NCBI GenBank assembly: GCA_030019255.1
Contig: JASEFK010000003.1
Location: 83,095 to 147,094, forward strand
From: Actinomycetota bacterium
Lineage (GTDB): Bacteria; Actinomycetota; Geothermincolia; Geothermincolales; RBG-13-55-18
DNA length: 64,000 nucleotides
Reading direction: 5' to 3'
Positions 1-64,000 of this stretch are shown here, piece by piece. The notes beneath the pieces are model-generated. The model ran no database searches, had not been told where the DNA came from, and saw nothing but the letters and a program-made list of their open reading frames with translations. How positions within the stretch are numbered: position 1 is the stretch's first letter; each line of letters starts with the position of its first letter. Both the position numbers and the translations under genes were made by a program.

Positions 1-25
1 GGTGGAGGTGGCCGAGCAGGCCTGA
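1..25 (+). CDS. 3' tail of a gene truncated by the window edge
   Basis: The first bases read in frame as VEVAEQA followed by TGA at 23-25. The same reading with the same stop recurs 129 bp downstream inside a direct repeat, where more of the tail is visible (GKLGKKLVEVAEQA, stop at 151-153). This suggests the window opens in the last codons of a plus-strand gene whose 3' end has been duplicated. Only eight codons are inside the window, so no function can be given and the call itself is tentative. Confidence 0.35.
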
Positions 26-184
26 ACCCCTCCTTCCGGTTAAGCGCCCCGGACTTCTTTTTAAGGCCCTTGCGAGCGTTAACTGCAGATGGAGGTGGAG
101 CTGGGGAAGGGGAAGCTGGGGAAGAAGCTGGTGGAGGTGGCCGAGCAGGCCTGAACCCCTCCTTCCGGTTAAGCGCCCCGGACT
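1..184. repeat. Direct repeat of a gene 3' end, two copies
   Basis: Bases 1-55 and 130-184 are identical, an offset of 129 bp. Each copy holds the last seven codons and TGA of the truncated upstream gene plus about 30 bp of 3' sequence. Copy 2 is preceded by an in-frame ATG at 89 that reads M-E-V-E-L-G-K without any ribosome site, so it is more likely a duplicated gene tail than a new small gene. A shorter repeat (AAACCGGCCCCGCCGCCGG) recurs at 234-252 and 295-313. Confidence 0.8.
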
Positions 185-324
185 CTTCGGGCGGGGAGGA
201 TAAACTATTGTACTTTAGTTACCGATCAGATGGAAACCGGCCCCGCCGCCGGTGAGATGGGGGTCATTTCGAAGTCTACCCTCTCTTCCACTTCAAACCG
301 GCCCCGCCGCCGGGGGAGGCGCGG

Positions 325-525
325 TCAGGACTTGATGAAGCCGGTGGGCGGTTTCCCCTTCTCGGCTACCTCGATTATCAGCCGGTAAGCCCTCTCGAAG
401 AGCTGGAAATAGGAATCAGCGTCCCGGTATTTCTCGCGTTCCTCTTCCCCGGCGAACTCCAGGTAGCTGCGCACCAGGTCCAGGGCCACCTCGGCCTGGG
501 TCTTGGAAAATATGCCGTCGGGCAT
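325..525 (-). CDS. Small hypothetical protein, 66 aa
   Basis: I do not recognise this family. The start at 525 is chosen because AGGAGGA lies seven bases upstream of ATG (reading MPDGIFSK), whereas an in-frame ATG 12 codons earlier has no ribosome site. The protein is acidic and mostly helical by composition (ALDLVRSYLEFAGEEEREKY), has no membrane segment and no cysteine. The middle (YRDADSYFQLFERAYRLIIEVAEKG) resembles a short helical bundle rather than an enzyme. It stands alone, about 330 bp from the next plus-strand gene. Coding status rests on the strong ribosome site and codon pattern. Confidence 0.6.
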   Translation of the reverse strand: MPDGIFSKTQAEVALDLVRSYLEFAGEEEREKYRDADSYFQLFERAYRLIIEVAEKGKPPTGFIKS

Positions 526-843
526 GGTCTCCTCCTGTTTTTCTCGCAAGAGATGGCGCATTCCGCTTTAGCGGTCCCCGCCCTCCGGCGGACGTATTCC
601 GCCCACCCTTTCCGGACCGCACATTCCTTTTTCTTACCAGAAGGGAGGTCGTATTTCAAACGCGTCCGTCACGCCGCGAGGGCAAGCCGACCGGCTACAG
701 GGTTGGCGGAAGACAACCCCGGACATATGATATCCGTATGCGCCGCGCCTTAAGGGTCGTGGGCGCGAGCCACCCCACTAGGTCACGACCGGCGGGGATC
801 GCGAGGAAATGGAGGCGCAGTCCGGTTTTGTCCGGACCGTTTC
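526..843. other. Intergenic stretch, nothing recognised
   Basis: Divergent promoter region between the small minus-strand gene and the membrane protein at 844. I see no convincing ORF, hairpin with T-run or repeat here. Confidence 0.5.
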
Positions 844-1263
844 TTGAAAGGACAGGTTTTGGGTTACTCTCTGGCCGTTTTGGTATTTTTTGCCACGCTT
901 GGCGTTCTTATCTTCCTCTACGCCCTCCACTTCCGGCGGCGCGCCTTCATCCTGGGTCCCGATAGGCTGTGGTCCGCCCTCTCCCGAGCCCTGGAGGGCG
1001 AGGAAAACCGCTCCCAGGAGGAATTGGAGGAAGCGGCTCGCGAGCTGGAGGCCAGGTTCGGCCGGGCCGTCCTGTTCTCCTGGGTACTCCTCGCCCTGAA
1101 TCTCGGGGCCTGCCTGATCCTGACCTTTTTCACCATCCAACCCGCGCCGGCCCTCGCTCTTTGCGGACCTGCCGTCTTTCTCCTGTCCTCCGCCCTCTCC
1201 CTCGAGCTCCTCCGGGAGCTTCCCCGGACCCTACTGAAAGGGGGGCGGGATCGGAACCAGTGA
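844..1263 (+). CDS. Small integral membrane protein, about 139 aa
   Basis: Unrecognised membrane protein. Residues 5-28 form a hydrophobic N-terminal helix; a charged coiled-coil-like stretch follows (EGEENRSQEELEEAARELEARFG, about 50-73); then two hydrophobic helices lie at about 75-98 and 104-124, ending in a basic tail (LLKGGRDRNQ). The predicted topology is therefore three membrane spans with a central acidic linker. The 844 start is TTG without a ribosome site; a second TTG at 859 has AAAGGA six bases upstream and may be the real start. The gene stands alone, with 400 bp of empty sequence after it. Confidence 0.6.
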   Translation: MKGQVLGYSLAVLVFFATLGVLIFLYALHFRRRAFILGPDRLWSALSRALEGEENRSQEELEEAARELEARFGRAVLFSWVLLALNLGACLILTFFTIQPAPALALCGPAVFLLSSALSLELLRELPRTLLKGGRDRNQ

Positions 1264-1679
1264 ACCGCGCTGCGCTCGCGCGGCGAGAGTGTTAAGTCAA
1301 GTGGAAAGGGCATGCCATAGTGATCACAGTAGTTTCAACGCTGTTGGGAGAGGGAGCAGGATAAGGAGACCCGATCCGTTCCGCTCCGTGGGGAAAGCGG
1401 AGAAGACGGGCCATCCGGAAGGAAAGCATCGCTACCATGAGGTATATTAACCATAGCCGTTGCGCCTCCGCACGGAGACCGGGAGTCGGGCCGGGGCGAA
1501 GTTGAAGAGACGTGCGCTACATCGCCCTTGACCCGGGGGCGGCGATCGGCCGGAAACCCGAAAACGGCGGGCGGAAGTGGAGCGAATGAAGCGAAGATAT
1601 ACCCATGACCCATGAGCGTTTTGCCCCGCGCGGGGAGCGGAACGGGAACCGGGGCGGCGGGCAAAGGGGGGCGCGATAG
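1264..1679. other. Intergenic stretch, nothing recognised
   Basis: No supported gene, terminator or repeat was found between the small membrane protein and the FAD oxidoreductase. Overlapping open frames here lack ribosome sites and have arbitrary composition. Confidence 0.5.
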
Positions 1680-4148
1680 GTGCCCAAAACTCCGGGGCAG
1701 CGGACGACCGTTGAAGGGGAGCTGACGGAAAGCGAATACATCCATGGGCGAAACGGGAGGATCCGGTTGAGGAAGAGGGGCCTTCTTCTTTTCCTTCTGG
1801 CCATGGCAGCGTGGACGACCTTCGCCGTGCTCTGCCGCCTGGAAATGGCATTCTGGGGAGCGGCAGCCGCCCTGGCCCTCTCCTTACTGGTGCTCCTGCT
1901 CCTTCCCCGCGGACACAGGTTCAACATTCTTTCCGCCTTCTCTCTGCTCTTCTTCGCCGTGGCCACCGCCGCCGTTCCGGCTTTGGGAGAGACCCTCACG
2001 AACCGCCTTCCCAATCTGCTTGCCGGCGGGTTCGCCACCCTGTGCATCATGGCCGGCTACGGGGCGCTGGAGGGGGCGCTTTTTCCCGCTCACTTCCTGG
2101 AGCTGGATTACCCCGAGAGCATGCGCCGTAGCCCCATCCTGCGCCGGGCCTTCTGGGTGGTGACCCTGGCCTGGAACCTCCTCTTCCTCGCCGGCCTGGT
2201 CGCTGGCCTGGTGAGCATGCTGGCCTTGCGGGAATCCGCCGCCCTTCTGGTGTCCTCCACTTTCGCCATCGCCCTCTTCGGCCTGGGCATCCTGATCACC
2301 CCGCTTGTCCTTTCCCTCCTTCCCAGGCGAATGGAGGTGAGGCTGGTGGAAAAGGGGCCCCTGGCGCCCAGGTGGAAGCCTCCCCTTCTCACCCCGGGGA
2401 CTTCCCGTGCCGCCAACGAGTTCGACGCCGTGGTGGTGGGTTCGGGCATAGGGGGCCTGGCCTGCGCCGCCCTCCTCTCCCAGGCGGGCATGAAGGTCCT
2501 GGTGGCGGAGAAGGGAAGGCTGGCGGGAGGGTATTCCCAGACCTACGAGTGGGAGGGTTATCCCCTGAATTCCGGGCCCACGGTGCTCCTAGGCGGCGGG
2601 GAAGGCGGAGTCCTCAACGCCTTGCTCCGGAGGCTCGACCTGGAGCACAGGGTCCCCATGCGCCGCCTCTCCTGGGGCATCGCCAACGGCAGGCTGGCCC
2701 TGCGCCTGGGCCAGGGGGCCGAGCCCGATATGGAAAAACTTTCCAGAAAATTCCCCACCTGCAGGGAAGGGCTGCAGCGGCTCCTCTCCGACCTCCGGCG
2801 CTTCCGGGGCGAGCTGAGGGACCGCGCCGACTACCTCTCCTCCCCCCTCCCCTCCAGCATCGAGGATTACCACGAGCAGTTCATCCGTCATCCCCTCTCC
2901 GCGCACTGGCAGAACCTTTCCTTCCGGGAGATGCTCGAGGATTACCTGGACGACGACCGCCTGGTGGACCTCCTGGGAAGGCTTTCCACCATACTGGGAG
3001 GCGAGCCCTCCACCTTCCCCGCCTACGAGGGGGCGCGATTGCTGGTCTCCCTGTTCATAGACGGCATCCACTATCCCGCGGTCCACATGTCCGGCCTGGT
3101 GGAGGCGCTGGCGGAAAAGGTTCGCCGTGGGGGCGGGAGGATAACCACCTCCTGCGGCGTGGAGGAGATACTCCTGCGGGGTGAGGGCACAGCATCCGTG
3201 CCCCTCGGCGTCCGGCTGGCCGACGGTACCCAAGCGCGAAGCGGCGTGGTCATCCTGGACGTGGACCCCCGCAGGGCGGCGGGAGGGCTTCTCCCTCCCT
3301 CTGCACTGGGGAGCGACTTCCTGCGGGAGATGGAAAGGCTCAGGCCCTCGCCCTCGGCCTTCCTGCTGCACCTCATCTTCGAGGAAGAGCTGCGCATCCC
3401 CGATCGTGTGTTCCTCTTCCCGGCCCGGCCGCGGCGGGTGCGCACCGGCGACACCTTCGTGGAAATCGACTCCCTCATCCTCTCCCGGGAAGCGTCCACC
3501 AAGGCCCCCCATGGCGGTTGCGTGCTCATGGTACGGGCAAACATACCGGCCGCGTGCTTCCCCGCCTTCGAGGACCAGCGGGACTCCGAGGAACTGGGGA
3601 CGGAGCTCACCGCGCTGGTCAAGGAGGAACTGGCCTCCGTGCTCCCCGCCGTGAAGAGGGCGGTGAAGGAGTTCGTCACCCTGCCCACCCACCTGGCGCG
3701 GCTGGCTTCCCACGGGCAGGGAGCGGCCTTCGGGTTCGCCCCCCTGCTGACCCAGTGGTACTTCCGCCGCCCCGGACCCCGCCTCGCCCCGGCCAACCTC
3801 TACCTGGTGGGGGGCTGGAGCCGCTACGGGGGCGGCCTGGAGGGGGCGGTCCTGAGCGGGGCGGTGGTGGCCCGCGAGTTATGCGGAGAAAGCCCTTACG
3901 GATCGGCCGGTCCGTCATCCGAATACGCGGCTGTGAGAGCTCCGGCCGGAGAGGGTGCGCCGGGAGGCCGGAGCGGAGAGATGCCGGACGAAGAGGTGGG
4001 TACCGGTAAAGAGGCTCGGACCAGGAAACGCTCGAGGGGAAAGAGGGAGGACGGCCGCAAGAGGCGGTCGCTGTCGGGCTCGCTCCGGCGCGGCCGGCGG
4101 GCCGAGCGGGAGGAGGACGGGGAGGACGGGGAGGATGGGGAGGACTGA
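1680..4148 (+). CDS. Membrane-fused FAD-dependent oxidoreductase, CrtI/phytoene desaturase superfamily
   Basis: Residues about 34-215 form roughly six transmembrane helices. A dinucleotide fold with GSGIGG (254-259) and the ribose-binding acidic residue in VAEKG follows, then a long body ending in the FAD-contact segment (LVGGWSRYGGGLEGAVLSGA, near 708-728). The C-terminal half matches NAD(P)/FAD-dependent carotenoid desaturase/isomerase-like enzymes (COG1233). Those are usually about 500 aa; this one is 822 aa because of the membrane module and an 85-residue low-complexity tail, first basic (RKRSRGKREDGRKRR), then repeated EDG. The GTG start at 1680 has no clear ribosome site; ATG 1743 is an alternative. 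The stop overlaps the next gene by 14 bp. The substrate is unknown; a lipid or isoprenoid at the membrane is inference. Confidence 0.8.
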   Translation: MPKTPGQRTTVEGELTESEYIHGRNGRIRLRKRGLLLFLLAMAAWTTFAVLCRLEMAFWGAAAALALSLLVLLLLPRGHRFNILSAFSLLFFAVATAAVPALGETLTNRLPNLLAGGFATLCIMAGYGALEGALFPAHFLELDYPESMRRSPILRRAFWVVTLAWNLLFLAGLVAGLVSMLALRESAALLVSSTFAIALFGLGILITPLVLSLLPRRMEVRLVEKGPLAPRWKPPLLTPGTSRAANEFDAVVVGSGIGGLACAALLSQAGMKVLVAEKGRLAGGYSQTYEWEGYPLNSGPTVLLGGGEGGVLNALLRRLDLEHRVPMRRLSWGIANGRLALRLGQGAEPDMEKLSRKFPTCREGLQRLLSDLRRFRGELRDRADYLSSPLPSSIEDYHEQFIRHPLSAHWQNLSFREMLEDYLDDDRLVDLLGRLSTILGGEPSTFPAYEGARLLVSLFIDGIHYPAVHMSGLVEALAEKVRRGGGRITTSCGVEEILLRGEGTASVPLGVRLADGTQARSGVVILDVDPRRAAGGLLPPSALGSDFLREMERLRPSPSAFLLHLIFEEELRIPDRVFLFPARPRRVRTGDTFVEIDSLILSREASTKAPHGGCVLMVRANIPAACFPAFEDQRDSEELGTELTALVKEELASVLPAVKRAVKEFVTLPTHLARLASHGQGAAFGFAPLLTQWYFRRPGPRLAPANLYLVGGWSRYGGGLEGAVLSGAVVARELCGESPYGSAGPSSEYAAVRAPAGEGAPGGRSGEMPDEEVGTGKEARTRKRSRGKREDGRKRRSLSGSLRRGRRAEREEDGEDGEDGED

Positions 4149-4947
4149 ACGCAGGTTCACCATAGCCCAGATATCCGACCTCCACTGCGGGGACTTGAGG
4201 TTCGACCCCCGACTCATGGACAACTGCATCCGCGCCGTCAACGCCGTGCAACCCGACCTGGTGGTGGTGGCCGGGGACCTCACGGCCAACGGCTACCGCG
4301 AGGAGTTCGAGGAGGCCCGTGAGTATATAAGTACCATTGAATGCCCGCGCAAGATAATCATAGCCGGGAACCACGACTGCCGGAACGTGGGTTACCTCCA
4401 TTTCGAGGAGCTCATGGGTCCCCGCACCTCCAGCATGAGCTTCTCCCACAGCGGCACCTGCGGGAAACACCTGAGCGAGCGGGTGGAGGTGGTGGCCGTG
4501 GACTCCAACAAGGCCGACCTCGACGACGGAGAGGTGGGCCGCCACAATTACAGCTTCATCAGGAAGGAGTTCTCCGCGGAGGTGACCTTCAAGGTCTTCG
4601 TGCTTCACCACCACCTGGTGCACATCCCGGGGACGGGCAGGGAGAGGAACATCGTCTGGGACGCCGGTGACGTCCTGCAGGTGCTCAGGGACACCAAGGT
4701 GGACATCGTCTTGAACGGTCACAAGCACGTCCCCTACGTGTGGCCCCTGGACCGCATGTACCTTATCACCTCCGGCACGGCCTCCACCTGGAGGACCCGG
4801 GGCTTCACCCCTCCCTCCTTCAACCTCATCGAGATAGTGGGGGAGGAGATAACCGTGCACATGGTCTCCAGCCCGGACGGGGAGAGGCGCACGGAGGTCT
4901 TCCCGCGCTGGTGGTGTCACGAAAGGTTCGCCAGCTACGGGCGTTAA
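4135..4947 (+). CDS. Calcineurin-like metallophosphoesterase
   Basis: The metal-binding signature is complete: DLHCGD (Asp15, His17), VVAGDLTANG (Asp48), AGNHD (Asn79, His80), LHHHL near 159 and NGHKH near 193. This is the standard dinuclear metallophosphoesterase fold (COG1409). At 270 aa it has the size of a bare catalytic domain without signal peptide, so it should be cytoplasmic. ATG 4135 is chosen because GGGGAGGAC precedes it and the conserved fold begins nine residues later. It starts 14 bp before the stop of the membrane oxidoreductase, implying translational coupling. Its stop overlaps the stop of the minus-strand receiver gene by a few bases. The substrate (phosphodiester, nucleotide or lipid) cannot be told from sequence. 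Confidence 0.88.
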   Translation: MGRTERRFTIAQISDLHCGDLRFDPRLMDNCIRAVNAVQPDLVVVAGDLTANGYREEFEEAREYISTIECPRKIIIAGNHDCRNVGYLHFEELMGPRTSSMSFSHSGTCGKHLSERVEVVAVDSNKADLDDGEVGRHNYSFIRKEFSAEVTFKVFVLHHHLVHIPGTGRERNIVWDAGDVLQVLRDTKVDIVLNGHKHVPYVWPLDRMYLITSGTASTWRTRGFTPPSFNLIEIVGEEITVHMVSSPDGERRTEVFPRWWCHERFASYGR

Positions 4948-5339
4948 GCCTGGCCGGGGACCGTCTTTTCCTCGCCCAGGACTTTCTCTATCCTCTCCAG
5001 GAGGTCGCTGAATACGTAGGGCTTGGCGATGTAGTCCGCGGCCTGTAGCTTCCTGGCCCTCTCCACGTCCTCGGGTCGGTTCTTCACCGTGGAGACAATT
5101 ACCGGGATGGAGGCGGTCTCGGGATCCGACCTCAGGTCCCCCATGATCTCCCACCCGCTCCTTCCCGGCATGAGGATGTCCAGGACGACGAGGTCGGGCC
5201 TTTCCTCCCGGCACCTCTGGACGGCCGCCTTGCTGTCCATGCAGGAGATTACCCGGTATCCCTGCCTGGAGAGGCGGCGCTCCAGGAGCTCCACGATGAC
5301 CTGGTTGTCCTCGATGATCATTATCTTGCCGCCGGGCAT
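4944..5339 (-). CDS. Stand-alone CheY-like response regulator receiver
   Basis: A single receiver domain of 131 aa with no output domain. The acidic pocket is IIEDN (Glu10, Asp11), the phosphoacceptor is Asp54 in VVLDILMPG and the conserved lysine is Lys106 in AKPY. The switch Thr/Ser is present as IVSTVKN. ATG 5339 is preceded by GAGAGG nine bases away; an upstream in-frame Met lacks one. Output is probably through protein contact. No histidine kinase lies next to it; the kinase at 62272 has its own partners. It converges on the metallophosphoesterase and overlaps it only by the stop codons. Confidence 0.88.
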   Translation of the reverse strand: MPGGKIMIIEDNQVIVELLERRLSRQGYRVISCMDSKAAVQRCREERPDLVVLDILMPGRSGWEIMGDLRSDPETASIPVIVSTVKNRPEDVERARKLQAADYIAKPYVFSDLLERIEKVLGEEKTVPGQA

Positions 5340-5806
5340 GATCGAACACCTCTCCCCCGAGGAGCAGGAAACTCCTTCCATCCGCACCTTCTCCATTATA
5401 GGGCAGGCGGCGGGCAGATTCCCACCCGCCGGGTATAGGAGTGTGGCCGTTACTTCGTGTCCTTCCCCGTTATTCGCCGGAGATAGTGGGTATAAGAGTA
5501 TGAGAATGAGGTATGATTTGGGGAAGGGTTCTGGTAAAGTCCGGAAGGTAAGGGGGCGGGTAATGCCCACTCGGAAGTCAAGGGCCGATCCAGGGCATGA
5601 AGGGGCGGGAAGGGAACCATCGGATAGCAAACCAGTTCCCGCTCCGGCTTGACTTCGAACCCGGGCGGGAAGGAACCATCCGAACCCGTCCGGCGTCCGT
5701 TGAGAGGAAGTTCGCCGGGGCACCTGTTGAAGTCAGCACAAGGGAGACCACAGGGGGGTAAAGCGTCGGGATGCCGGAAACGGAGAAGGAAAGGAAAGGC
5801 GAGAAC
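5340..5806. other. Divergent promoter region, no gene
   Basis: This 467-bp stretch separates the minus-strand receiver gene from the plus-strand radical SAM gene, so it should hold promoters for both. An AT-richer patch at 5490-5520 contains TATGAT (5512-5517) as a possible -10 element for the plus strand, without a good -35. No small gene is supported. Confidence 0.4.
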
Positions 5807-7306
5807 ATGCGCGTCACGCTCATCGAACCCAAGGCGCCGGGGGTCCACGTATACGCCAAGTTCAAGCTCCCTCGCCTGGGGCTGCCCCTCCTGGGGGCCA
5901 TGCTGGAAAGGGAGCTGGGAATACGACCTACCATCTATTTCCAGGAACTGGGGGGCATCAACTGGGAAGCGGTGGCCTCCTCCGACCTGGTGGGCATCTC
6001 CACCATCACCCCCACCGCCCCGGAGGCCTACTCCATTCTGGAGGAGGTCAAGAGGCGGGGCGACATACCCGTGGTCATGGGCGGGCCCCACGTGACCTTC
6101 CTCCCCGAGGAGGCCCTGAGCAGAGGGGCCGACTTCGTCATCCGCGGCGAGGGCGAGTACTCCTTCCTCGAGCTGGTGAGGCGCATTCGGGAGGGGCGGC
6201 GGGACTTCGACGACATCCCCGGCCTCTCCCACCGGGACGGAGAGGGGTTCCGCCACAACCCCGTGGTCCCCCGCGTGGACAACCTGGACGACCTGCCCTG
6301 GCCGGACCTGACCCTCATCCACAACTGGGAGAAGATACGCATCCTCCCGGTGATGACCAGCCGGGGATGTCCCTACAACTGCAAGTTCTGCTCCGTGACC
6401 AAGATGTTCGGGCGGCGCTACCGCTTCCGGGACACGGAAGACGTCCTCGCGGAGCTGGAAGCCCTCCACCGCCGCAACCCCAAGGCCACCATCTTCTTCT
6501 ACGACGACAACTTCACCGCCAACGTGCGGCGTACCAAGGAACTCCTCCGGGGAATGATAGAGAGAGACCTTCGGGTGCGCTGGACGGCCCAGGCTCGGGT
6601 GGACGTGATCAGGGACCGGGAGCTCCTGGGGCTCATGCGCGACAGCGGCTGCCTCTTCCTCTACCTGGGGCTGGAGTCCATCAACCCCAAGACCCTGGAA
6701 AGCTACCGCAAGGAGCAGACGGTCCAGGACATCGCCGAGGCGGTGAAGGTCCTCCACGACTATGGCATCAAGGTACACGGGATGTTCGTCCTGGGTTCCG
6801 ACGAGGACGACGTGAAGACCATCCGCGAGACGGTGCGCTTCGCCCGGAGCCTCAAGATAGACACCGTCCAGTTCCTGGTCCTCACCCCGCTTCCTGGCAC
6901 CGAGACTTACGAGGAACTTCGGCTCCAGGGGAGGATACTCATCGAGGACTGGTCCAAGTACAGCGGGCACCACGTGGTTTTCAACCCCCGCAACATGACC
7001 CCCTACCAGCTGCAAAAGGAAGGGTCCATCCGCTCCATGCGCCGTTTCTACTCCACCTGGCAGTGTTGGAAGCTGGGGCTGCTCTTCCGCTGGAAGGAGA
7101 TGGCCCTCTACGTCTACGCCCACCACGCCGTGAACCGCTGGCGCTCCCTCAATCGGGACTTCCTCAAGGAACTCAAGCAGAGGGGGTTCCGCATCCGCAA
7201 GCCGGGCACGGAGGATGGGAGCGCCGATGAGGGACAGGTTTCCTCCGGGGCGGAGATGGGGGGAGGTCCCCAGTCAGTGACACCCCTGAACCACAAGTCG
7301 GCATGA
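5807..7306 (+). CDS. B12-binding domain radical SAM protein
   Basis: Residues 1-140 form a cobalamin-binding-like Rossmann domain (DLVGISTITPTAPEAYSILE, VVMGGPHVTFLPEEAL, VIRGEGE). The radical SAM core follows with the cluster motif CPYNCKFC (Cys188, Cys192, Cys195), and the barrel continues with YDDNFTAN, LGLES and MFVLGSDEDD. This is the BchE/HpnP/HpnJ-type architecture, usually methylating or rearranging lipids, hopanoids or cofactors. The C-terminal 100 residues (RRFYSTWQCWKLGLLFRWKE onward) are aromatic and basic, as in membrane-lipid-acting members. ATG 5807 is chosen because AAAGG precedes it at normal spacing; ATG 5771 is 12 codons earlier. No pathway neighbours identify the substrate. 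Confidence 0.85.
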   Translation: MRVTLIEPKAPGVHVYAKFKLPRLGLPLLGAMLERELGIRPTIYFQELGGINWEAVASSDLVGISTITPTAPEAYSILEEVKRRGDIPVVMGGPHVTFLPEEALSRGADFVIRGEGEYSFLELVRRIREGRRDFDDIPGLSHRDGEGFRHNPVVPRVDNLDDLPWPDLTLIHNWEKIRILPVMTSRGCPYNCKFCSVTKMFGRRYRFRDTEDVLAELEALHRRNPKATIFFYDDNFTANVRRTKELLRGMIERDLRVRWTAQARVDVIRDRELLGLMRDSGCLFLYLGLESINPKTLESYRKEQTVQDIAEAVKVLHDYGIKVHGMFVLGSDEDDVKTIRETVRFARSLKIDTVQFLVLTPLPGTETYEELRLQGRILIEDWSKYSGHHVVFNPRNMTPYQLQKEGSIRSMRRFYSTWQCWKLGLLFRWKEMALYVYAHHAVNRWRSLNRDFLKELKQRGFRIRKPGTEDGSADEGQVSSGAEMGGGPQSVTPLNHKSA

Positions 7307-7831
7307 GAGCCGGGGGAGATAATCATGCCTCCGAACATGGGTCGTTCGTTGCCGGATTTATGCTGCTTCATGCATATAAACACGCGTGTGGCAATCACTC
7401 CGATCATGGGTCGTCCGTGAGTTCCTGGACGATCCCGTTCCATCACCCTGGCGTTCAGATGGAGCGGATTCGGACAGGAAAGGAAACGAATACAGGAGGA
7501 GCGGGGAAAGCTTGGGTCATCCGCGTAGCGTGAAAGTGGGGCGAATAGCGATAATCGTCTCATCGGAAAGGGCAGGCCCGCACCGGAGTTGAATATAATA
7601 AAGGTTCGTAGAAAAGGGGTCGTGTGGTCCTTGGGACTGCGGGCTTGAGGACAGCGTGGAACCATAACCGTCCCTGCTGCGGGCCAGGAAACGACAAGTG
7701 GGTCCGGGTCCAACCGCAACCGGGTTACGGAAGGGACGGGGCGTAAGACGGCTGTCCAGAACACAGCTTTCGGTGCGCAGGGAAGGGCGCCCGGGAGAGG
7801 CGCACGCGAGGAATCATGGAGGTGTTGGAGC
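7307..7831. other. Intergenic region with a possible promoter
   Basis: About 525 bp without a supported gene. TATAAT at 7594-7599 in an AT-richer patch could be a -10 element for the lipoprotein gene about 230 bp downstream, but I cannot see a matching -35. Confidence 0.35.
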
Positions 7832-8410
7832 ATGAGGAAATACCTGGTGGTAATGCTGGCGGGGCTCCTGGCACTCACCGCGGCCGTCACCATAATCGGC
7901 TGCGGAGGCGAGAAAGACCTGGAAACGGCCAAGTCTCTAATGAAGGACGGAGACCTCTCCTACGACAAGGTGGAGACGGCGAAGAGTACCCTGGAGGAGA
8001 AGCAAGCCGACATAGCGAAGTCCCTGCTTTCGGGAGATAAGTCCGGCGTCACGCCCGAACAGATGGAACAGACCAAGGAAGATATAGGCAAGATCGTCTC
8101 CGGGGTGAAGGCCGACCTCCAGGCGGCCAAGGCCAGCTACGAGCAGATCCTCCAGCTGGAAGGCGTGGAGAAGTACAAGGAGTACGCGGAGAAAATGCTC
8201 GAAGTGGTGGAGAAGGACGAAGAGCTCCTGGCCCAGGTGGAGGCCCTGATCGCCAAGTTCATGCAGATGCTGTCCTCCATGCAGCCTGGAACCATGCCCG
8301 ACCTGTCCGTTCTCCTTGAGAGCGAGGAGATGAAGAAGATAAACGAGCTTTCCGAAACTATAGACAACCTGATGAATGAGGCAAACAAGCTGAAGAAGGA
8401 GCTGGAATAG
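7832..8410 (+). CDS. Coiled-coil lipoprotein, 192 aa
   Basis: MRKYLVV starts a typical lipoprotein signal peptide with a hydrophobic core and the lipobox IIGC at residues 21-24, so Cys24 should be lipidated. The mature part is almost wholly helical and charged, with heptad-like runs (KADLQAAKASYEQILQLE, EKDEELLAQVEALIAKFMQM, ETIDNLMNEANKLKKELE) and no enzyme motif. It probably forms an extracytoplasmic helical bundle. GGAGGTGTT lies upstream of the ATG at usable spacing. It stands alone and ends just before a strong intrinsic terminator. The family is not recognised beyond the lipoprotein class. Confidence 0.82.
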   Translation: MRKYLVVMLAGLLALTAAVTIIGCGGEKDLETAKSLMKDGDLSYDKVETAKSTLEEKQADIAKSLLSGDKSGVTPEQMEQTKEDIGKIVSGVKADLQAAKASYEQILQLEGVEKYKEYAEKMLEVVEKDEELLAQVEALIAKFMQMLSSMQPGTMPDLSVLLESEEMKKINELSETIDNLMNEANKLKKELE

Positions 8411-8443
8411 GAGGACTCCGGGCCAGAGGGAAGAGCAGCTCGC

Positions 8444-8476
8444 GGGCCGGGGGCATTTCCGCCTCCGGCCCCTTTT
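8444..8476 (+). terminator. Rho-independent terminator after the lipoprotein gene
   Basis: An 11-bp stem (GGGCCGGGGGC at 8444-8454 with GCCTCCGGCCC at 8461-8471, one G-T wobble) closes a six-base loop and is followed by CTTTTGATTTATTTT. It starts 34 bp after the lipoprotein stop codon. Confidence 0.85.
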
Positions 8477-8572
8477 GATTTATTTTGTTATAAAATATTT
8501 AGCAGTACTTGCTGGTGCGGCTTTTACCGCCGGTAAACCAGACATGTTCGTTCGGAACAGGGGTGTTTCACC

Positions 8573-9298
8573 TTGGAACTCAAGGTCGGCTGCTGCGGTT
8601 TCCCCCAAGCCAGATCCATCTACTACCAGACCCTTCCCCTGGTGGAGCTGCAGAAGACCTTCTACCAACTCCCCAGGGTGGCCACCTCGTTGAAGTGGCG
8701 GCAGGAGGCGCCTCCCCACTTCGAGTTCACCCTCAAGGCCTGGCAGCTCATCACCCACCGGCCCTCCAGCCCCACCTACCGGCGGCTGACCCATCCCATC
8801 CCCGAGGAAAAGAGGGAGGCTTACGGGTCCTTCAAGCCCAGCCCGGAGAACTACCAGGCCTGGCAGGAGACCCTGGAGGTGGCTCACGCCCTGGAGGCGG
8901 AGATCGTGGTCTTCCAGACCCCGGCCAGTTTCGGGCCCGGACCCAAGAACATCGCCCAGATGCGAGAGTTCTTCACCACCATCGAGCGCGACGGGCTGAA
9001 GCTGGCCTGGGAGCCGAGAGGGGCCTGGAGCCCGGAGGAGGCGGGCAAGCTGTGCCGGGAACTGGATCTCATCCACGTGGTGGACCCCTTCCAGGGTCGC
9101 GAGAAGTGGGGGTCGATCATCTACTGGCGCCTTCACGGAATCGGGGGCTACAAGCACCGCTACACCGACCAAGAACTTAACAAGCTGGTTACCATCCTGA
9201 AGAAGAGCAAAAAGAAAAGAGCCTACGTCCTCTTCAACAACATTTACATGTGGGAGGACGCCCAGCGTTTCCTGGAGATATGGGAGAAGCGCAACTGA
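8573..9298 (+). CDS. DUF72 family protein (YecE-like)
   Basis: The N-terminus (LKVGCCGFPQARSIYYQTLPLVELQKTFYQLP, residues 3-34) and the later PPHFEFTLKAWQLITH, RLTHPI and FQTPASF segments are those of the DUF72/YecE TIM-barrel family, whose biochemical role is unknown. The C-terminus has the usual YWRLHGIGG and YVLFNNIYMWEDAQRF. The 241-aa length fits the family. The start is TTG at 8573, with AGGGGTG a few bases upstream; no earlier in-frame start precedes the conserved N-terminus. It follows the lipoprotein terminator closely and is read alone. Confidence 0.85.
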   Translation: MELKVGCCGFPQARSIYYQTLPLVELQKTFYQLPRVATSLKWRQEAPPHFEFTLKAWQLITHRPSSPTYRRLTHPIPEEKREAYGSFKPSPENYQAWQETLEVAHALEAEIVVFQTPASFGPGPKNIAQMREFFTTIERDGLKLAWEPRGAWSPEEAGKLCRELDLIHVVDPFQGREKWGSIIYWRLHGIGGYKHRYTDQELNKLVTILKKSKKKRAYVLFNNIYMWEDAQRFLEIWEKRN

Positions 9299-9336
9299 GC
9301 GCCGCGCCCCGAGCGTTTTCATCCCCGGGTGGGAAG

Positions 9337-9771
9337 TCACAGGTCCCAGGCCTCGTCCCCTTCATCCTCTTCGGCTACAGAGAATCCCATCATCCCTGCC
9401 ACCTCCTCGAGGAAGGAGCGCGCATCGTCCAGGCAAGCGGAAGCGGTGACCGGGTCCGCCTCCATGTCCCCGGCGACGAAGACGCGGCGATATAACTCGG
9501 CCACCACGGGGAGAGCCCTCCGGTTCTCGGGGCTCAGCCCGTTCTCGAGGGCGGCTTCCCTGAACCGGCTGATGACCTCCTCCCAGGTAGTGACCTCGCC
9601 CTCCCTCCCCACCAAGGCGGCGCGGGCAGCGTAGATCATGGCCAGGAAGGAATTGGTGATGCACTCTCCCGGCAGGTCGCCGAGGAGCATCTCCTCCGCG
9701 ACGCGGAAGGTGAGCAGGGCCTGGCTCATCCATTCCTCCCTTTCCTCGTCGCTGCTCCAGTCGAGGTTCAA
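9337..9771 (-). CDS. HEPN-like helical protein (UPF0332-like)
   Basis: 144 aa, all-helical by composition. LLTFRVAEEMLLGDLPGECITNSFLAMIYAARAALVGREG resembles the core of HEPN/UPF0332 proteins, in which small helical bundles of about 130-150 aa pair with MNT nucleotidyltransferases or act alone. The canonical RX4-6H ribonuclease motif is not evident, so RNase activity is not supported. The start is ATG at 9771, preceded by AAGGAGGA at good spacing. No MNT partner gene flanks it; the region upstream is a kilobase of repeats. The acidic C-terminus (EEDEGDEAWDL) is unremarkable. The family assignment is moderately confident. Confidence 0.6.
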   Translation of the reverse strand: MNLDWSSDEEREEWMSQALLTFRVAEEMLLGDLPGECITNSFLAMIYAARAALVGREGEVTTWEEVISRFREAALENGLSPENRRALPVVAELYRRVFVAGDMEADPVTASACLDDARSFLEEVAGMMGFSVAEEDEGDEAWDL

Positions 9772-10372
9772 ATCTCCTCCTTTTACGCCATCAATGTCTT
9801 GTTGGGGTCCCCTCGTTTTTCCCTCGCGCGCCGTGAGGGCCTCGCCGTCCTTCCCCGATTAGCCTCCACGCCGGTCAAAAGGGGCGCCCCCCGGTCGAGC
9901 CCCGGAACCCCCACATCTCTTCTCTCCACGGATAGCATCCCTGGCCAAGGACCTTTCACCTTGGAAGGCGCTCAACGAGCTCCATCATTACTTGGCTCTT
10001 TGGATAGAATCCCGATCCAAGGAACTCCACCCAACATCATAACCTGATTGGCATGCGAACGACATCCGTGATCCTGGTTACGGGATGAGGAAGGGTTAAT
10101 GCGCTTGGACTACGCAGGCCGGCCGTGCCCCGCATGCCAACCATGTCTAAGACCCGCACGACGGACGAGCGACATCCACGAAGTCCGGCTTTGCGTGCAG
10201 AGGGGACCAAGCACCGGCCACAGACATCGACCGTGTCCCGGTCCACGTTCTGTGGTATTTTGGGAGCAGCCAGGAACGCGTTCATGGAGGCGGCACTAAA
10301 CATCCAGGGGTCCGTTTCTTTCCCTCCGGAACCAGGAAGCGGAAAAGGTTTCGCGAGGATATGGAGGTTCGT
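9772..10372. other. Long intergenic stretch before the first inverted element
   Basis: No gene is supported. Open frames here lack ribosome sites and have arbitrary Pro/Arg-rich composition. The stretch leads into the MITE-like element at 10373. Confidence 0.5.
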
Positions 10373-10492
10373 CTTGACAAGGCGACCGGGAAATGACTGA
10401 ACGACGTAGGTATACCATGTGTTTGGCAGTATTGAACTGGAAACCATCGGCTTTCGTCCTGCAAGATTTCCATTTTCGGTCAACCTGTCGAG
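10373..10492 (-). mobile_element. MITE-like element, copy A
   Basis: A 120-bp element with imperfect terminal inverted repeats. Read on the minus strand from 10492 it opens CTCGACAGGTTGACCGAAAA; read on the plus strand from 10373 it opens CTTGACAAGGCGACCGGGAA. The whole element matches copy B (12325-12442) in opposite orientation at roughly 70 percent by eye, including the internal ATCTTGCAGGA block. It has no coding capacity, which is the structure of a non-autonomous inverted-repeat element or a large REPIN-like palindrome. No matching transposase is in the window and I could not confirm target-site duplications. Confidence 0.65.
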
Positions 10493-10599
10493 AGGACACT
10501 GGGCTCCTCAGGCATCAGGATACGGAAAAAAGTACTACCGTTTGGATATGCCGGGGAAGCAAAAGAGCAGGATAAGAAGAGTTCATGTCGAAAGGCGGC

Positions 10600-10708
10600 T
10601 ATATCGTTAAAAAGATGGTGAGGGAGCCGGGAGCTGGGTTGGGCAGCTCGTCCTTGTAAGTATTCAGGAGACGCAGAGTATATCGTTAAAGATGGTGAGG
10701 GAGCCGGG
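10600..10708 (+). repeat. Direct repeat pair upstream of the dapF-like gene
   Basis: Copies at 10600-10631 and 10679-10708 share TATATCGTTAAA, a two-base AA difference, then GATGGTGAGGGAGCCGGG. The offset is 79 bp. GATGGTGAGGGAG looks like a duplicated ribosome-site region with no gene attached. Confidence 0.75.
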
Positions 10709-10736
10709 GACGGAGGCCCTGGTTCTTCAACATGCC

Positions 10737-10840
10737 ATCCCGGGACGGTGCGGCTCCGTCGGTGAAGGGTGGCTTTGGCGAAGCCAGGTGGTGCGTCAAC
10801 TCCCTTGGATTCCGGGACGGTACGGCTCCGTTGGTGAAGG
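10737..10840 (+). repeat. Second direct repeat pair upstream of the dapF-like gene
   Basis: Copies at 10737-10768 and 10809-10840 match at 29 of 32 positions (core CCGGGACGG, CGGCTCCGT, GGTGAAGG), with a 72-bp offset. The second copy ends 25 bp before the GTG start of the dapF-like gene, so the pair lies in its leader. Confidence 0.75.
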
Positions 10841-10864
10841 CAAGGAACGACTCAGGAGGGAGAG

Positions 10865-11728
10865 GTGGAGTTCTTCAAATATCACAGCCTGGGCAACGAC
10901 TTCATCCTCATAGACGCGCTTAAATCTCCCGTGCGCCTCTCCCCCGAGGACATCCGGATGCTCTGCGACCGCCACCTGGGCATAGGAAGCGACGGCATTA
11001 TCCTCATCGAACCCTCGCAGAAGGCCGCCTGCCGGATGGTGAACTACAACCCGGACGCCAGTGAGGCGGGGGTGAGCGGAAACGGCCTCCGCTGCCTGGC
11101 CAAGCACCTCTACGACACGGGCGGCTACACCGAAAAGCGCATGAGGGTGGAGACGCCCTCCGGAATAAGGGATATCACCATCCACACGGCCATGGGCAGG
11201 GTGACCACCATAGAAGTGAACATGGGCAAACCCGACTTCCGCCGCTCCTCCATACCCATGAAGGGCGAGGGGGAAGAGGCGGTAGACCAGCCCCTGGAGG
11301 TGGGCGGAAGGCGGCTGAACGTTACTTGCCTTTCCATGGGTTCCCCCCACTGCGTCCTCTTCCTGGAGGAGCCGGACGGGCACCTGGTACGGGAACTGGG
11401 GCCCGCCCTAGAGAACCATCCCGTCTTCCCCCTGCGGGTTAACGTGGAGTTCGCCCAGGTGATAAACATGTCCGAGATGAGGTTGCGCTCCTGGGAAAGG
11501 GGGGCGGGCGAGACGCTGGCCAGCGCCGCGGGAGCGGCGGCGGCGGTGGCGGCCGCCCTGCGCACCGGGAGGTGCAAGAGGAAGGTCCACGTTCAGCTTC
11601 CTGGAGGGCTCATGGAGGTGGAGGTGACCCCGAAAGGCGAGGTGCTTACGCGGGGACCGGCCCGGCGCGTGTTCAGGGGAGAGCTGGACGAGGACTGGAA
11701 GGAGAGAAGCCGCATCATCCTGGCTTAA
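10865..11728 (+). CDS. DapF-like (diaminopimelate epimerase family) protein lacking both catalytic cysteines
   Basis: The fold is plainly DapF: N-terminal KYHSLGNDFILID, GIGSDGIILIEP, NPDASEAGVSGNGLRC, SMGSPHCVLFLEE and WERGAGETLASAAGAAAAVA. In true DapF two cysteines act as the acid-base pair, in CGNGxRC and in the ACGTGA-type loop. Here the first is Ser71 (SGNGLRC) and the second Ser220 (LASAAGA), and the usual Gly-Thr-Gly after the second is Ala-Ala-Gly. The 287-aa length is normal and the reading frame intact, so it is not a decayed gene. Activity as an epimerase is doubtful; a binding role or altered chemistry is inference. AGGAGGG precedes GTG 10865. It converges on the FmdE-like gene, overlapping four bases. 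Confidence 0.85.
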   Translation: MEFFKYHSLGNDFILIDALKSPVRLSPEDIRMLCDRHLGIGSDGIILIEPSQKAACRMVNYNPDASEAGVSGNGLRCLAKHLYDTGGYTEKRMRVETPSGIRDITIHTAMGRVTTIEVNMGKPDFRRSSIPMKGEGEEAVDQPLEVGGRRLNVTCLSMGSPHCVLFLEEPDGHLVRELGPALENHPVFPLRVNVEFAQVINMSEMRLRSWERGAGETLASAAGAAAAVAAALRTGRCKRKVHVQLPGGLMEVEVTPKGEVLTRGPARRVFRGELDEDWKERSRIILA

Positions 11729-12303
11729 GGAACCCGGACGGCTTCGGCGCAGGGGATGCACAGCTTCTTCCCGTCCACCTCCACCAGGCGGGTTTGCATG
11801 GTGGGCTCCCCGCAGCGCTCGCAGGGCACCGAAGGATGTATGACCGCTTCCTCCGGGAGCCGGAAATCCACCTCCTCCACCCGGAAGAGCTCCTTGAGGG
11901 GGGCTTCCAGCAATTTCCGCAGCACCCTCTCCCTCCTCGCCGAAGGCTCCTCGTCACCCGGCGGGGGAAAAGCATCCGCCCTCAGGCTTACCCTCACCGC
12001 TTTGCCGGGGTGGCTCCTAGAAGCGAAGGTGAAGACCTGTTTCCCATGATCACGGAAAACCAGGTTTCCCTTGCCGAAGGTGCAGCCGGCCAGGTACTGC
12101 ACGGCATCCACGCTGCAGGAATCGTTTTCCACCACGCAAACCAGCTCCTCGTCCCGGGAGCGTTCTAGGCCCATCCTATCCATGGCCGCCCGGACGGCCC
12201 GGTACCCCAGGGCCAACCCCGGGCACAGGTGGCCGTGGAATCGGGCCGTCTCCTGCAGGTCCTCCGGCACCTTTACGTCACCGGGAATATCCATTCTCAT
12301 CAT
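11725..12303 (-). CDS. FmdE-family protein with C-terminal zinc finger
   Basis: ARFHGHLCPGLALGYRA, VENDSCSVDAVQYLAGCTFGKGNL and FRDHGKQVF are the signature of the FmdE (formylmethanofuran dehydrogenase subunit E) family. In bacteria it occurs far from methanogenesis and is thought to bind metals or molybdopterin-enzyme cofactors. The C-terminus (CERCGEPTMQ about 160-169, then CIPCA) is a TraR/DksA-type four-cysteine zinc finger, a common fusion in this family. The 192-aa length fits. GGGAG precedes the Met-Met start at 12303. It converges on the DapF-like gene, with stops overlapping; the two share a segment bracketed by inverted repeat elements. Confidence 0.85.
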   Translation of the reverse strand: MMRMDIPGDVKVPEDLQETARFHGHLCPGLALGYRAVRAAMDRMGLERSRDEELVCVVENDSCSVDAVQYLAGCTFGKGNLVFRDHGKQVFTFASRSHPGKAVRVSLRADAFPPPGDEEPSARRERVLRKLLEAPLKELFRVEEVDFRLPEEAVIHPSVPCERCGEPTMQTRLVEVDGKKLCIPCAEAVRVP

Positions 12304-12324
12304 CTCCCTTTATGTGTCCCAGGC

Positions 12325-12442
12325 CTCGACAGGTTGACCGAAAATCGTAATCTTGCAGGATCAAACCTGGTGTTTTCCCCATACCATAAAGGCAATCAAA
12401 CGGTACATCTACGGCATTTGTCAATTTACGGTCACCTTGCCG
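12325..12442 (+). mobile_element. MITE-like element, copy B
   Basis: Opens CTCGACAGGTTGACCGAAAA at 12325 and ends near 12442; the reverse complement of its right end reads TTCGGCAAGGTGACCGTAAA, giving imperfect terminal inverted repeats of about 20 bp. It lies in the leader of the FmdE-like gene, facing copy A (10373-10492) in inverted orientation. There is no ORF inside. Confidence 0.65.
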
Positions 12443-12508
12443 AAATAATGAAAAGTCGTCTACTTCGATGCCCTGATGATATCCTCAATCGGAAGATGGG
12501 GGCCTGAT

Positions 12509-13519
12509 TCAGAGCAGCCTCAGCCTGGCCGCCGCCTTGAGCGGCCAGACCAGGGCGCGTTTCATCAGGCGTGGGGAGGCGTGCATGACCTTCTCCACCT
12601 CCACCAGCTCCACCACGTTGCCGTCGGGGTCCTTGAGGTAGGCGAAGGAGCCGATGGTCCCAGAGCCCATGTCCACGCGGGTGGGGGGATGGTAGAGCTC
12701 CGCGCCACGGGCCAGGACCTGGTTGACCGTCCCCGGGAGGTCAACGACGTCGAAAGCCATCTCCATGAGCCCGATGTCTCCCCACCTCCGCCCCTCGTAG
12801 ATCACCTTGCCGTGGTATTTCGGAGTATGGACCAGCTTGATTACCGCGCTCTCCAGGAGGGGCAGGGCGCTCTCCCCCTCCGGCCGGTGCCTGAGGACCA
12901 CCATCTCCGTCTCCTTGCCCCCGGTGACCGGCTCCATCTCGGGAAGCGAACCCCGGAACTCGTAGAGGGTCTCCTCGAACCCCAGCACCTGGCGGTAGAA
13001 GGACAGGGACTTCTCCATGTCCCGCACCCCCAGGGCCACATGGCGGACCCCTCCCACCTCGGGCCTCCTTCCTCCCTCCTCCTCCACCAGCTGGATGAGG
13101 AGACCGTCCGGGTCCCGCAGGTAAGCGTACTTCTCGCCTCTCCCTTCACCCCATTCCATCCTCCTCACCGGGGTGAGGAAATCCACGCCCTTCCTCTTGA
13201 GATTCAGGTAGAGGTCGTCTAGCCGGAAGGCCTTGAGTCCCAGTTCCAGGTAACCGATGTCCCCCCATTCCACCGGCTGGGGGGGATCCTGGGGCCGGGT
13301 GGAGGTGTGCTCGATGAGCTCTATGGCCGCCCCTCCCCTCACGTTCATGGCCATGAGGGCCCGCATCTCCACCACCGCCCCGACTATGGGGGCCATCTCC
13401 TCCAGGTAGCTGGTCTTGTCGCTGAGCTTCACGCGGAATCCCAACAAGTCCCGATAGAATCGGTAGGTGCGCTCGGTGTCGTGCACGCCCATGCCCACGT
13501 GCTGGAAAGCGGTGATCAT
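12509..13519 (-). CDS. Two-domain VOC (glyoxalase/dioxygenase superfamily) protein
   Basis: Two vicinal-oxygen-chelate modules in tandem, about residues 3-150 and 158-312. Module 1 begins FQHVGMGVHDTERTYRFYRD and ends in LRDPDGLLIQLVEE; module 2 begins VRHVALGVRDMEKSLSFYRQ and ends in LKDPDGNVVELVEV. The first-strand His and terminal-strand Glu of each module are present, so metal binding is plausible. Such double VOC proteins include extradiol dioxygenases, methylmalonyl-CoA epimerase-like proteins and resistance proteins; I cannot choose among them. GGAGAGG lies upstream of ATG 13519. The last 25 residues are basic (MKRALVWPLKAAARLRLL). Confidence 0.85.
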   Translation of the reverse strand: MITAFQHVGMGVHDTERTYRFYRDLLGFRVKLSDKTSYLEEMAPIVGAVVEMRALMAMNVRGGAAIELIEHTSTRPQDPPQPVEWGDIGYLELGLKAFRLDDLYLNLKRKGVDFLTPVRRMEWGEGRGEKYAYLRDPDGLLIQLVEEEGGRRPEVGGVRHVALGVRDMEKSLSFYRQVLGFEETLYEFRGSLPEMEPVTGGKETEMVVLRHRPEGESALPLLESAVIKLVHTPKYHGKVIYEGRRWGDIGLMEMAFDVVDLPGTVNQVLARGAELYHPPTRVDMGSGTIGSFAYLKDPDGNVVELVEVEKVMHASPRLMKRALVWPLKAAARLRLL

Positions 13520-13795
13520 CCGTCATCCTCTCCTTTCCCGGTCCGTTCCGAAGCCCATCGGCCGGCTCCCCATACTTCCCCATACTTTATACCCACATCG
13601 AGGGACAAGTTACGTCGCTTATGCGAGAATGGGAGACGAAAATGGTGATGGAAAGAGGGTAGCGGTACATCCGGAGGTCGCCGTAAAAGTTCGCGTCCGC
13701 TCCGCGAAAGGGCACGGGAAGGCATGAAGGGCGGCGCGGTCACCCGAATACACCCCCGACCACGAGCCGTGCAGGTACAGGGAAAGGAGGGCGAG

Positions 13796-14854
13796 ATGGA
13801 AAGAGGGTTGCGGGAGATGAAGGAGACGCCTCCGCGGCTGGTGGAGGGCGGCCAGGTTGTGGACTTCGGCGTTTTTCGGGAACCCTTCCGGGAACTCAAT
13901 ATCAGGGAGGCGGATATTTTCCGCCTCAAGCACCCCCGACTGCAGCCTTTGGCCGCGCTGCGCCTCAAGGAATGGCAGCATTTCGGGGTCATCCACCCGG
14001 AACATTACCTGGGGATGGTGGTCTTCGACGCCAAGTTCATGGGGGTCTCCTTTATCTACCATTACCGCCGGGGCACGGGCGAGATACACGAACACTCCCG
14101 CCAGGCCCCGGGAGCAAAAGCCCGCGTGGCGGAGTCGGTTTGGAGAGGAGAATGCTCCTTTTCCGCCCGTGGCTACTCCCTGCGGGTGGAGAACCGCCTG
14201 GAGGACGGCTATCACCGCGTGCTCCTTAACGCGGAGTCCCGGGGCATCCCGGGCATCCGGGGGGAATTCCGCATGCTCGAGGACCTGTCCCGTTTCCAGC
14301 CCCTGGTAGTGGTGAGCCCCTTCGCCCCCAACCGGCCCCTGTACACCCACAAGGCGGCCTGCCCGGTGGAGGGGCGGGTGACGGTGGGCGAGGAGGTCAT
14401 CGAGCTGGACCCCGCCCGCGACGTCTGCTTGCTCGACGAGCAGAAGGCCTTCTACCCATACCGGAGCTTCTGGAGATGGATGACCTTCGCCGGGTACGAC
14501 ACCGGGGGCAGGCTGCTGGCCGCCAACCTGTGCCACAACAACATCGCCGACGACGAGCGATACAACGAGAACTGCTACTGGGTGGACGGCTGCATCTACC
14601 TGACCGGCGCGGCGCGTTTCGGCTACAGCGAGGCGGACGTGCTCGGTCCCTGGTTCATCCGGACCACGGACGGCTCCGTGGAGGTGGAGTTCCGGCCCCA
14701 GGGGGAACGGGCGGAGAGGATACGCGTGGGCCCGCTCCTCTCCGATTTCCACCAGCCCTTCGGGCTCTTCCGGGGGAAGATGGGCTCGGGAGGGGAAACG
14801 TACGCAGTTGAGGACCTTTTCGGGCTCTGCGAGCACCACGTGACCCGGTATTGA
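13796..14854 (+). CDS. DUF2804 family protein
   Basis: 352 aa from ATG 13796, chosen because AAGGAGG lies six bases upstream; upstream in-frame codons are Pro/Arg-rich filler. The pattern (HPEHYLGMVVFDAKFMGVSF, LNAESRGIPGIRGEF, ACPVEGRVTVGEEVIEL, FWRWMTFAGYDTGGRLLAANLCHNN) is that of DUF2804, a beta-rich lipocalin-like family of unknown function often near lipid or steroid genes. There is no signal peptide or membrane segment. It is monocistronic on the plus strand, divergent from the VOC gene. Confidence 0.8.
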   Translation: MERGLREMKETPPRLVEGGQVVDFGVFREPFRELNIREADIFRLKHPRLQPLAALRLKEWQHFGVIHPEHYLGMVVFDAKFMGVSFIYHYRRGTGEIHEHSRQAPGAKARVAESVWRGECSFSARGYSLRVENRLEDGYHRVLLNAESRGIPGIRGEFRMLEDLSRFQPLVVVSPFAPNRPLYTHKAACPVEGRVTVGEEVIELDPARDVCLLDEQKAFYPYRSFWRWMTFAGYDTGGRLLAANLCHNNIADDERYNENCYWVDGCIYLTGAARFGYSEADVLGPWFIRTTDGSVEVEFRPQGERAERIRVGPLLSDFHQPFGLFRGKMGSGGETYAVEDLFGLCEHHVTRY

Positions 14855-15050
14855 GAGGGCTGGTAAAACACGCGCCCGGGATCGACGGCAAAGCTCTTCT
14901 AGAGTCCGGCCACGTGACCCTGCATTAAGAGGGCTGGGAAAGCGCGGGCAGGAGTGAAACAGATTCGAATAAGTAAGCCCCTAAACGCCGCCTCCCCGCT
15001 TTCTCCGGCGGAAGGCCTCCCATGTTAGAATGGCCGCAGGAGGTGATAGC

Positions 15051-15557
15051 ATGGAGATGCTCGTCTGCCCAGCCATGTCCGTGGACGATAAATACCGCAC
15101 CCTCTACGCCGCCCTCATGGGCGTCTTCAACGACATCGCCCAGTACGCCACCTCCAGGCTTAGCCCCCGGCAACTCCAGGACCTGGTCAACGCGGCCATG
15201 CACGGCGTGGGATGGAGCGCCGGCAAGCGTCTGGTGAGGGTCTATCGCCTCAAGCCCACGGTGGAGGACGCCATGAAGCTCCTCCTGCTCCTCAACAACG
15301 AGTCCCTGGCTTACCTTCCCAAGCTGAAGCAGATCTACGCGGAGTTGGACGGCGACGTGGGATACCTCACCATACGCAGGGACCCCTGGTATGACTGGTA
15401 CTTCAAGCACCTGCCCATCAACTGCGAGGAGAGCTGCTCTCAGCACGAGTTCACCGGCCTGGTCTCCCACCTGGGCGGCGATTTCCGGATAGAGGTGCTC
15501 GAGTCCCTTCCTCGCGGCGACGAGCGGTGCCGCTTCCGGATCACCATGGGCAGGTGA
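15051..15557 (+). CDS. Hypothetical protein, possibly ATC-hydrolase/V4R-like, 168 aa
   Basis: Start ATG 15051 has AGGAGG eight bases upstream; an earlier ATG at 15030 does not. The protein starts MEMLVCPAMSVDDKYRTLYAA, has a helical middle (RLVRVYRLKPTVEDAMKLLLLLNNE), a His/Cys-containing stretch (NCEESCSQHEFTGLVSHLGGDF) and ends LPRGDERCRFRITMGR. The terminal Gly-Asp-x-x-Cys-x-Phe pattern resembles that of V4R-like and L-2-amino-thiazoline-4-carboxylate hydrolase-like proteins, two of which occur elsewhere in this window (37910 and 45827). That link is inference from a short motif. It may bind a small ligand or metal. Confidence 0.65.
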   Translation: MEMLVCPAMSVDDKYRTLYAALMGVFNDIAQYATSRLSPRQLQDLVNAAMHGVGWSAGKRLVRVYRLKPTVEDAMKLLLLLNNESLAYLPKLKQIYAELDGDVGYLTIRRDPWYDWYFKHLPINCEESCSQHEFTGLVSHLGGDFRIEVLESLPRGDERCRFRITMGR

Positions 15558-15740
15558 ATGCGGGACCGGGAAGGACGGCGAGGGGGAAGGGAGCCAGCGC
15601 ACCGGGAAGCGCCGCCCCCTGGACGGCGCGGAGTTCGAAGGAAGAGCGATGCCGGGGGCCCAGACGATCCTCGGGGGACCACAGATCGCGGCCGCGGACG
15701 AGGTTTAAATGGGGTGGAGAGGTACCGGAGACCCTCCCTG

Positions 15741-15834
15741 GCCATCGAGGTACCAACAGTCATAATCGGTCCTCTCTTCCATCTAAAAAGGAAGGGCGAA
15801 ACAACTTACGGGCCATCGAGGTATCACCTGTCAT
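15741..15834 (+). repeat. Short direct repeat in the metF-like leader
   Basis: Copies at 15741-15763 and 15812-15834 share GCCATCGAGGTA, a short variable block and GTCAT; the offset is 71 bp. The second copy carries the first two bases of the gene start codon. Confidence 0.6.
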
Positions 15835-16804
15835 GGCCGGAGATGACGCGAAGAACGGCAGCGGAGGGGCGCCGAAGGGAAACGCGGCGAGCGGCGAGCT
15901 CCCCGGGGAGGAAAGGGAATTCGCCGGCCCTACCCGGCTGGCCGCCGCGCTGCGTTCCGGGCGCTTCGCGGTCACCTGTGACCTCCATCCCCCGCGCGGC
16001 ACGCGGATGGATGACTTTTCCAGGGAAGCCCTGCTCCTCGCCCCCCTCGCCGACGCCGTCTTCGTGACCGAGTCCCCGGGGGCCCGCCCCCGGGTGAGCA
16101 GCCTGGCGGGGTGCATCCTCCTCCGGGAGCTGGGGGTAGAGCCGGTCCTCCAGCTGACCTGCATCCGCTCCAACCGCATAGCCCTGAAAAGCGAGCTCCT
16201 GGGCGCCGCCGCCTGGGGGATATACAATCTACTCCTCCTGGGGGGCGACCCCGCCCGCCTGGGCGACCATCCGGAGGCCGTGGACGTGCGCTGCCTGGGC
16301 ACCCCGGGCCTCATCGCCCTGGCCGCGGGAATGCGCAAAGGCGGCCCAGAGGTGGAGGGCGGTTCCCCGGGGATCCCCTTCCTCATCGGGGCCGCCGTGG
16401 ACCACCGGGGAGGCCGCGCGGAGTTGGAGCGGGCGCGGGCCAAGCTGGAGGCGGGCGCGGACTTCCTGGTCACCCAGCCGGTTTTCGACGCCGCCGCCTT
16501 CGCCGGGTGGTGGGAAGAAGCCCGCGCCGTACTGCGGGAGCCCTCCCTCCTGGCCGGGGTACTGGTGCTGGGGAGCGCCCGGGCGGCGAGGTTCCTCTCC
16601 GGCGGACTTCCCGGCGTGGAGGTTCCGGGGGAAGTGATCCTGAGATTGGAAAAAGCTGCCAATCCAGACTTGGAGGGGGCGGCCCTGGCCGCGGAGACGG
16701 CGCGGGCCCTGCGCGAGATACCCGGCCTTTCCGGAATCCACTTCATGAAGGCCGCCCCCGCGGAGTCGGTTCGCAAAGCCGTGACCCGAGCCGGCCTGGT
16801 TTAG
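15833..16804 (+). CDS. metF: Methylenetetrahydrofolate reductase family protein
   Basis: TIM-barrel MetF/MTHFR-like protein, 323 aa from ATG 15833. Diagnostic blocks are VTCDLHPPRGTRMDDF, LQLTCIRSNRIALKSEL, LGAAAWGIYNLLLLGGDPA and ADFLVTQPVFDAAAF. It should bind FAD and reduce methylene-tetrahydrofolate to the methyl form in one-carbon metabolism. The Glu of the EFxPP motif (E. coli Glu28) is Asp here, in TCDLHPP, which may alter the protonation step. The first 40 residues are low complexity. The GAGG ribosome site is 11 bases away, rather far. No homocysteine methyltransferase or corrinoid partner lies beside it. Convergent with the PHP gene pair. Confidence 0.82.
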   Translation: MAGDDAKNGSGGAPKGNAASGELPGEEREFAGPTRLAAALRSGRFAVTCDLHPPRGTRMDDFSREALLLAPLADAVFVTESPGARPRVSSLAGCILLRELGVEPVLQLTCIRSNRIALKSELLGAAAWGIYNLLLLGGDPARLGDHPEAVDVRCLGTPGLIALAAGMRKGGPEVEGGSPGIPFLIGAAVDHRGGRAELERARAKLEAGADFLVTQPVFDAAAFAGWWEEARAVLREPSLLAGVLVLGSARAARFLSGGLPGVEVPGEVILRLEKAANPDLEGAALAAETARALREIPGLSGIHFMKAAPAESVRKAVTRAGLV

Positions 16805-16825
16805 GCGAAGTGGCAGGGGAAGTAC

Positions 16826-17458
16826 TCAGACGACTTCCCGGCGCAGCTCCTCCAGGTAGGCCCCGTAGAACCTCCCCTCCCGGAGCTCCCGGATGAGGTC
16901 CTCCTCGGTTCTTATCTCCCGCTCGAAGACAGTGACGCACTTCCCTACCTGCCAGAGGGCGTGCGCGTCGCTTCCTCCCGTCCCCGGCTTCCCCCACTCG
17001 CGGGCCAGCTCCTGGGCCTGGAGGTTGCTGCGGACCTTGTTGGCCCCGTTGTGGGTCTCGATGGCCACTATATATTCGGCGATTTCCCGGGGGAAAGCGT
17101 GACAGTGCCCGTGCTTGGGGTCCCACCCCCGGCAGGGATGGGCGGGGATGATGACCGCCCCGTCCTCCTCGACCATCTCCACCAGCTCCCAGAAAGTGGT
17201 AAGGTGGTACCGGGTGTCCCTGCGGAGACCGAAGACCAGCATGTCCCCGTAGTCGGTGTAGATCTCCACCCCCCGGAAGATGGGGTACCCGCGGTCCCCG
17301 GCGTACTCCAGCATGCGGTCGGCGCCGCGGTGGGAATGGTGGTCGGTGATGCAGATGGCGTCGATGCCCAGCTCCTGGACCCTCTCCAGGAGCTCGTCCG
17401 GGCCCAGCTGGGAACATATGGAACCCAGGTTGGTGTGGATGTGCAGGTCTATGATCAA
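16826..17458 (-). CDS. PHP-domain metal-dependent phosphoesterase, gene 2 of a tandem pair
   Basis: PHP fold from the first residues: IDLHIHTN, ITDHHSHRGADRM, RGVEIYTDYGDMLVFG, IIPAHPCRG, AIETHNG and GSDAH provide the histidine and acidic ligands of the three-metal site. The 210-aa size fits the TrpH/COG0613-like stand-alone class, which hydrolyses phosphoesters. TTG 17458 is taken as start: GGAGGT lies just upstream and the fold begins three residues later. It begins three bases after the stop of the neighbouring PHP gene, so the pair is one operon and, from shared motifs throughout, an old tandem duplication. Confidence 0.85.
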   Translation of the reverse strand: MIIDLHIHTNLGSICSQLGPDELLERVQELGIDAICITDHHSHRGADRMLEYAGDRGYPIFRGVEIYTDYGDMLVFGLRRDTRYHLTTFWELVEMVEEDGAVIIPAHPCRGWDPKHGHCHAFPREIAEYIVAIETHNGANKVRSNLQAQELAREWGKPGTGGSDAHALWQVGKCVTVFEREIRTEEDLIRELREGRFYGAYLEELRREVV

Positions 17459-17460
17459 GG

Positions 17461-18111
17461 CTACCTCCAGGGGCGGGAAAGCTCTATCCCCTCTACCTCG
17501 TGCGCGTAGGCGGCCCGGCACCTGCCGGCCTTTACCTCCCGCACCAGGTCCTCCTCGCACTCGACGTCCCGCTCGAAGACGGTGAGGCAGCGCCCCACCT
17601 GCATGAGAAAGTGGGCGTCGCTCCCCCCGATGCCGGGGATGCCGTACTCCTGGGCCACGGCCTCGGCCCTCAGGTTGGCCTCCTCGGTGTTGCCCCCGTT
17701 CTTGACCTCCAGGGCGTCCACGTGGGCCAGAAGGAACTCGGCCTTATCCCGGCCCATCTTGTCGTGGAAGCCCCGGTCGCTGCGGCAGGGATGGGCGGGG
17801 ATGATTAACCCGCCCGCCTCCCTCACCTGCCGCAGGAGTTCCTCGAAGGGCACCCGCAGGGGGAAGGACGGCATCTCCAGGCCGAAGACCAGCATGTCGC
17901 CGCAATCCGTGTACACCTCCACCCCGCGCAGCACCGGAAACCCCAGCTTCTTTCCCAGCTCCCAGGCCACCTGCGCACCCTCCATCTCCTCGTGTTCCGT
18001 GACGCACACGGCGTCCAGGCCCAGCTCGCAGGCCACGTTTATGAGCTGCCGGGGATCGATGCGGGAGCAGGGGGAGCTGACCGCGGTGTGCACGTGCATG
18101 TCGATGAGCAT
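17461..18111 (-). CDS. PHP-domain metal-dependent phosphoesterase, gene 1 of a tandem pair
   Basis: 216 aa with LIDMHVHTA, VTEHEEMEG, RGVEVYTDCGDMLVFG, LIIPAHPCR, ALEVKNG and GSDAHFLMQVGRC, the same ordered motifs as the next gene. The second motif reads TEHEE where the partner reads TDHHS, and the sixth reads EVKNG where the partner reads ETHNG, so the two may differ in metal site or substrate. ATG 18111 has GGAGGCG ten bases upstream. The C-terminal segment (CLTVFERDVECEEDLVREVKAGR) parallels that of the partner, supporting duplication. First gene of the minus-strand operon. Confidence 0.85.
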   Translation of the reverse strand: MLIDMHVHTAVSSPCSRIDPRQLINVACELGLDAVCVTEHEEMEGAQVAWELGKKLGFPVLRGVEVYTDCGDMLVFGLEMPSFPLRVPFEELLRQVREAGGLIIPAHPCRSDRGFHDKMGRDKAEFLLAHVDALEVKNGGNTEEANLRAEAVAQEYGIPGIGGSDAHFLMQVGRCLTVFERDVECEEDLVREVKAGRCRAAYAHEVEGIELSRPWR

Positions 18112-18395
18112 GACTTTTTCGCCTCCTCCGGCCGTGCTGTGGTGCGCGGCCGGGGATATTCTTTCACAAACCGAAGGCACTTTTCAACAAAATCGATCAC
18201 TTGCCAGGGAAAAGTACCCCATCCACATGCCGCAGGGTAACTATTTTCCATTATATGGCATCAAGGCCTGCCCGGTCCCCGCGTCCCGAGCGGTGTGATG
18301 GTGCCTTCTCGAGGGACTCTCATTTCTTGCCCGATTGCATCACCTTCTCCAGTCGGAGGGGGGCGGGAAGACTGCTTCATCTACATGCTTCGCTT

Positions 18396-18407
18396 TATAA
18401 TTTCCCC
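18396..18407 (+). promoter_or_regulatory. Putative leaderless promoter (-10 TATAAT)
   Basis: A perfect TATAAT at 18396-18401 ends only six bases before ATG 18408. Normal -10 to +1 spacing would place the transcription start on or beside the A of the start codon, and no ribosome site precedes the gene. This is the arrangement of leaderless genes, frequent in Actinobacteria. I see no clear -35. Confidence 0.5.
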
Positions 18408-19199
18408 ATGGAAAGCGGAGTGAACCGGGACCTGCCCGAGGAGGGCATGTTCGCCGCCTACACCGTCCAGATCCTCCGGAGGCCGGTGCGCACCGAGGAC
18501 GGCGTTCTTTTGGACACCCTGCGCCTGGGCCGCTTGCCGGAAAGGGGGGTCATCCTCTGCCACGGCTTCGGGGGGAACAAGAACATCCGAGGGCTGGTGG
18601 CGCTGGCCCAGGAATTATCCCTGGATTACACGGTGTATACCTTCGACTTCCGCGGGCACGGCCTTTCGACAGGCCGCTCCACTTTCGGCTACCGGGAGGT
18701 GCTGGACCTCAAGGCGGTGGTGGAGCTGGCCCGGGGCGACGGAAACCGCAAGCTGGCCGCCCTGGGCTTTTCCATGGGCGGGGTGGTGGTCATCCGCTAC
18801 GCCGCCCTCTACGGGGGGCTGGACTCCACCCTGGCGGTGAGCGTCCCCGCCGACCTGTGGTCCGCCCGCGCCCCGGGGGCCAGGCTTATCCGCCTGCTCA
18901 TGGGCAACCCCCTGGGGAGGCTGGTGGCCCGCATCCGGTACCGGGTGGCCGTGGATGCCTCCTGGAAGAAACAGGCCTCCCCCGCCGAGCTGGCGCCCCT
19001 CACGGGCCCCCAACCCCTGACCATCATCCAGGGGGAAGACGACTACATCTTCGAGGTGGAACAGGCCCGCGAGATAAAGCGGAGGGCCGGGGACCACTGC
19101 CGCCTGAAGACCTTCCCCCGCTTCGGCCACGCCGAACAGGGCTATGGACCTGAATTCCTGGCCTACGTGAGGGAGGTTCTGGCCAAGGACCTACGGTGA
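18408..19199 (+). CDS. Alpha/beta hydrolase
   Basis: Serine hydrolase of 263 aa: oxyanion region CHGFGGNK, FDFRGHGLS, nucleophile elbow GFSMGG with Ser122, acid QGEDDYIF near 211 and catalytic His in RFGHAEQG near 242. The set matches the BAAT/monoglyceride lipase-like COG1073/COG2267 group of cytoplasmic esterases. No signal peptide, though the body of the second half is rich in Arg (RLIRLLMGNPLGRLVARIRYR) and may touch membranes. ATG 18408 is selected because the promoter suggests a leaderless start; ATG 18447 lies too close behind a GGAGG. Divergent from the PHP operon. Confidence 0.85.
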   Translation: MESGVNRDLPEEGMFAAYTVQILRRPVRTEDGVLLDTLRLGRLPERGVILCHGFGGNKNIRGLVALAQELSLDYTVYTFDFRGHGLSTGRSTFGYREVLDLKAVVELARGDGNRKLAALGFSMGGVVVIRYAALYGGLDSTLAVSVPADLWSARAPGARLIRLLMGNPLGRLVARIRYRVAVDASWKKQASPAELAPLTGPQPLTIIQGEDDYIFEVEQAREIKRRAGDHCRLKTFPRFGHAEQGYGPEFLAYVREVLAKDLR

Positions 19200-19463
19200 C
19201 CGGCGGCGTTTAAGACCGCTTCTTCGCGAAAGACGAATCCCCGCCCGCGGCGGCACGGAAAACGACGTCGGTATGTGTCACCTGACCCCTTCTCCCGGTA
19301 AGGGCGATGGCGCGAACAACACGCTCCGCGGCTTCCTCCCGCCGGAGTCAACTACGCCTTCCAGGCGTGGAGGGTCAGGCCCCGGTAAAGATCGCTCTTT
19401 TTCGTCCGGGTTCAGGAAGGATGTCGCGGGATACCTCGGAGGCGAGGTCAACCACGCCGATGC

Positions 19464-20666
19464 TCACCCGTTTTCCACCAGGTCCAGGAGCACCTGCTCC
19501 AGGCGCTCCACGCCCTTCTCCCAGGAGAAGCATTCCTCGGCCAGCTCCCGGGCGCGTTCCCCCAGCCGGCAGCACAGCTCGTCGTCCCGGAGCAAGCGGA
19601 CCACGGCCTCGGCGAATTCCTGGGGATCGTCGGCGATAATCATATCCTCCCCGTTCCGAGCCTCCACTCCTTCCGCCCCCAGGGAGGTGGTCACGATGGG
19701 GAGCCCCATGGACATGGCTTCCAGGATCTTTCCCCGGAACCCGCCCCCGATGCGCACCGGGTTGACGAAGACCTTGCTCCGCTCGAAGTAGGGGCGCACG
19801 TCCTCCACCGTGCCGGTGACCACCACCGAGGGATCGCGTCGGGCCAGCTCCAGCAGGTCGGGGGTGGGGTCCTTCCCCACCACGTAAAAACGCGCCTCCG
19901 GTACCCTCTCCCTGATACGCGGCCACATCGATTCGTGGAACCAGAGCACGGCATCACGGTTGGGGTCGTGGGGGTAGTTCCCCAGGAACATGACCGCCTC
20001 CTCGCGCTCGCATTCGCCGGACGCGCAGAAGTGATCCACGTCCACGCCGTGGGGAACCACCTCGATCCTGAGATCGTGGCGTATGTCCAGAAGCTCCTGC
20101 TTCCCCTCAGGGGTGAGGGTGAGCACCAGATCGGCGTCGGCGTACATGTCGAACTCGAACTTGCGGAGCCCCTTGAGGTTGAAGAGGGCGGAGATGCCCT
20201 CGCGGGAGAAGCGCTGTACCCTCCAGGCCTTGCGGCGCGCCAGGGAGTAGCACTCGTGCACGGACATGACCCGCTTCATGCCCGCAAGATCCGGGTTGCG
20301 GAACAAGTACTGGGCCACGGCGGAGTACTCGGAGACCACCACGTCGTAGCGGTGCCTTCCCACCATTTCCCGCAGGCAGGCGTACATCTCCGGGGAGTAA
20401 GCGTTCAGGAAATAGATGGGGACGGGCGAGAAGAGGAAATCCCAGGCCTTGCGGGGGAAAGGCCGGGAAGGAGGCATGGGCACCCCCCGGTAATCCAGGC
20501 AGAAGCGGGCCACTGTGTCCTGGTATTCCCGCTCCTCCTCGGAGACAAAGCAGAGAAGGGAAACGTTGTGTCGTTGAGAGAGGATGCGCACGCGGTTATA
20601 CACCAGGATAGGGCCCCCGATGACCTTCTCGTGGGGCAACGTCTTGCACAGGAACAGGATGTCCAT
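19464..20666 (-). CDS. Glycosyltransferase family 4 type
   Basis: GT-B fold of about 400 aa. The N-terminal domain opens MDILFLCKTLPHEKVIGGP. The C-terminal domain has VVPHGVDVDHF, VMFLGNYPHDPNRDAVLWF, FYVVGKDPTPDLLELA, VVVTGTVEDVRPYF and the donor-binding loop VNPVRIGGGFRGKILEAMSMGLPIVTT, which carries the E-x7-E-like pattern of GT4 enzymes. It should transfer a sugar from a nucleotide donor to a lipid or polysaccharide at the cytoplasmic face. Starts GTG 20675 and ATG 20666 compete; GGTGAGG before ATG favours the latter. No other polysaccharide gene is adjacent, so the acceptor is unknown. Confidence 0.87.
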   Translation of the reverse strand: MDILFLCKTLPHEKVIGGPILVYNRVRILSQRHNVSLLCFVSEEEREYQDTVARFCLDYRGVPMPPSRPFPRKAWDFLFSPVPIYFLNAYSPEMYACLREMVGRHRYDVVVSEYSAVAQYLFRNPDLAGMKRVMSVHECYSLARRKAWRVQRFSREGISALFNLKGLRKFEFDMYADADLVLTLTPEGKQELLDIRHDLRIEVVPHGVDVDHFCASGECEREEAVMFLGNYPHDPNRDAVLWFHESMWPRIRERVPEARFYVVGKDPTPDLLELARRDPSVVVTGTVEDVRPYFERSKVFVNPVRIGGGFRGKILEAMSMGLPIVTTSLGAEGVEARNGEDMIIADDPQEFAEAVVRLLRDDELCCRLGERARELAEECFSWEKGVERLEQVLLDLVENG

Positions 20667-21315
20667 CTTCCTCACCTTCCTCGTTTCCTCCCTGGTTCCC
20701 GTTATCTTCCGTCTTTACAAGCCCTCCCGTTCAACGGCCCTTCCCTTCTCCGCCTTTCGCTCTCCCTCTTCTTATCAGCCTGGTATCTACCCCGACCTTC
20801 CCTGTCTTCTGCCACCGGACCATGCCCTTCTTCCGCCAGTGGTCCATTTCCTCGAGGCGACGCACCCGCATCGCCATCCTTGCATCGGCAAGAAAGCGCC
20901 CGCCTTTTAGCCTTCGGTATCACGGATGTTCCGGCGTTGAGCGACGGGCATCGGCATTCGCGCTTTCAGGCCCGAGTTCTTTTCTAACCTATGCAGGACC
21001 GTGAGGAGCAAGCCCGTTATATACCACGTCGAAGAAGAAGGCGCCCGCAGGAACCAGTGGGTTTGCCCCAGGGTCAGGAACATGGTGGACACCCCCTATA
21101 CTTCCCCTCTTGTCGTAGAAGTAGGGCAAGGAGGTGTCCAGGTGAAAGGTTCAGTTGGAATCACCGCAAGTATCTACCACACCAGGCTTCCGCACCTACG
21201 CGCCCTGGAGAGGATGGCCAGGTGCCTGGACCTCTCCAGGGCGGCCGGGACAAGGCTTCCGGATTTCGAAGAACACCTTCTGAAGGTCGACCGTGCCGGC
21301 CGGCTTTCCGGAGCC
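20667..21315. other. Intergenic region, no gene supported
   Basis: About 650 bp between the glycosyltransferase start and the flavodoxin stop. Both neighbours are on the minus strand, so the region should hold the glycosyltransferase promoter. Open frames are shadows or filler without ribosome sites. Confidence 0.45.
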
Positions 21316-21834
21316 TCAGGGCATGGCCTCCTTGACATGCTCGGCTATGGAAGAGGCCCAGGCTTCCACTTCCCCCCACTCGCGAAAGTCACCCACCGGT
21401 GCCTTGACCTTGTCAATCACCTTCCTCTCCAGGGACCCAAGCTCCCCGGGTTCTATCTTCCCCTTGAAGAGGGCGATGTCGAGGGGTTGAAGGGATTCCA
21501 GAAGCGACCGGAGGGGTTTCGGGGAACGCCAGCCGCTGGTCAACTCCTCCGGCTCGCCTTCGCCGGTGGGACCGCTGGAAAAGACCCACAGCGGGACCTT
21601 CGCCAGTTCCTCCCGCCACCTCTTCAGGAACTTGACGGCGGACTTCAGCCAGCGGCCGTAGTACACCCCGCTCCCCAGGACCACCGCTCCGTAACCGGAT
21701 ATATCTTCCACCTCGCCGGCAGGGATCACGTCCGCCTCCAGGCCCGCCTCCCGGAGCGCGGCCCCGATCCTCTCCGCCAGCTCCCCCGTGGCCCCGTGCT
21801 TTGTCCCGTAGGCCACCAGAACCTTCCCGCCCAT
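21316..21834 (-). CDS. Flavodoxin domain protein (HemG/flavodoxin_5 type)
   Basis: 172 aa from ATG 21834, with GGGAGG eight bases upstream. KVLVAYGTKHGATGELAERIGAAL is the FMN phosphate-binding start of long-chain flavodoxins; YGAVVLGSGVYYGRWLKSAVKFLKRW and PLWVFSSGPTGEG are the loops typical of the menaquinone-dependent protoporphyrinogen oxidase HemG-like group. It should carry FMN and transfer electrons. No heme gene is near, so HemG function is not claimed. The C-terminus (EAWASSIAEHVKEAMP) fits the final helix. Confidence 0.85.
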   Translation of the reverse strand: MGGKVLVAYGTKHGATGELAERIGAALREAGLEADVIPAGEVEDISGYGAVVLGSGVYYGRWLKSAVKFLKRWREELAKVPLWVFSSGPTGEGEPEELTSGWRSPKPLRSLLESLQPLDIALFKGKIEPGELGSLERKVIDKVKAPVGDFREWGEVEAWASSIAEHVKEAMP

Positions 21835-22100
21835 TGATTTTCCTCCCTTCCATAAGCCGCGGAAAAAGCGAGGGCCCTTTACGCTAAAACCCGCGTCGGC
21901 CGTCCTCGTGTCACGCCGCTCTCCCGGCGAGTCCCCGTTGCTTTCCACGTCCAAGCGTTAATCGAAACGGTTTGAGGGCCCGCCATGAATATACCGGTCT
22001 CACGCGGGGCTCTCGTTCCCTCCCACACCCATGCTTCCCTTCCGCGCAGGAAATTAAATATGGTAAATGATGGTATCCCGATGTCGGTGCACATAATGAC
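21835..22100. other. Spacer without gene
   Basis: The spacer between the flavodoxin start and the hairpin after the acyl-CoA synthetase gene, presumably with the flavodoxin promoter. Nothing else recognised. Confidence 0.4.
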
Positions 22101-22127
22101 GCCCTCCCCGGGGATACCGGGGAGGGC
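22101..22127 (-). terminator. Strong hairpin after the acyl-CoA synthetase gene
   Basis: A perfect 11-bp inverted repeat (GCCCTCCCCGG, loop GGATA, CCGGGGAGGGC) lies 18 bp beyond the stop codon. No T-run follows on the minus strand, so it may terminate poorly or simply protect the mRNA 3' end. Confidence 0.55.
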
Positions 22128-22145
22128 GGTGCGGGTAGTCAGTTC

Positions 22146-23663
22146 TCATCGAGCCAGGCGGCGCAGCTCCCGCTTAAGGATCTTCCCGATGGAGCTCTTG
22201 GGAAGGGTTTCCAGGACGCGCACCTCCTTGGGCTGCTTGAAGGTGGGGAGGTTCTCCCGGCAGAAGGAGAGGATCTCCTCCGGCGTGGCATCGGCACCGA
22301 ACTTGAGCGCCACGTAGGCCACGATCTCCTCCCCGTAGGTGGGATCGGGCACCCCGATGACCGCGGCCTCGGCCACCGCGGGATGGCGGTAGATGACCTC
22401 CTCTATCTGGGTGGGCATGATGTTCTCGCCGCCCTTGATGATGATGTCCTTCTTGCGGTCGGTGATGTAGAGGTAGCCGTCCTGGTCCAGGAAGCCCACG
22501 TCCCCGGTGTGCAGCCACCCATTGCGCAGGGCCTCAGCCGTCTCCTCGGGGAGCTTGTGGTAGCCCTTCATCACCTGGGGCCCGCGGATGACGATCTCTC
22601 CTATCTCCCCCGGCTTCAACGGCCGGTCTTCCTCGTCGAATACGGCAAGCTCCATGTTGTCGTAGGCCTTGCCCACCGCCCCGTCCCGCCATTCCTGGCT
22701 GGGGCGGAGGATGGCCCCCATCCCCGTGGACTCGGTTAGCCCGTAGAGCTGGCGCATGCGGCAGCCGAACTTCTCCATGAAGGCCCGCCGGAGCTCCAGG
22801 GGAAGGGGAGCGGCCCCGGCGATGGTGTCCTCCAGGGAGCTCAAGTCATAGTGGTCCACGTTGGGGTGGTTGAGGATGAGGGAGAACATGGTGGGCACGG
22901 CGGGGAAGAAATTGATACGGTACTTCTGTATGAGGCGCATGCACTCCTCCGGCTCGTACCAGCGCATGAGGATGGCCCGCGTCTCGCGGTGCTCGGAGAG
23001 GTTGCCGGCGTTCATGGCCCCCACCCCGTAGATGTGGGCCATGGGAAGGCACACCAGGCTCACCTGGGGTTTTTCCACCTCGTTGGCGTAGTAGGCGCTC
23101 TCCGCCGAGGTGATGAGGTTGCGGTGGGTGAGCATGACGCCCTTGGGCTTGCCCGTGGTTCCCGAGGTGTACATGAGCATGGCCACGTCGTCGGGGTCCC
23201 GGTCCTCGATGTCCAGGTGGGGGGAGTTCTCCTCCAGGAGCCTCTCGTAGGACAGGGTGCGCTCGGAGTCCTCCCCGCCCACCACGATGATATGCCGCAC
23301 GCTCTCCAGGCCCGACGCGGCCTCCAGGACCTTGGGGGCGATGATGGTATCGGTGATCACCGCCGTGGCTCCCGCATCGTCCAAGATATAGCGGAACTCC
23401 TCCGCGGTGAGGACGAAGAGGATGGGGAGGGCCACCCCCCCGATGCGGAACACGGCACCAAAGGACTCGAAGACCTGGGGGCAGTTGGACATGGTCACCG
23501 CCACCACGTCTCCCGTCCCGATGCCCAGCTTCTTCAGCGCGTTCCCCAGGCGGTTGGAGTTCTTGATGGTCTCCAGGTTGGTTATTTCCCTCCCCTCGAA
23601 GACCATGGACACCGTCTCGCCCAGCCGGTGGTAGTGCTCCTCTCCCAGCATGGCCACGTTCAT
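22146..23663 (-). CDS. AMP-forming acyl-CoA synthetase
   Basis: ANL superfamily adenylating enzyme of 505 aa. The phosphate loop is YTSGTTGKPKGVMLTH; GLTESTGM, GWLHTGDVGFLDQDGYLYI (hinge Asp), DRKKDIIIKGGENI and the catalytic lysine in SSIGKILKRELR are all present. It converts a carboxylic acid, ATP and CoA to acyl-CoA, most likely a fatty or aromatic acid. ATG 23663 has GGAGGTCAAGG upstream. The next genes upstream on the same strand encode a CoA-transferase and an amidohydrolase, suggesting a joint acyl-CoA degradation function, though 260 bp separate them. Confidence 0.9.
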   Translation of the reverse strand: MNVAMLGEEHYHRLGETVSMVFEGREITNLETIKNSNRLGNALKKLGIGTGDVVAVTMSNCPQVFESFGAVFRIGGVALPILFVLTAEEFRYILDDAGATAVITDTIIAPKVLEAASGLESVRHIIVVGGEDSERTLSYERLLEENSPHLDIEDRDPDDVAMLMYTSGTTGKPKGVMLTHRNLITSAESAYYANEVEKPQVSLVCLPMAHIYGVGAMNAGNLSEHRETRAILMRWYEPEECMRLIQKYRINFFPAVPTMFSLILNHPNVDHYDLSSLEDTIAGAAPLPLELRRAFMEKFGCRMRQLYGLTESTGMGAILRPSQEWRDGAVGKAYDNMELAVFDEEDRPLKPGEIGEIVIRGPQVMKGYHKLPEETAEALRNGWLHTGDVGFLDQDGYLYITDRKKDIIIKGGENIMPTQIEEVIYRHPAVAEAAVIGVPDPTYGEEIVAYVALKFGADATPEEILSFCRENLPTFKQPKEVRVLETLPKSSIGKILKRELRRLAR

Positions 23664-23924
23664 CCTTGACCTCCCTCCCTTCAAGTCCACGCGGAAATCA
23701 AGGCTTCTCGACCCGAAGATCCAGCCTTCCGGCTATAAAAACCCTCCCTTTTGTGCAAGGCGGGACCGCCGGGTCCAAGGCCTCGATGCGTTTTCTATTG
23801 CCGCAGAAGAAGCGGTGTGAAATGATGCAGGGGAACCGCCTCGCCCGGTTCGTTCCTCCCGCCGGGACAGCCGAATCTCGCCATCAAACCCCGATTGTAG
23901 TGTGGATAAATATATTCCATAATG

Positions 23925-24743
23925 TCAAGTTCGCTGCTTGTTCAAGGCCTGGAGAATGCGAGGAACGGAGAGCTCCAGCTGTAGTCTTCTTCCCGCCGCG
24001 ATCTCGGGGGCGAATTCACGGATTAAATCCACCTCCTCCCGGGTGGGCGGGGGCAACTCCACCAACTCCTCGGCTACCTTCAGCTCCCAGGGCACCTCCG
24101 CCTTGATCTCCCCCACGGTATGACCCGGGAAGAGTCCGTAGAGGAAGATCTCGCCGCTCTCTTCCTCGAAATGAAAGACCCCTTTCGCGCTGTATAGTAC
24201 CTTGGGTCCGCTTCCGGGAGGAAAGCCCGCCCGCTCGCGCGCCCCGTAGCCGTCCAGGTAACCGGGAGAGGACACATAATCCACCTTCTCCACGAACTTG
24301 CCGCCACGCATGGTGAGAACCGCCTTGCGGGCATAACCGAAGAACTCCGGCGCTCCTCCCGCTCCCATCATGCGCATCCGGAAGTTATCGTAATCCCCGA
24401 AAACGGTGGAATTCATGTTCCCAAAGCGGTCTATCTGCCCCACTCCCAGGAAGGTAACGTCAACCAATCCGCGGTTGACGATGGTGGCGAAGATGTCGAT
24501 CATGTCGCAGGAGTAGGTGTAACCCCGTGTACAAGTGGGGTCGGCGATGTGCAGGGGGTTGCGGAAGGGCCGGATGTCCACCAGGCCCGCCTCGGTGAGG
24601 ATGATGCAGTTGGGGGCGTGGGTGGCCTTGGCCAGGACACCGGCAGCCATGGGGATACCCTGGCCGATGACCACGATATCGCCGTCCTGAATTTCCTTGG
24701 CCGCGTTGGCCACGATTATCTCCGTTTCCGTATATTTAACCAT
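23925..24743 (-). CDS. CoA-transferase subunit B
   Basis: 272 aa, family I CoA-transferase beta subunit, similar to GctB/IpdB-type proteins: VIGQGIPMAAGVLAK, CIILTEAGLVDIRPF, VNRGLVDVTFLGVGQIDRFGN, GGAPEFFGYARKAVLTM and FPPGSGPKVLYSAKGVF. The Glu in LTEAG sits where active family members carry the CoA-acylated glutamate; IpdAB-type hydrolases lack it, so transferase rather than ring-hydrolase chemistry is suggested. The start overlaps the alpha-subunit stop by eight bases, a normal translational coupling for this heteromer. Confidence 0.85.
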   Translation of the reverse strand: MVKYTETEIIVANAAKEIQDGDIVVIGQGIPMAAGVLAKATHAPNCIILTEAGLVDIRPFRNPLHIADPTCTRGYTYSCDMIDIFATIVNRGLVDVTFLGVGQIDRFGNMNSTVFGDYDNFRMRMMGAGGAPEFFGYARKAVLTMRGGKFVEKVDYVSSPGYLDGYGARERAGFPPGSGPKVLYSAKGVFHFEEESGEIFLYGLFPGHTVGEIKAEVPWELKVAEELVELPPPTREEVDLIREFAPEIAAGRRLQLELSVPRILQALNKQRT

Positions 24744-25794
24744 TTACGAAACCCCCTTTCTCTTCCAGGGCCCGAAGGAACTCCTCGCGGGTCATCTGAA
24801 AGTTGAAGCTCACGTCATTATCGTCCCAAGCCCTCCTTCCCGTGGCCCCGTAATCGGCGGGAATGCTCGGATAGGGCTTGGCGCGAAGCTCCTGCAGGTA
24901 CCTGACTCCAAAACGTTCCACGTAATGCTGCAGGTATTTCTGCCGGTTCTCGACCCCGTAAACCCACTCGTCCATCCAGGCTTGACCGCCCTCCTCGCTC
25001 ATGGTCTGCATGAAGTAGACGCTGCGGAAGACCATGTCGTAATCATAGAAACCAAGCAGCTCGGATGGGTGTGCTCCCCAAGGCTCCTCGACCACCGCAC
25101 AGACCCGGAAACCGGGAACGATGGTTAAATGAGGCGTCCTCAAGATGGTTTCCTCGTCCACCACCTGCTCACAGGACACGATGACCCTTTTCGAGGCCAG
25201 GCAAGCCCACTTGGAATTGATGAGGGCGCCCCATAGCTGGGCATTGCCGAACTTGTCCGCCCGCTGCACGTGCAGGACGGCCACGTCCGGGTTCCTTCCC
25301 TTCACCACCACCACCTTCTCTCCGGTGAAGGGGCAGGTCACCTCGCCGAACTTCTCCCCCTTGAAGGCGCGCTCCACGTGATAGACGTCGGTCTCCCGGA
25401 TTCCGGACATCACCGGCAGGAAGGGATAGCCCATGGCTCCCGCCTGGAGCATGGTCAGGAGGGTATAGTTGGAATAGTCCTCTATCTCCAGCTCCCCCCT
25501 CCGCAATGCCCGTTCCAGGACGGTCTCGATCCGCTCCCCCGCTACCCGGAAGTTGTAGGCCATGACCAATTTCCGGACACATTTCCCCATTATCAACTGG
25601 TCTAACTCGTCGATCCCCCCCTGCTGGAACACGGTGAGGTCCTTCTTGCCTTGCCGTATGATCTCGTGCAATAGGGCATAGGGCGTGGCATACAGACAGT
25701 TGGCGATGACCAGGGAATCCCCGTCGGAGACGAACCTTTCCACTGCCTCCCGGGCAGTCATCCTCTTGTCCCTGTCCATGAATTTTTCAAGCAT
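24736..25794 (-). CDS. CoA-transferase subunit A
   Basis: 352 aa alpha subunit. ERFVSDGDSLVIANCLYATPYALLHEIIRQGKKDLTV is the glycine/hydrophobic N-terminal lobe; GYPFLPVMSGIRETDVY, VVVKGRNPDVAVLHVQRADKFGNAQLWGA and EQVVDEETI are the core blocks of GctA/IpdA-type subunits. A 70-residue C-terminal extension (ENRQKYLQHYVERFGVRYLQ and on) is longer than in simple SCOT subunits but usual for glutaconate-type enzymes. ATG 25794 has GGGGAGAGG before it; sequence further upstream in frame is not protein-like. With the beta subunit it would move CoA between acyl donors and acids. Confidence 0.85.
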   Translation of the reverse strand: MLEKFMDRDKRMTAREAVERFVSDGDSLVIANCLYATPYALLHEIIRQGKKDLTVFQQGGIDELDQLIMGKCVRKLVMAYNFRVAGERIETVLERALRRGELEIEDYSNYTLLTMLQAGAMGYPFLPVMSGIRETDVYHVERAFKGEKFGEVTCPFTGEKVVVVKGRNPDVAVLHVQRADKFGNAQLWGALINSKWACLASKRVIVSCEQVVDEETILRTPHLTIVPGFRVCAVVEEPWGAHPSELLGFYDYDMVFRSVYFMQTMSEEGGQAWMDEWVYGVENRQKYLQHYVERFGVRYLQELRAKPYPSIPADYGATGRRAWDDNDVSFNFQMTREEFLRALEEKGGFVNG

Positions 25795-25934
25795 CTTCCT
25801 CTCCCCTCCCACGTGGCAATCGATCCCGTGCAAAGTTCTTCCTCGGGCCGCGCTTGCCGGACCCCGATACTTCCGGATATCCGGAAAGGTATCCGGCTTC
25901 CAACCATGGGGATGCGGATCCCCTTGGGATATGG

Positions 25935-26900
25935 TCATTCTTGTTCTATTCCAAGAAGGCGGGCGGCGTTATGGTAAAGCCACTTCTCCAGTATTCCCTC
26001 CTTAAGCGGCATCTGCTTTATTTCCTCCACCATCTCCGGAACGCTCATCCCCACGTAAAGCCAAGTGGAGCCGAAGACGATACGGTCGGCCAGGATGCTG
26101 TTGCCATATTCTACCAGAGGCTCCCAGCTCGTGTTGTGCCGTCCCACGTAGCGGGGGCGGACGGAGGAGAAGTCGATGTAGAGGTTGGGGTGTCGCCAGG
26201 CTACCGCCACCAGCTCGGCGGTCCAGGGCCAGCCGCCGTGTCCGGCCACCACCTTCAGCTCGGGGAAATCCAAGCATACCTGGTCGAGGTGGGAGGGATG
26301 AGCGACGTACATGGGAAGGCTGGCGTAGCTTATGGAGGTGTGGATCCACACCGGCACCCCCAGCTCCACGCACTTGGCATAGATGGGATAGAATTTCCGG
26401 TGATCGGCCGGGATTTGCTGCATGAAGGGGCGAAGGGCCACTCCGTGCAAGCCCAGTTCTTTCACCGCCCGCTCCACCTCACGCACGGCGTCCATCCCCT
26501 TGTGAGGGTCCACTCCCGCAAAGCAACGCAAGCGATCCGGATGCCGGCTCACCACGCCGGCATAGTAGTCGTTGGTGAGGCCCCTGACGCCCGATACGGT
26601 CTCCTCGTCAAAATTGAAGAGAACGGCGATCTCCACTCCCCAGGAGTCCAGGGTGGAGATAAACTGCTCCTCGCTCTGGGCAATGTGCCTCACCTTGGGT
26701 TCCATATATTTCCAGAGCTCCTCCTCGTTCATCTCCTCCTTGGCTCGGGCCAGCTCCTCGGCGGTAAGCCCGAACATGGGGGCAACCCGGGGACCGAAGA
26801 CGTTCCTCAGGTATTCGGTCATCTGGGGAGGCAAGCCTACCACCTGGTCGATGATGCCCTCCAGAGTGGGGAGATTGCAGAGGCAATCGATGATCTTCAA
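25935..26900 (-). CDS. Amidohydrolase-2 family metal-dependent hydrolase/decarboxylase
   Basis: 321 aa, Amidohydro_2 (ACMSD-like) TIM barrel: RCFAGVDPHKGMDAVREVER, GLHGVALRPFMQQI, GVPVWIHTSIS (metal-ligand His), LKVVAGHGGWPW (His) and DRIVFGSTWLYVG at the usual Asp position. The N-terminal HxH seems replaced by IDCLCN, an oddity shared with some relatives of gamma-resorcylate decarboxylase. TTG 26900 is chosen because AAGGAGG lies eight bases upstream; a GTG three codons earlier would sit on the ribosome site itself. It probably works with the adjacent CoA-transferase in organic-acid catabolism. It lies immediately downstream of a decayed oxidoreductase gene. Confidence 0.8.
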   Translation of the reverse strand: MKIIDCLCNLPTLEGIIDQVVGLPPQMTEYLRNVFGPRVAPMFGLTAEELARAKEEMNEEELWKYMEPKVRHIAQSEEQFISTLDSWGVEIAVLFNFDEETVSGVRGLTNDYYAGVVSRHPDRLRCFAGVDPHKGMDAVREVERAVKELGLHGVALRPFMQQIPADHRKFYPIYAKCVELGVPVWIHTSISYASLPMYVAHPSHLDQVCLDFPELKVVAGHGGWPWTAELVAVAWRHPNLYIDFSSVRPRYVGRHNTSWEPLVEYGNSILADRIVFGSTWLYVGMSVPEMVEEIKQMPLKEGILEKWLYHNAARLLGIEQE

Positions 26901-26930
26901 CTTCGCCACCTCCTTGCAGACATGCTCTTT

Positions 26931-27490
26931 CTAAATCACGTTTCCACCGGCAAAGACGCCGGGTATCCTGGTATTCCGGTTCTCGTTCACCACCGGCCCC
27001 CGGTTACTGCCTCCAGCTCCATGCCCATCTGGACGGAGAGTACGTGCTCCGGGATAAGCCAGGAGGAGAGGAGCGGGCAGTCACAGGCGATTAACGGCCG
27101 GTACGATCTACCTCTCCCCGCCTACCCGGGAGATGGCAACACTCTGTATTCGGCTCTCTTCGTGGATGAAGGTCAACGTATGCTCCAGGAGGAGGATGCC
27201 GAATCGTGCAGGCACTGTACCTCGTTGCGAATCAGTCCACCCGGCCAAAGTATGATCTCCAACACCGCCCCCACCGACGCCCCCTCCAGGGTCAGCCGAG
27301 GGCCATGATCATGCCGATATCCCCCGAACCCAGGATGGCCAACCTCCTGCCGAGGATACAGCCCCCGATGTTCATGTAGCGCCGGGAAGTTCCCGCGGTG
27401 AGGACCCCGAGCCGCCGCCTCACTCGGAATGCCCGCCCCGATGATGAGCGCCTCAGTCGCGGTGGTGAACATGCTCCCTCCCAGCACTAT
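26931..27490 (-). pseudogene. Decayed FAD/NAD(P)-dependent oxidoreductase
   Basis: Minus-strand frames contain, in order, [34 protein letters not shown] (a dinucleotide fold), [49 protein letters not shown] and PVVNENRNTRIPGVFAGGN before a TAG at 26931. Together these are the second half of a sarcosine-oxidase-alpha/NADH-oxidase-like FAD enzyme. They are spread over different frames: a one-base loss near 27300 breaks MIMA/RLTL and another near 27010 breaks the last block. The N-terminal half is missing. The remnant directly precedes the amidohydrolase gene on the same strand, so it was probably part of that operon. Confidence 0.85.
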
Positions 27491-28265
27491 AAGTAATTCG
27501 CGTGCCTATCATATTGCGGCATCAAAGCGTGCGTCAAATTTTTGTCCTGCGGGATGGAAGGTGGGGAGAACGCGGGGGCCTCAAGATATCACCCCAGGTG
27601 GCGGGCATGGGCGGGCCATATTCGGGAGATATTTTCGCTCTTGAGGGATGGGTAGGGAAAAGACTGGGGATTACAATCCACAGTGTGGGGATGCTCGTAG
27701 TGGGACAGGTAATTTCAGCTTTTTGCGGGTGACCGGCGGGGAAAATACCGGTTAATTCAAGAGGTTATGCGGACGGCGGATGAAAGCGGCCGGGTGAGTA
27801 GGGGCGGTTGCGAAACATTGAGGTGGAGAACAGGGGACCGACGCGAGCCGCATCGCTTCCGGTAAAGATATACGCGACCCATCAACGAGAAGCGGGCCTA
27901 GCAGGCTTTTTCCCTTCAGACATCAGGCAAACCCTGATCCTACTATTTTCCTTTATTAAATTTTTGCATATTGCAATTATTCACTAATTCGGTTACCATG
28001 GAAGCGGTTCCTGGGAGAAGGCATCGAGTCCGGAACCGGGCTGGCCGGACACAATCGGCGGGATGCGTTACGCACCCGGAAATTCGAGACCGTCCCGGGA
28101 TGAGAAAGGTCAACCGACCTGGATACGAGCCGGGCGGACCTCGGGATAGGGGCGTGCGTTCCCCGGGTTCGGAGCGGATGCCCTTTACCGCCACGTGAAA
28201 CGGCCAGGTAGCCTCCACCGGAACGAGGAGCGGGATACATTGAGTCAAGCGGAGGATTTAAAGCC
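27491..28265. other. Intergenic region with an AT-rich island and small palindrome
   Basis: No gene supported. An unusually AT-rich island at about 27930-27995 contains the 13-bp palindrome TTGCATATTGCAA (27964-27976). It lies about 290 bp before the SDR gene and could be an operator or promoter up-element; this is a weak inference. Confidence 0.4.
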
Positions 28266-29138
28266 ATGAGGTCGAGGATGGATTGGAGGGGTCGAACGGT
28301 GCTGGTCACCGGAGGGGGAAGCGGCATTGGGCTGGCTGTGGCCGCCGAGGCGGCGTCCCGGGGGGCCGTGCCCCTCCTGGTGGACATCAACCCGGAGGCG
28401 TTAGCAACCGCGGAGGCAACGGTGCGCCGCCAGGGCCACGGGGTCCACGCCTTCCGGGTGGACGTGACGGACATAGAAGCGGTGCGGGAACTGCGTCGTG
28501 CCCTCCGGGAGAGTTCCCTCTCCCCCGACGTCCTGGTGAACTGCGCCGGCATCACCCTGGTGGCCCACGTGACATCCACGGAACACGAGGAGTGGAAGCG
28601 CATCATCGACGTCAATCTCATGGGCACGGTGAACGTCATCCAGACCTTCCTGCCGGACCTCCTGAAAAAAAGCAGCGGTCACATCCTGAACATCGGATCC
28701 ATCGACGGGCTGGTGCCCATACCCGGCCAGTCCGCTTACTGCGCCAGCAAGTTCGCCGTTACCGGTCTCAGCGAGGTCCTTTACTACGACCTGAAACCCC
28801 AGGGGATAGGGGTCACCCTGGTTTGCCCGGGGTACGTGAACACGCCCATGGCCAGGTCCCACCCGGTCAAGGACCTTCCCCTCCGCTTCCGCGGTTGGGA
28901 GAAGGTGGCCCGGCTCCTGGAAGCATTCAGCAGCCGGCCGGAGAAGATAGCGTCCCGGGCCCTGGACGGGGTGGAAAAGGGCCGCTTCCTGGTCATACCC
29001 GGCCTCCCCTCGCGCCTCATGTACCACTACCGGCGCCTCTTCCCCCGCCTGGCCGCGGCCTCCGGGGTGGCGGTGGGAAAGCTCTATGCCCGCCTGCGCC
29101 GCCTGCAGAGCCGGAGGGCCCTCCAGGGGTGCTCCTGA
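28266..29138 (+). CDS. Short-chain dehydrogenase/reductase
   Basis: Classical SDR of 290 aa: nucleotide-binding TGGGSGIG near residues 15-22, Asp in LLVDINPEAL (NAD preference), NCAGIT, catalytic Ser in NIGSIDG and YCASK (Tyr-x-x-x-Lys), then PGYVNTPMA. The C-terminal 40 residues are basic (RLMYHYRRLFPRLAAASGVAV, LRRLQSRRAL) and may associate with membrane, as in lipid-acting SDRs. GGAGG lies ten bases before ATG 28266. It stands alone, 530 bp before the Fe-S operon. The substrate is unknown. Confidence 0.88.
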   Translation: MRSRMDWRGRTVLVTGGGSGIGLAVAAEAASRGAVPLLVDINPEALATAEATVRRQGHGVHAFRVDVTDIEAVRELRRALRESSLSPDVLVNCAGITLVAHVTSTEHEEWKRIIDVNLMGTVNVIQTFLPDLLKKSSGHILNIGSIDGLVPIPGQSAYCASKFAVTGLSEVLYYDLKPQGIGVTLVCPGYVNTPMARSHPVKDLPLRFRGWEKVARLLEAFSSRPEKIASRALDGVEKGRFLVIPGLPSRLMYHYRRLFPRLAAASGVAVGKLYARLRRLQSRRALQGCS

Positions 29139-29565
29139 AGGATTCCCGAAAACGTCGTAACGCCCCGGAAAACCCCCGATAGAGAGCACCTTCCAATCGC
29201 TTCTTCCACTGCTTGCCTAAAACGCGGCGGCGTTCATCACCGCCCCTGGTCGGCCTGCCGGAGGGAAGCTTCGATGCTTTCCGGGGCGTCGATTCCCGCG
29301 CGGACTGGGAGACCGGGGAGGACCGTCCCCTGCGGGTGGAGGTCTAATCCGCGGTTTTAACCGTGGGGTGCCTGATGGGGAACCCGACAGTGCCTCCCTC
29401 TCCGTGAAGCCTCGTTAATCAAGCCTCACGAGTCCCCGACGATGCGTTCTTGGACTTGGAACCCCAGCCGCCTCGACCCCTATCGGCCGCCTTGAACGTC
29501 TTCACCATTCCATGGCGATGCATCCTCGGATTGGAAACCACCCTGCATGGGGAGGCAAGCTGGAG
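29139..29565. other. Spacer before the Fe-S operon
   Basis: No gene recognised. A short inverted motif (GTGAAGCCTCG with TCAAGCCTCAC reading loosely) near 29404-29430 is too imperfect to call. The operon promoter begins at 29566. Confidence 0.4.
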
Positions 29566-29594
29566 TTGACCCGTACGCGTCTACGGGGCATAAT
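29566..29594 (+). promoter_or_regulatory. Sigma70-type promoter of the TetR/Fe-S operon
   Basis: TTGACC at 29566-29571, a 17-bp spacer, then CATAAT at 29589-29594. The predicted start point near 29601 falls inside the palindrome at 29599-29616, and the first gene starts at 29668. Confidence 0.75.
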
Positions 29595-29598
29595 AAAT

Positions 29599-29616
29599 AT
29601 ACCGACCGGTTGGTAT
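29599..29616. promoter_or_regulatory. TetR-type operator palindrome
   Basis: ATACCGACCGGTTGGTAT is an 18-bp near-perfect palindrome; only one position pair (G against T) breaks symmetry. Its form matches the ACCGACCGGT cores bound by many TetR regulators of fatty-acid or efflux genes. It covers the predicted transcription start, so a bound repressor would block initiation. The TetR protein encoded at 30901 is the obvious candidate. Confidence 0.75.
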
Positions 29617-29667
29617 GTTTTTTGAAGGGATCCGCTGCGGCGGGCGGGGTCGCGAGGGAGGAAGGAA

Positions 29668-30723
29668 ATGGAAGAGAGCTTGTATCACCGGCTGGCGGAG
29701 CACCTGGACCGGGCCATCAACGGCGTGCCCATGTCTCCCCAGCTAATGGAGATCCTGCACATCCTCTACCCCGGGGAGGAGGCGGAGGTGGCCCTGAACC
29801 TGGCCATCTACGAGAACCGTACCCTCCCACAGCTTAAGGAGCTGATGCCGGACAAGGCCGACCGCCTGGAGGACCTCCTCATGAGCATGGCGAGGAGGGG
29901 CACGGTGCTCACGGTTCAGAAGCCCGGCAGGGAAAGGATATATCGCCTGCTCCCCAGCATCGTGGGCTTCGTGGAGGTCCCCTTCCTCTCCGGCGAGGAC
30001 ACCCCGGAGATAAGGCGCCTAGCCCAGCTGTGGAAGGAGTACCTGGACGGCAAGTTCGGCGAGGAACTGGCCCGCAACGTCCCCCTCATCCGGGTGGTGC
30101 CGGTGGGCGAGTCCCTGCGCGATGGAACCCAGGTGCTTCCCTTCGACGCCCTGGAGGAGCTCCTGGAAAAGGCTGGATTCTACGCCGTGGGACACTGCCC
30201 CTGCCGGCAGATCGCCAGGTACACCGGGGAAGGATGCGACCACCCCACGGAGAGGTGCATGCACTTCGGGACCCTGGGACGGTACATGGTGGAGGTGGGA
30301 AAGGCCCGGGCCATCGACAAGGAGGAAGCCCTGGGCATGCTGCGCCAGGCCACGGAGGAGGGACTGGTGCACGTCTGCGACAACGTCGACGGTCTCCTGC
30401 ACACCATCTGCAACTGCTGTCCCTGCTGCTGCGGGTTCTTCCGCGCCAAGCTGAACCGCGGCCTGCACACCGTGTCCTCCTCCAGTTACGTGGCGCGGGT
30501 GGACGAGGAGGAATGCGCGGGCTGCGGCATCTGCGAGGAGCGGTGCCCGGTGGGGGCGGTGAAGGTCTCCGGGGACACGGCGGTGGTGGACCCCGAGGCG
30601 TGCATCGGCTGCGGGGTGTGCACCCCCACCTGCGGTGAGGAGGCCATCCGCCTGGAGGTACGGGAGAAGGTCTCCCCGCCTCCCAGCCTCCAGGACTTCA
30701 TCGCCGCCCGCATGAAGACGTGA
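29668..30723 (+). CDS. Cysteine-rich dicluster ferredoxin-like protein, paralogue 1
   Basis: 351 aa. Residues 1-100 look like a winged-helix-type helical domain (LHILYPGEEAEVALNLAIYE, DLLMSMARRGTVLTV). A cysteine motif CPCR (Cys177, Cys179) with GEGCDHPTERCMHFG follows, then the dense cluster CNCCPCCC (248-255). Two ferredoxin motifs follow: CAGCGICEERCP (Cys283, 286, 289, 293) and CIGCGVCTPTC (312, 315, 318, 322). It should bind two [4Fe-4S] clusters plus one or two metal centres of unknown type. No catalytic domain is recognised. It is the first gene after the operator, with AGGAAGGA before ATG. Two paralogues lie downstream. Confidence 0.85.
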   Translation: MEESLYHRLAEHLDRAINGVPMSPQLMEILHILYPGEEAEVALNLAIYENRTLPQLKELMPDKADRLEDLLMSMARRGTVLTVQKPGRERIYRLLPSIVGFVEVPFLSGEDTPEIRRLAQLWKEYLDGKFGEELARNVPLIRVVPVGESLRDGTQVLPFDALEELLEKAGFYAVGHCPCRQIARYTGEGCDHPTERCMHFGTLGRYMVEVGKARAIDKEEALGMLRQATEEGLVHVCDNVDGLLHTICNCCPCCCGFFRAKLNRGLHTVSSSSYVARVDEEECAGCGICEERCPVGAVKVSGDTAVVDPEACIGCGVCTPTCGEEAIRLEVREKVSPPPSLQDFIAARMKT

Positions 30724-30900
30724 GGCGGGAAGGCGACCGGGATACCGGGCGTGGCGCGCCGGGGGAGGAGAAAAAGACACCCTCGGATCCCCTCCTTTCG
30801 CCAGGCGGGGAGGGGGAGGATGAAGCGAGGCGCCGGAGGTTCAACTGGTAATATTTGCCTTAAGGTGCAGACCCGATCCGAATTTCGAGGAGGCCTGTAA

Positions 30901-31686
30901 ATGGGACGCAAAAGCGGGACGACCCTCCGCGCGGACGGCGGACCAAAGGCGGGCGCCTGCGGGAGCGGCGGCGAGCCCGCGCGAGTGGAAGCGACGCGGG
31001 ACGAGCGCCCCACCAAGGGCGCGCGCACCCGGCAACGCATCGTGGGGCACGCTACCCTCCTCATGTACGCCAACGGCTACGCCCGCACCTCCATCGAGGA
31101 CGTCATCCGCGCCGCGGGCATCACCAAGGGCAGCTTTTACTTCCACTTCCGGTCCAAGGAGGACCTGGGATATGCGGTCATCCAGAGCGCCGCGGATTAT
31201 ATCCTGGGCCGCCTGCGGGAGGCCCTGGAAAAACCCGGCCTCTCCTCCTGGGAACGCCTGGAGGCCATGCTGCGGGAGATACAGGGCATCGTGGAGGCCG
31301 CTGACTGCACGCGGGGCTGCATCCTGGGGAACCTGGCCCTGGAGACCAGCCACGACCATCCCGGCTTCCGGGAAGCCATCGCCGCTGCCTTCCGCGAGTG
31401 GTGGGACCTTATCGCCTCCCATCTGGAGAACATGAAAGAGGAGGGTCAATTGCCTCCCAACTTCGACTGCCAGGCCTACGCCCAGTTCGCGGTGAGTGCC
31501 CTGGAGGGCGGCATCATGATGAGCAAGGTGACCCGGGACCCGGGGCCCATGCGCACGGCGGCAAACCTCATGCTGGAACTCCTAAAAAAGGCATGGGAAG
31601 GGAAGCTTACCGCTGCGAAGCGGGTTCCCGCGCCCGGCGCGATCCGGAAACCGGGAAGGAAAGGACCGGGAAAGGAGGAGAAATGA
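30901..31686 (+). CDS. TetR family transcriptional regulator
   Basis: 261 aa. A 40-residue basic, disordered extension precedes the HTH domain; TSIEDVIRAAGITKGSFYFHF (about 63-83) is the classic TetR DNA-binding signature. The ligand domain contains CTRGCILGNLALETSHDHPGF, as in YxaF/AcuR-type regulators, with two cysteines that might sense a thiol-reactive or acyl ligand. A basic tail follows (AIRKPGRKGPGKEEK). GAGGAGG lies eight bases before ATG 30901. Its stop overlaps the next gene as ATGA, so regulator and paralogue 2 are translationally coupled. The palindrome at 29599 is its likely operator. Confidence 0.9.
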   Translation: MGRKSGTTLRADGGPKAGACGSGGEPARVEATRDERPTKGARTRQRIVGHATLLMYANGYARTSIEDVIRAAGITKGSFYFHFRSKEDLGYAVIQSAADYILGRLREALEKPGLSSWERLEAMLREIQGIVEAADCTRGCILGNLALETSHDHPGFREAIAAAFREWWDLIASHLENMKEEGQLPPNFDCQAYAQFAVSALEGGIMMSKVTRDPGPMRTAANLMLELLKKAWEGKLTAAKRVPAPGAIRKPGRKGPGKEEK

Positions 31687-32744
31687 CCGAGGACGTTTAC
31701 CGCCGATTGGCCGCTCACCTGGACAAGATGCCCATCGGGGCCCCCATGAGCGAGGAGCTCCTGGAGATCCTCCGCCTGCTCTTCACCCCGGAGGAGGCAG
31801 ATCTCGCCTGTAAGCTACCCTTCACCAACACCGGCCTCGAGGACCTCGCTTCGCAGCTCGGCGGGGACCCGGAGGCCCTGCGGGGGATGCTCGACACCAT
31901 GGCCACAAAGGGGACGGTCTTCAGGAGCACCAAGCAGGGGTTGACCAGGTACAGGCTGCTACCCACCCTGGTGGGCTTCTCGGAGACTCCCTTCTGGCCG
32001 GGAAAGGAAAACGAGACGGTGCGCCGGCTCGCTCCCCTGTGGATAAAGTACCTTTACCGGGGAGGATGGGGAAAGGAGATAGCCGGCCGCAAGGTTCCAC
32101 TGGTAAGGGCGGTGCCAGTGGAGGAAGAAGTTTCCTCCACCTCCGAGGTCCTCCCCTACGAGACGGTGAAGGACCTGGTGAAAAAGGTGGATTACCTCGC
32201 CGTCGCTTACTGCCCCTGCAGGCAGATGAAGGCCTACGTGGGGGAGGGGTGTGAACACGAAAGGGAGAACTGCTTCCATTTCGGTTCCATGGGACGGTAC
32301 ATCGTGGAGCACGGAATGGGAAGGCAGCTCACCCTGGAGGAGACACTGAAAAAGCTGCAGGAAGCCCACGAGGAAGGCTTGGTCTTCTCCGCGGACAACT
32401 ACCAGGGAAAGATTTCCACCCTGTGCTGCTGCTGCGGCTGTTGCTGCGTCTTCCTCCAGTGCCGAAAGGCCCTGGGCTACACCAACGCCATGGCGCCCTC
32501 CAATTACGTGGCCTCGGTGGATGAAGACGCCTGCACGGGATGCGGGACCTGCGAGGAACGCTGCCCGGTGGGGGCCATATCCCTGGACGGCAGGGAGACC
32601 GCCGCCGTAGACGCCGCCGCTTGCCTGGGCTGCGGCGTATGCGTGCCCACCTGCTCCGGTGAGGCGCTGGCCCTGAAGCGCCGGGAAGGAGCCGCGGGGA
32701 TCCCGACGCTGGAGGAGTTCCTGGCCAGCCAGCTGGAAAGCTGA
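31683..32744 (+). CDS. Cysteine-rich dicluster ferredoxin-like protein, paralogue 2
   Basis: 353 aa, collinear with paralogue 1: an N-terminal helical domain (EILRLLFTPEEADLACKLPF, MLDTMATKGTVF), YCPCRQ with GEGCEHERENCFHFG, then CCCCGCCC in place of CNCCPCCC, so one extra cysteine. Two [4Fe-4S] motifs follow (CTGCGTCEERCP, CLGCGVCVPTC). Start ATG 31683 lies in the four-base ATGA overlap with tetR, with GGAGGAG upstream. The shared order suggests redox or metal-transfer proteins that work together rather than simple ferredoxins. Divergence among the three is large enough to indicate old duplication. Confidence 0.85.
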   Translation: MTEDVYRRLAAHLDKMPIGAPMSEELLEILRLLFTPEEADLACKLPFTNTGLEDLASQLGGDPEALRGMLDTMATKGTVFRSTKQGLTRYRLLPTLVGFSETPFWPGKENETVRRLAPLWIKYLYRGGWGKEIAGRKVPLVRAVPVEEEVSSTSEVLPYETVKDLVKKVDYLAVAYCPCRQMKAYVGEGCEHERENCFHFGSMGRYIVEHGMGRQLTLEETLKKLQEAHEEGLVFSADNYQGKISTLCCCCGCCCVFLQCRKALGYTNAMAPSNYVASVDEDACTGCGTCEERCPVGAISLDGRETAAVDAAACLGCGVCVPTCSGEALALKRREGAAGIPTLEEFLASQLES

Positions 32745-32784
32745 TGGACGACAGTAGAAAGGAGACGGGAGGGAGAACGGGAAG

Positions 32785-33870
32785 ATGAGCGAGGAAATCT
32801 ACGAAAAACTGAGGGAGCTCCTGGACCGCCATCCGGCTGGATGTCCGCCGGCCGAGGAGATCATGGAGATTCTCAAGACCTTCTTCACCCCCGAGGAGGC
32901 CCGGGTGGCCCTAGGGCTGGGGTTCCGGCCCTTCCCCGTGGAGGAGGTCGCCCGGCGCGCCGGGGTGGGTCCCGAGGAAGCCCGGGTCCGCCTGGAGTCC
33001 CTGGCGGACAAGGGCGTGGTCTTCGCCCGGGAAAAGGACGGGGCCTGGGGGTACGCCCTGCTCCCGGTGATGCCGGGCATCTTCGAGTTCCCCTACATGA
33101 AGGGGCTGGACCCGGGGACGCGGGGGAAGCTCACCCCCCTGTGGAAGAGCTACCTGCCCAAGCTGTCGCGGGAATTCGGGACCCCGGAGGTCTCCTTCTC
33201 CCGCATCGTCCCCATCCAGGAGGAAGTGGAGAGCCAGCCGGGGGTGCTCCCTTATGACAAGGTCTACGACATGATAGACAAGGCCAAGGTGGTGGGCATC
33301 GCCCGCTGCGCCTGCCGGGAGCTGGAACAGAAGTGCGACGCCCCCCGCGAGGCCTGCATGCTCTTCGACGAGACCTGCACCTACCTCGTGGAGCGGGGCT
33401 TCGGCCGCTACTTGACCAAGGAGGAGATGAAGGAGAAGCTGCGCGAGTTCGACCGCGCCGGGCTGGTGCACCAGATAAACAATGTACAGGAGCGGCTGAC
33501 CTTCGTGTGCAACTGCTGCCCGTGCTGCTGCGGGCTGCTGCGTGCCTCCCTGGAGTGGGGGAACCCTAACGTCTTTACCTCCTCGGGGTTCCTCCCGGAG
33601 AACGACCCCGGGCTGTGCACCGGCTGCGGTATATGCGCCGACGAGAGGTGCCCCGTGCGGGCCATCACCATCGACGACGGGCGGGCGGTGGTGGACGAGT
33701 CCCGCTGCATCGGCTGCGGGCTCTGCGTGACCGGCTGCCCTAACCAGGCCATGAGTCTGAGAAAGAAAGCGGGAGTCGTCACTCCTCCCGCCACGACCGC
33801 GGAGATGGGCATGCGTATCCTGGAGCAGAAGGGAAAGCTGGAAGGGTTCCTGGAGCTGCTCAGCCCGTAA
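32785..33870 (+). CDS. Cysteine-rich dicluster ferredoxin-like protein, paralogue 3
   Basis: 361 aa, same architecture. The N-terminal domain reads EILKTFFTPEEARVALGLGF then an HTH-like EEVARRAGVGPEEARVRLESLADKG. The CPCR motif is CACR here, and the following Cys/His stretch is shortened (CDAPREACMLFDETC). CNCCPCCC is identical to paralogue 1. The first cluster motif, CTGCGICADERCP, has four residues before the last cysteine instead of three, which is known in some ferredoxins; the second is CIGCGLCVTGCP. GGGAGAACGGGAAG precedes ATG. Last gene of the operon, 40 bp after paralogue 2. Confidence 0.85.
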   Translation: MSEEIYEKLRELLDRHPAGCPPAEEIMEILKTFFTPEEARVALGLGFRPFPVEEVARRAGVGPEEARVRLESLADKGVVFAREKDGAWGYALLPVMPGIFEFPYMKGLDPGTRGKLTPLWKSYLPKLSREFGTPEVSFSRIVPIQEEVESQPGVLPYDKVYDMIDKAKVVGIARCACRELEQKCDAPREACMLFDETCTYLVERGFGRYLTKEEMKEKLREFDRAGLVHQINNVQERLTFVCNCCPCCCGLLRASLEWGNPNVFTSSGFLPENDPGLCTGCGICADERCPVRAITIDDGRAVVDESRCIGCGLCVTGCPNQAMSLRKKAGVVTPPATTAEMGMRILEQKGKLEGFLELLSP

Positions 33871-34300
33871 GGTACCTTGTAGGCGGCATCTCCGGGAGAA
33901 GCCCGGAAGCACCGGGACGACGCCCGGAGGGCTCGAGGCTCCGGCGGCCGCGCGGCCCCGGAGAGACGCCCCGGGTCGGGCAGGGTTTCCGCCTCGGCCG
34001 CGGGAGGGTCCTTATCCCTGCGAGACGACCCGGGGCGAAGGCTCCGTGGCTTCCCGGCTTGCCGGCGCGTAAGGGGCCTGCCGGCTCGATCGAGATCACC
34101 AAGACATGTCCTTGGGGAAGTCCGGGAATCGCCGGAAGTCAATGCCTGGCGCAGCCCACTCCTGCTGCAGGCCCCCGGTTTTTTATACCAACATTTACCA
34201 ACCCATCGGCTGCGCGGGGGGGCTTCGGTTCACATCCGCAGCACGAAGGGCCCCGGGATGGCCGTTCGGCGGACCGGAGCAAGGGGCCGCCCGGACGAGC
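33871..34300. other. Convergent intergenic region
   Basis: No gene and no clear terminator. Two TACCAAC half-sites (34186-34203 region) resemble half of the TetR palindrome but are direct rather than inverted, so I do not call an operator. Confidence 0.4.
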
Positions 34301-35986
34301 TCAGTTGGCCATTACCGGTGCGCCGCTCCGGGCGATAGCCTGTAGTTTCTCGTTCAGGTACAGCTCACGGCAGAGGAAGCGCCTCTTCTTCCCGCTGGAG
34401 GTCTTGGGGAGGGTACCCGCCGGGACCAGGACCACCTCGCGCACGGGAACCCCGATCTCCTCGCGAACCAGGGAGGAAACGGCGCGGGCCGTCTCCATGG
34501 CGGCCTGGGGGCAGGAGAGACGGGTCTCCCCTACCAGAACCAGCCTTTCCCGTCCCCTCCGGGTGGTCACCCCGAAGGCCACCGCGTTGCCCTTGCGCAT
34601 GCCCTCCACGCGCTCGGCGCAGCGCTCCACGTCCTCCGGGAAGAGGTTGCGCCCCCCGATGATGACCATGTCCTTGATCCTCCCCACCAGGAATAGGTTC
34701 CCTCCGGCCAGGTACCCCAGGTCCCCGGTGTGCAGCCAGCCACCCCGGAGGGCCTCCGCGGTGGCCGCGGCATCGCCCCAGTATCCCTGCATTAGGGAAG
34801 GACCACGCACGCACACCTCCCCCACCTCGCGCTCCCCAGCCGGGGTGCCGTCCTCCTTGACGATGCGGACCTCCAGGCCACGGAGCGGACGTCCCAGGGA
34901 TACCAGGCAGCGGGCATCCGCGCTCTCCGGCGCGCAGGGGACGGCTTCTCCTCCTTCTTCGATTCCCCTCCTGGACACGTAATCTTTCTGGTAGATGTTA
35001 CCAGGCTCCGGGAAGGTTACCGCCAGGGTGGCCTCGGCCAGCCCGTAGACCGGGTAGGGAACCTCCGGCTTGAGGCCGTACTCCGCGCCGGCCTCCACCA
35101 GGTCGTCCAGGACCTGCGGGTCGATGGGCTCCGCCCCGTTCAGGGCCAGGCGGAGGGAGGAGAGGTCTGTCCCCTCCAGCCCACCGGACCGCAGCACGCG
35201 GGTGGACAACGCGAAGGCGAAGTTGGGACCCCCGGTGATGGTGGCCCGGTATTCGCCGCAGGCACGGAGCCAGAGCGAGGGGTCGGCCACGAAGCGCTGT
35301 GGCGACATGAGTACCAAGCTGCAACCCGCGCCCAGGGCGGTGATCAGGAAGCCGATGAGCCCCATATCGTGGTAGAGGGGCATCCAGGAGACCACCGTGT
35401 CCCTGGGGCAGGCGCCCACCTTCTCGGCGATGGCCCGGGCGTTGGCCAGGATGTTACCGTGGGTGAGGATGACCCCCCGGGGCTCGCTGGTGGAGCCGGA
35501 GGTGAACTGGACCAGGGCCACGTCTCCCCTTCCCCGAGGCACGGGAGAGGCCTCCTCCCCGGCGGGGAGGTCTTCCATGGCCACCAGGCGGAACCCCCCA
35601 CCCAAGTCCGACACCAGGGGGAGGAAGGCACCGGGGAGGGCCAGCACCTCCGCTCCCACCTTCTCCAGCCTCCGCCTGCTCTGCTCCATGAAGGAGGAGG
35701 GATCCACGGTGCGCATGGGGAGTGGAAGGGGCACGGCCACCGCCCCAATGGCCCAGCATCCCAGCAAGGTGAGCACGGTGTGAGGGGTGGTCTGGGCCAT
35801 AATACCCACCCGGTCCCCGGGCCTCACCCCCAGCCCGGCCAGCCCCGCAGCCGCGCGCAGCGCCTCCCGCATGAGTTCACGAGGCGTGAAAACCCGCTCA
35901 CCTTCCTCTTCAAGTATGATCAAGCCCCGGCTGGAGCGCTCAACACCCGATGCTACCCCTTCCCAGACATTGCTCGCTCTCCTCAT
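34301..35986 (-). CDS. Fatty acyl-AMP ligase (FAAL/FadD32-like)
   Basis: 561 aa ANL enzyme of the FAAL branch: LVQFTSGSTSEPRGVILTH phosphate loop, SWMPLYHDMGLIGF (the FAAL-typical SWLPxYHDMGLIG block), NGAEPI, YGLAEATLAVTF, GWLHTGDLGYL, GRIKDMVIIGGRNLFPEDVE and KTSSGKKRR with catalytic Lys. FAALs activate long fatty acids as acyl-AMP and pass them to acyl carrier proteins for polyketide or lipid synthesis, not to CoA. ATG 35986 is taken as start: AGGAGGTGCCT precedes it, while GTG 35992 overlaps the ribosome site. No PKS or ACP gene is adjacent. Convergent with the Fe-S operon. Confidence 0.88.
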   Translation of the reverse strand: MRRASNVWEGVASGVERSSRGLIILEEEGERVFTPRELMREALRAAAGLAGLGVRPGDRVGIMAQTTPHTVLTLLGCWAIGAVAVPLPLPMRTVDPSSFMEQSRRRLEKVGAEVLALPGAFLPLVSDLGGGFRLVAMEDLPAGEEASPVPRGRGDVALVQFTSGSTSEPRGVILTHGNILANARAIAEKVGACPRDTVVSWMPLYHDMGLIGFLITALGAGCSLVLMSPQRFVADPSLWLRACGEYRATITGGPNFAFALSTRVLRSGGLEGTDLSSLRLALNGAEPIDPQVLDDLVEAGAEYGLKPEVPYPVYGLAEATLAVTFPEPGNIYQKDYVSRRGIEEGGEAVPCAPESADARCLVSLGRPLRGLEVRIVKEDGTPAGEREVGEVCVRGPSLMQGYWGDAAATAEALRGGWLHTGDLGYLAGGNLFLVGRIKDMVIIGGRNLFPEDVERCAERVEGMRKGNAVAFGVTTRRGRERLVLVGETRLSCPQAAMETARAVSSLVREEIGVPVREVVLVPAGTLPKTSSGKKRRFLCRELYLNEKLQAIARSGAPVMAN

Positions 35987-36794
35987 AGGCACCTCCTCTC
36001 TTCTCCATCGGGCCGCGAAAATATCCGCTACCCACCTTCCCTTTCACGACTACCAAATCGGTTTACCCGGGATGGAACGGCGCGAACCAGCAACCGAATC
36101 CCGCACGAGCCGCGCATTTTCCCGAAGCCTGTCCTTGCCCTCTATGAACGCGCCTCTCGCAAGAAGTCGGAACGGTCCGAGCCGGGAATCGGAACCCGGA
36201 ACTTGGTTTTTCCGCCCATCCTTCAACCAAGTAAACACGCGGGGCCGCACATGGTTACCGGAAATCCGGATTTTCCAAATCCACGGCACTGGAAATGAGG
36301 AATGGCGAGGCCGGCACGATTTGGAAAGGACACATCCCGGCATCGGGATGGGAATGGCGGGACCCCCGGTCCGGGGGTTGAGGGGCAGGCAAGTGGAGGG
36401 GAAGAAGAAATAGCGACCTTCCGCAAGCACACTCCCGTCACCGGGAGGAAACGGGAAGACACCTCCTCCGCAGGCTGACGGAATACAACGTGGGCGGAGG
36501 GAATCGGGCTTGAATCGGAAAGGCGACGGTTTCGATGCAACGGGAGCCCGACCGGGTTTGAGAAAGAAGGATCCGGACGAGCGCAGCGGAAATAGCGAAA
36601 ACCCGGCCCTCGCCTGCAGGTGCGGGGGAAGCGGAGGTCAAGGGAGTCCAGGAAAGAAATGGGGCCTTTTGCATGCCCGGGTGAGGGGTGAGAACGAGGG
36701 TGTTAGAATATACCCCGGAGGGAGGATGATCCAGGAGCGACAATTCCGGAGCCACATCAGGGAAAACGCGGACTTACGCTTGTCCGGTCTGGGA
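35987..36794. other. Long intergenic region before the SDR leader
   Basis: About 800 bp of low-complexity, non-coding-looking sequence without ribosome sites in usable positions. It continues into the imperfect duplication at 36795. Confidence 0.45.
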
Positions 36795-37075
36795 CCTCCG
36801 TCGACGGGTCACCTCCCGGCCACCCCTTCAATGTCAGCGGGGAAAAGGATGCGGATGCGGGGAGGAGGAGCTTAACGTCATTGCGGGGCAAAGCCCACGA
36901 AATCCATCCGGAGAAAGCGTGGATAGAGGAGGGAGGATCCATGGTCCGTCTTCCGACCAACCCTTCAACTGCAGCGAGTGGAGGGGGCGTGAGGGGAAAT
37001 GGGGACCTTCGCCATCCCCGCGGCGTTAAGCCCACGAAATTCTGATCGATGACGAGTTGAGTGAGGAGGGAGGTG
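36795..37075 (+). repeat. Imperfect 137-bp tandem duplication of an SDR gene leader
   Basis: Three anchor blocks recur with the same 137-bp offset: CCTTCA (36825/36962) within longer similarity, AAGCCCACGAAAT (36891-36903/37028-37040) and GAGGAGGGAGG (36926-36936/37063-37073). The second GAGGAGGGAGG is the ribosome site of the SDR gene. The first is followed by ATG 36939 in a 34-codon mini-ORF that ends at a TGA inside copy 2. Confidence 0.7.
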
Positions 37076-37081
37076 GGGAGC

Positions 37082-37894
37082 ATGGAGCTCCAGGGGAAGG
37101 TGGTGCTGATCACCGGCGCAGCGCGGGGCATGGGCAGGCTGCACGCCGAGAACTTCTGCCGCGAGGGCTCCCGGGTGGTGATGACCGACGTCGACGAGGC
37201 GGAGCTCAACCGGGCGGCGGAGGAGCTCCGCGGGCGCGGGTACGAGGTGTACGCTTACGCCTTCGACGTCTCCGACCGGGAGGCCTGTTTCCGGGTGGCG
37301 GAAAGGGTGCGCCAGGAGGTCGGGCCGGTGGACGTCCTGGTGAACAACGCGGGGATAACCGACTGCCGGGCGGTGCTTGACCTGCCGGAACATTCCGTGC
37401 GCCGCATGATGGAGGTCAACTACTTCGGGTACGTGTGGATGATGCAGGCCCTGGTACCGGACATGGTCAGACGGGGAAGTGGCCACGTGGTGAACGTTTG
37501 TTCGGTGGCCGGGAAGACAGGCTCGGCCAGGATGGGTGGTTATTGCGCCACCAAGTTCGCGGACATCGGCATCACCGACGCCATCCGGCAGGAGCTGAGG
37601 GGAAGCGGGGTGAACTTTACCATCGTCAACCCCGGGTACGTGGCTACGGGCATGTTCGAGGGGGCCAAGGTGCCCTTCATCACCCGCTGGCAGGACCCCC
37701 GCAAGGTGTCCGAGGCCCTGGTGGAGGCGGTGAAGAGAAACCGCGCCGAGATATGCGTGCCCCGTTTCAACGTGCGGCTGGTGGCCTTCCTGAGGGGACT
37801 CTGCCTGCCGAAGCTGCTGGATTTTCTCTTCCACTTGCTGCGCGTGGACCGCTCCATGGACACCTGGAAGGAGGACCGCGGCCGACCTTTCTGA
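37082..37894 (+). CDS. Short-chain dehydrogenase/reductase
   Basis: 270 aa from ATG 37082, with GGAGG eight bases upstream. TGAARGMGRLHA is the TGxxxGxG nucleotide loop, Asp in VVMTDVDEAEL points to NAD, NNAGIT, catalytic Ser in VCSVAG, YCATK and NPGYVATGM complete the classical SDR set. C-terminal FLRGLCLPKLLDFLFHLLRV is hydrophobic and could bind a membrane or acyl substrate; this form is common in SDRs of fatty alcohol or steroid metabolism. Convergent with the DUF6125 gene, 15 bp away. Confidence 0.9.
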   Translation: MELQGKVVLITGAARGMGRLHAENFCREGSRVVMTDVDEAELNRAAEELRGRGYEVYAYAFDVSDREACFRVAERVRQEVGPVDVLVNNAGITDCRAVLDLPEHSVRRMMEVNYFGYVWMMQALVPDMVRRGSGHVVNVCSVAGKTGSARMGGYCATKFADIGITDAIRQELRGSGVNFTIVNPGYVATGMFEGAKVPFITRWQDPRKVSEALVEAVKRNRAEICVPRFNVRLVAFLRGLCLPKLLDFLFHLLRVDRSMDTWKEDRGRPF

Positions 37895-37909
37895 GGGATA
37901 AAGGGCTTT

Positions 37910-38404
37910 TCATTTCCTGCGGATTACCCACTCGCAGAAGGAGTCGCCGCGCGGGAGGGAGGCGGTGATCTCGAAATCCAGGGAGGGGTCCACCGCCCGC
38001 AGCCAGTGGCGGAAGATGGTGTTGTCGATGTCCTCGCAGGGCACCACCTTCTCCCGGCCCGCCTTCTTCAGGTTCTCCCACCACGAGCAGCGGGTCACCC
38101 GGAAAAGGACCTCATCCCCGCCGCGCACCTCACCCCGGCATTCCGTCCCGTCGATGCGGCAGATGTTCTCTATCAGGAGGTTCACCGTCTCCAGGTCCGG
38201 CGGCTCTCCCGAGGAGAGGTCCAGGTTCAGCATGCGGACCATGCGCTTGAGGACCACCAGCCCGTACTTCTTCCACACCTCCAGGTCCAGCCTCAGGGCG
38301 ACCTCGAACCCGTATGTCGCTTCCACCTCCAGGAACCACAACCCGTCGATGGCCGTAAGGGCTCCCAGCCGCAGTTCTTCAAGTTGCCGGTCCGTAAGCT
38401 CCAT
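37910..38404 (-). CDS. DUF6125 / ATC-hydrolase-like protein
   Basis: 164 aa. ALTAIDGLWFLEVEATYGFEVALRLDLEVWKKYG is the N-terminal pattern of DUF6125-like proteins, and the C-terminus (RVTRCSWWENLKKAGREKVVPCEDIDNT, then LPRGDSFCEWVIRR) resembles L-2-amino-thiazoline-4-carboxylate hydrolase-like proteins. Conserved Cys and Glu residues suggest a metal or thiol ligand. The function is not established. ATG 38404 is preceded by AGGGGGTG; a GTG two codons earlier is on that site. An AT-rich patch upstream (38490-38530) may hold its promoter. Confidence 0.7.
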   Translation of the reverse strand: MELTDRQLEELRLGALTAIDGLWFLEVEATYGFEVALRLDLEVWKKYGLVVLKRMVRMLNLDLSSGEPPDLETVNLLIENICRIDGTECRGEVRGGDEVLFRVTRCSWWENLKKAGREKVVPCEDIDNTIFRHWLRAVDPSLDFEITASLPRGDSFCEWVIRRK

Positions 38405-38557
38405 GTTCACCCCCTACGCGAAACGTTTTCGCGGACGCGCCCAAGCGGAGGGCAGTGGGCCTACTCTGTCGCCCATGCGTTCCCTACCAATATTTTACAT
38501 ATTTTACCAGGAACCAAAAGTCCCCAAAAATGAGGTCCGGCAGGTGCGCCGGAGCCC

Positions 38558-39274
38558 CTACCCCAGGTGCTCCTCTATCTCCCTGGGTATCTCCAGGGGA
38601 GCATTGCCGGCGGAACACCGGGGAACGGCGGCCACCAGGGCAGTCAGCCTTTCGTAGGGCACGGAGACGAAGACCACTTCCCTCGGGTATTTCTGCATGC
38701 GCCGCGCCGTCCAGTCCCCGAAGGTCACGTTGGTGCGCCCCGTGACCACCGGGTAGGCGATGGCCGAGTGGCACAGGGCTCCGGTCACTTCCACCCGGAG
38801 CGGAATCCCGTCCCAGTAATGGTCAAGGGTGATGAGACGGCAGGCCTGCTCCGGGTCCACCAGGAAGACCACCAGGTCCGGCCGTATGGAGGCCTCGTCC
38901 GCCGGACCGACGACCACCCGGTCGGCCAGGCCGGTGGGGGGCGGGGAGCCCAGGGCCTGCATGCGGTGGAAGCTGACGATGGAATGGGTGAGCTTCTCGC
39001 CGCGGGTGAGGAAATTCTGGATGAAGCGCCGGCCCGGGCCGGAGGGCGGCTCGGACAGCCCGCAATGCCACGACCCTCCGGGACAGGAGGAATTACCGGC
39101 CTCGATGACGAAGGTCTCCCCCGCCGCGGCCCGCTTCAGGGCCCGGCAGAAGGAAATCCTCTCCCGGCCGACCACCTCTACCTCGTCGTTGGTGAAGGTC
39201 ACCGCCACCGGTTTCCGCTCCAGGCCCAGGAGCTCCACCAGGATACCGACCTCTTCCTTCCACGGTGCTTCCAT
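38558..39274 (-). CDS. DUF169 family protein
   Basis: 238 aa. LVELLGLERKPVAVTFTND at the start, then FCRALKRAAAGETFVIEAGNSSCPGGSWHCGL, and later VVVGPADEASIRPDLVVFLVDPEQACRL, follow the DUF169 (COG2043) pattern found in anaerobes. The two conserved cysteine positions (FCRAL and SCPGG) are present and probably bind a metal or cluster; no activity is known. AGGAGGAAGGAG lies immediately before ATG 39274. It stands alone on the minus strand between two other minus-strand genes, with about 150 bp before DUF6125. Confidence 0.85.
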   Translation of the reverse strand: MEAPWKEEVGILVELLGLERKPVAVTFTNDEVEVVGRERISFCRALKRAAAGETFVIEAGNSSCPGGSWHCGLSEPPSGPGRRFIQNFLTRGEKLTHSIVSFHRMQALGSPPPTGLADRVVVGPADEASIRPDLVVFLVDPEQACRLITLDHYWDGIPLRVEVTGALCHSAIAYPVVTGRTNVTFGDWTARRMQKYPREVVFVSVPYERLTALVAAVPRCSAGNAPLEIPREIEEHLG

Positions 39275-39516
39275 CTCCTTCCTCCTCGTTCCGCGCGAAG
39301 TTCTCCAACCCTCCATGTCGACCAGGATTCAACCGTAAACGATCTTACAGATAATACCAATTAACTTATCCTCGCTCCCTTCGAAGAAGGAACCGGTGCG
39401 CTTTCGTTGCTTCGAATATCTCGGCATCGCCCATCCTTATCCCACGTTCCCGCGGGCCGTGGCGGCCGATCGCCCGCCCCGTCACAATCCGGTCACCAAC
39501 ATCTCCGGAAGCTCCC

Positions 39517-40536
39517 TCAAAGCTCCAGCAGCTCATCTTCCAGCTCCGCCCCTCATCCACCAGTTCCGTCAATTCCTCGCCAATCTCCCTGAAGCGGGAT
39601 TCCAGCTCCACGGCCAGGAGAGCCATGTCGTTCTGCCACTCCCCCAGGCTGGATTCTACGGAGGAGAGCTTGCCTGCATCCCGGCTCAAGAGTGCGGCCC
39701 TCAAATCGGTGATGATCGGCGCCAGCTCGCTCCATGCCTCGAGGAAGCGACGGTGGAAATTCCCCAGGCCTTCCGGCTGCTCCACTGCCTCGAGCTCCTT
39801 GAGGGATGTGCTGTAATAATCTTCCAAGGAATTCAGCGCCCGGACGGCCACCTCCTCCGAGGTCATCCCCATCGCCAGTGAGTCTTTCAGCTCCGCGTAT
39901 CCCCTCGTCATGGCGGACATCAGCTCCTGGCAATATGAAACGAAGAGGTTGAACTCTCCATAAACCCGCTCTGCCTCCGCGTAGAAGTCGAGGAGGTCCC
40001 GGTGAAGTGATTCCGCCTCCTCCGGGGGCTGCAATCCCTCCAGGTCATTTCGCGCCTTTACAAAAGCCGCCATGGAGTCCTCCAGCAGCCCCTCCATCTT
40101 GACCAGGGCATCACGGATCTCCGAGGGGTCCTCCGGTTCTGATACGGAATCGGCGACCTCCTCCATTTCGGCAGCCAGCCTGTAAAGGGTCTCTCCCGCC
40201 TCTCCGTGTATGGCCCCGGCCTTATCCTTGTATTCCCCCCAAGCTCATTCCCTTCCCACGGGAAAGAAGAAGGAGGCAGAGAACGGCCGCCGCGGCCACC
40301 ACCAGGATTAAGGTTCCCACAAGCGGATATAACCACCTCCTTCCGCCCTTGACGGCGGGGGGAGGGGGCGCGGGTATCCGTGGTCCCCCTCCCGGGGGCA
40401 CGGGTACCCTGGCTTGATCCTCTTTACCCCTTCCGGAAGGTGGCGTCGCGGGGGCTTCCCTCAGGCATCTCCCGCAGCGGGGGCAGAAGACGGCCTCCTC
40501 CCTTACTTCCCTACCACAGTCGGGACAGAACGGCAT
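39517..40536 (-). pseudogene. Zinc-ribbon membrane protein broken by two frameshifts
   Basis: The gene opens with AAGGAGG and ATG 40536: a double-CxxC zinc ribbon (CPDCGREVREEAVFCPRCG), a proline-rich linker and a transmembrane helix (WLYPLVGTLILVVAAAAVLCLLLL). The frame stops at 40222. The next frame continues directly (EYKDKAGAIHGEAGETLYRL and a long helical, extracytoplasmic domain to about residue 310). The switch falls at a run of six G near 40240. A second switch at GGGGCGG near 39553 would restore the ending AELEDELLEL with stop at 39517; without it the frame runs on to 39366 in unlikely sequence. Either a young pseudogene or homopolymer errors. Confidence 0.7.
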
Positions 40537-40992
40537 GCAAACCTCCTTTCCTTTATCCTTCCCGTCCCAGACACCGTCGAGGCCTGCCGGACCGCCCCGG
40601 CGCTGCTCCAAAGCCTCCCCTCTAATTTTTCTCTCGACCGCCATATGCTTCAATTACGACCTCGGCGATTCCTTCAGAGCTTCAAGGCCGCTCCTCTATT
40701 TTTTCTCCCTATTCTCTTCCTACCGCGGGCCCGCATCATTTTCCCGATCCGGCACGTGTCCGTTTTTCTTCCCTGCGTTCAAGCATGGTGAGGAGGCTTG
40801 TGACGGCACTTTTCCCGGTGCGGCGGGGCCGTTATTTTACTCCGGTGTTTAAGCCTCGTGGAGAGGCCGATACTTGATCCTGAAAGCCAGTGGTTGGTCG
40901 CAGCGAGCGTCTCAGCGAGCGAGACCATTGCCACCGGCCTTTCCGCAAGAAGGAGGTAGCGTAGATGGCTGCCCGGCGGCACGTTTAATCCC
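40537..40992. other. Intergenic stretch, no gene
   Basis: Divergent region between the broken zinc-ribbon gene and the MoxR-type pair. CAGCGAGCG occurs twice near 40908-40925. No gene is supported. Confidence 0.4.
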
Positions 40993-41030
40993 TATACCCC
41001 GGGGGTACCAAAATTCAAGACCTGAGCCCC
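40993..41030 (-). repeat. REP-like element, copy 1
   Basis: On the minus strand this reads GGGGCTCAGGTCTTGAATTT, then TGGTACCCCCGGGGTATAG. It matches 47991-48028 with only a few differences. The palindromic TACCCC/GGGGGTA centre and the intergenic location are typical of REP elements. Confidence 0.65.
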
Positions 41031-41211
41031 TGGCATGGGCAACCTTCACGCAGCCGGCGCCTTCCGGGCGTGCCATCCACGAAAACTGTTAGAATATCAC
41101 CGAAAGAGTCCGGAGGAAACCTCGTCCAGGGAGGTCGATTGGTGGTGACATCACGCGGCCTCCCCGGAAGAAGGAAAGGCGGGAGCGGGAACGGAGGAGG
41201 TACCGCAGGTC

Positions 41212-42183
41212 GTGCGGCAAGAGACCCCGAACCCCGGAACCGGGCAGCACCGGGAAACGGAAACTGTGACCTCCGCGGGAGGAGCAGCCTCGGAAGGCCG
41301 GGGCTTGAGGGCGCCTCGGAAGGGTTCCGTAGGGGAGGCCGGCTCCGAGGAATCCGTGCGGGAGGTCGCCTACCACGAGCACGTCCTCGAGGAGGAACCC
41401 TTCTACTTGCCGGTGGGCGACGAGGTGGAGATCTTCCGCGCCGCCTACCGGGCCCGTCTTCCGGTGAGCCTCAAGGGTCCCACCGGGTGCGGTAAAACGC
41501 GCTTCCTGGAATACATGGCCTGGAAGCTGGGCCGGGAAGACGGGGAACCGCTCCCCCTGATCACCGTGGCCTGCCACGAGGACCTCACCGCCGGCGACCT
41601 GGTGGGCAGGTACATCCTGGTGGGCGAGGAAACGGTATGGGTGGACGGTCCCCTCACTGCGGCGGTGAAGGCGGGAGGCATCTGCTACCTGGACGAGGTG
41701 GTGGAGGCGCGTAAGGATACCCTGGTGCTCATCCACCCCCTGGCCGACCACCGGCGCATCCTGCCCCTGGAGAAGAAGGGCTGCCTGGTGAGGGCGCATC
41801 CCCGTTTCCTCCTGGTCATATCCTACAACCCCGGCTACCAGAGCATGCTCAAGGACCTGAAGATAAGTACCCGGCAGCGCTTCGCGGCCATCGATTTCAC
41901 CTACCCCCCTCCGGCGGTGGAAGCGCGCATCATCGCCGGGGAGGCCGGGGTGGAGGAGAACCTGGCGAGGGAACTGGCCCGCCTGGGGGAGCTGGCCCGC
42001 AACCTGGGGGAGCCGGGGATGGAGGAAGGGCCCTCCACCCGCCTGCTCATCTACGCCGCCCGCCTCATCGGCCAGGGTGTGGAACCGCGCCGGGCCTGCG
42101 AGACGGCCCTGGTCTCCGCGGTGTCCGATGACCCGGTGGTGCAGCAGGCAATGCGGGACCTGGTGGCCGCCGTCTTCCCGTGA
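41212..42183 (+). CDS. MoxR-type AAA ATPase (NorQ/CbbQ family)
   Basis: 323 aa. Walker A is [10 protein letters not shown] near 89-98, Walker B is ICYLDEV, followed by [26 protein letters not shown] and [13 protein letters not shown] (sensor and arginine finger regions). This is the CbbQ/NorQ/GvpN-like group of ATPases, which remodel or insert metal centres in a target enzyme together with a VWA partner. That partner is the next gene. The first 50 residues are low complexity. GTG 41212 has AGGAGG about 11 bases upstream; later starts are possible. No RuBisCO or nitric oxide reductase gene is near, so the client is unknown. Confidence 0.87.
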
Positions 42184-42205
42184 CCCGAACGCCAGGGGTG
42201 AAGTC

Positions 42206-44398
42206 TTGACCTCTCCGCTCAATCTCGCCATCTACGCAAGGTCCGCGGCCTTCCGCCTTCGGAACGCGGCGTCAGGGGAAGGCGTGGAGGACGTCGGCGA
42301 CGGCGATCGTCATGGCATTTTTTACCATGTGAGGGGCGGCTTCGGCATCTCCGACCGCCCGGAACCCCAGGCGCCGGGAGCCTTGTCGGGGAGCACCGCC
42401 CGGACGGCGGGAAGCGCGGCGCCGTGGTCCCGGAACCACGGGTCCGCGGCCCGGCAGGAACGGCCCGCAAACGCGGTGAGCCTGGAGGAGGCGCGGGCCT
42501 CCCTCTCCCTCTTCGGCAAGGGCATATGTTCCCGTTACCTGCAGGCCAAGCCCCTGGAGGAGGCGCCGGCGGCCCTGGCCAACCCCTGGAGGCCCTTTCC
42601 CTTCAGCGACGGGAGGGAGATATACCTCCCCGGCCTCCTGGACCTCTACGCCGACCGCAAGGATAACTGGAGGGTCCTCCGCCTCTACGTCTCCGCCCAG
42701 GTGGGTCAATGGGAAGCGGGCACCTTCGACCGTCCCCTTGAACCTGGAACCTTTCCCCGAAAAACCCGCCGCCTGCCTCCCGCCGCCGAGGAACCCCTGT
42801 CCTTCATCCGCCGCTTCCTGGAACTTTTTGCCATACCTGGGCTGGCGGGGGAGATCTTCCTCTTCCTGGAAAGCGCCCGCGTGCTCTCCCACCTCTCCCG
42901 ATGCTACCTGGGCCTGGCGGCCGACCTCTCCTGGTATCTACCCCGCCTGCGCGCGCCCCTCGAGCCGCTGGACCACCGCTGCGCACTCTGGAACCTTTAC
43001 TTCGACCTCCTCCAGCCCCTGGCGGGACCCGCGGGAGGGGGTTACCCCTCCGGCATGCTGGAGGCCGCGGAAGGGGTGGTTCGCGCTGGGGCCCACCTGA
43101 GGGACACCCTGTCCTGCACCGCCTCCGTATACCGGCTGCTGGCCCCCCTCTACCGCCGCCTCCCGGAAGGGATTTCCGGTTTTCCCTCCACGAAGGAGGG
43201 TTTCCCGGGCCTGGAGGTTCCCCTTCGCCGCCCCGGGGGCAGCAAACCCTCCCGCGGAGGTGAGGCGGAGGACGTCGAAGCCCTCGCCGTCCCGGAGGAG
43301 ATGGAGGAGATCCTGGGCGCGGATTTCGTGTCCATCCGCTTTCCCGCAGGCCTGGGGGAATTCCTCCGACCGGGCATGCTGGGGCGGAAGCTGGAGGTCG
43401 GGAAGGCGGAAGGCCCCGGCCGGGAAAGGGCAACGGCGGGAGCGGCGGGCGCCGAGGGGAAAGCGCCGGGGCAAGAGGAAAGGAGGCTGCGCTATCCGGA
43501 ATGGGATTACCTGGCCCGCGGCTACCGCCGGGACTGGACCACCCTCGTCCAGCTGCGGGCGGAAGAAAGGGGCGCCGCGGAGGCGGACCGCCTCATCCGG
43601 GGATGGGAGGAGCTGGTGAGGGAGGTCACCCGCCAGTTCCGCATGCTGCGCTACCGGGAGTGCAGCTGGAGGAAAAAACTGGTATCCGGCGAGGAGGTGG
43701 ACATCCAGGCGGCGGTGGAACGCTGGGTGTCCCTGCGCTGCGGGCTGCCGCCCTCCGAGAAAGTGTACATGGAAAAGAGGCGCCTCACCCGGGAGGTGAG
43801 CGCCCTCTTCCTCCTGGACCTCTCCGCCTCCACCTCCGCGGAGATCACCAAGGGGGACCACGCCGGGGAGACGGTGCTGGACCTCCTCCTGGTCTCGGTG
43901 GCCATCATGGCCCGGGCTCTGGAACAGCTGGGCGACCGCTACGGCATCTTCGGTTTCTCGGGATACGGGCGGGACCGGGTGGAGTTCCTGCGCATCAAGT
44001 CCTTCGACGAGGCCATGGACGAGGCCGCCTGGCGTCGACTGGGAGGCCTCAAGCCCATGAAGAGCACCCGCATGGGGACCGCGGTGCGTCATGCCCGCCG
44101 CCTGCTGGACGCCGAGGCTTCCTCCCTCAAGCTCATGCTCCTGCTCTCCGACGGCTATCCGCAGGACTTCGATTACGGCGAGGACCGCTCGGACCGGGAG
44201 TATGGACTGCGGGACACGGCGCAGGCCCTGCGGGAAGCGGAGGCGGGACACATCGTGCCCTTCTGCATCACCGTGGATGCCGCCGGTCACGACTACCTGC
44301 GGCGCATGTGTCCTCCCCACGGGTACCTGGTGGTGAGCAGCGTGGAGGACCTTCCGCGGGAGCTGCCCAAGGTTTACCTCCGCCTCCGCGGCGCCTGA
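42206..44398 (+). CDS. VWA-domain protein, NorD/CbbO family
   Basis: 730 aa. The middle has the NorD/CbbO block IYLPGLLDLYADRKDNWRVL then YVSAQVGQWEAGTF. The C-terminal VWA domain has MIDAS residues LFLLDLSASTSAE (DxSxS), the Thr in STRMGTAVRHARRLL and Asp in LLLSDGYPQDF. CbbO/NorD proteins dock the AAA hexamer on its client through the MIDAS. TTG 42206 is proposed as start: AGGGGTG precedes it, it follows the ATPase stop by 22 bp, and the next codons are protein-like (TSPLNLAIYARSAAF). An internal low-complexity stretch occurs at about 395-430. It forms an operon with the ATPase. Confidence 0.85.
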   Translation: MTSPLNLAIYARSAAFRLRNAASGEGVEDVGDGDRHGIFYHVRGGFGISDRPEPQAPGALSGSTARTAGSAAPWSRNHGSAARQERPANAVSLEEARASLSLFGKGICSRYLQAKPLEEAPAALANPWRPFPFSDGREIYLPGLLDLYADRKDNWRVLRLYVSAQVGQWEAGTFDRPLEPGTFPRKTRRLPPAAEEPLSFIRRFLELFAIPGLAGEIFLFLESARVLSHLSRCYLGLAADLSWYLPRLRAPLEPLDHRCALWNLYFDLLQPLAGPAGGGYPSGMLEAAEGVVRAGAHLRDTLSCTASVYRLLAPLYRRLPEGISGFPSTKEGFPGLEVPLRRPGGSKPSRGGEAEDVEALAVPEEMEEILGADFVSIRFPAGLGEFLRPGMLGRKLEVGKAEGPGRERATAGAAGAEGKAPGQEERRLRYPEWDYLARGYRRDWTTLVQLRAEERGAAEADRLIRGWEELVREVTRQFRMLRYRECSWRKKLVSGEEVDIQAAVERWVSLRCGLPPSEKVYMEKRRLTREVSALFLLDLSASTSAEITKGDHAGETVLDLLLVSVAIMARALEQLGDRYGIFGFSGYGRDRVEFLRIKSFDEAMDEAAWRRLGGLKPMKSTRMGTAVRHARRLLDAEASSLKLMLLLSDGYPQDFDYGEDRSDREYGLRDTAQALREAEAGHIVPFCITVDAAGHDYLRRMCPPHGYLVVSSVEDLPRELPKVYLRLRGA

Positions 44399-44414
44399 GA
44401 ACCGGCCAACATCT

Positions 44415-45695
44415 TCAAACCCCGGCCCGTTGCTCGACTTTACCCATCCCCTTCCCTCCCTCCCGGATGCGCAGGGCAATGAACAGGGCGGCCACGAAGG
44501 CCAGAGCCACGAAGACCATGGCCCAGAAGAAGGACCCCTCCACCCCACCCATAGCTCCCTTTATCCCCTCCATGGCCAGGGTGATGACCACTCCTCCGGC
44601 ATTCCCCAGCAGAAGGAGCACGCTGGTTGCCGTTCCCGTCAGGGCCGCTCCGGTGGTCTCCTCCGCCAGGGCCAGGAGCACGGGCAGGGCGCTGAGGAGG
44701 AAGAAACCCAGCAGCCCGCCCACCACGAATATATGTGCCGAACTCCTGAGGACCCCTATCAGGAATAGGGTGGGGGCGGCGGCCGCGGCGGCTAAGACCA
44801 GAAACGGCTTGCGGCGCATGAGGCGGTCCGAGATGGCGGGGATCACCAGGCATCCCACCACCCCGGCCAGGACCATCACCGCCCCGATGTTGCCCGCCGT
44901 CCCCGTCTCGATGCCCTTGGGCTTGAGTATCTTCTCGATGAGCTGCATGAGGCCCACGAAGACCCCGTTGCCGATGAAGATCACCGCGCAGAGAAGGCGA
45001 AAATCGTGCAGCCCGAAAAGGGCGCGCAGGGCCTTGAGGTCTATGGCCACCTCCTCCCCCAGGGCCTCGGACTCCGTGCGGCGCGGAGGTTTGGGCGGAC
45101 GGGGCCTGGCCAGGAGGGCAAAGAGGACCAGCGCCGCAAGGGAGACGAGGCTGTAGATGAACACCACCCAGCGGAGGGAAGCGATGTGCCCCTCCCCGAA
45201 GGCCTTGAGGAGGGGCGGGGTGAGGGCCATGGCCACGATCATCCCCAGGAAGAGGGAGAGGGAACCCAGCCCGTTGGCCAGGGCCGATTCCTCGGTGGGA
45301 AACCAGGAACTCACCACCTTGGTGATGCTGTTGAGGACGAAGGGCTGGCCGACGGAAATTCCGATCATTCCTAAAAGCACCAGGACGTAGTTATCGGCGA
45401 AGAGGCGCAAGAAGGAGAAGGCGGTGGTCAGGACGGCCCCGATGAGCACCGCGGCCCGGAAACCCCTGCGGTCGATAATAAAGCCGGCGGGTATGGATAC
45501 CGGTATGTAGACCAGGGGGAACATGGTGGCCAGAAGGACCACCTTGAACTCGCTCACTCCCATGAGCTCCTGGGTCTGGGAGGTAATGGGCGCGTAGTTG
45601 AGCCACATGAGCTGGGTGACCGCGGCCACCAGCATGAAGGAGGCCAGCACCACCCACCGGTAGCCATAAAGCCCGTATTCACCTTCTCCCTTCAT
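44415..45695 (-). CDS. Major facilitator superfamily transporter
   Basis: 426 aa with about 12 hydrophobic helices. RWVVLASFMLVAAVTQLMWLN, PVSIPAGFIIDRRGFRAAVL (the loop 2-3 motif A, D-R-R-G) and VGCLVIPAISDRLMRRKPFLV (repeat of motif A in the second half) are diagnostic. Overall similarity is to OFA/NarK-like MFS carriers. A charged central loop (RPRPPKPPRRTESEALGEE) separates the halves. ATG 45695 has GGGGGACAGGA upstream, and sequence before it is non-conserved. The substrate is not deducible. Convergent with the VWA gene, 16 bp apart. Confidence 0.88.
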   Translation of the reverse strand: MKGEGEYGLYGYRWVVLASFMLVAAVTQLMWLNYAPITSQTQELMGVSEFKVVLLATMFPLVYIPVSIPAGFIIDRRGFRAAVLIGAVLTTAFSFLRLFADNYVLVLLGMIGISVGQPFVLNSITKVVSSWFPTEESALANGLGSLSLFLGMIVAMALTPPLLKAFGEGHIASLRWVVFIYSLVSLAALVLFALLARPRPPKPPRRTESEALGEEVAIDLKALRALFGLHDFRLLCAVIFIGNGVFVGLMQLIEKILKPKGIETGTAGNIGAVMVLAGVVGCLVIPAISDRLMRRKPFLVLAAAAAAPTLFLIGVLRSSAHIFVVGGLLGFFLLSALPVLLALAEETTGAALTGTATSVLLLLGNAGGVVITLAMEGIKGAMGGVEGSFFWAMVFVALAFVAALFIALRIREGGKGMGKVEQRAGV

Positions 45696-45826
45696 TCCTG
45701 TCCCCCTTTCAGTTCCCCTGTCGCCTGGGCGGAACCGCCTTAAACGGTCACCGGCGGGGGTGTGGCTCCGTGGCTCGGAACCCATGTGCACCTGCCCGGA
45801 TGGCCTCCAGGCGACACGGCTGTTCC

Positions 45827-46504
45827 TCAGCTTCTTTTTCCCTCCTTCTCCGCCGCGGCCATCTCCAATGCCCTACGTTCCAGCTCCTCCGAGTACCTCT
45901 CCCATAGGGAAGCCTCCTCCCCCGGGGCCTTCCACAACTCGAAGTGGCAGGTCTCCGCGCCGGCGGGGATGGTTCGGGTAAAGCGCACCTGCCAGTCGGT
46001 AAGCCAGCCCCTTTCCCTCAGGGCTTCCAGCATGCCCTGCACGAAGTAGCGCTGAACCCGGCAATCGAAAGCCCCGTACTGTTCCTGGTGGGGACACCAG
46101 AGGATATGGAAGCTGACCCGCTCCGGGGAATCTATGGTAGGTTTTTCCAGGGAGGCGTAGGCCACACAGTTGATCACCGTGGCGTAGAAGCTGGCCATTT
46201 CCGCCTCGGACAGGTCCTCGGGCCATTCCAGGCCCTCCAGGATCTGCCGGCCCACGTCCAAACCCACCCGGCGTAGGGCCTCCCTCACCACTTCCTGGCC
46301 CGCCTCCCCGAACTCGCGTTCACAGGCCTTGAGGACCTCGAGGACCGCCGTGGCCTGCATGGTTCCCCAGACCCACAGCACAGAAGGGTCGAAATCCGGG
46401 TTGGTGAGGACCTCCTCGCGCAGCCGTCTCAACCCCGCTTCGTAGGGGAACCGGAACCGAAATTCCCCCCACCTCTCCTCATCCTTCCTCTCGTAATGGG
46501 CCAT
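45827..46504 (-). CDS. L-2-amino-thiazoline-4-carboxylate hydrolase-like protein
   Basis: 225 aa. VINCVAYASLEKPTIDSPERVSFHI, CPHQEQYGAFDCRVQRYFVQGM and AGAETCHFELWKAPGEE follow the ATC_hydrolase (PF14196) pattern, in which His and Cys residues near the end form the putative active site. Characterised members hydrolyse L-2-amino-delta2-thiazoline-4-carboxylate to cysteine derivatives, but most relatives are untested. ATG 46504 is favoured because GGAGGTGAAG lies right before it; two alternative codons are upstream. It is 130 bp upstream of the MFS gene on the same strand and may be cotranscribed. Confidence 0.7.
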   Translation of the reverse strand: MAHYERKDEERWGEFRFRFPYEAGLRRLREEVLTNPDFDPSVLWVWGTMQATAVLEVLKACEREFGEAGQEVVREALRRVGLDVGRQILEGLEWPEDLSEAEMASFYATVINCVAYASLEKPTIDSPERVSFHILWCPHQEQYGAFDCRVQRYFVQGMLEALRERGWLTDWQVRFTRTIPAGAETCHFELWKAPGEEASLWERYSEELERRALEMAAAEKEGKRS

Positions 46505-47357
46505 CTTCACCTCCATCCACGTTGCCCCGCGGCCTGCAGGGGGCCAAGCTTTCCGCTGGAAGGTATTCTTCCATCCTCAGCATTCGGCTTGCGCCTCCGT
46601 AATCAGGGTATCATGCTGACAATTATCCCGTCTTCCGACGGTAAGGGAACGTTCCTGTAGGCTCCTTTGTAGGCAGAGACATCCCGATGTAAATGGAGAC
46701 TCCTGGATCTACATATTTTTACACGAACCAGGGGAGCTTCACTAATCAGCGCAGACAATTATTTGTGACCATGCTTGAGTCCGTTTGGATGGAAGTAGTT
46801 ACCATCACGCCACCTTCCGAGCGCCGCCTCGGAAAGGGAAAGCGGGCGGGCCGAAAAGTTGGAAAAAGTATCCCCTACCCAATAGCCGAAGGTTCCCACG
46901 GGAGGAGTGGATGGGAGACCCTGGAGGTCGGAAGGGACATGCGCCCGCAAGCCGTTCACCAGCGTTCCCGTGCGGAAAAGGTGAATGGGCGGAAAGGGAT
47001 TTGAAGAGCCGCCTATATGCCACCCATCGCCGGTCTTATGGCGCGGAAAGCGGAAGGGAACCCGGCCATCACGCCGGAAGTAGTATGATGATAACTGCAT
47101 AATGCGAAAACGCACGTGGCCGGTGCCGGCGCACTCCGGGCACCGTGAAGAGCGACGGATGACCTGCGGGCAGCGCTTGAGGAGGGTCCGGGAGGATAAG
47201 CGGCGTCGCCTGCAGACCCGATATCCATAAGGATGTCGGGCAGGCGTGGCGGAACCACGGGACCCTTCCCGCCCTGCGGTCGAGGGTCACCGACCAGTAC
47301 AGGGATGTCGGCCAGAAGGGGTTGGGGAAGAAGGCTTTGAAGGGAAAAGGAGGGCTT
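46505..47357. other. Intergenic region, no gene supported
   Basis: About 850 bp between divergent genes. A short duplication (GTAGGCTCCTTTGTAGGC near 46657-46674) is visible. No ORF has a ribosome site until 47358. Confidence 0.45.
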
Positions 47358-47990
47358 ATGAGAAGATCGCATTGGCCATACGTCCTGCTCGCGACGGTGT
47401 GTCTTGCGCTCCTGGCCTCGCTGCTGCTCCCAGGATGCGGGAAGGCCAAGCAGGTGACCGGGGAGGACAAGGGCGAGAAGGAAGAGGAAGTCGAGGGCGA
47501 TAAGGAAGAAGTTGAGGGGGGCGGGGAGGGGAAGACGGTCACCCTGACCCTGTATTTCATCAAATCGGAGCCCTCGGATATATATCTCGTGGCGCAGAAG
47601 CGGACCATACCCTACACCACGGCGGTAGCCCGGGCGGCCATGGAGGAACTCATCAAGGGGCCCTCGGAGGGCAGCGGCCTGGTGGCCGCTTTCCCCAGCA
47701 CGGTCAAGGTCCTGGACGTGAGCATCAAGGACGGCGTATGCACGGTGAACGTAAGCAAGGAGATCCTCACCGACAAGGCCAAGCATGGCGGCGCGGGAGC
47801 GGCTATCGAAGGTCTGGCGCTTACCTCCATCGCCAACACCCTCACCGAGTTCCCCACCGTCCAGAAGGTGAAGCTGCTCATCGAGGGCAAGCAGAGCGGG
47901 CAGGTAGACGGCTTCTACGTGGAGGACTTCTGGGGGCACGTCGGCCTTCCGGAGTACCTGGAAAGGGACATGTCCGTGGTCAAACAATAG
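47358..47990 (+). CDS. GerMN-domain lipoprotein
   Basis: 210 aa. The signal peptide has lipobox LLPGC near residue 27, followed by an acidic low-complexity linker (EDKGEKEEEVEGDKEEVEGG). The GerMN domain begins VTLTLYFIKSEPSDIYLVAQKRTIPYT and continues ARAAMEELIKGP, FPSTVKVLDVSIKDGVCTVNVSKE and ALTSIANTLTEFPTVQKVKLLIEGK. GerMN lipoproteins occur in sporulating Firmicutes (GerM) and in Actinobacteria near cell-envelope signalling genes (LpqB-like). ATG 47358 has AAAAGGAGG upstream. It is a lone gene, directly followed by a REP-like repeat. Confidence 0.88.
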   Translation: MRRSHWPYVLLATVCLALLASLLLPGCGKAKQVTGEDKGEKEEEVEGDKEEVEGGGEGKTVTLTLYFIKSEPSDIYLVAQKRTIPYTTAVARAAMEELIKGPSEGSGLVAAFPSTVKVLDVSIKDGVCTVNVSKEILTDKAKHGGAGAAIEGLALTSIANTLTEFPTVQKVKLLIEGKQSGQVDGFYVEDFWGHVGLPEYLERDMSVVKQ

Positions 47991-48062
47991 GGGGTCAGGT
48001 CTTGAATTTTGATGCCCCCGGGGGTATGTGCTCCCCATCACGGGGCCAGGTTCTGAACCTGG
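47991..48062 (+). repeat. REP-like element copy 2 with adjacent palindrome
   Basis: 47991-48028 begins one base after the GerMN stop and reads GGGGTCAGGTCTTGAATTTT then GATGCCCCCGGGGGTATG, matching 40993-41030 inverted. Downstream, 48046-48062 is a perfect 17-bp palindrome, CCAGGTTCTGAACCTGG, without a T-run. It may act as transcription end for the GerMN gene. Confidence 0.65.
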
Positions 48063-48125
48063 AAGGCACCCGAGGCAACATGTACCGAAAGCATATCGGG
48101 CATTAAAGATTCGAGGCTTTGCCGC

Positions 48126-48452
48126 TCAATAGAAAAGCTTGGCCATCTCGTAGAGTTCAAGGTCCACTTTCTTGATGCCCGCCAGGGCCTCCGCGTAAGG
48201 GGCGGCCTTCACTTCCCCGGAGCACATGCAGGCCATGTGGTCGAAGAGCCCCTTCTCCACCATCTCCACCGCGAAGACCCCCAGGCGGGTGGCCAGCACC
48301 CGGTCGAAAACCGTGGGAGTCCCGCCCAGCTGCAGGTGCCCCAGGTGGGTGACCCGGGTCTCGTATCCCGTCTTTTCCTCGATCTCCCGGGCTAGCCACT
48401 CCCCCACCCCGCCCAGGCGGACGTGCCCGAAGGATGCAAGAACAAGATCAGG
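48126..48452 (-). pseudogene. C-terminal remnant of 6-phosphofructokinase
   Basis: The frame PDLVLASFGHVRLGGVGEWL to MAKLFY (108 codons) is the last third of an ATP- or PPi-dependent PFK: GVGEWLAREIEEKTGYETRV, LGHLQLGGTPTVFDRVLATRLGV and DHMACMCSGEV. The ATP/Mg and fructose-6-phosphate N-terminal domains (GGDGT, TIDND) are absent; the fragment begins right after the aldolase stop. The substrate-binding Arg of LGHxQRGG (Arg252 in E. coli PfkA) is Leu here. It has no start of its own at the break. It is a deletion remnant, not a gene. Confidence 0.85.
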
Positions 48453-48459
48453 CCTCCTT

Positions 48460-49304
48460 TCAGGCTTTTCCGGCGCAGCCGAAGAGCCGCATCTTGCGGG
48501 CCACCACCTCCCGCATGGCCTCTCGGGCCGGGGCCAGTATCTTGCGCGGGTCTATGACTTCCGGGTTGCGGCCGAGGAAATCCGCAACCGCCCGGCGGAA
48601 GGCGTCCCGGACCTCGGTGTCGATGTTTATCTTGTCCACGCCTATGGAACAAGCCTCCCTGATCATCTCATCGGGGATGCCGCTGGCCCCGTGCAGCACG
48701 AGGGGCACGGACACCTTCTCCCGAATGAGACGAGGCGCTCGAAATTGAGCCGGGGTTCCCCCTTGTACCAGCCGTGGGCGTTGCCTATGGACACGGCCAG
48801 GGCGTCTATTCCCGTGCGCTCCACGAACTCCTCCGCCTGGTCGGGATCGGTCATGGAAGCCTCCCGCTCGGAGACCGAGATGCGGTCCTCGGTCCCCACA
48901 AGGCGGCCCAATTCCCCCTCCACGGAGACCCCACGGGCATGGGTCATCTCCACCACCTGCCGCGTCAAGGAGACGTTGTCCTCGAAGGGGAGGGAGCTCC
49001 CGTCGATCATAACCGAGGAGAAGCCGTGGTCCAGGGCGGTCCGCACCTCTTCCAGGGAGGTGCCGCGGTCCAGGTACAGGGACATGGGGACCTCCACCTG
49101 CTCGCTGGCCACCCTGGCGATGGCCGCCGGGTAGGCTACCCCGGCGTATTTCATAGCCCCTGGGGAGACGGCCAGGATGAGGGGCGACCTCTCCGCCGCG
49201 GCGGCTTCCACGATGGAGAGGGTGATCTCCAGGTTGTTGGTGTTAAAGGCTCCCACGGCGTAACCCCCGGCCATGGCTTTTTCCAGCAGCTCGGAATTGG
49301 TCAT
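48460..49304 (-). pseudogene. Frameshifted class II fructose-bisphosphate aldolase (GatY/KbaY-like)
   Basis: ATG 49304 opens MTNSELLEKAMAGGYAVGAF and continues SVMIDGSSLPFEDNV and VSVEGELGRLVGTEDRI, typical of class II aldolases of the Fba/GatY/KbaY type. After LNFERL the frame breaks near 48730; the other frame resumes IREKVSVPLVLHGASGIPDEMI, INIDTEVRDAF and runs to GCAGKA with stop at 48460. The metal-site loop, normally LHLDHG, reads LYLDRG: the Asp is kept but the zinc-ligand His is Arg. Loss of a metal ligand together with the frameshift argues for real inactivation rather than a read error. Followed immediately by a PFK remnant. Confidence 0.85.
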
Positions 49305-49780
49305 AAAAGGCAACTACGGCACCTTCTTCACGCTTCCGTATGTCTCCTAACCTAACGCCATCGATTCCGCCGGCCGAAGCCCGGGCCGCGGGCACTCTCG
49401 CCTGCCCGTTTACCGGTCGAGCCGGGGTTCCTCGCAAGATTCAAAAGATTCAAAATGTCATATCTATCATCTAGCCACAGGTACAAGGGCGGCTTACGGG
49501 TTCCTCCGGTCCTCTCCCCCTCGCTGCGTTAACCGTCCTTCCTTCTCCGCAAAACCGGGGGGTATCCGGGCCATACACCCGCCGCGATTTCCCGCTGACG
49601 CCTCAGCCGTTCTCGTGATATCCATGCCGGTCGACGACCGGTACTTCCCATGTATCCATCATCCCTTTTCCATCATTCCCACTTTGGTCCATGTTGACAC
49701 CAGTACGTACCTCTTACCGGAAAAGAACCTTGAGGAGATATGCCTGGCGACATCCGACACCCTCGGCAGGGGGACGGTAG
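49305..49780. other. Intergenic stretch before three direct repeats
   Basis: No gene recognised. It contains the short tandem AGATTCAAA (49438-49456 area). It should hold the aldolase-remnant promoter. Confidence 0.4.
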
Positions 49781-49938
49781 AAAGCGATTCCTTCGTGCCT
49801 TGCGATTCCATCCTCGAGAACATTACCATATCTTACCAAGCGGCGCACAAGTGTCGTTGAAAAGCGATTCCTTCATATCTTGCGATTCCCTCCGACCCAT
49901 GCCCCTTGGAAGGCGATTTTTTCACATCCTGCAATTTC
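49781..49938 (+). repeat. Three 29-bp direct repeats
   Basis: Units at 49781-49809, 49861-49889 and 49910-49938 share the frame AAAGCGATTCCTTC, a variable block and CTTGCGATTCC; units 1 and 2 differ at about five bases, unit 3 is more degenerate. Spacers are 51 and 20 bp. The uneven spacing and lack of cas genes rule against CRISPR. Confidence 0.7.
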
Positions 49939-50200
49939 ACGACTTCACTATCCTCGCGGGTCCTCCGGCAACCGAGCATGGAAAGGGCCTATCCGGGCAT
50001 TACGTGCCGGAGAGGAAGCCCTTTCCCAAATCACTATAGCGTAACGGCCTGGCTTGCTTTCCGTATTACCTTCGTCTACGGGAGGTCTTGGGGTATGATG
50101 GTCTATCATATGCCCGCGCGGCCGGGGGACCGCCCGGTTCCGGTCCCCGGGCGCCTGAGAGTCACCGAGCTTCGGGCGAGGAGCTTGAGGGAGGGAGAGA
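49939..50200. other. Leader of the second radical SAM gene
   Basis: About 260 bp without a gene, ending in GAGGGAGGGAGAG, the ribosome site for 50201. Confidence 0.4.
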
Positions 50201-51661
50201 ATGCGTGTAGCTCTAGTCTACCCCGATTACTACCAGTCCGGCTGCATCCGCGGTGAGCCGCAGGGAAGGATACACCTCGGAAGCGGTTACCTTTCCGCCT
50301 GCCTCAAACAGTCCGGCCACGAAGTGGCCTTTCTCCACCTTGTGGAACCGATCGGCCGGGAGGAGTTCCTGCAGTGGCTCTGCAGCCAGGACGCCGGTCT
50401 GGTGGCCTTTTCCGCTACCAGCCTCATGTTCCCCAAGGTGAAGGAGATGGCCCGCTGGACCAAGGAGGAGACCGGCCTCCCGGTGGTGGCGGGAGGGGTG
50501 CATCCCACCCTGGATCCCGCGGGGACCCTCCAGGTCCCTTATATCGATTTCGTCTGCATCGGGGAGGGAGAATGGGTGCTGGTGGAGCTGGCCGAAGCCC
50601 TGGAAGGCCGGGGCCGGGTGGAGGATATCGAGAGTCTCTGGGGCCGGTGGCGGGGCCGGGAGTTCTCCACTCCCGTGCGCCCCCTGGTGGAGGACCTGGA
50701 TACCCTGCCCTTTCCCGATCGCTCCATATTCGACATGTCCAAGATGGCCCCGGACCAGCGGGAGAGGATAACCGTGATGGCCTCCCGGGGCTGCCCCTAC
50801 CGCTGCCGGTACTGCTCTAATCACGCCCAGCGCAAGGTGTACCCTAACGGGGACCGTTACGTACGCTTCCGCAGCGTGGACAACGTGCTCACCGAGGTGG
50901 AGGAGCTGGCGGAGAGGGCGGACGGTGTGGACCACGTGCGCTTCGACGACGACATCCTTACCCTGCGTCCCAAGTGGTTCGAGGAGTTCGTGCGCCAGTA
51001 TCCGCGTCGGGTTAAACTGCCCTTCATCTGCAACTGCCGGGCCGACCTCCTGGATGAGGAGAAGGTGGCCAAGCTCAAAGAAGCCGGCTGCAAGACCATA
51101 TGCATGGGCATCGAGAGCGGCAACCCCTGGCTCAGGAGGCACGTGCTGGGGAGGAGGATGACCGACGAACAGATACTCCGCGCCTTCCGCCTCTGCCGCA
51201 AGTACGGCATCGGGACCGTCTCCCTGAACATGATGGGCTTTCCCCACGAGGACTTCTCCATGGTCCTGGACACGGTGAAGCTCAACGCCCGGGCCGAGCC
51301 CGGGGTCACCCAGATAACCGTCTTCCACCCCTTCCCGGGGACGGAACTTTACCGCTCCTGCATCGAGGAGGGATACTACGTGGAGGAGGAGGAGACGGAC
51401 ACCATCTTCACCCGGCGCTCCGCCCTGCGCCTGAGGAAACTGAGCCACGAGCAGCTGGAGCTGGTGAGCGAGTTCATAACCCCGCTGGCCTACCTGTACA
51501 ACCAGGTCTTCTCCCTCCCCTCTTCCCTCTCCGCGAGGCTGGAGAGGGCCCTGGACGCCTTCCTGGCCAGCCCGCGGGTCCCCTTCTCCTGGAAGCGTAG
51601 GCTGGGAGAGGAAATGCTGCGTCGCCTGCCCTGGGAGTGGTTCCTGGCCACCAAGTACTGA
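50201..51661 (+). CDS. B12-binding domain radical SAM protein
   Basis: 486 aa. N-terminal cobalamin-like domain: SGYLSACLKQSGHEVAFLH, LVAFSATSLMFPKVKEMARW, VVAGGVHPTLDPAGTL and VCIGEGEWVLVEL. The radical SAM motif is CPYRCRYC (Cys198, 202, 205), with FDDDIL, CMGIESGNPWL and LNMMGFPHEDF following. It belongs to the same broad class as the protein at 5807 but is clearly divergent, so the two act on different substrates. The C-terminal 120 residues (LAYLYNQVFSLPSSLSARLE) are helical and non-catalytic. GAGGGAGGGAGAG precedes ATG 50201. It stands alone. Confidence 0.87.
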   Translation: MRVALVYPDYYQSGCIRGEPQGRIHLGSGYLSACLKQSGHEVAFLHLVEPIGREEFLQWLCSQDAGLVAFSATSLMFPKVKEMARWTKEETGLPVVAGGVHPTLDPAGTLQVPYIDFVCIGEGEWVLVELAEALEGRGRVEDIESLWGRWRGREFSTPVRPLVEDLDTLPFPDRSIFDMSKMAPDQRERITVMASRGCPYRCRYCSNHAQRKVYPNGDRYVRFRSVDNVLTEVEELAERADGVDHVRFDDDILTLRPKWFEEFVRQYPRRVKLPFICNCRADLLDEEKVAKLKEAGCKTICMGIESGNPWLRRHVLGRRMTDEQILRAFRLCRKYGIGTVSLNMMGFPHEDFSMVLDTVKLNARAEPGVTQITVFHPFPGTELYRSCIEEGYYVEEEETDTIFTRRSALRLRKLSHEQLELVSEFITPLAYLYNQVFSLPSSLSARLERALDAFLASPRVPFSWKRRLGEEMLRRLPWEWFLATKY

Positions 51662-51988
51662 GGCTCGGCGACCCGGCCGCCCCTATTCCAGCGCTACTTC
51701 GACACGGGAATCCTATCGGCCCCCAGGTATTAAACCGGGAGACAGAAAAGGCAGGCGTGCTCCCGCCTTGGGAACTTCCTTCTCGCCCGCCGCGGCCGGG
51801 TGGCCGAAGATGGAAGATAGCGGAAAATATGAGGGGTTTTCACCGCGGGGAAATGCCTCCATGACCAGAAAAAAGGATCGAACTTCATGGACCTGGGTCA
51901 TACCCGTGTTTCACCACGCCGGGAAAACATCCATGGCCGGAGAAAAAATCAAACCCGGCCACTTCACGGAACCGGCCGGGCTTTCCAC
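51662..51988. other. Spacer downstream of radical SAM gene
   Basis: No gene. Short similar tracts near 51865-51900 and 51938-51965 are too weak to call a repeat. Confidence 0.4.
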
Positions 51989-52065
<77 letters not shown>

Positions 52066-52415
52066 TCGGCTCTGTTTATATTATAACGCACATTCAATGT
52101 GTGTGCGCTTTCGTCCACCAAGATACCAAGATAATATATTACCCTTGAAATCGAGAATGTAAAGTTTTCAGGTGCCAGGCCGGCCATGGAAGTGGGGAGG
52201 GAGGATTCCGGTCTCGAGCGAAATCATCCATGGATCGATGCATGGGTTCTGGCGTAGTGCCGGTGCAACGGGATCCCGAGCGCGCTGAGGCCCTCCTGGA
52301 TTTCCATTATATTTCCAAAGAATTCACGGAGGGGGAAACGGCGGGGCAAGAACTCCAGATTAAAGCCTAAAATGGGGTACGGGAAACCTGGAACCGGCCC
52401 GGGAGGTGAGGAAGC
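52066..52415. other. Spacer between tRNA and sortase
   Basis: About 350 bp. The AT-rich part just upstream of the tRNA (52070-52140) is its likely promoter region. No gene found. Confidence 0.45.
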
Positions 52416-53036
52416 TTGAGGGGCGGAAGGAGCGCCTGGATCACCCTTACCGCGTCGGCGGTCCTGGTCGCCTCCTTCGCCGTGGGCATGCCCCTGCTCT
52501 ACGACCACCTGCGCAACAGCGCCGCGCGGGAAAGCGCGGCACGGACCGAGGAAGAGCCCCGGGTCCGTCCCCTCTACCACGACGAGCTCCTCGGCCCTCC
52601 CCTGTCCTTCGAGACCCCGGCCTTCATCAGCATCCCGTCCATCGGGGTGGATGAGGAAGTCAGGGAGGGAAGCGACGACGAGGATGAGCTCTACCGCCTC
52701 CTGGCCCAGGGACCCATCCACCTCCCTCACACCGGTTTCCCTGGCCAACCGGGTAACTGTGTGATAAGCGGCCACCGCACCACCTATACCCGCCCCTTCA
52801 ACCGCCTGGACGAGCTCAAGCCCGGGGACTCCATCTTCATCCGGAACCCTCGCGGCATCTACGAGTACCGGGTCTACCAGGCCAGGTACGCGGACCCCGC
52901 CGAGAACGTGACCCTCCAGACCGAGGAGCCCGTGCTCACCCTGACCACCTGCGCCCCGGAGGGCAGGTCCACGCAGCGCCTGGTGATACGCGCCTCGCTG
53001 GCCGCCTTTACCCCGGTGGAGGAACTGGAGAAATGA
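52416..53036 (+). CDS. Class D/E-type sortase
   Basis: 206 aa. An N-terminal membrane anchor (SAWITLTASAVLVASFAVGM) is followed by the beta-barrel: FISIPSIGVDEEV, CVISGHRTTY with catalytic His120, TLTTCAPEG with Cys179 and RLVIRA with Arg192. The TLxTC and LVIRA context is that of class D/E sortases, which in Actinobacteria attach surface proteins with LPxTG-like or LAxTG signals to the wall. GGAGGTGAGG precedes TTG 52416. No sorting-signal protein lies next to it; the large secreted protein at 58724 has no visible LPxTG. Confidence 0.9.
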   Translation: MRGGRSAWITLTASAVLVASFAVGMPLLYDHLRNSAARESAARTEEEPRVRPLYHDELLGPPLSFETPAFISIPSIGVDEEVREGSDDEDELYRLLAQGPIHLPHTGFPGQPGNCVISGHRTTYTRPFNRLDELKPGDSIFIRNPRGIYEYRVYQARYADPAENVTLQTEEPVLTLTTCAPEGRSTQRLVIRASLAAFTPVEELEK

Positions 53037-53188
53037 CCGGGCGGCGCGCCAGGCTTGTGTCTTTACTCTACCCCGAGGAAGAACCTTGGGAAAATTAAGG
53101 CAGCCTTGCTCCTACCGCATCGGAATCCCGGCGATCCCCTGACCCGGCCACACCACGGGAGACCCGGCGTCCTGGAAAACCGCCGGGC

Positions 53189-54289
53189 TCAGGCGGTCCT
53201 GACCTCCAGCCGCAGCACGCGACTTTCCGGAAAATGGTAGGAAACGTCCGATTCACTCTCCTCCAAGGTTTCGAATACGGAGGTCACGTAGCCCACCAGC
53301 CGGGGCGGGTGGAAGGGGTTTCCCAGGGCCATCTCCAGGTACCCAGCCCCGTAGGTCAGCTGGAGGGGCACCCCGTAACCGAACGCCATCAGGCGTTCCG
53401 CCATCTCCCGGTAAACCTCGCCCTCGCTGCGGGCGGAGAAGGCCGGTGGGTTTTTCAGGTGGTAATTCCTGGTTATCTCCACCAGTTCCCGGTCCAGGCT
53501 GCGTCCGGTCATCTCCTCCAGTTCCCTTATTATGCTCAGGAGGACATACCCGGTGCTGAAGATGTAGCGCGCCCCATTGAGGCGGTGATATATGGCCCCC
53601 TCCTCCTCCCGCCACTCGAGGACGGTGAGGGGGGAAGGCAGCCCGCAAGAGGGACAGGACTCGAACCCCACTTCCGCCGGCCGGACATCCTCACTCACGT
53701 CAGCCAGCTCCTCCTTGGCCGACCGGAGGCGGATAAGCGCCGCCCCGTCCGGCTCCCCGGCCTCCCGGGCTCCCGCCGCGGGCATGGCGGTGAGCAGGTA
53801 ATCCTCTCCTTCCTTAAACCAAGCCATCTCGGCGGGCCTGCCCTCCACCAGCTCGTAGAACCCCTTGGCCCCCCAGGCTATGGATATGATGTCGAAGGGG
53901 TTGGCCACCCTGACCACGACCATCCCGTGCCGCCGGAAAGCCTCGAGCCTCAATCGTCCGAAGCCGAAAAGGGACATCTCGTCCACCACCCGCTGGATGA
54001 CGGTCGCGAAGGGAAGGGAGCGGACCAGGAGGCGGCGCCACCCGTAGAGCACGTTGCGCTCCAGGTACTCATGGACCGAGGCCTTCTGCCCTCGGACGTA
54101 GAGTTCGGTGATGTTCACCCCCAGCCTGCCCTCTAGCTCCGCCCACAGGAAGGGGTAATAGGAGGCTTCGAAGAAGACCATACGCGTGGTGGGATCGGCA
54201 CGCGAGGTGATGGACCCGTTAGCCCGCCAGGTATAGCGGTGGGAAAGGTTGCGGGGCAGACCGCAACGACGGCACCGGGAAAGACCCAT
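53189..54289 (-). CDS. Double zinc-ribbon protein of unknown function
   Basis: 366 aa from ATG 54289, about 12 bases from GGAGGTGG; TTG 54346 is an alternative. Two zinc ribbons bracket the first two thirds: CRRCGLP near residue 6 and CPSCGLP near 220. They are followed by matching phrases (HRYTWRANGSI and EEEGAIYHRLNGARYI), suggesting an internal duplication of a CxxCG plus ligand-like domain. Between them EMSLFGFGRLRLEAFRRHGMVVVRVANPF recalls V4R/heme-NO-like ligand domains, but this is uncertain. No signal or membrane segment. Probably cytoplasmic, sensing or structural. Confidence 0.65.
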   Translation of the reverse strand: MGLSRCRRCGLPRNLSHRYTWRANGSITSRADPTTRMVFFEASYYPFLWAELEGRLGVNITELYVRGQKASVHEYLERNVLYGWRRLLVRSLPFATVIQRVVDEMSLFGFGRLRLEAFRRHGMVVVRVANPFDIISIAWGAKGFYELVEGRPAEMAWFKEGEDYLLTAMPAAGAREAGEPDGAALIRLRSAKEELADVSEDVRPAEVGFESCPSCGLPSPLTVLEWREEEGAIYHRLNGARYIFSTGYVLLSIIRELEEMTGRSLDRELVEITRNYHLKNPPAFSARSEGEVYREMAERLMAFGYGVPLQLTYGAGYLEMALGNPFHPPRLVGYVTSVFETLEESESDVSYHFPESRVLRLEVRTA

Positions 54290-54690
54290 GCTCGCCAACC
54301 ACCTCCGACGCTCCGCCCGGCGGGCTCCACCGAGTAGAACCCACAAGCGGGAGGACCTTCCGTATCATCGCCATTCCAGTATAACCCGCCGAGCCATGAC
54401 GGCAGGAGCCCGGGCCTACCTCCGGTAGTAGATCGGCCTCCTCTAATCACTGGGGGCAGGAGATCGGCCTCCCTTGAGGTCCATCCTTTTCAACCCATGG
54501 AGTTTATGTATCTCACCAACCCGGCACCAGGAGGCGGGGTTTCCCTTACTCGCTGACAAAAGGAGATCGGCCCCCCTTGATAGGCCTCCCATAATTAGAT
54601 ATCTCGTTTGAAGAAAGTCCCCTCCCCGCCGCCAGGGATTCGCGGTCAAGGGCCCAGAAAGGCACGGCCGAGGTGCGGCACGCCCCATTC
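54290..54690. other. Intergenic region containing GATCGG repeats
   Basis: Three related units, GAGATCGGCCTCCCTTGA-like, lie at 54429-54449, 54459-54479 and 54562-54582, offsets 30 and 103 bp. It is downstream of UPF0182 and upstream of the zinc-ribbon gene, both minus strand. No gene. Confidence 0.6.
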
Positions 54691-57612
54691 TCAAGGAGTC
54701 GTGGTCCCGGTGAGCTCGGACATCCGGTCCAGCACCCGGCTCAACTGCTTCATCTTCTCCCCGTATGTCGCCCAGTCGCCGGAGCGCAGAGCCGCCTGGG
54801 CCTCGTCGTAGAGGCGGTTGGCCTCCGCCACCAGGGCCGCTAGGTCCCCCTCGGGCTGGGGTTGGGGCTGGGGTTGGGGCTGGGGTTGGGGTTGGGGTTG
54901 AGGCTGGGGTTCGGGAGCGGGTGTTGCCCCCAGGAGGGCCTGCAGGGCCTCCTTTAAGGTAGGCCGCATCTCCACCCGGTCTCCGTAGCCCACGATGACC
55001 CTCTTCAGCTGGGGGATGGCCGGGTTGGTGGCCAGGAGGTAAAGGGGTTCCACGTAGATGAGGGAATCCTCGATGGGGATGACCAGGGTGTTTCCCCGGA
55101 TGACCCGGGAACCCGCCTGATTCCAGAGGGTTATCTGCTCCGAGATTTCCGTCTTCTGGTCCACCAGGGACTCGAACTGCTGGGTTCCCTTCACCAGCTT
55201 GCCCGCTGGAAAGGAGAAGTTGAGTAGCTTCCCGTAATTCGGAAAATCGCAGCGCGCCGCCACCCAGTCCACCATGTTGTCCTTTCCCCGAGGGTTGAAG
55301 GGGAGCATGAGCACCATCTCTTCCCTCTCCTCGCCGGGGATCTTCATGATCACGTAGTAAGGGGTGACCGGCTGGGGCTCGGCGCCCGCCCCGTAGGTCT
55401 CGGTGGAGACGTCCCAGACGTCCTCCTTCTGGTAGAAGGCGCTGACCTCGTCTATGTGATAGGTTCGGTACATCTCCATCTGGATGGAGAAGAGGTCCTC
55501 CGGGTAACGGACATGGCGCTTGATGTCCTCCGGCATCTCCTCCATGGAGGTGAAAAGGCCGGGGAATATCTTCCCGTAGGTGAGGGCTATAGGATCTTCG
55601 GGATCCGCCAGGTAGTAGGTTAGCCTTCCGTTATAGGCGTCGATGACTACCTTCACCGAGTTGCGGATGTAATTGAACTCGCCGTTGTAGGACTCGGAAT
55701 AGGGGTAGAGATCGGTGGTGGTGTAGGCGTCCAGGATCCAGGCCAGCCGTCCCTCGTCGGTGAGCACCAGGTAGGGATCCCCGTCCAGGCGGAGGAAGGG
55801 AGCCACTTCCAAGGCCCGTTCCCTGATGTCGCGCCGGAACATGAGGCGCGAGTCGCGGTGGATGTAGCCGCTGAAGAGGAAGGATATGTCCCGGTTGCGG
55901 ATGGAGAAGGCCAATCTCCTCAGGAAGTTGGAGACTGGTATCCCCCCCTCCCCCTCGTAGTAGGGTTCCACGAGCTTGTTGGTGTTACCCAGGGGATAGT
56001 CGATCTCCGGCGCTCCCGTGCGCACTACCACGTAATCGTGGGCGCGTTCCCCGTAATAGATCTCCGGCCGGGTGATCTGAAGCCCCAGACCCTCCTCCGA
56101 GACCGGTGGTATGTCCCGTATCAGGAGAACGGGATCCCCCTCCTCGGTAAGCTGGTTGGTGGGGCTCATGACCAGCCCGTAGCCGTGGGTGTAAGAGAGG
56201 TGCACGTTCTGCCAGGAGCGGGCGTCCTCGCGGAGCTGGTCGACGACCAGCTCCCGCCCGGATACCAGCATCTGTGTATAGACGCCGTCGAAGATCGTGT
56301 AGCGTTCCACGTCCACGTCGGCGAACTCGTATTCCTGCCTCAGCTCCTGCCGCTGGTTATATACTTGCTGGACCAGGCGGGGATCCCATAGGCGGATGTT
56401 GTTCACCGTGGCCGCGTTGTTCTCTATATCCTGGTAGGTTAGATCGGTCTCCGCGGGGAACAGGCGCCTCTCCACCGTGGCCCCTTCGCCCTCGTCCTGG
56501 ATGCGGTAGGCGTCCTGGGTGAACTCGATGTTGTAGCCTATGTACTCGCTCTCCCGGGCCAGTTCCTTGGGCTTGACCACGTAGGTCTGGACGATAAAAG
56601 GATAGAGGGACCCGGCCAGGAGGGATATGACCACGATGCCCACCACCCCCGCCAGGGGAAGTCGCCAGCCCCGGTAGCGGATGTTGAACAGGAAAAGGAC
56701 GGCGCACACCAGGCAGGTGGCGATAAGTATCCAGTAGGCCGGTATGCGGGCGTGAACGTCGGTATAGGTGGCACCGGCCACCGGGCCGTGGTGGGTATGG
56801 AGCAGAGCGAACATGTCCAGGCGGAAACGCCAAGCCTGGACCAGGAGCAGGACCCCGGCCAGAACCGAAAGATGGGCCTTCACGTGGGGCGCGAAGCGTT
56901 GTCCCTTGGCCCCGAAGTTGATGGCCCCGTAGAGAAAGTGGACCGCCGCCGCGGCGAGGGCGGCGAAGATGAGCACGGTGAAGAGCCAGCCGCTGAAATA
57001 GCGGAGGAGGGGGAACTCGAAGAGGTAGAAGCCCAGGTCCTTACCGAATACGGGGTCCACCCTGCCGAAGGAGGAATGGGTGAAGAATTTCAAAACATTC
57101 TCCCACTGGGCGGCCGATCCCCACCCGACAAAAAGGGAGATCAAGGCGGAGCCGATGAGCAGGCCCCGGTCCAGCCACCGACCGGCGCCCTCCCGAAAGC
57201 GCAGCACGGACTCCTCCACGGGGGAGAGCTCCGAAAGCGGTCTCTCGTAGCGGGGGGTGAGGCGCCGTGCCAGGTAGACGTTCCCGTAGAAGAGGGCGAA
57301 AAAGAGGGCGGCGAAGGCGAAGAAGAGCCATACCTGGGTCACGATCCTCTTCCAGAATACGGATGTGTAGCCCACCTCCTTGTACCACAGGTAGTCGGTG
57401 TAGAAGGTGGAGAGCCAGGAGGCGCTCAGTATGAGCACCACCAGGACCAGGATGATGATGCCCACGATCCACTTGGTGCGCGGGCTTATCCTCTCCCACC
57501 TCTCCCGGAATCCGCCTCCCTCTTCCCGGCGTTCTTTACGGCGCAGGAAGGGGACTTCCTCCCTGCTGGAGCGTCGAAAAAGGGATTCCCAGGGAAAACG
57601 GTCATTCTCCAA
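54691..57612 (-). CDS. UPF0182 family membrane protein
   Basis: 973 aa, normal for this large actinobacterial and cyanobacterial family (COG1615). About seven transmembrane helices occupy residues 45-360 (for instance WIVGIIILVLVVLILSASWL). A long extracytoplasmic body follows, with YTHGYGLVMSPTNQLTEEGD, DIPPVSEEGLGLQITRPEIY, NRDISFLFSGYIHRDSRLMF and YDPYS-like blocks. The function is unknown. Near the C-terminus a Pro-Gln repeat (about 11 PQ pairs) precedes a helical end domain (LVAEANRLYDEAQAALRSGDW) that resembles the linker-helix ends of many members. TTG 57612 has AAGGAGAG seven bases upstream. A monocistronic gene upstream of the GATCGG repeats. Confidence 0.92.
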   Translation of the reverse strand: MENDRFPWESLFRRSSREEVPFLRRKERREEGGGFRERWERISPRTKWIVGIIILVLVVLILSASWLSTFYTDYLWYKEVGYTSVFWKRIVTQVWLFFAFAALFFALFYGNVYLARRLTPRYERPLSELSPVEESVLRFREGAGRWLDRGLLIGSALISLFVGWGSAAQWENVLKFFTHSSFGRVDPVFGKDLGFYLFEFPLLRYFSGWLFTVLIFAALAAAAVHFLYGAINFGAKGQRFAPHVKAHLSVLAGVLLLVQAWRFRLDMFALLHTHHGPVAGATYTDVHARIPAYWILIATCLVCAVLFLFNIRYRGWRLPLAGVVGIVVISLLAGSLYPFIVQTYVVKPKELARESEYIGYNIEFTQDAYRIQDEGEGATVERRLFPAETDLTYQDIENNAATVNNIRLWDPRLVQQVYNQRQELRQEYEFADVDVERYTIFDGVYTQMLVSGRELVVDQLREDARSWQNVHLSYTHGYGLVMSPTNQLTEEGDPVLLIRDIPPVSEEGLGLQITRPEIYYGERAHDYVVVRTGAPEIDYPLGNTNKLVEPYYEGEGGIPVSNFLRRLAFSIRNRDISFLFSGYIHRDSRLMFRRDIRERALEVAPFLRLDGDPYLVLTDEGRLAWILDAYTTTDLYPYSESYNGEFNYIRNSVKVVIDAYNGRLTYYLADPEDPIALTYGKIFPGLFTSMEEMPEDIKRHVRYPEDLFSIQMEMYRTYHIDEVSAFYQKEDVWDVSTETYGAGAEPQPVTPYYVIMKIPGEEREEMVLMLPFNPRGKDNMVDWVAARCDFPNYGKLLNFSFPAGKLVKGTQQFESLVDQKTEISEQITLWNQAGSRVIRGNTLVIPIEDSLIYVEPLYLLATNPAIPQLKRVIVGYGDRVEMRPTLKEALQALLGATPAPEPQPQPQPQPQPQPQPQPQPEGDLAALVAEANRLYDEAQAALRSGDWATYGEKMKQLSRVLDRMSELTGTTTP

Positions 57613-57830
57613 GTCGTCTCTCCTTCAAGTCATCTGCGGGAAAGTCGTGAACCGACGCCTCCTCAGGAGCCGTATCCCGCAACTTTCCTTGATTTCCATT
57701 CACCATCCGACTCCCTGCCCTTTCGTACCTTTCGAGCACGATCATCCTTAATAATATTCCCGCCGCGCCTGTAAAATAATTATCTCGCTCCCCTTGCCGG
57801 CAGGTGTAACGGCAGCGAGGAAGCGCGGGT

Positions 57831-58628
57831 TCACGAGATGCCCGCCAGCTTCTTGTAGGCCTCCACCACCGCGGGAAGGTTCTCCCCCGCTTTCCCCAGG
57901 CATACCAGGTCGGCCAGGTGATCGTGATAGGTGGTCACGGTGTTGAAGAAGATGAGCCTCCCTCCCCGCCGCTTGGTGTACTCGGGAAGGGCGGCGGCGG
58001 GATAGACCTCCAGGCTGCAGCCGATGACCAGCATGAGGTCCGAGGTGGAAGCCAGCTCCGCCGCCCTGGCCAGCACCCTCGAATTGAGCGGTTCCCCAAA
58101 GAAGATCACGTCCGGCTTGATGAGGGCCTGGTCGTCGGGGCAGCAGGCCACCCGGTCCCCGTCGGCGCTTAACTCTTTCATCTCCTCCAGGCTGAAGACG
58201 CGGCCGCAGCTCATGCAGTGCCCGGTGCGGTGGGTACCGTGCAACTCCAGGACGTCGGTGCTGCCCGCCCTCTGGTGCAGGTGGTCTATGTTCTGGGTAA
58301 TCACCGCGCGGCACTTCCCAAGCCTTTCCAGTTCGGCCAGGGCGTAGTGAGCCGGGTTGGGTTCCGCCTTCTCCAGGGTGGGATTGAGCTCCCTGGCCAT
58401 CTCCCAGAAACGTTCCGGGTGATGGATGAAGGACTCGTAGGTGCCGTACAGCAGGGGGTCGTACTTGGTCCACAGGCCTCCCGGGCTGCGGAAATCCGGG
58501 ATGCCGGATTCCACCGATATGCCGGCCCCGGTGAGGGCCACCACCTGGATGGAATCTAAGATCATCTGCGCCGCGCGCCGGATGCAATCCTCGCTCACCT
58601 TCAGGTCACCTGCCGAGCAGCTCATCAT
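57831..58628 (-). CDS. cobB: Sir2-type NAD-dependent deacylase
   Basis: 265 aa. GAGISVESGIPDFRS binds NAD, TQNIDHLHQRAG and LHGTHRTGHC carry the catalytic His, and VIGCSLEVYPAAALPEYTK closes the Rossmann fold. The zinc module has CMSC and then ACCPDD; by comparison with CobB-like enzymes the fourth ligand (second Cys of the second CxxC) is Asp here, so zinc binding may be weak or different. The enzyme should remove acyl groups from lysines using NAD. Start Met-Met at 58628 with AAAGG five bases upstream. It is upstream of UPF0182 on the same strand, 218 bp apart. Confidence 0.88.
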   Translation of the reverse strand: MMSCSAGDLKVSEDCIRRAAQMILDSIQVVALTGAGISVESGIPDFRSPGGLWTKYDPLLYGTYESFIHHPERFWEMARELNPTLEKAEPNPAHYALAELERLGKCRAVITQNIDHLHQRAGSTDVLELHGTHRTGHCMSCGRVFSLEEMKELSADGDRVACCPDDQALIKPDVIFFGEPLNSRVLARAAELASTSDLMLVIGCSLEVYPAAALPEYTKRRGGRLIFFNTVTTYHDHLADLVCLGKAGENLPAVVEAYKKLAGIS

Positions 58629-58723
58629 GACAACCTTTCGTTCACCGCATGGGGAGATTATAACACGGGCGCAGGCGGGCGCTTCATGCCGTTTCGGGAA
58701 GGGTGAAGGTGAGGGCACAGGGC

Positions 58724-60394
58724 TCAGGGTGCCGTTCCCAGACTGTTGTGCCCTCCCTCCCAGGCCTGGTGATATAGGAAGTACATGGAACGCTCCGCCA
58801 CCAGGCCCCGGTCCGATTCCACCCGGAGGGAGACGTCCCTGCCCTCTCCCACCTCCCGGTTCACGAAGAGGGTGGCGCGCCGCCGCGGCGGCACCTCCAA
58901 TTCCTCTCCCTTCGTTTCCCCGTCGGGAAAGGCATAGGTGATGCTCACCCGCGCCGTCTCCTCGCCGGGATTGAAGAGGAGAAGCCACTCCTCGAATCCG
59001 GCGCGGGTGCACCCCTCGGCGAAGTACCAGTCCTGGGAGGGAGCGGCGGCGCCCACGGTAATGTGGCCGCCGTCCCACATGCCGCCGTAATTGAAGTACA
59101 TGGGGCGTTCGGCGACGATGGGGCGGTCGGAATGCACGGCCAGGGCCACGTCACGCCCCGGTCCCACCTCCTGGTTGACGAAGATGGTGCGGCGCCTCCC
59201 CGCGGGCACGGTGACCTGGCTCCCTTTCTCCTCCCCTCCTTCGAGGTGGTAGCGCACCTGGACGGCGGCATCCTCGGTACCCGGGTTGGCCAGGCACAGC
59301 CACTCCTCGAATCCAGCGTGGGTGCACCCCTCGGCGAAGTACCAGTCCGGGGAGAGGGAGGGGACGCCCACGGTGATATGGCCCCCGTCCCACATGCCGC
59401 CGTAATTGAAGTACATGGGGCGTTCGGCGACGATGGGGCGGTCGGAATGCACGGCCAGGGCCACGTCACGCCCCGGTCCCACCTCCTGGTTGACGTTGAC
59501 CGTGTACCGTTTCCAGGCCGGGACGGTATAGCTTCGGGTCTCCGAGTCGCCGTCGCCGAAGAGGTAATCCACTTCCACCGCGGCCTCCTGGGAACCCGGG
59601 TTGGCCAGGCACAGCCACTCCTCGAATCCGGCGTGGGTGCACCCCTCGGCGAAGTACCAGTTCTGCGAGGCCTCCAGCGCCGGGGCGGAGCAATGGCCAC
59701 CCAGCCAGTCCGTGCCGTACCGGAAATAGACGGAGCGCTCGGCGTAGATCCTCTCCGTGGCGGTGACCTGCAGGGCCACGTCCCGGTCGGAGCCGATCTC
59801 GGAGTTCACGTAGACGTTGGTGCGGGAATGGGCGGGGAGGTTGTAATAACGGATGCGGTTGGCTCCCTGGGCCACCATGTAGGTCACGGTGACCGTGTAC
59901 TGACTGTCATGGGGGTTGAAGAAGGTAAGCCATTCCTCGAACCCCGACCGGGTACACCCCTCGGCGAAGTAGGCGGGCACGGCCTGGGGCTGCTCATAAA
60001 CGGTGAAGGGATAGGGGTTGCTGGAGCCCATGAGGGTGGTCACCACCACCGGGCCGCTGGTGGCGCCCTCGGGGACCATCACCACGATGTAGGTGTCCGT
60101 CCACAGGACGGCCGTCCCGGCGTCCACGCCGTTGAAGGTCACCGTGCTCACCGTCGGTACTTGCATGGGCCCGAAGTTCGTACCCTGGATGGTCACCGGG
60201 GTCCCCGGCCAGGCTGCGGAGGGCAAGATGTTTTCGATGACCGGAACCTGCTGGGCGACCACATCTTCCGCATCCGCACGCGCTCCTGCGCCTTCATCAG
60301 GCGCCGCCGCGGCGGGCGGCATGAGAAGGAGCAATGTGGCCAGCGTGATGAGCATCCCCCAAAAGAGGCGGCTTCGACGCGCAGAGGTGTTCAT
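58724..60394 (-). CDS. Secreted IPT/TIG plus DUF5719-like repeat protein
   Basis: 556 aa from ATG 60394, with GGGGAGGCCC before it. The signal peptide (LFWGMLITLATLLLLMPPAAAA) has an Ala-rich cleavage site. Residues about 50-135 form an IPT/TIG immunoglobulin-like domain (ILPSAAWPGTPVTIQGTNFG). Four repeats of about 105 aa follow, each starting YFAEGCTxxGFEEWL and ending in ERxxYFxY. Cysteine in each repeat start is conserved. Such repeats occur in actinobacterial cell-surface proteins, like DUF5719. No LPxTG signal or membrane anchor is seen, so it is probably secreted. Repeats 2 and 3 share near-identical DNA. The function is probably adhesive or structural. Confidence 0.88.
   Translation of the reverse strand: MNTSARRSRLFWGMLITLATLLLLMPPAAAAPDEGAGARADAEDVVAQQVPVIENILPSAAWPGTPVTIQGTNFGPMQVPTVSTVTFNGVDAGTAVLWTDTYIVVMVPEGATSGPVVVTTLMGSSNPYPFTVYEQPQAVPAYFAEGCTRSGFEEWLTFFNPHDSQYTVTVTYMVAQGANRIRYYNLPAHSRTNVYVNSEIGSDRDVALQVTATERIYAERSVYFRYGTDWLGGHCSAPALEASQNWYFAEGCTHAGFEEWLCLANPGSQEAAVEVDYLFGDGDSETRSYTVPAWKRYTVNVNQEVGPGRDVALAVHSDRPIVAERPMYFNYGGMWDGGHITVGVPSLSPDWYFAEGCTHAGFEEWLCLANPGTEDAAVQVRYHLEGGEEKGSQVTVPAGRRRTIFVNQEVGPGRDVALAVHSDRPIVAERPMYFNYGGMWDGGHITVGAAAPSQDWYFAEGCTRAGFEEWLLLFNPGEETARVSITYAFPDGETKGEELEVPPRRRATLFVNREVGEGRDVSLRVESDRGLVAERSMYFLYHQAWEGGHNSLGTAP
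59071..59495. repeat. Near-identical internal DNA repeats
   Basis: Bases 59071-59180 and 59386-59495 are essentially identical over 110 bp, offset exactly 315 bp (105 codons). They encode the same stretch of adjacent protein repeats, including the VHSDRPIVAERPMYFNYGG block. Such identity implies recent duplication or gene conversion. Confidence 0.9.
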
Positions 60395-60557
60395 GGGCCT
60401 CCCCCCCGAATCATGTCCATCCAATCTTTATATAATGAACCGGGGCGCTTCCGAAACCCCGCCCGCCGCGGCCCCTCGAACACCCGCCCGGAGGGCTGCA
60501 TTCCCATTATAAACCCAGGGCCACCGAAAGACCGCTTTCCGCGGCGGGTGCGCAATT

Positions 60558-60626
60558 CCTTTCCGGTCGGCGGCGGTTTTGCGATGAGCAATCAGTTCCC
60601 TTTCCGGCCGGCGGCGGCTTTGCGAT
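60558..60626 (+). repeat. 28-bp direct repeats upstream of signalling operon
   Basis: Units 60558-60585 and 60599-60626 share TTTCCGG, C or G variants and GGCGGCGG then TTTGCGAT; a weaker third unit begins near 60533. The second unit ends 34 bp before the receiver gene start, where AATAATAA follows. They may form alternative hairpins in the leader. Confidence 0.7.
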
Positions 60627-60659
60627 AATAATAAGGGCGGCGGATAGAAAGGGTTGCCG

Positions 60660-61580
60660 ATGCAAGGAAGGATTCTCATCATCGACGACGAGCCCGAGAT
60701 ACTCCACGCCGTCAAGTTCTACCTCGAGGACGAGGACTTCGAGGTCCACGTGACCACCGACGGGACCAGGGCCGTGGAGCTCGCGGAAGCCCTTCGCCCG
60801 GACCTCATAATTCTGGACGTGATGATGCCGGTCCTGGACGGCATCCAGGTCTGCCGCCAGCTGCGCTCCCGCACCCGCACGCGCATGATCCCCATCATCT
60901 TCCTCACCGCCCGGGAATCGGTGGAGGACAAGATACAGGGCCTGGAGGCGGGCGGGGTGGATTATATTACCAAACCTTTCGTAAACCAGGAGCTCCTGGC
61001 GCGCATCAGAGCTCACATCCGCCACAGCCGGGAAAACCTGGCCGGACACCCAGTCACCGGGCTCCCTGGAGCCTCCACGGTGGAGGGCGAGGTGAACCGC
61101 CGGCTGCAGCAGGGCAGGATATTCGCCGCCGTGTTCGCCGAGGTGGACCACCTGCAGGAATACCGTGAGGCCTACGGGGTGAGCCGCAGTGACCGCCTGC
61201 TTCTGCGCCTCTCCAGGATGTTCGAGGAGGAGATGAAGGCTCTGCCCGAGGAGGAGGGATTCCTGGGGCACCCCGCCTACTACGATTTCGTCCTCCTCTG
61301 CCCCCCGGAAAAGGCGGAGCCCCTGTGCGCCCGACTGGTGGAGCGCTTCGAGGCGGAGAAGGACCAGTTCTACCTGGAGCAACACCGCAAGAGGGGCGAG
61401 CTCGTGTACTACGACTACCGGGGGAACACGGTGAAAGCCCCCCTGGCCAACCTGGTGCTGGGCGGGGTCTGCAATTCCCGCCGGTTCGTGACCACTTACA
61501 CCGCCCTGGCCGAGTGGTCGGCCCAGGCGCTCATGAAGGCCCGCTCCTACGGCAGGAGCGCGTATGTCCTGGAGGAATGA
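60660..61580 (+). CDS. Response regulator with degenerate GGDEF-like output domain
   Basis: 306 aa. The receiver has Asp9, Asp10, phosphoacceptor Asp53 (ILDVMMP) and Lys105 (TKPF). From about 140, HPVTGLPGASTVEGEVNRRL, then FAAVFAEVDHLQEYREAYG and DRLLLRLSRMFEEEM copy the N-terminal half of GGDEF domains (LTGLPN, DxDxFK, GD). The active GGDEF loop is replaced by HPAYYDFVLLCP. So a phosphorylated receiver probably steers a catalytically dead, perhaps nucleotide- or protein-binding domain. AAAGG precedes ATG 60660. The stop overlaps the next gene as ATGA. Confidence 0.85.
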   Translation: MQGRILIIDDEPEILHAVKFYLEDEDFEVHVTTDGTRAVELAEALRPDLIILDVMMPVLDGIQVCRQLRSRTRTRMIPIIFLTARESVEDKIQGLEAGGVDYITKPFVNQELLARIRAHIRHSRENLAGHPVTGLPGASTVEGEVNRRLQQGRIFAAVFAEVDHLQEYREAYGVSRSDRLLLRLSRMFEEEMKALPEEEGFLGHPAYYDFVLLCPPEKAEPLCARLVERFEAEKDQFYLEQHRKRGELVYYDYRGNTVKAPLANLVLGGVCNSRRFVTTYTALAEWSAQALMKARSYGRSAYVLEE

Positions 61581-62272
61581 GGGTGGCCGGAGAACTGGTC
61601 CTGGTGGTGGACGACGAGCCCAACATCGTGGAGCTGGCCCGCCTCTACCTGGAAAAGGAGGGCTTCCGGGTGACCGAGGCGCGCAGCGGGGAGGAGGCGC
61701 TCCGCCTCTTCGAGGAGCTGCACCCGGCCCTCATGGTCCTGGACATCATGATCCCCGAACCGAACGGGTGGGAGGTGTGCCGTCGCATCCGCTCACGCTC
61801 CACCCTGCCCATCATCATGCTCACCGCCCGGGAGGACGAGGTGGACAAGGTGGTGGGACTGGAGCTGGGGGCAGACGACTACCTGACCAAGCCCTTCAGC
61901 CCCCGGGAGCTGGTGGCCAGGGTGAAAGCGGTCCTGCGCCGCACGACGTACTCGGGGGAACCCCGGGACGTACTCCACGCCGACGACCTGGTTATCGACG
62001 CCTCCCGCCGCAGGGTCTTCCAGCGGGAAAGGGAGGTGGAGCTGACCCCCCGGGAATTCGATCTCCTCTACACCCTGGCCCTCAACCGCGGCATCGTGCT
62101 GAGCAGGGAGAAGCTCCTGGAAAGGGTCTGGGGATACGACTACTACGGGGACACGCGGACCGTGGACGTCCACATCCGTCACATAAGGGACAAGCTGGGA
62201 GACAACCCGCAGGAGCCCCGCTACCTGGAGACGGTATGGGGAGTCGGGTACAAGTTTCGGGAAGGTAAGTGA
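61577..62272 (+). CDS. OmpR/PhoB-type response regulator
   Basis: 231 aa. Receiver with Asp12, Asp13, Asp56 (MVLDIMIP) and Lys105 (TKPF); C-terminal winged helix with LTPREFDLLYTLALNRGIVLSREKLLERVWGY and TVDVHIRHIRDKLGD plus VWGVGYKF. It should bind DNA as a phosphorylated dimer. Start ATG 61577 lies in the ATGA overlap with the upstream receiver protein, ribosome site GGAGGA. Its stop overlaps the kinase start, so the three genes form one tightly coupled unit, and the kinase at 62272 is the natural phosphodonor. Confidence 0.93.
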   Translation: MRVAGELVLVVDDEPNIVELARLYLEKEGFRVTEARSGEEALRLFEELHPALMVLDIMIPEPNGWEVCRRIRSRSTLPIIMLTAREDEVDKVVGLELGADDYLTKPFSPRELVARVKAVLRRTTYSGEPRDVLHADDLVIDASRRRVFQREREVELTPREFDLLYTLALNRGIVLSREKLLERVWGYDYYGDTRTVDVHIRHIRDKLGDNPQEPRYLETVWGVGYKFREGK

Positions 62273-63756
62273 TGGGGTTCCACCGCAGAAGCAAACCCCT
62301 TTTCCGCTCCCTGCGCGCCCGCTTCCTCTTCCACTTCCTCCTCCTCACCGCCCTCAGCCTCCTGATATTCGGCTCCCTCTTCGCTTACTTCATCTGGAGG
62401 GAGAACCGGCGCCTCCTTGAACGGGCCCGCTCGGAGCTGGTGGAGCAGGCCAGGGAGATGGCCAACGACCTGCAGTTGGCACTCTCTCTATCTCGTCGCT
62501 ACCCGGAAGCGCCGCTGCTCAACCTGGAACGCCTGGCCCAGCTGCTGCGTCTGGAGGGCAAGCTCATAAACGCCTTGAGCCTGGTGGTCGACCGAGAAGG
62601 ATCCGTCGTCGCGCCACGCCTCCTCGCCCCGCGCGTCCCTCGCCGCCTGGACACCAACCTGCTGGCCGAGGACGAGGTCAGGGCGCAGGAAACGGAACTC
62701 CCCCAACTCGGTAAGGTGATGGTGGTTTCCCTGCCGCTGGCCCAGCCGGGCCTGGAGGGCAGGGAGGAATACTTCAACTTGGTGGTCATCAAGAGCACCG
62801 GAGAGCTGGTTACCTCCCCCGCCTCCACCCTCACCCGCTACCTGGCCCTGGCCGGCGGCGTGGCCCTGGCGGTCAGCGTTCTCCTGGCCCTATACCTCAG
62901 CAATTACGTGTCCCGTCCGCTGCACCGCCTCAGTCTGGCCGCCTGGGACCTGGCCCACGGCAACCTGGAGCGCAGGGTGGATGTCTCCGGCGGGGATGAG
63001 ATCGCCAGGCTCGCGGAGTACTTCAACTACATGGCGGAGAGGGTAGCCCTGAGCGCGCGCCTGCAGAAGGAATTCGTGGCCAACGTCTCCCACGAGATAC
63101 GCACCCCCCTGACCTCCATCGAGGGGTTCTCCCAGGCCCTCCTGGACGGGGTGGTGGAGAGCGAGGAGGACCGCAGGCGCTACCTGGAGATCATCGTCCG
63201 GGAGTCCAGCCGGCTGAAGAGAGTCCTCTCCCAGCTGCTGGCCCTCTCCCGCATCGACACGGGGGCCTGGGCCCTCCATCCCTCCCCCCTCTCCCCGCGC
63301 GCCTTCCTCGAGGGGCTGGCGGAGAAACTGCGCCCCCGGGCGGAGGAAAAGGGGCTGGAGTTCTCCCTGGAGCTCGCCGAGGGGCTCCCGGAGCTGGAGA
63401 CGGACGCCGATGCCCTGGAACAGGTCCTGACCAACCTGGTGGACAACGCGGTGAAGTTCACACCGCCGGGGGGAAAGGTCACCCTCTCCGCCGACCTCAT
63501 GCCCGCCGGCGACCTGCGCATCCAGGTTCGGGACACGGGGAATGGCATCCCGCCCGAGGATCTGGAGAGGGTTTTCGACCGCTTCTTCCGGGTGGATCGT
63601 TCGCGCTCCCAGGATCATGGGGGCTCCGGCCTGGGGCTGGCCCTCTGCCGGGAGCTGGTGACCCTCCTGGGAGGGGAGATCACCGCCTGGAGCGAGCCGG
63701 GCAGGGGGAGCGTCTTCACCGTGGACCTTCCGGAGCGTCCTCCCCGCGGGAGGTGA
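62272..63756 (+). CDS. HAMP-domain sensor histidine kinase
   Basis: 494 aa. First membrane helix near 18-42 (FLFHFLLLTALSLLIFGSLF), an extracytoplasmic sensor of about 150 residues, a second helix (YLALAGGVALAVSVLLALYL), HAMP (SRPLHRLSLAAWDLAHGNLERRV), H-box FVANVSHEIRTPLTS with His274, N-box NLVDNAVKF, G1 DTGNGIP and G2 GGSGLGLALC. PhoR/ResE-like. GTG 62269 and ATG 62272 compete; AAGGT spacing favours ATG. It overlaps the OmpR-type gene stop, and mutM starts three bases after its own stop. Confidence 0.93.
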   Translation: MGFHRRSKPLFRSLRARFLFHFLLLTALSLLIFGSLFAYFIWRENRRLLERARSELVEQAREMANDLQLALSLSRRYPEAPLLNLERLAQLLRLEGKLINALSLVVDREGSVVAPRLLAPRVPRRLDTNLLAEDEVRAQETELPQLGKVMVVSLPLAQPGLEGREEYFNLVVIKSTGELVTSPASTLTRYLALAGGVALAVSVLLALYLSNYVSRPLHRLSLAAWDLAHGNLERRVDVSGGDEIARLAEYFNYMAERVALSARLQKEFVANVSHEIRTPLTSIEGFSQALLDGVVESEEDRRRYLEIIVRESSRLKRVLSQLLALSRIDTGAWALHPSPLSPRAFLEGLAEKLRPRAEEKGLEFSLELAEGLPELETDADALEQVLTNLVDNAVKFTPPGGKVTLSADLMPAGDLRIQVRDTGNGIPPEDLERVFDRFFRVDRSRSQDHGGSGLGLALCRELVTLLGGEITAWSEPGRGSVFTVDLPERPPRGR

Positions 63757-63758
63757 GC

Positions 63759-64000
63759 ATGCCCGAACTCCCGGAGGTGGAGATAGTCCGCCGTCAGCTG
63801 GACGAGGAACTCGGGGGGGCGTGCATCGCAGCGGTGGAGGTCCTCCTGCCTCGTTTGGTAAAATATCCCAATCCAACCTCTTACCGCCGGGGGCTGCGGG
63901 GAAGGACGGTCCGGGGGGTAGGACGCCGGGGAAAATACCTCCTCATCCACCTGGACGATGATCGTATCCTGGTCATCCACCTGGGAATGACCGGATCCCT
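63759..64000 (+). CDS. mutM: Formamidopyrimidine-DNA glycosylase, 5' part (runs off window)
   Basis: MPELPEVEIVRRQL is the invariant Fpg/MutM start; Pro2 is the Schiff-base nucleophile and Glu3 the proton donor. LRGRTVRGVGRRGKYLLIHL and LVIHLGMTGSL (with the conserved Lys and catalytic-loop Met/Gly) confirm the family, which excises oxidised purines such as 8-oxoguanine. The start follows the histidine kinase stop by two bases with GGGAGGTGAGC before it, so it may be expressed with the sensor operon. Only about 80 residues are inside the window; the zinc finger end is not seen. Confidence 0.95.
   Translation, partial: MPELPEVEIVRRQLDEELGGACIAAVEVLLPRLVKYPNPTSYRRGLRGRTVRGVGRRGKYLLIHLDDDRILVIHLGMTGS

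Follow-up and report, generated by a model that had tools for sequence, protein, structure and literature searches.

A putative TetR-controlled operon of three stand-alone relatives of the IsrA front domain in a Geothermincolia bacterium

Introduction

What three paralogous, cysteine-rich proteins might do when they are encoded together with a TetR-family regulator, and how their genes are controlled, are the questions raised by a short operon on contig JASEFK010000003.1 of an actinomycetotal bacterium of the Geothermincolia. The operon lies within the window, a 64,000-nucleotide stretch of that contig, and was described in an earlier note, made from the letters alone, as the best candidate there for an undescribed system, one of ferredoxin-like proteins. 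The family to which the three proteins belong is referred to here as FAM.

The most informative comparison is provided by IsrA (VUZ27132.1), a putative isoprene reductase of Acetobacterium wieringae, which is induced by isoprene together with a 350-aa “4Fe-4S ferredoxin” (PMC10134865). The first ~270 aa of the two proteins align, and a six-Cys site of IsrA (C180xC182, C254xC256), located at the end of a predicted substrate tunnel, is the proposed substrate/nickel site; no domain could be assigned to the front of IsrA, the 350-aa protein was regarded as a ferredoxin, and when gene neighborhoods were surveyed, the ferredoxin group showed no link to HypA/HypB (PMC10134865).

Operon Architecture and Control

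The gene order FAM1, tetR, FAM2, FAM3 was confirmed, with all four open reading frames at the coordinates listed in Table 1, and the ATGA overlap read previously between tetR and FAM2 is borne out by a tetR stop at 31686 and a FAM2 start at 31683.

Table 1. Features of the FAM operon (window positions; residue numbers refer to FAM1).
Feature	Position	Strand	Description
Promoter TTGACC-17-CATAAT	29566-29594	+	Sigma-70-like; weak alone, conserved operator adjoining
Putative TetR operator ATACCGACCGGTTGGTAT	29599-29616	+	8/9 positions paired; 4 bp after -10
FAM1 ribosome-binding site, GGGAGGAAGG region	29656-29665	+	Read in sequence
FAM1	29668-30723	+	351 aa; stand-alone IsrA-N-domain Fe-S protein
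FAM1 winged-helix-like domain	29737-29952	+	Residues 24-95
FAM1 Cys-rich domain	30088-30462	+	Residues 141-265
Cysteines of FAM1 Cys-rich domain			C177, C179, C190, C197, C248, C250, C251, C253, C254, C255
FAM1 2[4Fe-4S] ferredoxin domain	30496-30657	+	Residues 277-330
tetR	30901-31686	+	261-aa TetR repressor; TetR_N + TetR_C_13; AcuR/NemR-like
FAM2	31683-32744	+	353-aa paralogue; ATGA overlap with tetR
FAM3	32785-33870	+	361-aa paralogue; large 360-aa subfamily, including Syntrophales, Spirochaetota, and others

The earlier note had placed an 18-bp palindrome across the promoter. Both elements are found where it put them, but the palindrome begins just downstream of the -10 hexamer and thus covers the start-site region without overlapping either hexamer, and it is a near-palindrome rather than a fully paired one. 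The promoter-like match taken alone is within chance (1 found vs 0.6 expected), and its assignment is supported because a conserved operator adjoins it. This operator is the sole site in the window at ≤3 mismatches (0.03 expected) and occurs once in the whole 2.93 Mb genome; a wide regulon of this TetR in the source genome was ruled out by that single site. The operator is kept in five relatives (G031, G032, G039, G040, and G041), and at locus L049 it forms a perfect palindrome.

The regulator itself carries an N-terminal TetR domain (PF00440, 9.6e-13) and a ligand domain (PF16925, 2.2e-21). In those FAM1 loci of the class that could be read, a swap of regulator is accompanied by a shift of operator, TetR1 being found with ACCGACC[AG]GTTGGT and TetR17 with ATATTAN6TAATAT. 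In Desulfobacterota and Spirochaetota the sequence TAGACGACCGGTCTA lies upstream of FAM and is the only such site in each of 14 genomes. Conservation of the operator together with the regulator, at one site per genome, and the company of tetR that the family keeps across phyla give the proposed TetR control of the operon good comparative support as a regulatory pattern.

The regulator resembles NemR (4yze), matched at E=1e-17 by a Syntrophales TetR and at 1.7e-10 by the window TetR; the AcuR match, at 120 bits, is under the curated cut-off of 247. The NemR-nemA/gloA and AcuR systems share with the window operon the TetR branch, a self-controlled arrangement, and a Cys at the position of NemR C106, which is present in all inspected FAM-linked TetRs (aligned motif GC[IPL]xGN). 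They differ in that the genes controlled here encode unrelated Fe-S proteins, and in that C21 and C116, through which NemR senses electrophiles (PMC5297802), have no counterpart in the window TetR: in the 233-aa frame there is no Cys before residue 108 and none 10 residues past the C106 equivalent.

Domain Structure of the FAM Proteins

Three parts make up each FAM protein: a winged-helix-like N-terminus, a middle domain in which 10 Cys are invariant, and a 2[4Fe-4S] ferredoxin at the C-terminus. A helical or winged-helix N-terminus had been suspected, and is supported by matches to ArsR/Lrs14/TrmB winged helices. The C-terminus matches Fer4 (4.8e-12) and related models through two CxxCxxCxxxC stretches, and its fold is common to the ferredoxin domains of Nfn/HydABC/HdrA-type proteins, which do not share the rest. 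The winged helix and the 10-Cys domain set these proteins apart from plain ferredoxins. The two [4Fe-4S] motifs and the CPCR/CACR motif pointed out earlier are real, as is a CNCCPCCC-type cluster in the form CxCCxCCC, although the FAM2 version reads CCCCGCCC.

The 10 Cys outside the ferredoxin part, including C177xC179 and C248xC250, are invariant in 65 homologues. Searches of Pfam, NCBIfam, and PHROGs returned only Fer4 at the C-terminus and left the middle domain without a match, and a sequence search of the PDB returned only ferredoxins and weak N-terminal winged helices, with nothing for the middle domain. Foldseek recovered only the ferredoxin part from the whole model and, from the middle domain, nothing below E 0.6 although its pLDDT was 88. 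The middle domain thus matches neither a Pfam/NCBIfam family nor a solved fold, and the unusual metal site that had been predicted is supported.

Relationship to IsrA

Homology between FAM and the front of IsrA-like proteins of ~900 aa is well supported by profile comparison: the N-terminal ~260 residues of FAM align with it over 252 columns (hhalign 99.9%, E=2e-36), 9/10 of the FAM Cys are common to both, and C177xC179/C248xC250 fall on CSC and CNC of the IsrA-like proteins. This comparison was made through IsrA-like relatives, IsrA and the 350-aa isr ferredoxin being likened by published description. The relatives are 898-923-aa ORFs of Spirochaetota, reached by FAM profile A2 at about 1e-46; both of those scanned carry Fer4, Fer4_20, and Pyr_redox_2, matching the published description of IsrA.

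IsrA shares with the FAM proteins a front domain of ~260 residues, which contains the winged helix and the Cys-rich site and is followed by Fer4; both are hosted by anaerobes, with HypA/HypB and TetR neighbors across the family. IsrA is, however, ~900 aa long and includes Fer4_20 and FAD/NAD(P) domains, whereas the window proteins (351-361 aa) have Fer4 only, end after the 2[4Fe-4S] ferredoxin, and lack an adjoining hyp gene. The absence of the FAD/NAD(P)H and Fer4_20 domains makes them a sister stand-alone variant, not IsrA. The isr-operon ferredoxin (VUZ27135.1, ENOG4105DQ9) resembles the window proteins by description, having the same length, an IsrA-aligning front, and a ferredoxin domain, but it is encoded in an isrA-hyp operon, whereas the window operon contains tetR and three FAM copies. 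The system, for the earlier note a candidate undescribed one, is thus not wholly undescribed; the middle domain has no named family.

Nickel chaperone genes are recurrent neighbors: HypA is found in 15/80 and HypB in 17/80 FAM-related loci, and all five IsrA-like ORFs examined lie between or beside the two. In four genomes with HypA/HypB beside a stand-alone FAM, no [NiFe]-hydrogenase was detected. No hyp gene is present at the window locus, and the source genome possesses a [NiFe]-hydrogenase of its own, with HypB on another contig, so that nickel is suggested here by analogy.

Distribution of FAM Genes

FAM relatives occur at >517 loci in anaerobes that include syntrophs, Geothermincolia, and Asgard archaea; a plasmid collection yielded only three distant relatives. 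The source genome carries 17 core copies, and no ~900-aa fusion was seen in it; in about half of the copies the match begins only at residue ~130-150, and the winged helix may be missing from these. By tree, FAM3 is a member of another old subfamily than FAM1 and FAM2. FAM1-tetR-FAM3 without FAM2 is found in G039 (L002) and at L004, while G040, of the same genus as G039, keeps all three; in many genomes FAM genes are single. The absence of FAM2 from close relatives, the separate subfamily of FAM3, and the frequency of single genes argue against the suggestion that the three copies form a heteromeric complex.

Proposed Function and Alternatives

We tentatively favor the reading that the operon is a self-contained inducible system of Fe-S, possibly Ni-Fe-S, C=C reductases, for which we infer the activity, the nickel, the electron route, and the inducer. 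TetR, bound to the start-site palindrome, would repress FAM1-tetR-FAM2-FAM3, itself included, until released by a small molecule, probably unsaturated or electrophilic. The products would act as stand-alone IsrA front domains, each fused to a 2[4Fe-4S] ferredoxin. The ferredoxin pool or a separate flavoprotein would donate electrons, and the two [4Fe-4S] clusters would relay them to the unusual Cys-rich cluster of the middle domain, to which nickel supplied by HypA/HypB may belong and at which a C=C bond would be reduced. Speaking against a reductase, the window FAM proteins are without an FAD/NAD(P)H module, and IsrA itself is “putative.”

It is possible, though we would not expect it, that FAM proteins are instead accessory multi-cluster ferredoxins that feed separate reductases (Mo-bisMGD, old-yellow-enzyme (OYE)-type, or IsrA-like), the Cys-rich domain supplying an extra relay cluster. 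Their ferredoxin C-terminus, the 350-aa protein that accompanies the presumed enzyme in the isr operon (PMC10134865), and the presence of Mo-bisMGD, OYE-like, and other oxidoreductases among FAM neighbors would all suit such carriers; however, a separate domain with 10 invariant Cys exceeds the need of a single relay cluster, the same domain holds the proposed active site of IsrA, and FAM is often accompanied only by its own TetR, with no other enzyme in the operon. A nemRA-like response to electrophile or thiol stress, in which TetR senses through Cys and FAM proteins detoxify, appears unlikely. The resemblance to NemR and AcuR, the Cys shared at the C106 position, and an OYE-like gene that follows FAM-TetR at L017 are consistent with it, but the sensing residues C21/C116 (PMC5297802) are unmatched in the window TetR, and the C106-position Cys is no proof of thiol sensing because other TetR relatives of unknown role, such as 3bru and 3qbm, have it.

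Two further readings are considered very improbable. Were FAM proteins DNA-binding redox or metal sensors, their N-terminal matches to ArsR/Lrs14/TrmB winged helices and the regulators frequently linked to them would be accounted for; yet the helix that would serve for recognition has an average net charge of -1.3 in 65 proteins and is thus mostly acidic, the same winged helix is present in the ~900-aa IsrA-like proteins, and about half of the source-genome copies may do without it. DNA binding by the winged helix is accordingly unlikely on grounds of charge and of its presence in IsrA-like proteins. A metal-handling role, in which the proteins store or deliver nickel or iron instead of catalyzing redox reactions, would fit the HypA/HypB neighbors and a LarB-like AIR-carboxylase-family gene 1 bp from one source-genome paralogue, but a ferredoxin domain and IsrA homology suit a redox function, metal genes are absent from the window locus, and none of the FAM neighbors seen was a known metal regulator.

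The IsrA front domain, where an unusual anaerobic hydrogenation is proposed to take place, recurs at hundreds of loci as a protein of its own, often under TetR control and at many loci with nickel chaperones adjoining. The operon thus points to a large group of redox proteins of anaerobes that has hardly been studied. The broader proposal, that stand-alone FAM proteins constitute a very large unrecognized class of C=C reductases of strict anaerobes, built on one small catalytic domain that has a new fold and a Cys-rich Ni-Fe-S cluster and has expanded to as many as 17 paralogues in a genome, each with its own unsaturated substrate and several with a dedicated TetR, and with IsrA as a flavin-fused special case, is speculative and rather doubtful. 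Small soluble FAM proteins allow the chemistry of the site and its metals to be tested, and their operators could be used to screen for inducers and hence substrates. The operator of Desulfobacterota and Spirochaetota is additionally found upstream of Mo-bisMGD and FMN-enzyme genes.

The Operon and Its Source Genome

The window carries three genes for paralogous cysteine-rich Fe-S proteins (FAM1, FAM2 and FAM3, members of a family termed FAM here) and one for a TetR regulator. The ORFs, promoter and palindrome described in an earlier note are real features and were re-found at their coordinates; the near-palindrome occurs only once in the window (0.03 occurrences expected) and once in the whole genome.

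Coordinates of the FAM operon within the window
Feature	Position	Direction	Remark
-35/-10 pair of the FAM operon	29566-29594		promoter match
Near-palindrome (candidate TetR operator)	29599-29616		4 bp past -10
FAM1	29668-30723	same as the other three ORFs	ORF call
tetR	30901-31686	same as the FAM genes	GAGGAGG precedes start at 30901
FAM2	31683-32744	same as tetR	ORF call
FAM3	32785-33870	same as FAM1	ORF call

Because its FAM1 orthologues are 83-89% identical, the source genome is judged to group with Candidatus Solincola (Geothermincolia, Actinomycetota). An SDR gene (28266-29138, +) lies upstream of FAM1 and a fatty-acyl-AMP-ligase-like gene (34301-35992, -) converges on FAM3; both keep their places in related loci (L002, L003, L004, L037), and a functional link to the operon is possible.

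Family and Protein Architecture

At least 517 FAM relatives were confirmed in the collection scan, and the best 80 of these, taken for locus comparison, come from Actinomycetota, Desulfobacterota, Bacillota, Chloroflexota, Spirochaetota, Asgard archaea and others. The source genome itself holds 17 copies of the cysteine-rich core, with a near full-length match in eight. FAM1 and FAM2 cluster in the tree and FAM3 falls within a large 360-aa clade (Syntrophales, Spirochaetota and others), so the operon unites anciently diverged subfamilies, not recent duplicates. FAM2 is missing from L002 and L004, and tetR-FAM2-FAM3 stands apart from FAM1 in two genomes (G043/G035).

FAM proteins consist of three parts, the C-terminal one being a 2[4Fe-4S] ferredoxin by domain search and the middle one covered by no model of Pfam, NCBIfam or PHROGs. 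Invariant in 65 homologues are C177, C179, R180, C190, C197, C248, C250, C251, C253, C254 and C255 (FAM1 numbering), together with the eight ferredoxin cysteines. AlphaFold2 models were confident for both the whole protein (pLDDT 91.9, pTM 0.88) and the middle domain (pLDDT 88.4, pTM 0.81); in Foldseek searches of the PDB, the former matched only through its ferredoxin part and the latter had no match (best E 0.61). The N-terminus is winged-helix-like, with matches to Lrs14/ArsR profiles (E 0.003-0.05) and, in 21 of 41 members, to TrmB. A DNA-binding role for this domain is unlikely, as the helix at the recognition position is acidic on average and the same domain is also built into the ~900-aa proteins discussed below.

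Probable Regulation by TetR

The survey of co-occurrence proposed in the earlier note found tetR flanking 28 of 99 FAM genes (loci from the best 80 of at least 517, picked by FAM1 similarity and hence no census) against a chance expectation of <2%, estimated from gene number given ~22 TetR matches in the 2.9 Mb genome. Sequence identity of the window TetR is 53% with the TetRs of L049 and L066 and 29-35% with those of Syntrophales and Spirochaetota; the scores with these (mostly 97-199 bits) exceed that with every other TetR of its own genome (best 58 bits). It lies near the TetR regulators NemR and AcuR and keeps a cysteine at the NemR C106 position, but is without counterparts of C21 and C116, which serve the electrophile response in NemR (PMC5297802).

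Control of the operon by TetR, as the earlier note had proposed, is supported by comparison across genomes, in which the operator changes with the regulator and a single site is found per genome. Where a window-type TetR stands beside FAM1, the upstream site is ACCGACC[AG]GTTGGT (G000, G031, G032, G039, G040, G041, with the regulator lying outside the view for G032 and for the second copy in G039). Where a TetR of cluster 17 takes this position, the site gives way to ATATTAN6TAATAT, present once or twice (G016, G025, G030, G035, G037, G043); these sites also precede FAM1 in G036, G042 and G044, TetR being in view only in the other six genomes. This pairing of another TetR with one or two such operators at FAM1, seen in L005, L006, L007, L009 and L153-L160, is a natural regulator swap. 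L049 carries the perfect palindrome ATACCGACTAGTCGGTAT in another gene order than the window. FAM-tetR or tetR-FAM operons of Syntrophales, Syntrophomonadaceae and Spirochaetota have a further putative operator, TAGACGACCGGTCTA, placed between their -35 and -10 elements; each of 14 genomes selected for carrying a FAM locus contains it a single time (<=1 mismatch). Judged from such sequence comparison, tetR and its operator probably form a genuine regulatory pair that has been conserved alongside this little-known Fe-S family.

Among 155 genomes of one order, 29 TAGACGACCGGTCTA-type sites were found in 27 genomes and the reversed pattern in none of the genomes listed. The downstream gene is FAM at 21 sites (two partial), a Mo-bisMGD oxidoreductase at three, tetR followed by a Mo-bisMGD oxidoreductase at two and an FMN enzyme of nitronate-monooxygenase/FabK type at two, these enzyme labels being motif-based with Pfam added for one Mo-bisMGD example; one site meets a contig end. 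The predicted target set is thus a small regulon of redox genes, with Mo-bisMGD oxidoreductase genes as its apparent second target.

Individual loci illustrate these arrangements: TAGACGACCGGTCTA precedes a Mo-bisMGD gene, or tetR and a Mo-bisMGD gene, in L180, L181, L182, L189 and L200 (order of genome G011), and the FMN-enzyme gene, identified by motif only, in L176 and L201. In L203, a FAM-like gene 173-718 bases past the operator is apparently split into ORFs of 117 and 207 aa. In two FAM loci, L045 and L056, the Mo-bisMGD gene is followed by FmdE-like genes, and the window encodes an FmdE-like protein, recognized by eye, at 11725-12303 (-).

Relationship to IsrA and Probable Function

The isr operon of Acetobacterium wieringae comprises isrA, for a putative isoprene reductase, hypA, hypB, a gene for a 350-aa '4Fe-4S ferredoxin' and a further hypA, and isoprene strongly induces four of its five products; IsrA and the ferredoxin can be aligned over their first ~270 aa, a stretch without any recognized domain, and a six-cysteine cluster of IsrA (C180xC182, C254xC256) has been proposed as the substrate and perhaps nickel site (PMC10134865). 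A FAM profile search found IsrA-like ORFs of 898-923 aa in Spirochaetota, accompanied by HypA and HypB in all five read and containing Fer4, Fer4_20 and Pyr_redox_2 in both scanned. The alignment of their front domain with FAM spans 252 columns, winged helix included (99.9%, E=2e-36), with nine of 10 cysteines in register; the link to IsrA itself is made through these IsrA-like proteins and the account of its domains in the isr paper.

Stand-alone FAM genes also have HypA and HypB as adjacent or close neighbors, with no fixed gene order, in 15 and 17, respectively, of the best 80 of at least 517 loci, whereas the isr paper reports no such association for its ferredoxin group (PMC10134865). These neighbors, the same gene set as in the isr operon, provide a lead to function. 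The HypA proteins retain MHE wherever the start is called correctly and the HypB proteins their CH site, and no [NiFe]-hydrogenase was detected in G006, G010, G011 and G013, possibly incomplete assemblies that contain FAM-HypAB clusters. In Spirochaetota, L234, L236 and L248 have stand-alone FAM (386-405 aa) adjoining HypA and HypB with no IsrA fusion in view.

FAM proteins represent a new, free-standing form of the IsrA type. Most likely, the operon makes inducible, stand-alone C=C reductases related to the front domain of IsrA; electrons would enter through their own ferredoxin domain and pass to the C=C bond, with electron donor, metal, substrate and inducer all inferred. The main rival explanation is that FAM proteins are electron carriers for other reductases. 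The candidate 'undescribed system' of the earlier note is thus not wholly new, but the operon is more interesting than a ferredoxin label implies.

Short FAM paralogues have other neighbors. One in the source genome (L126, 6226-7831) lies 1 bp from a LarB-like gene (AIR carboxylase family, PF00731), possibly another nickel link, and one in L128 (3815-7591) follows HGD-D genes (2-hydroxyacyl-CoA dehydratase/benzoyl-CoA-reductase-type).
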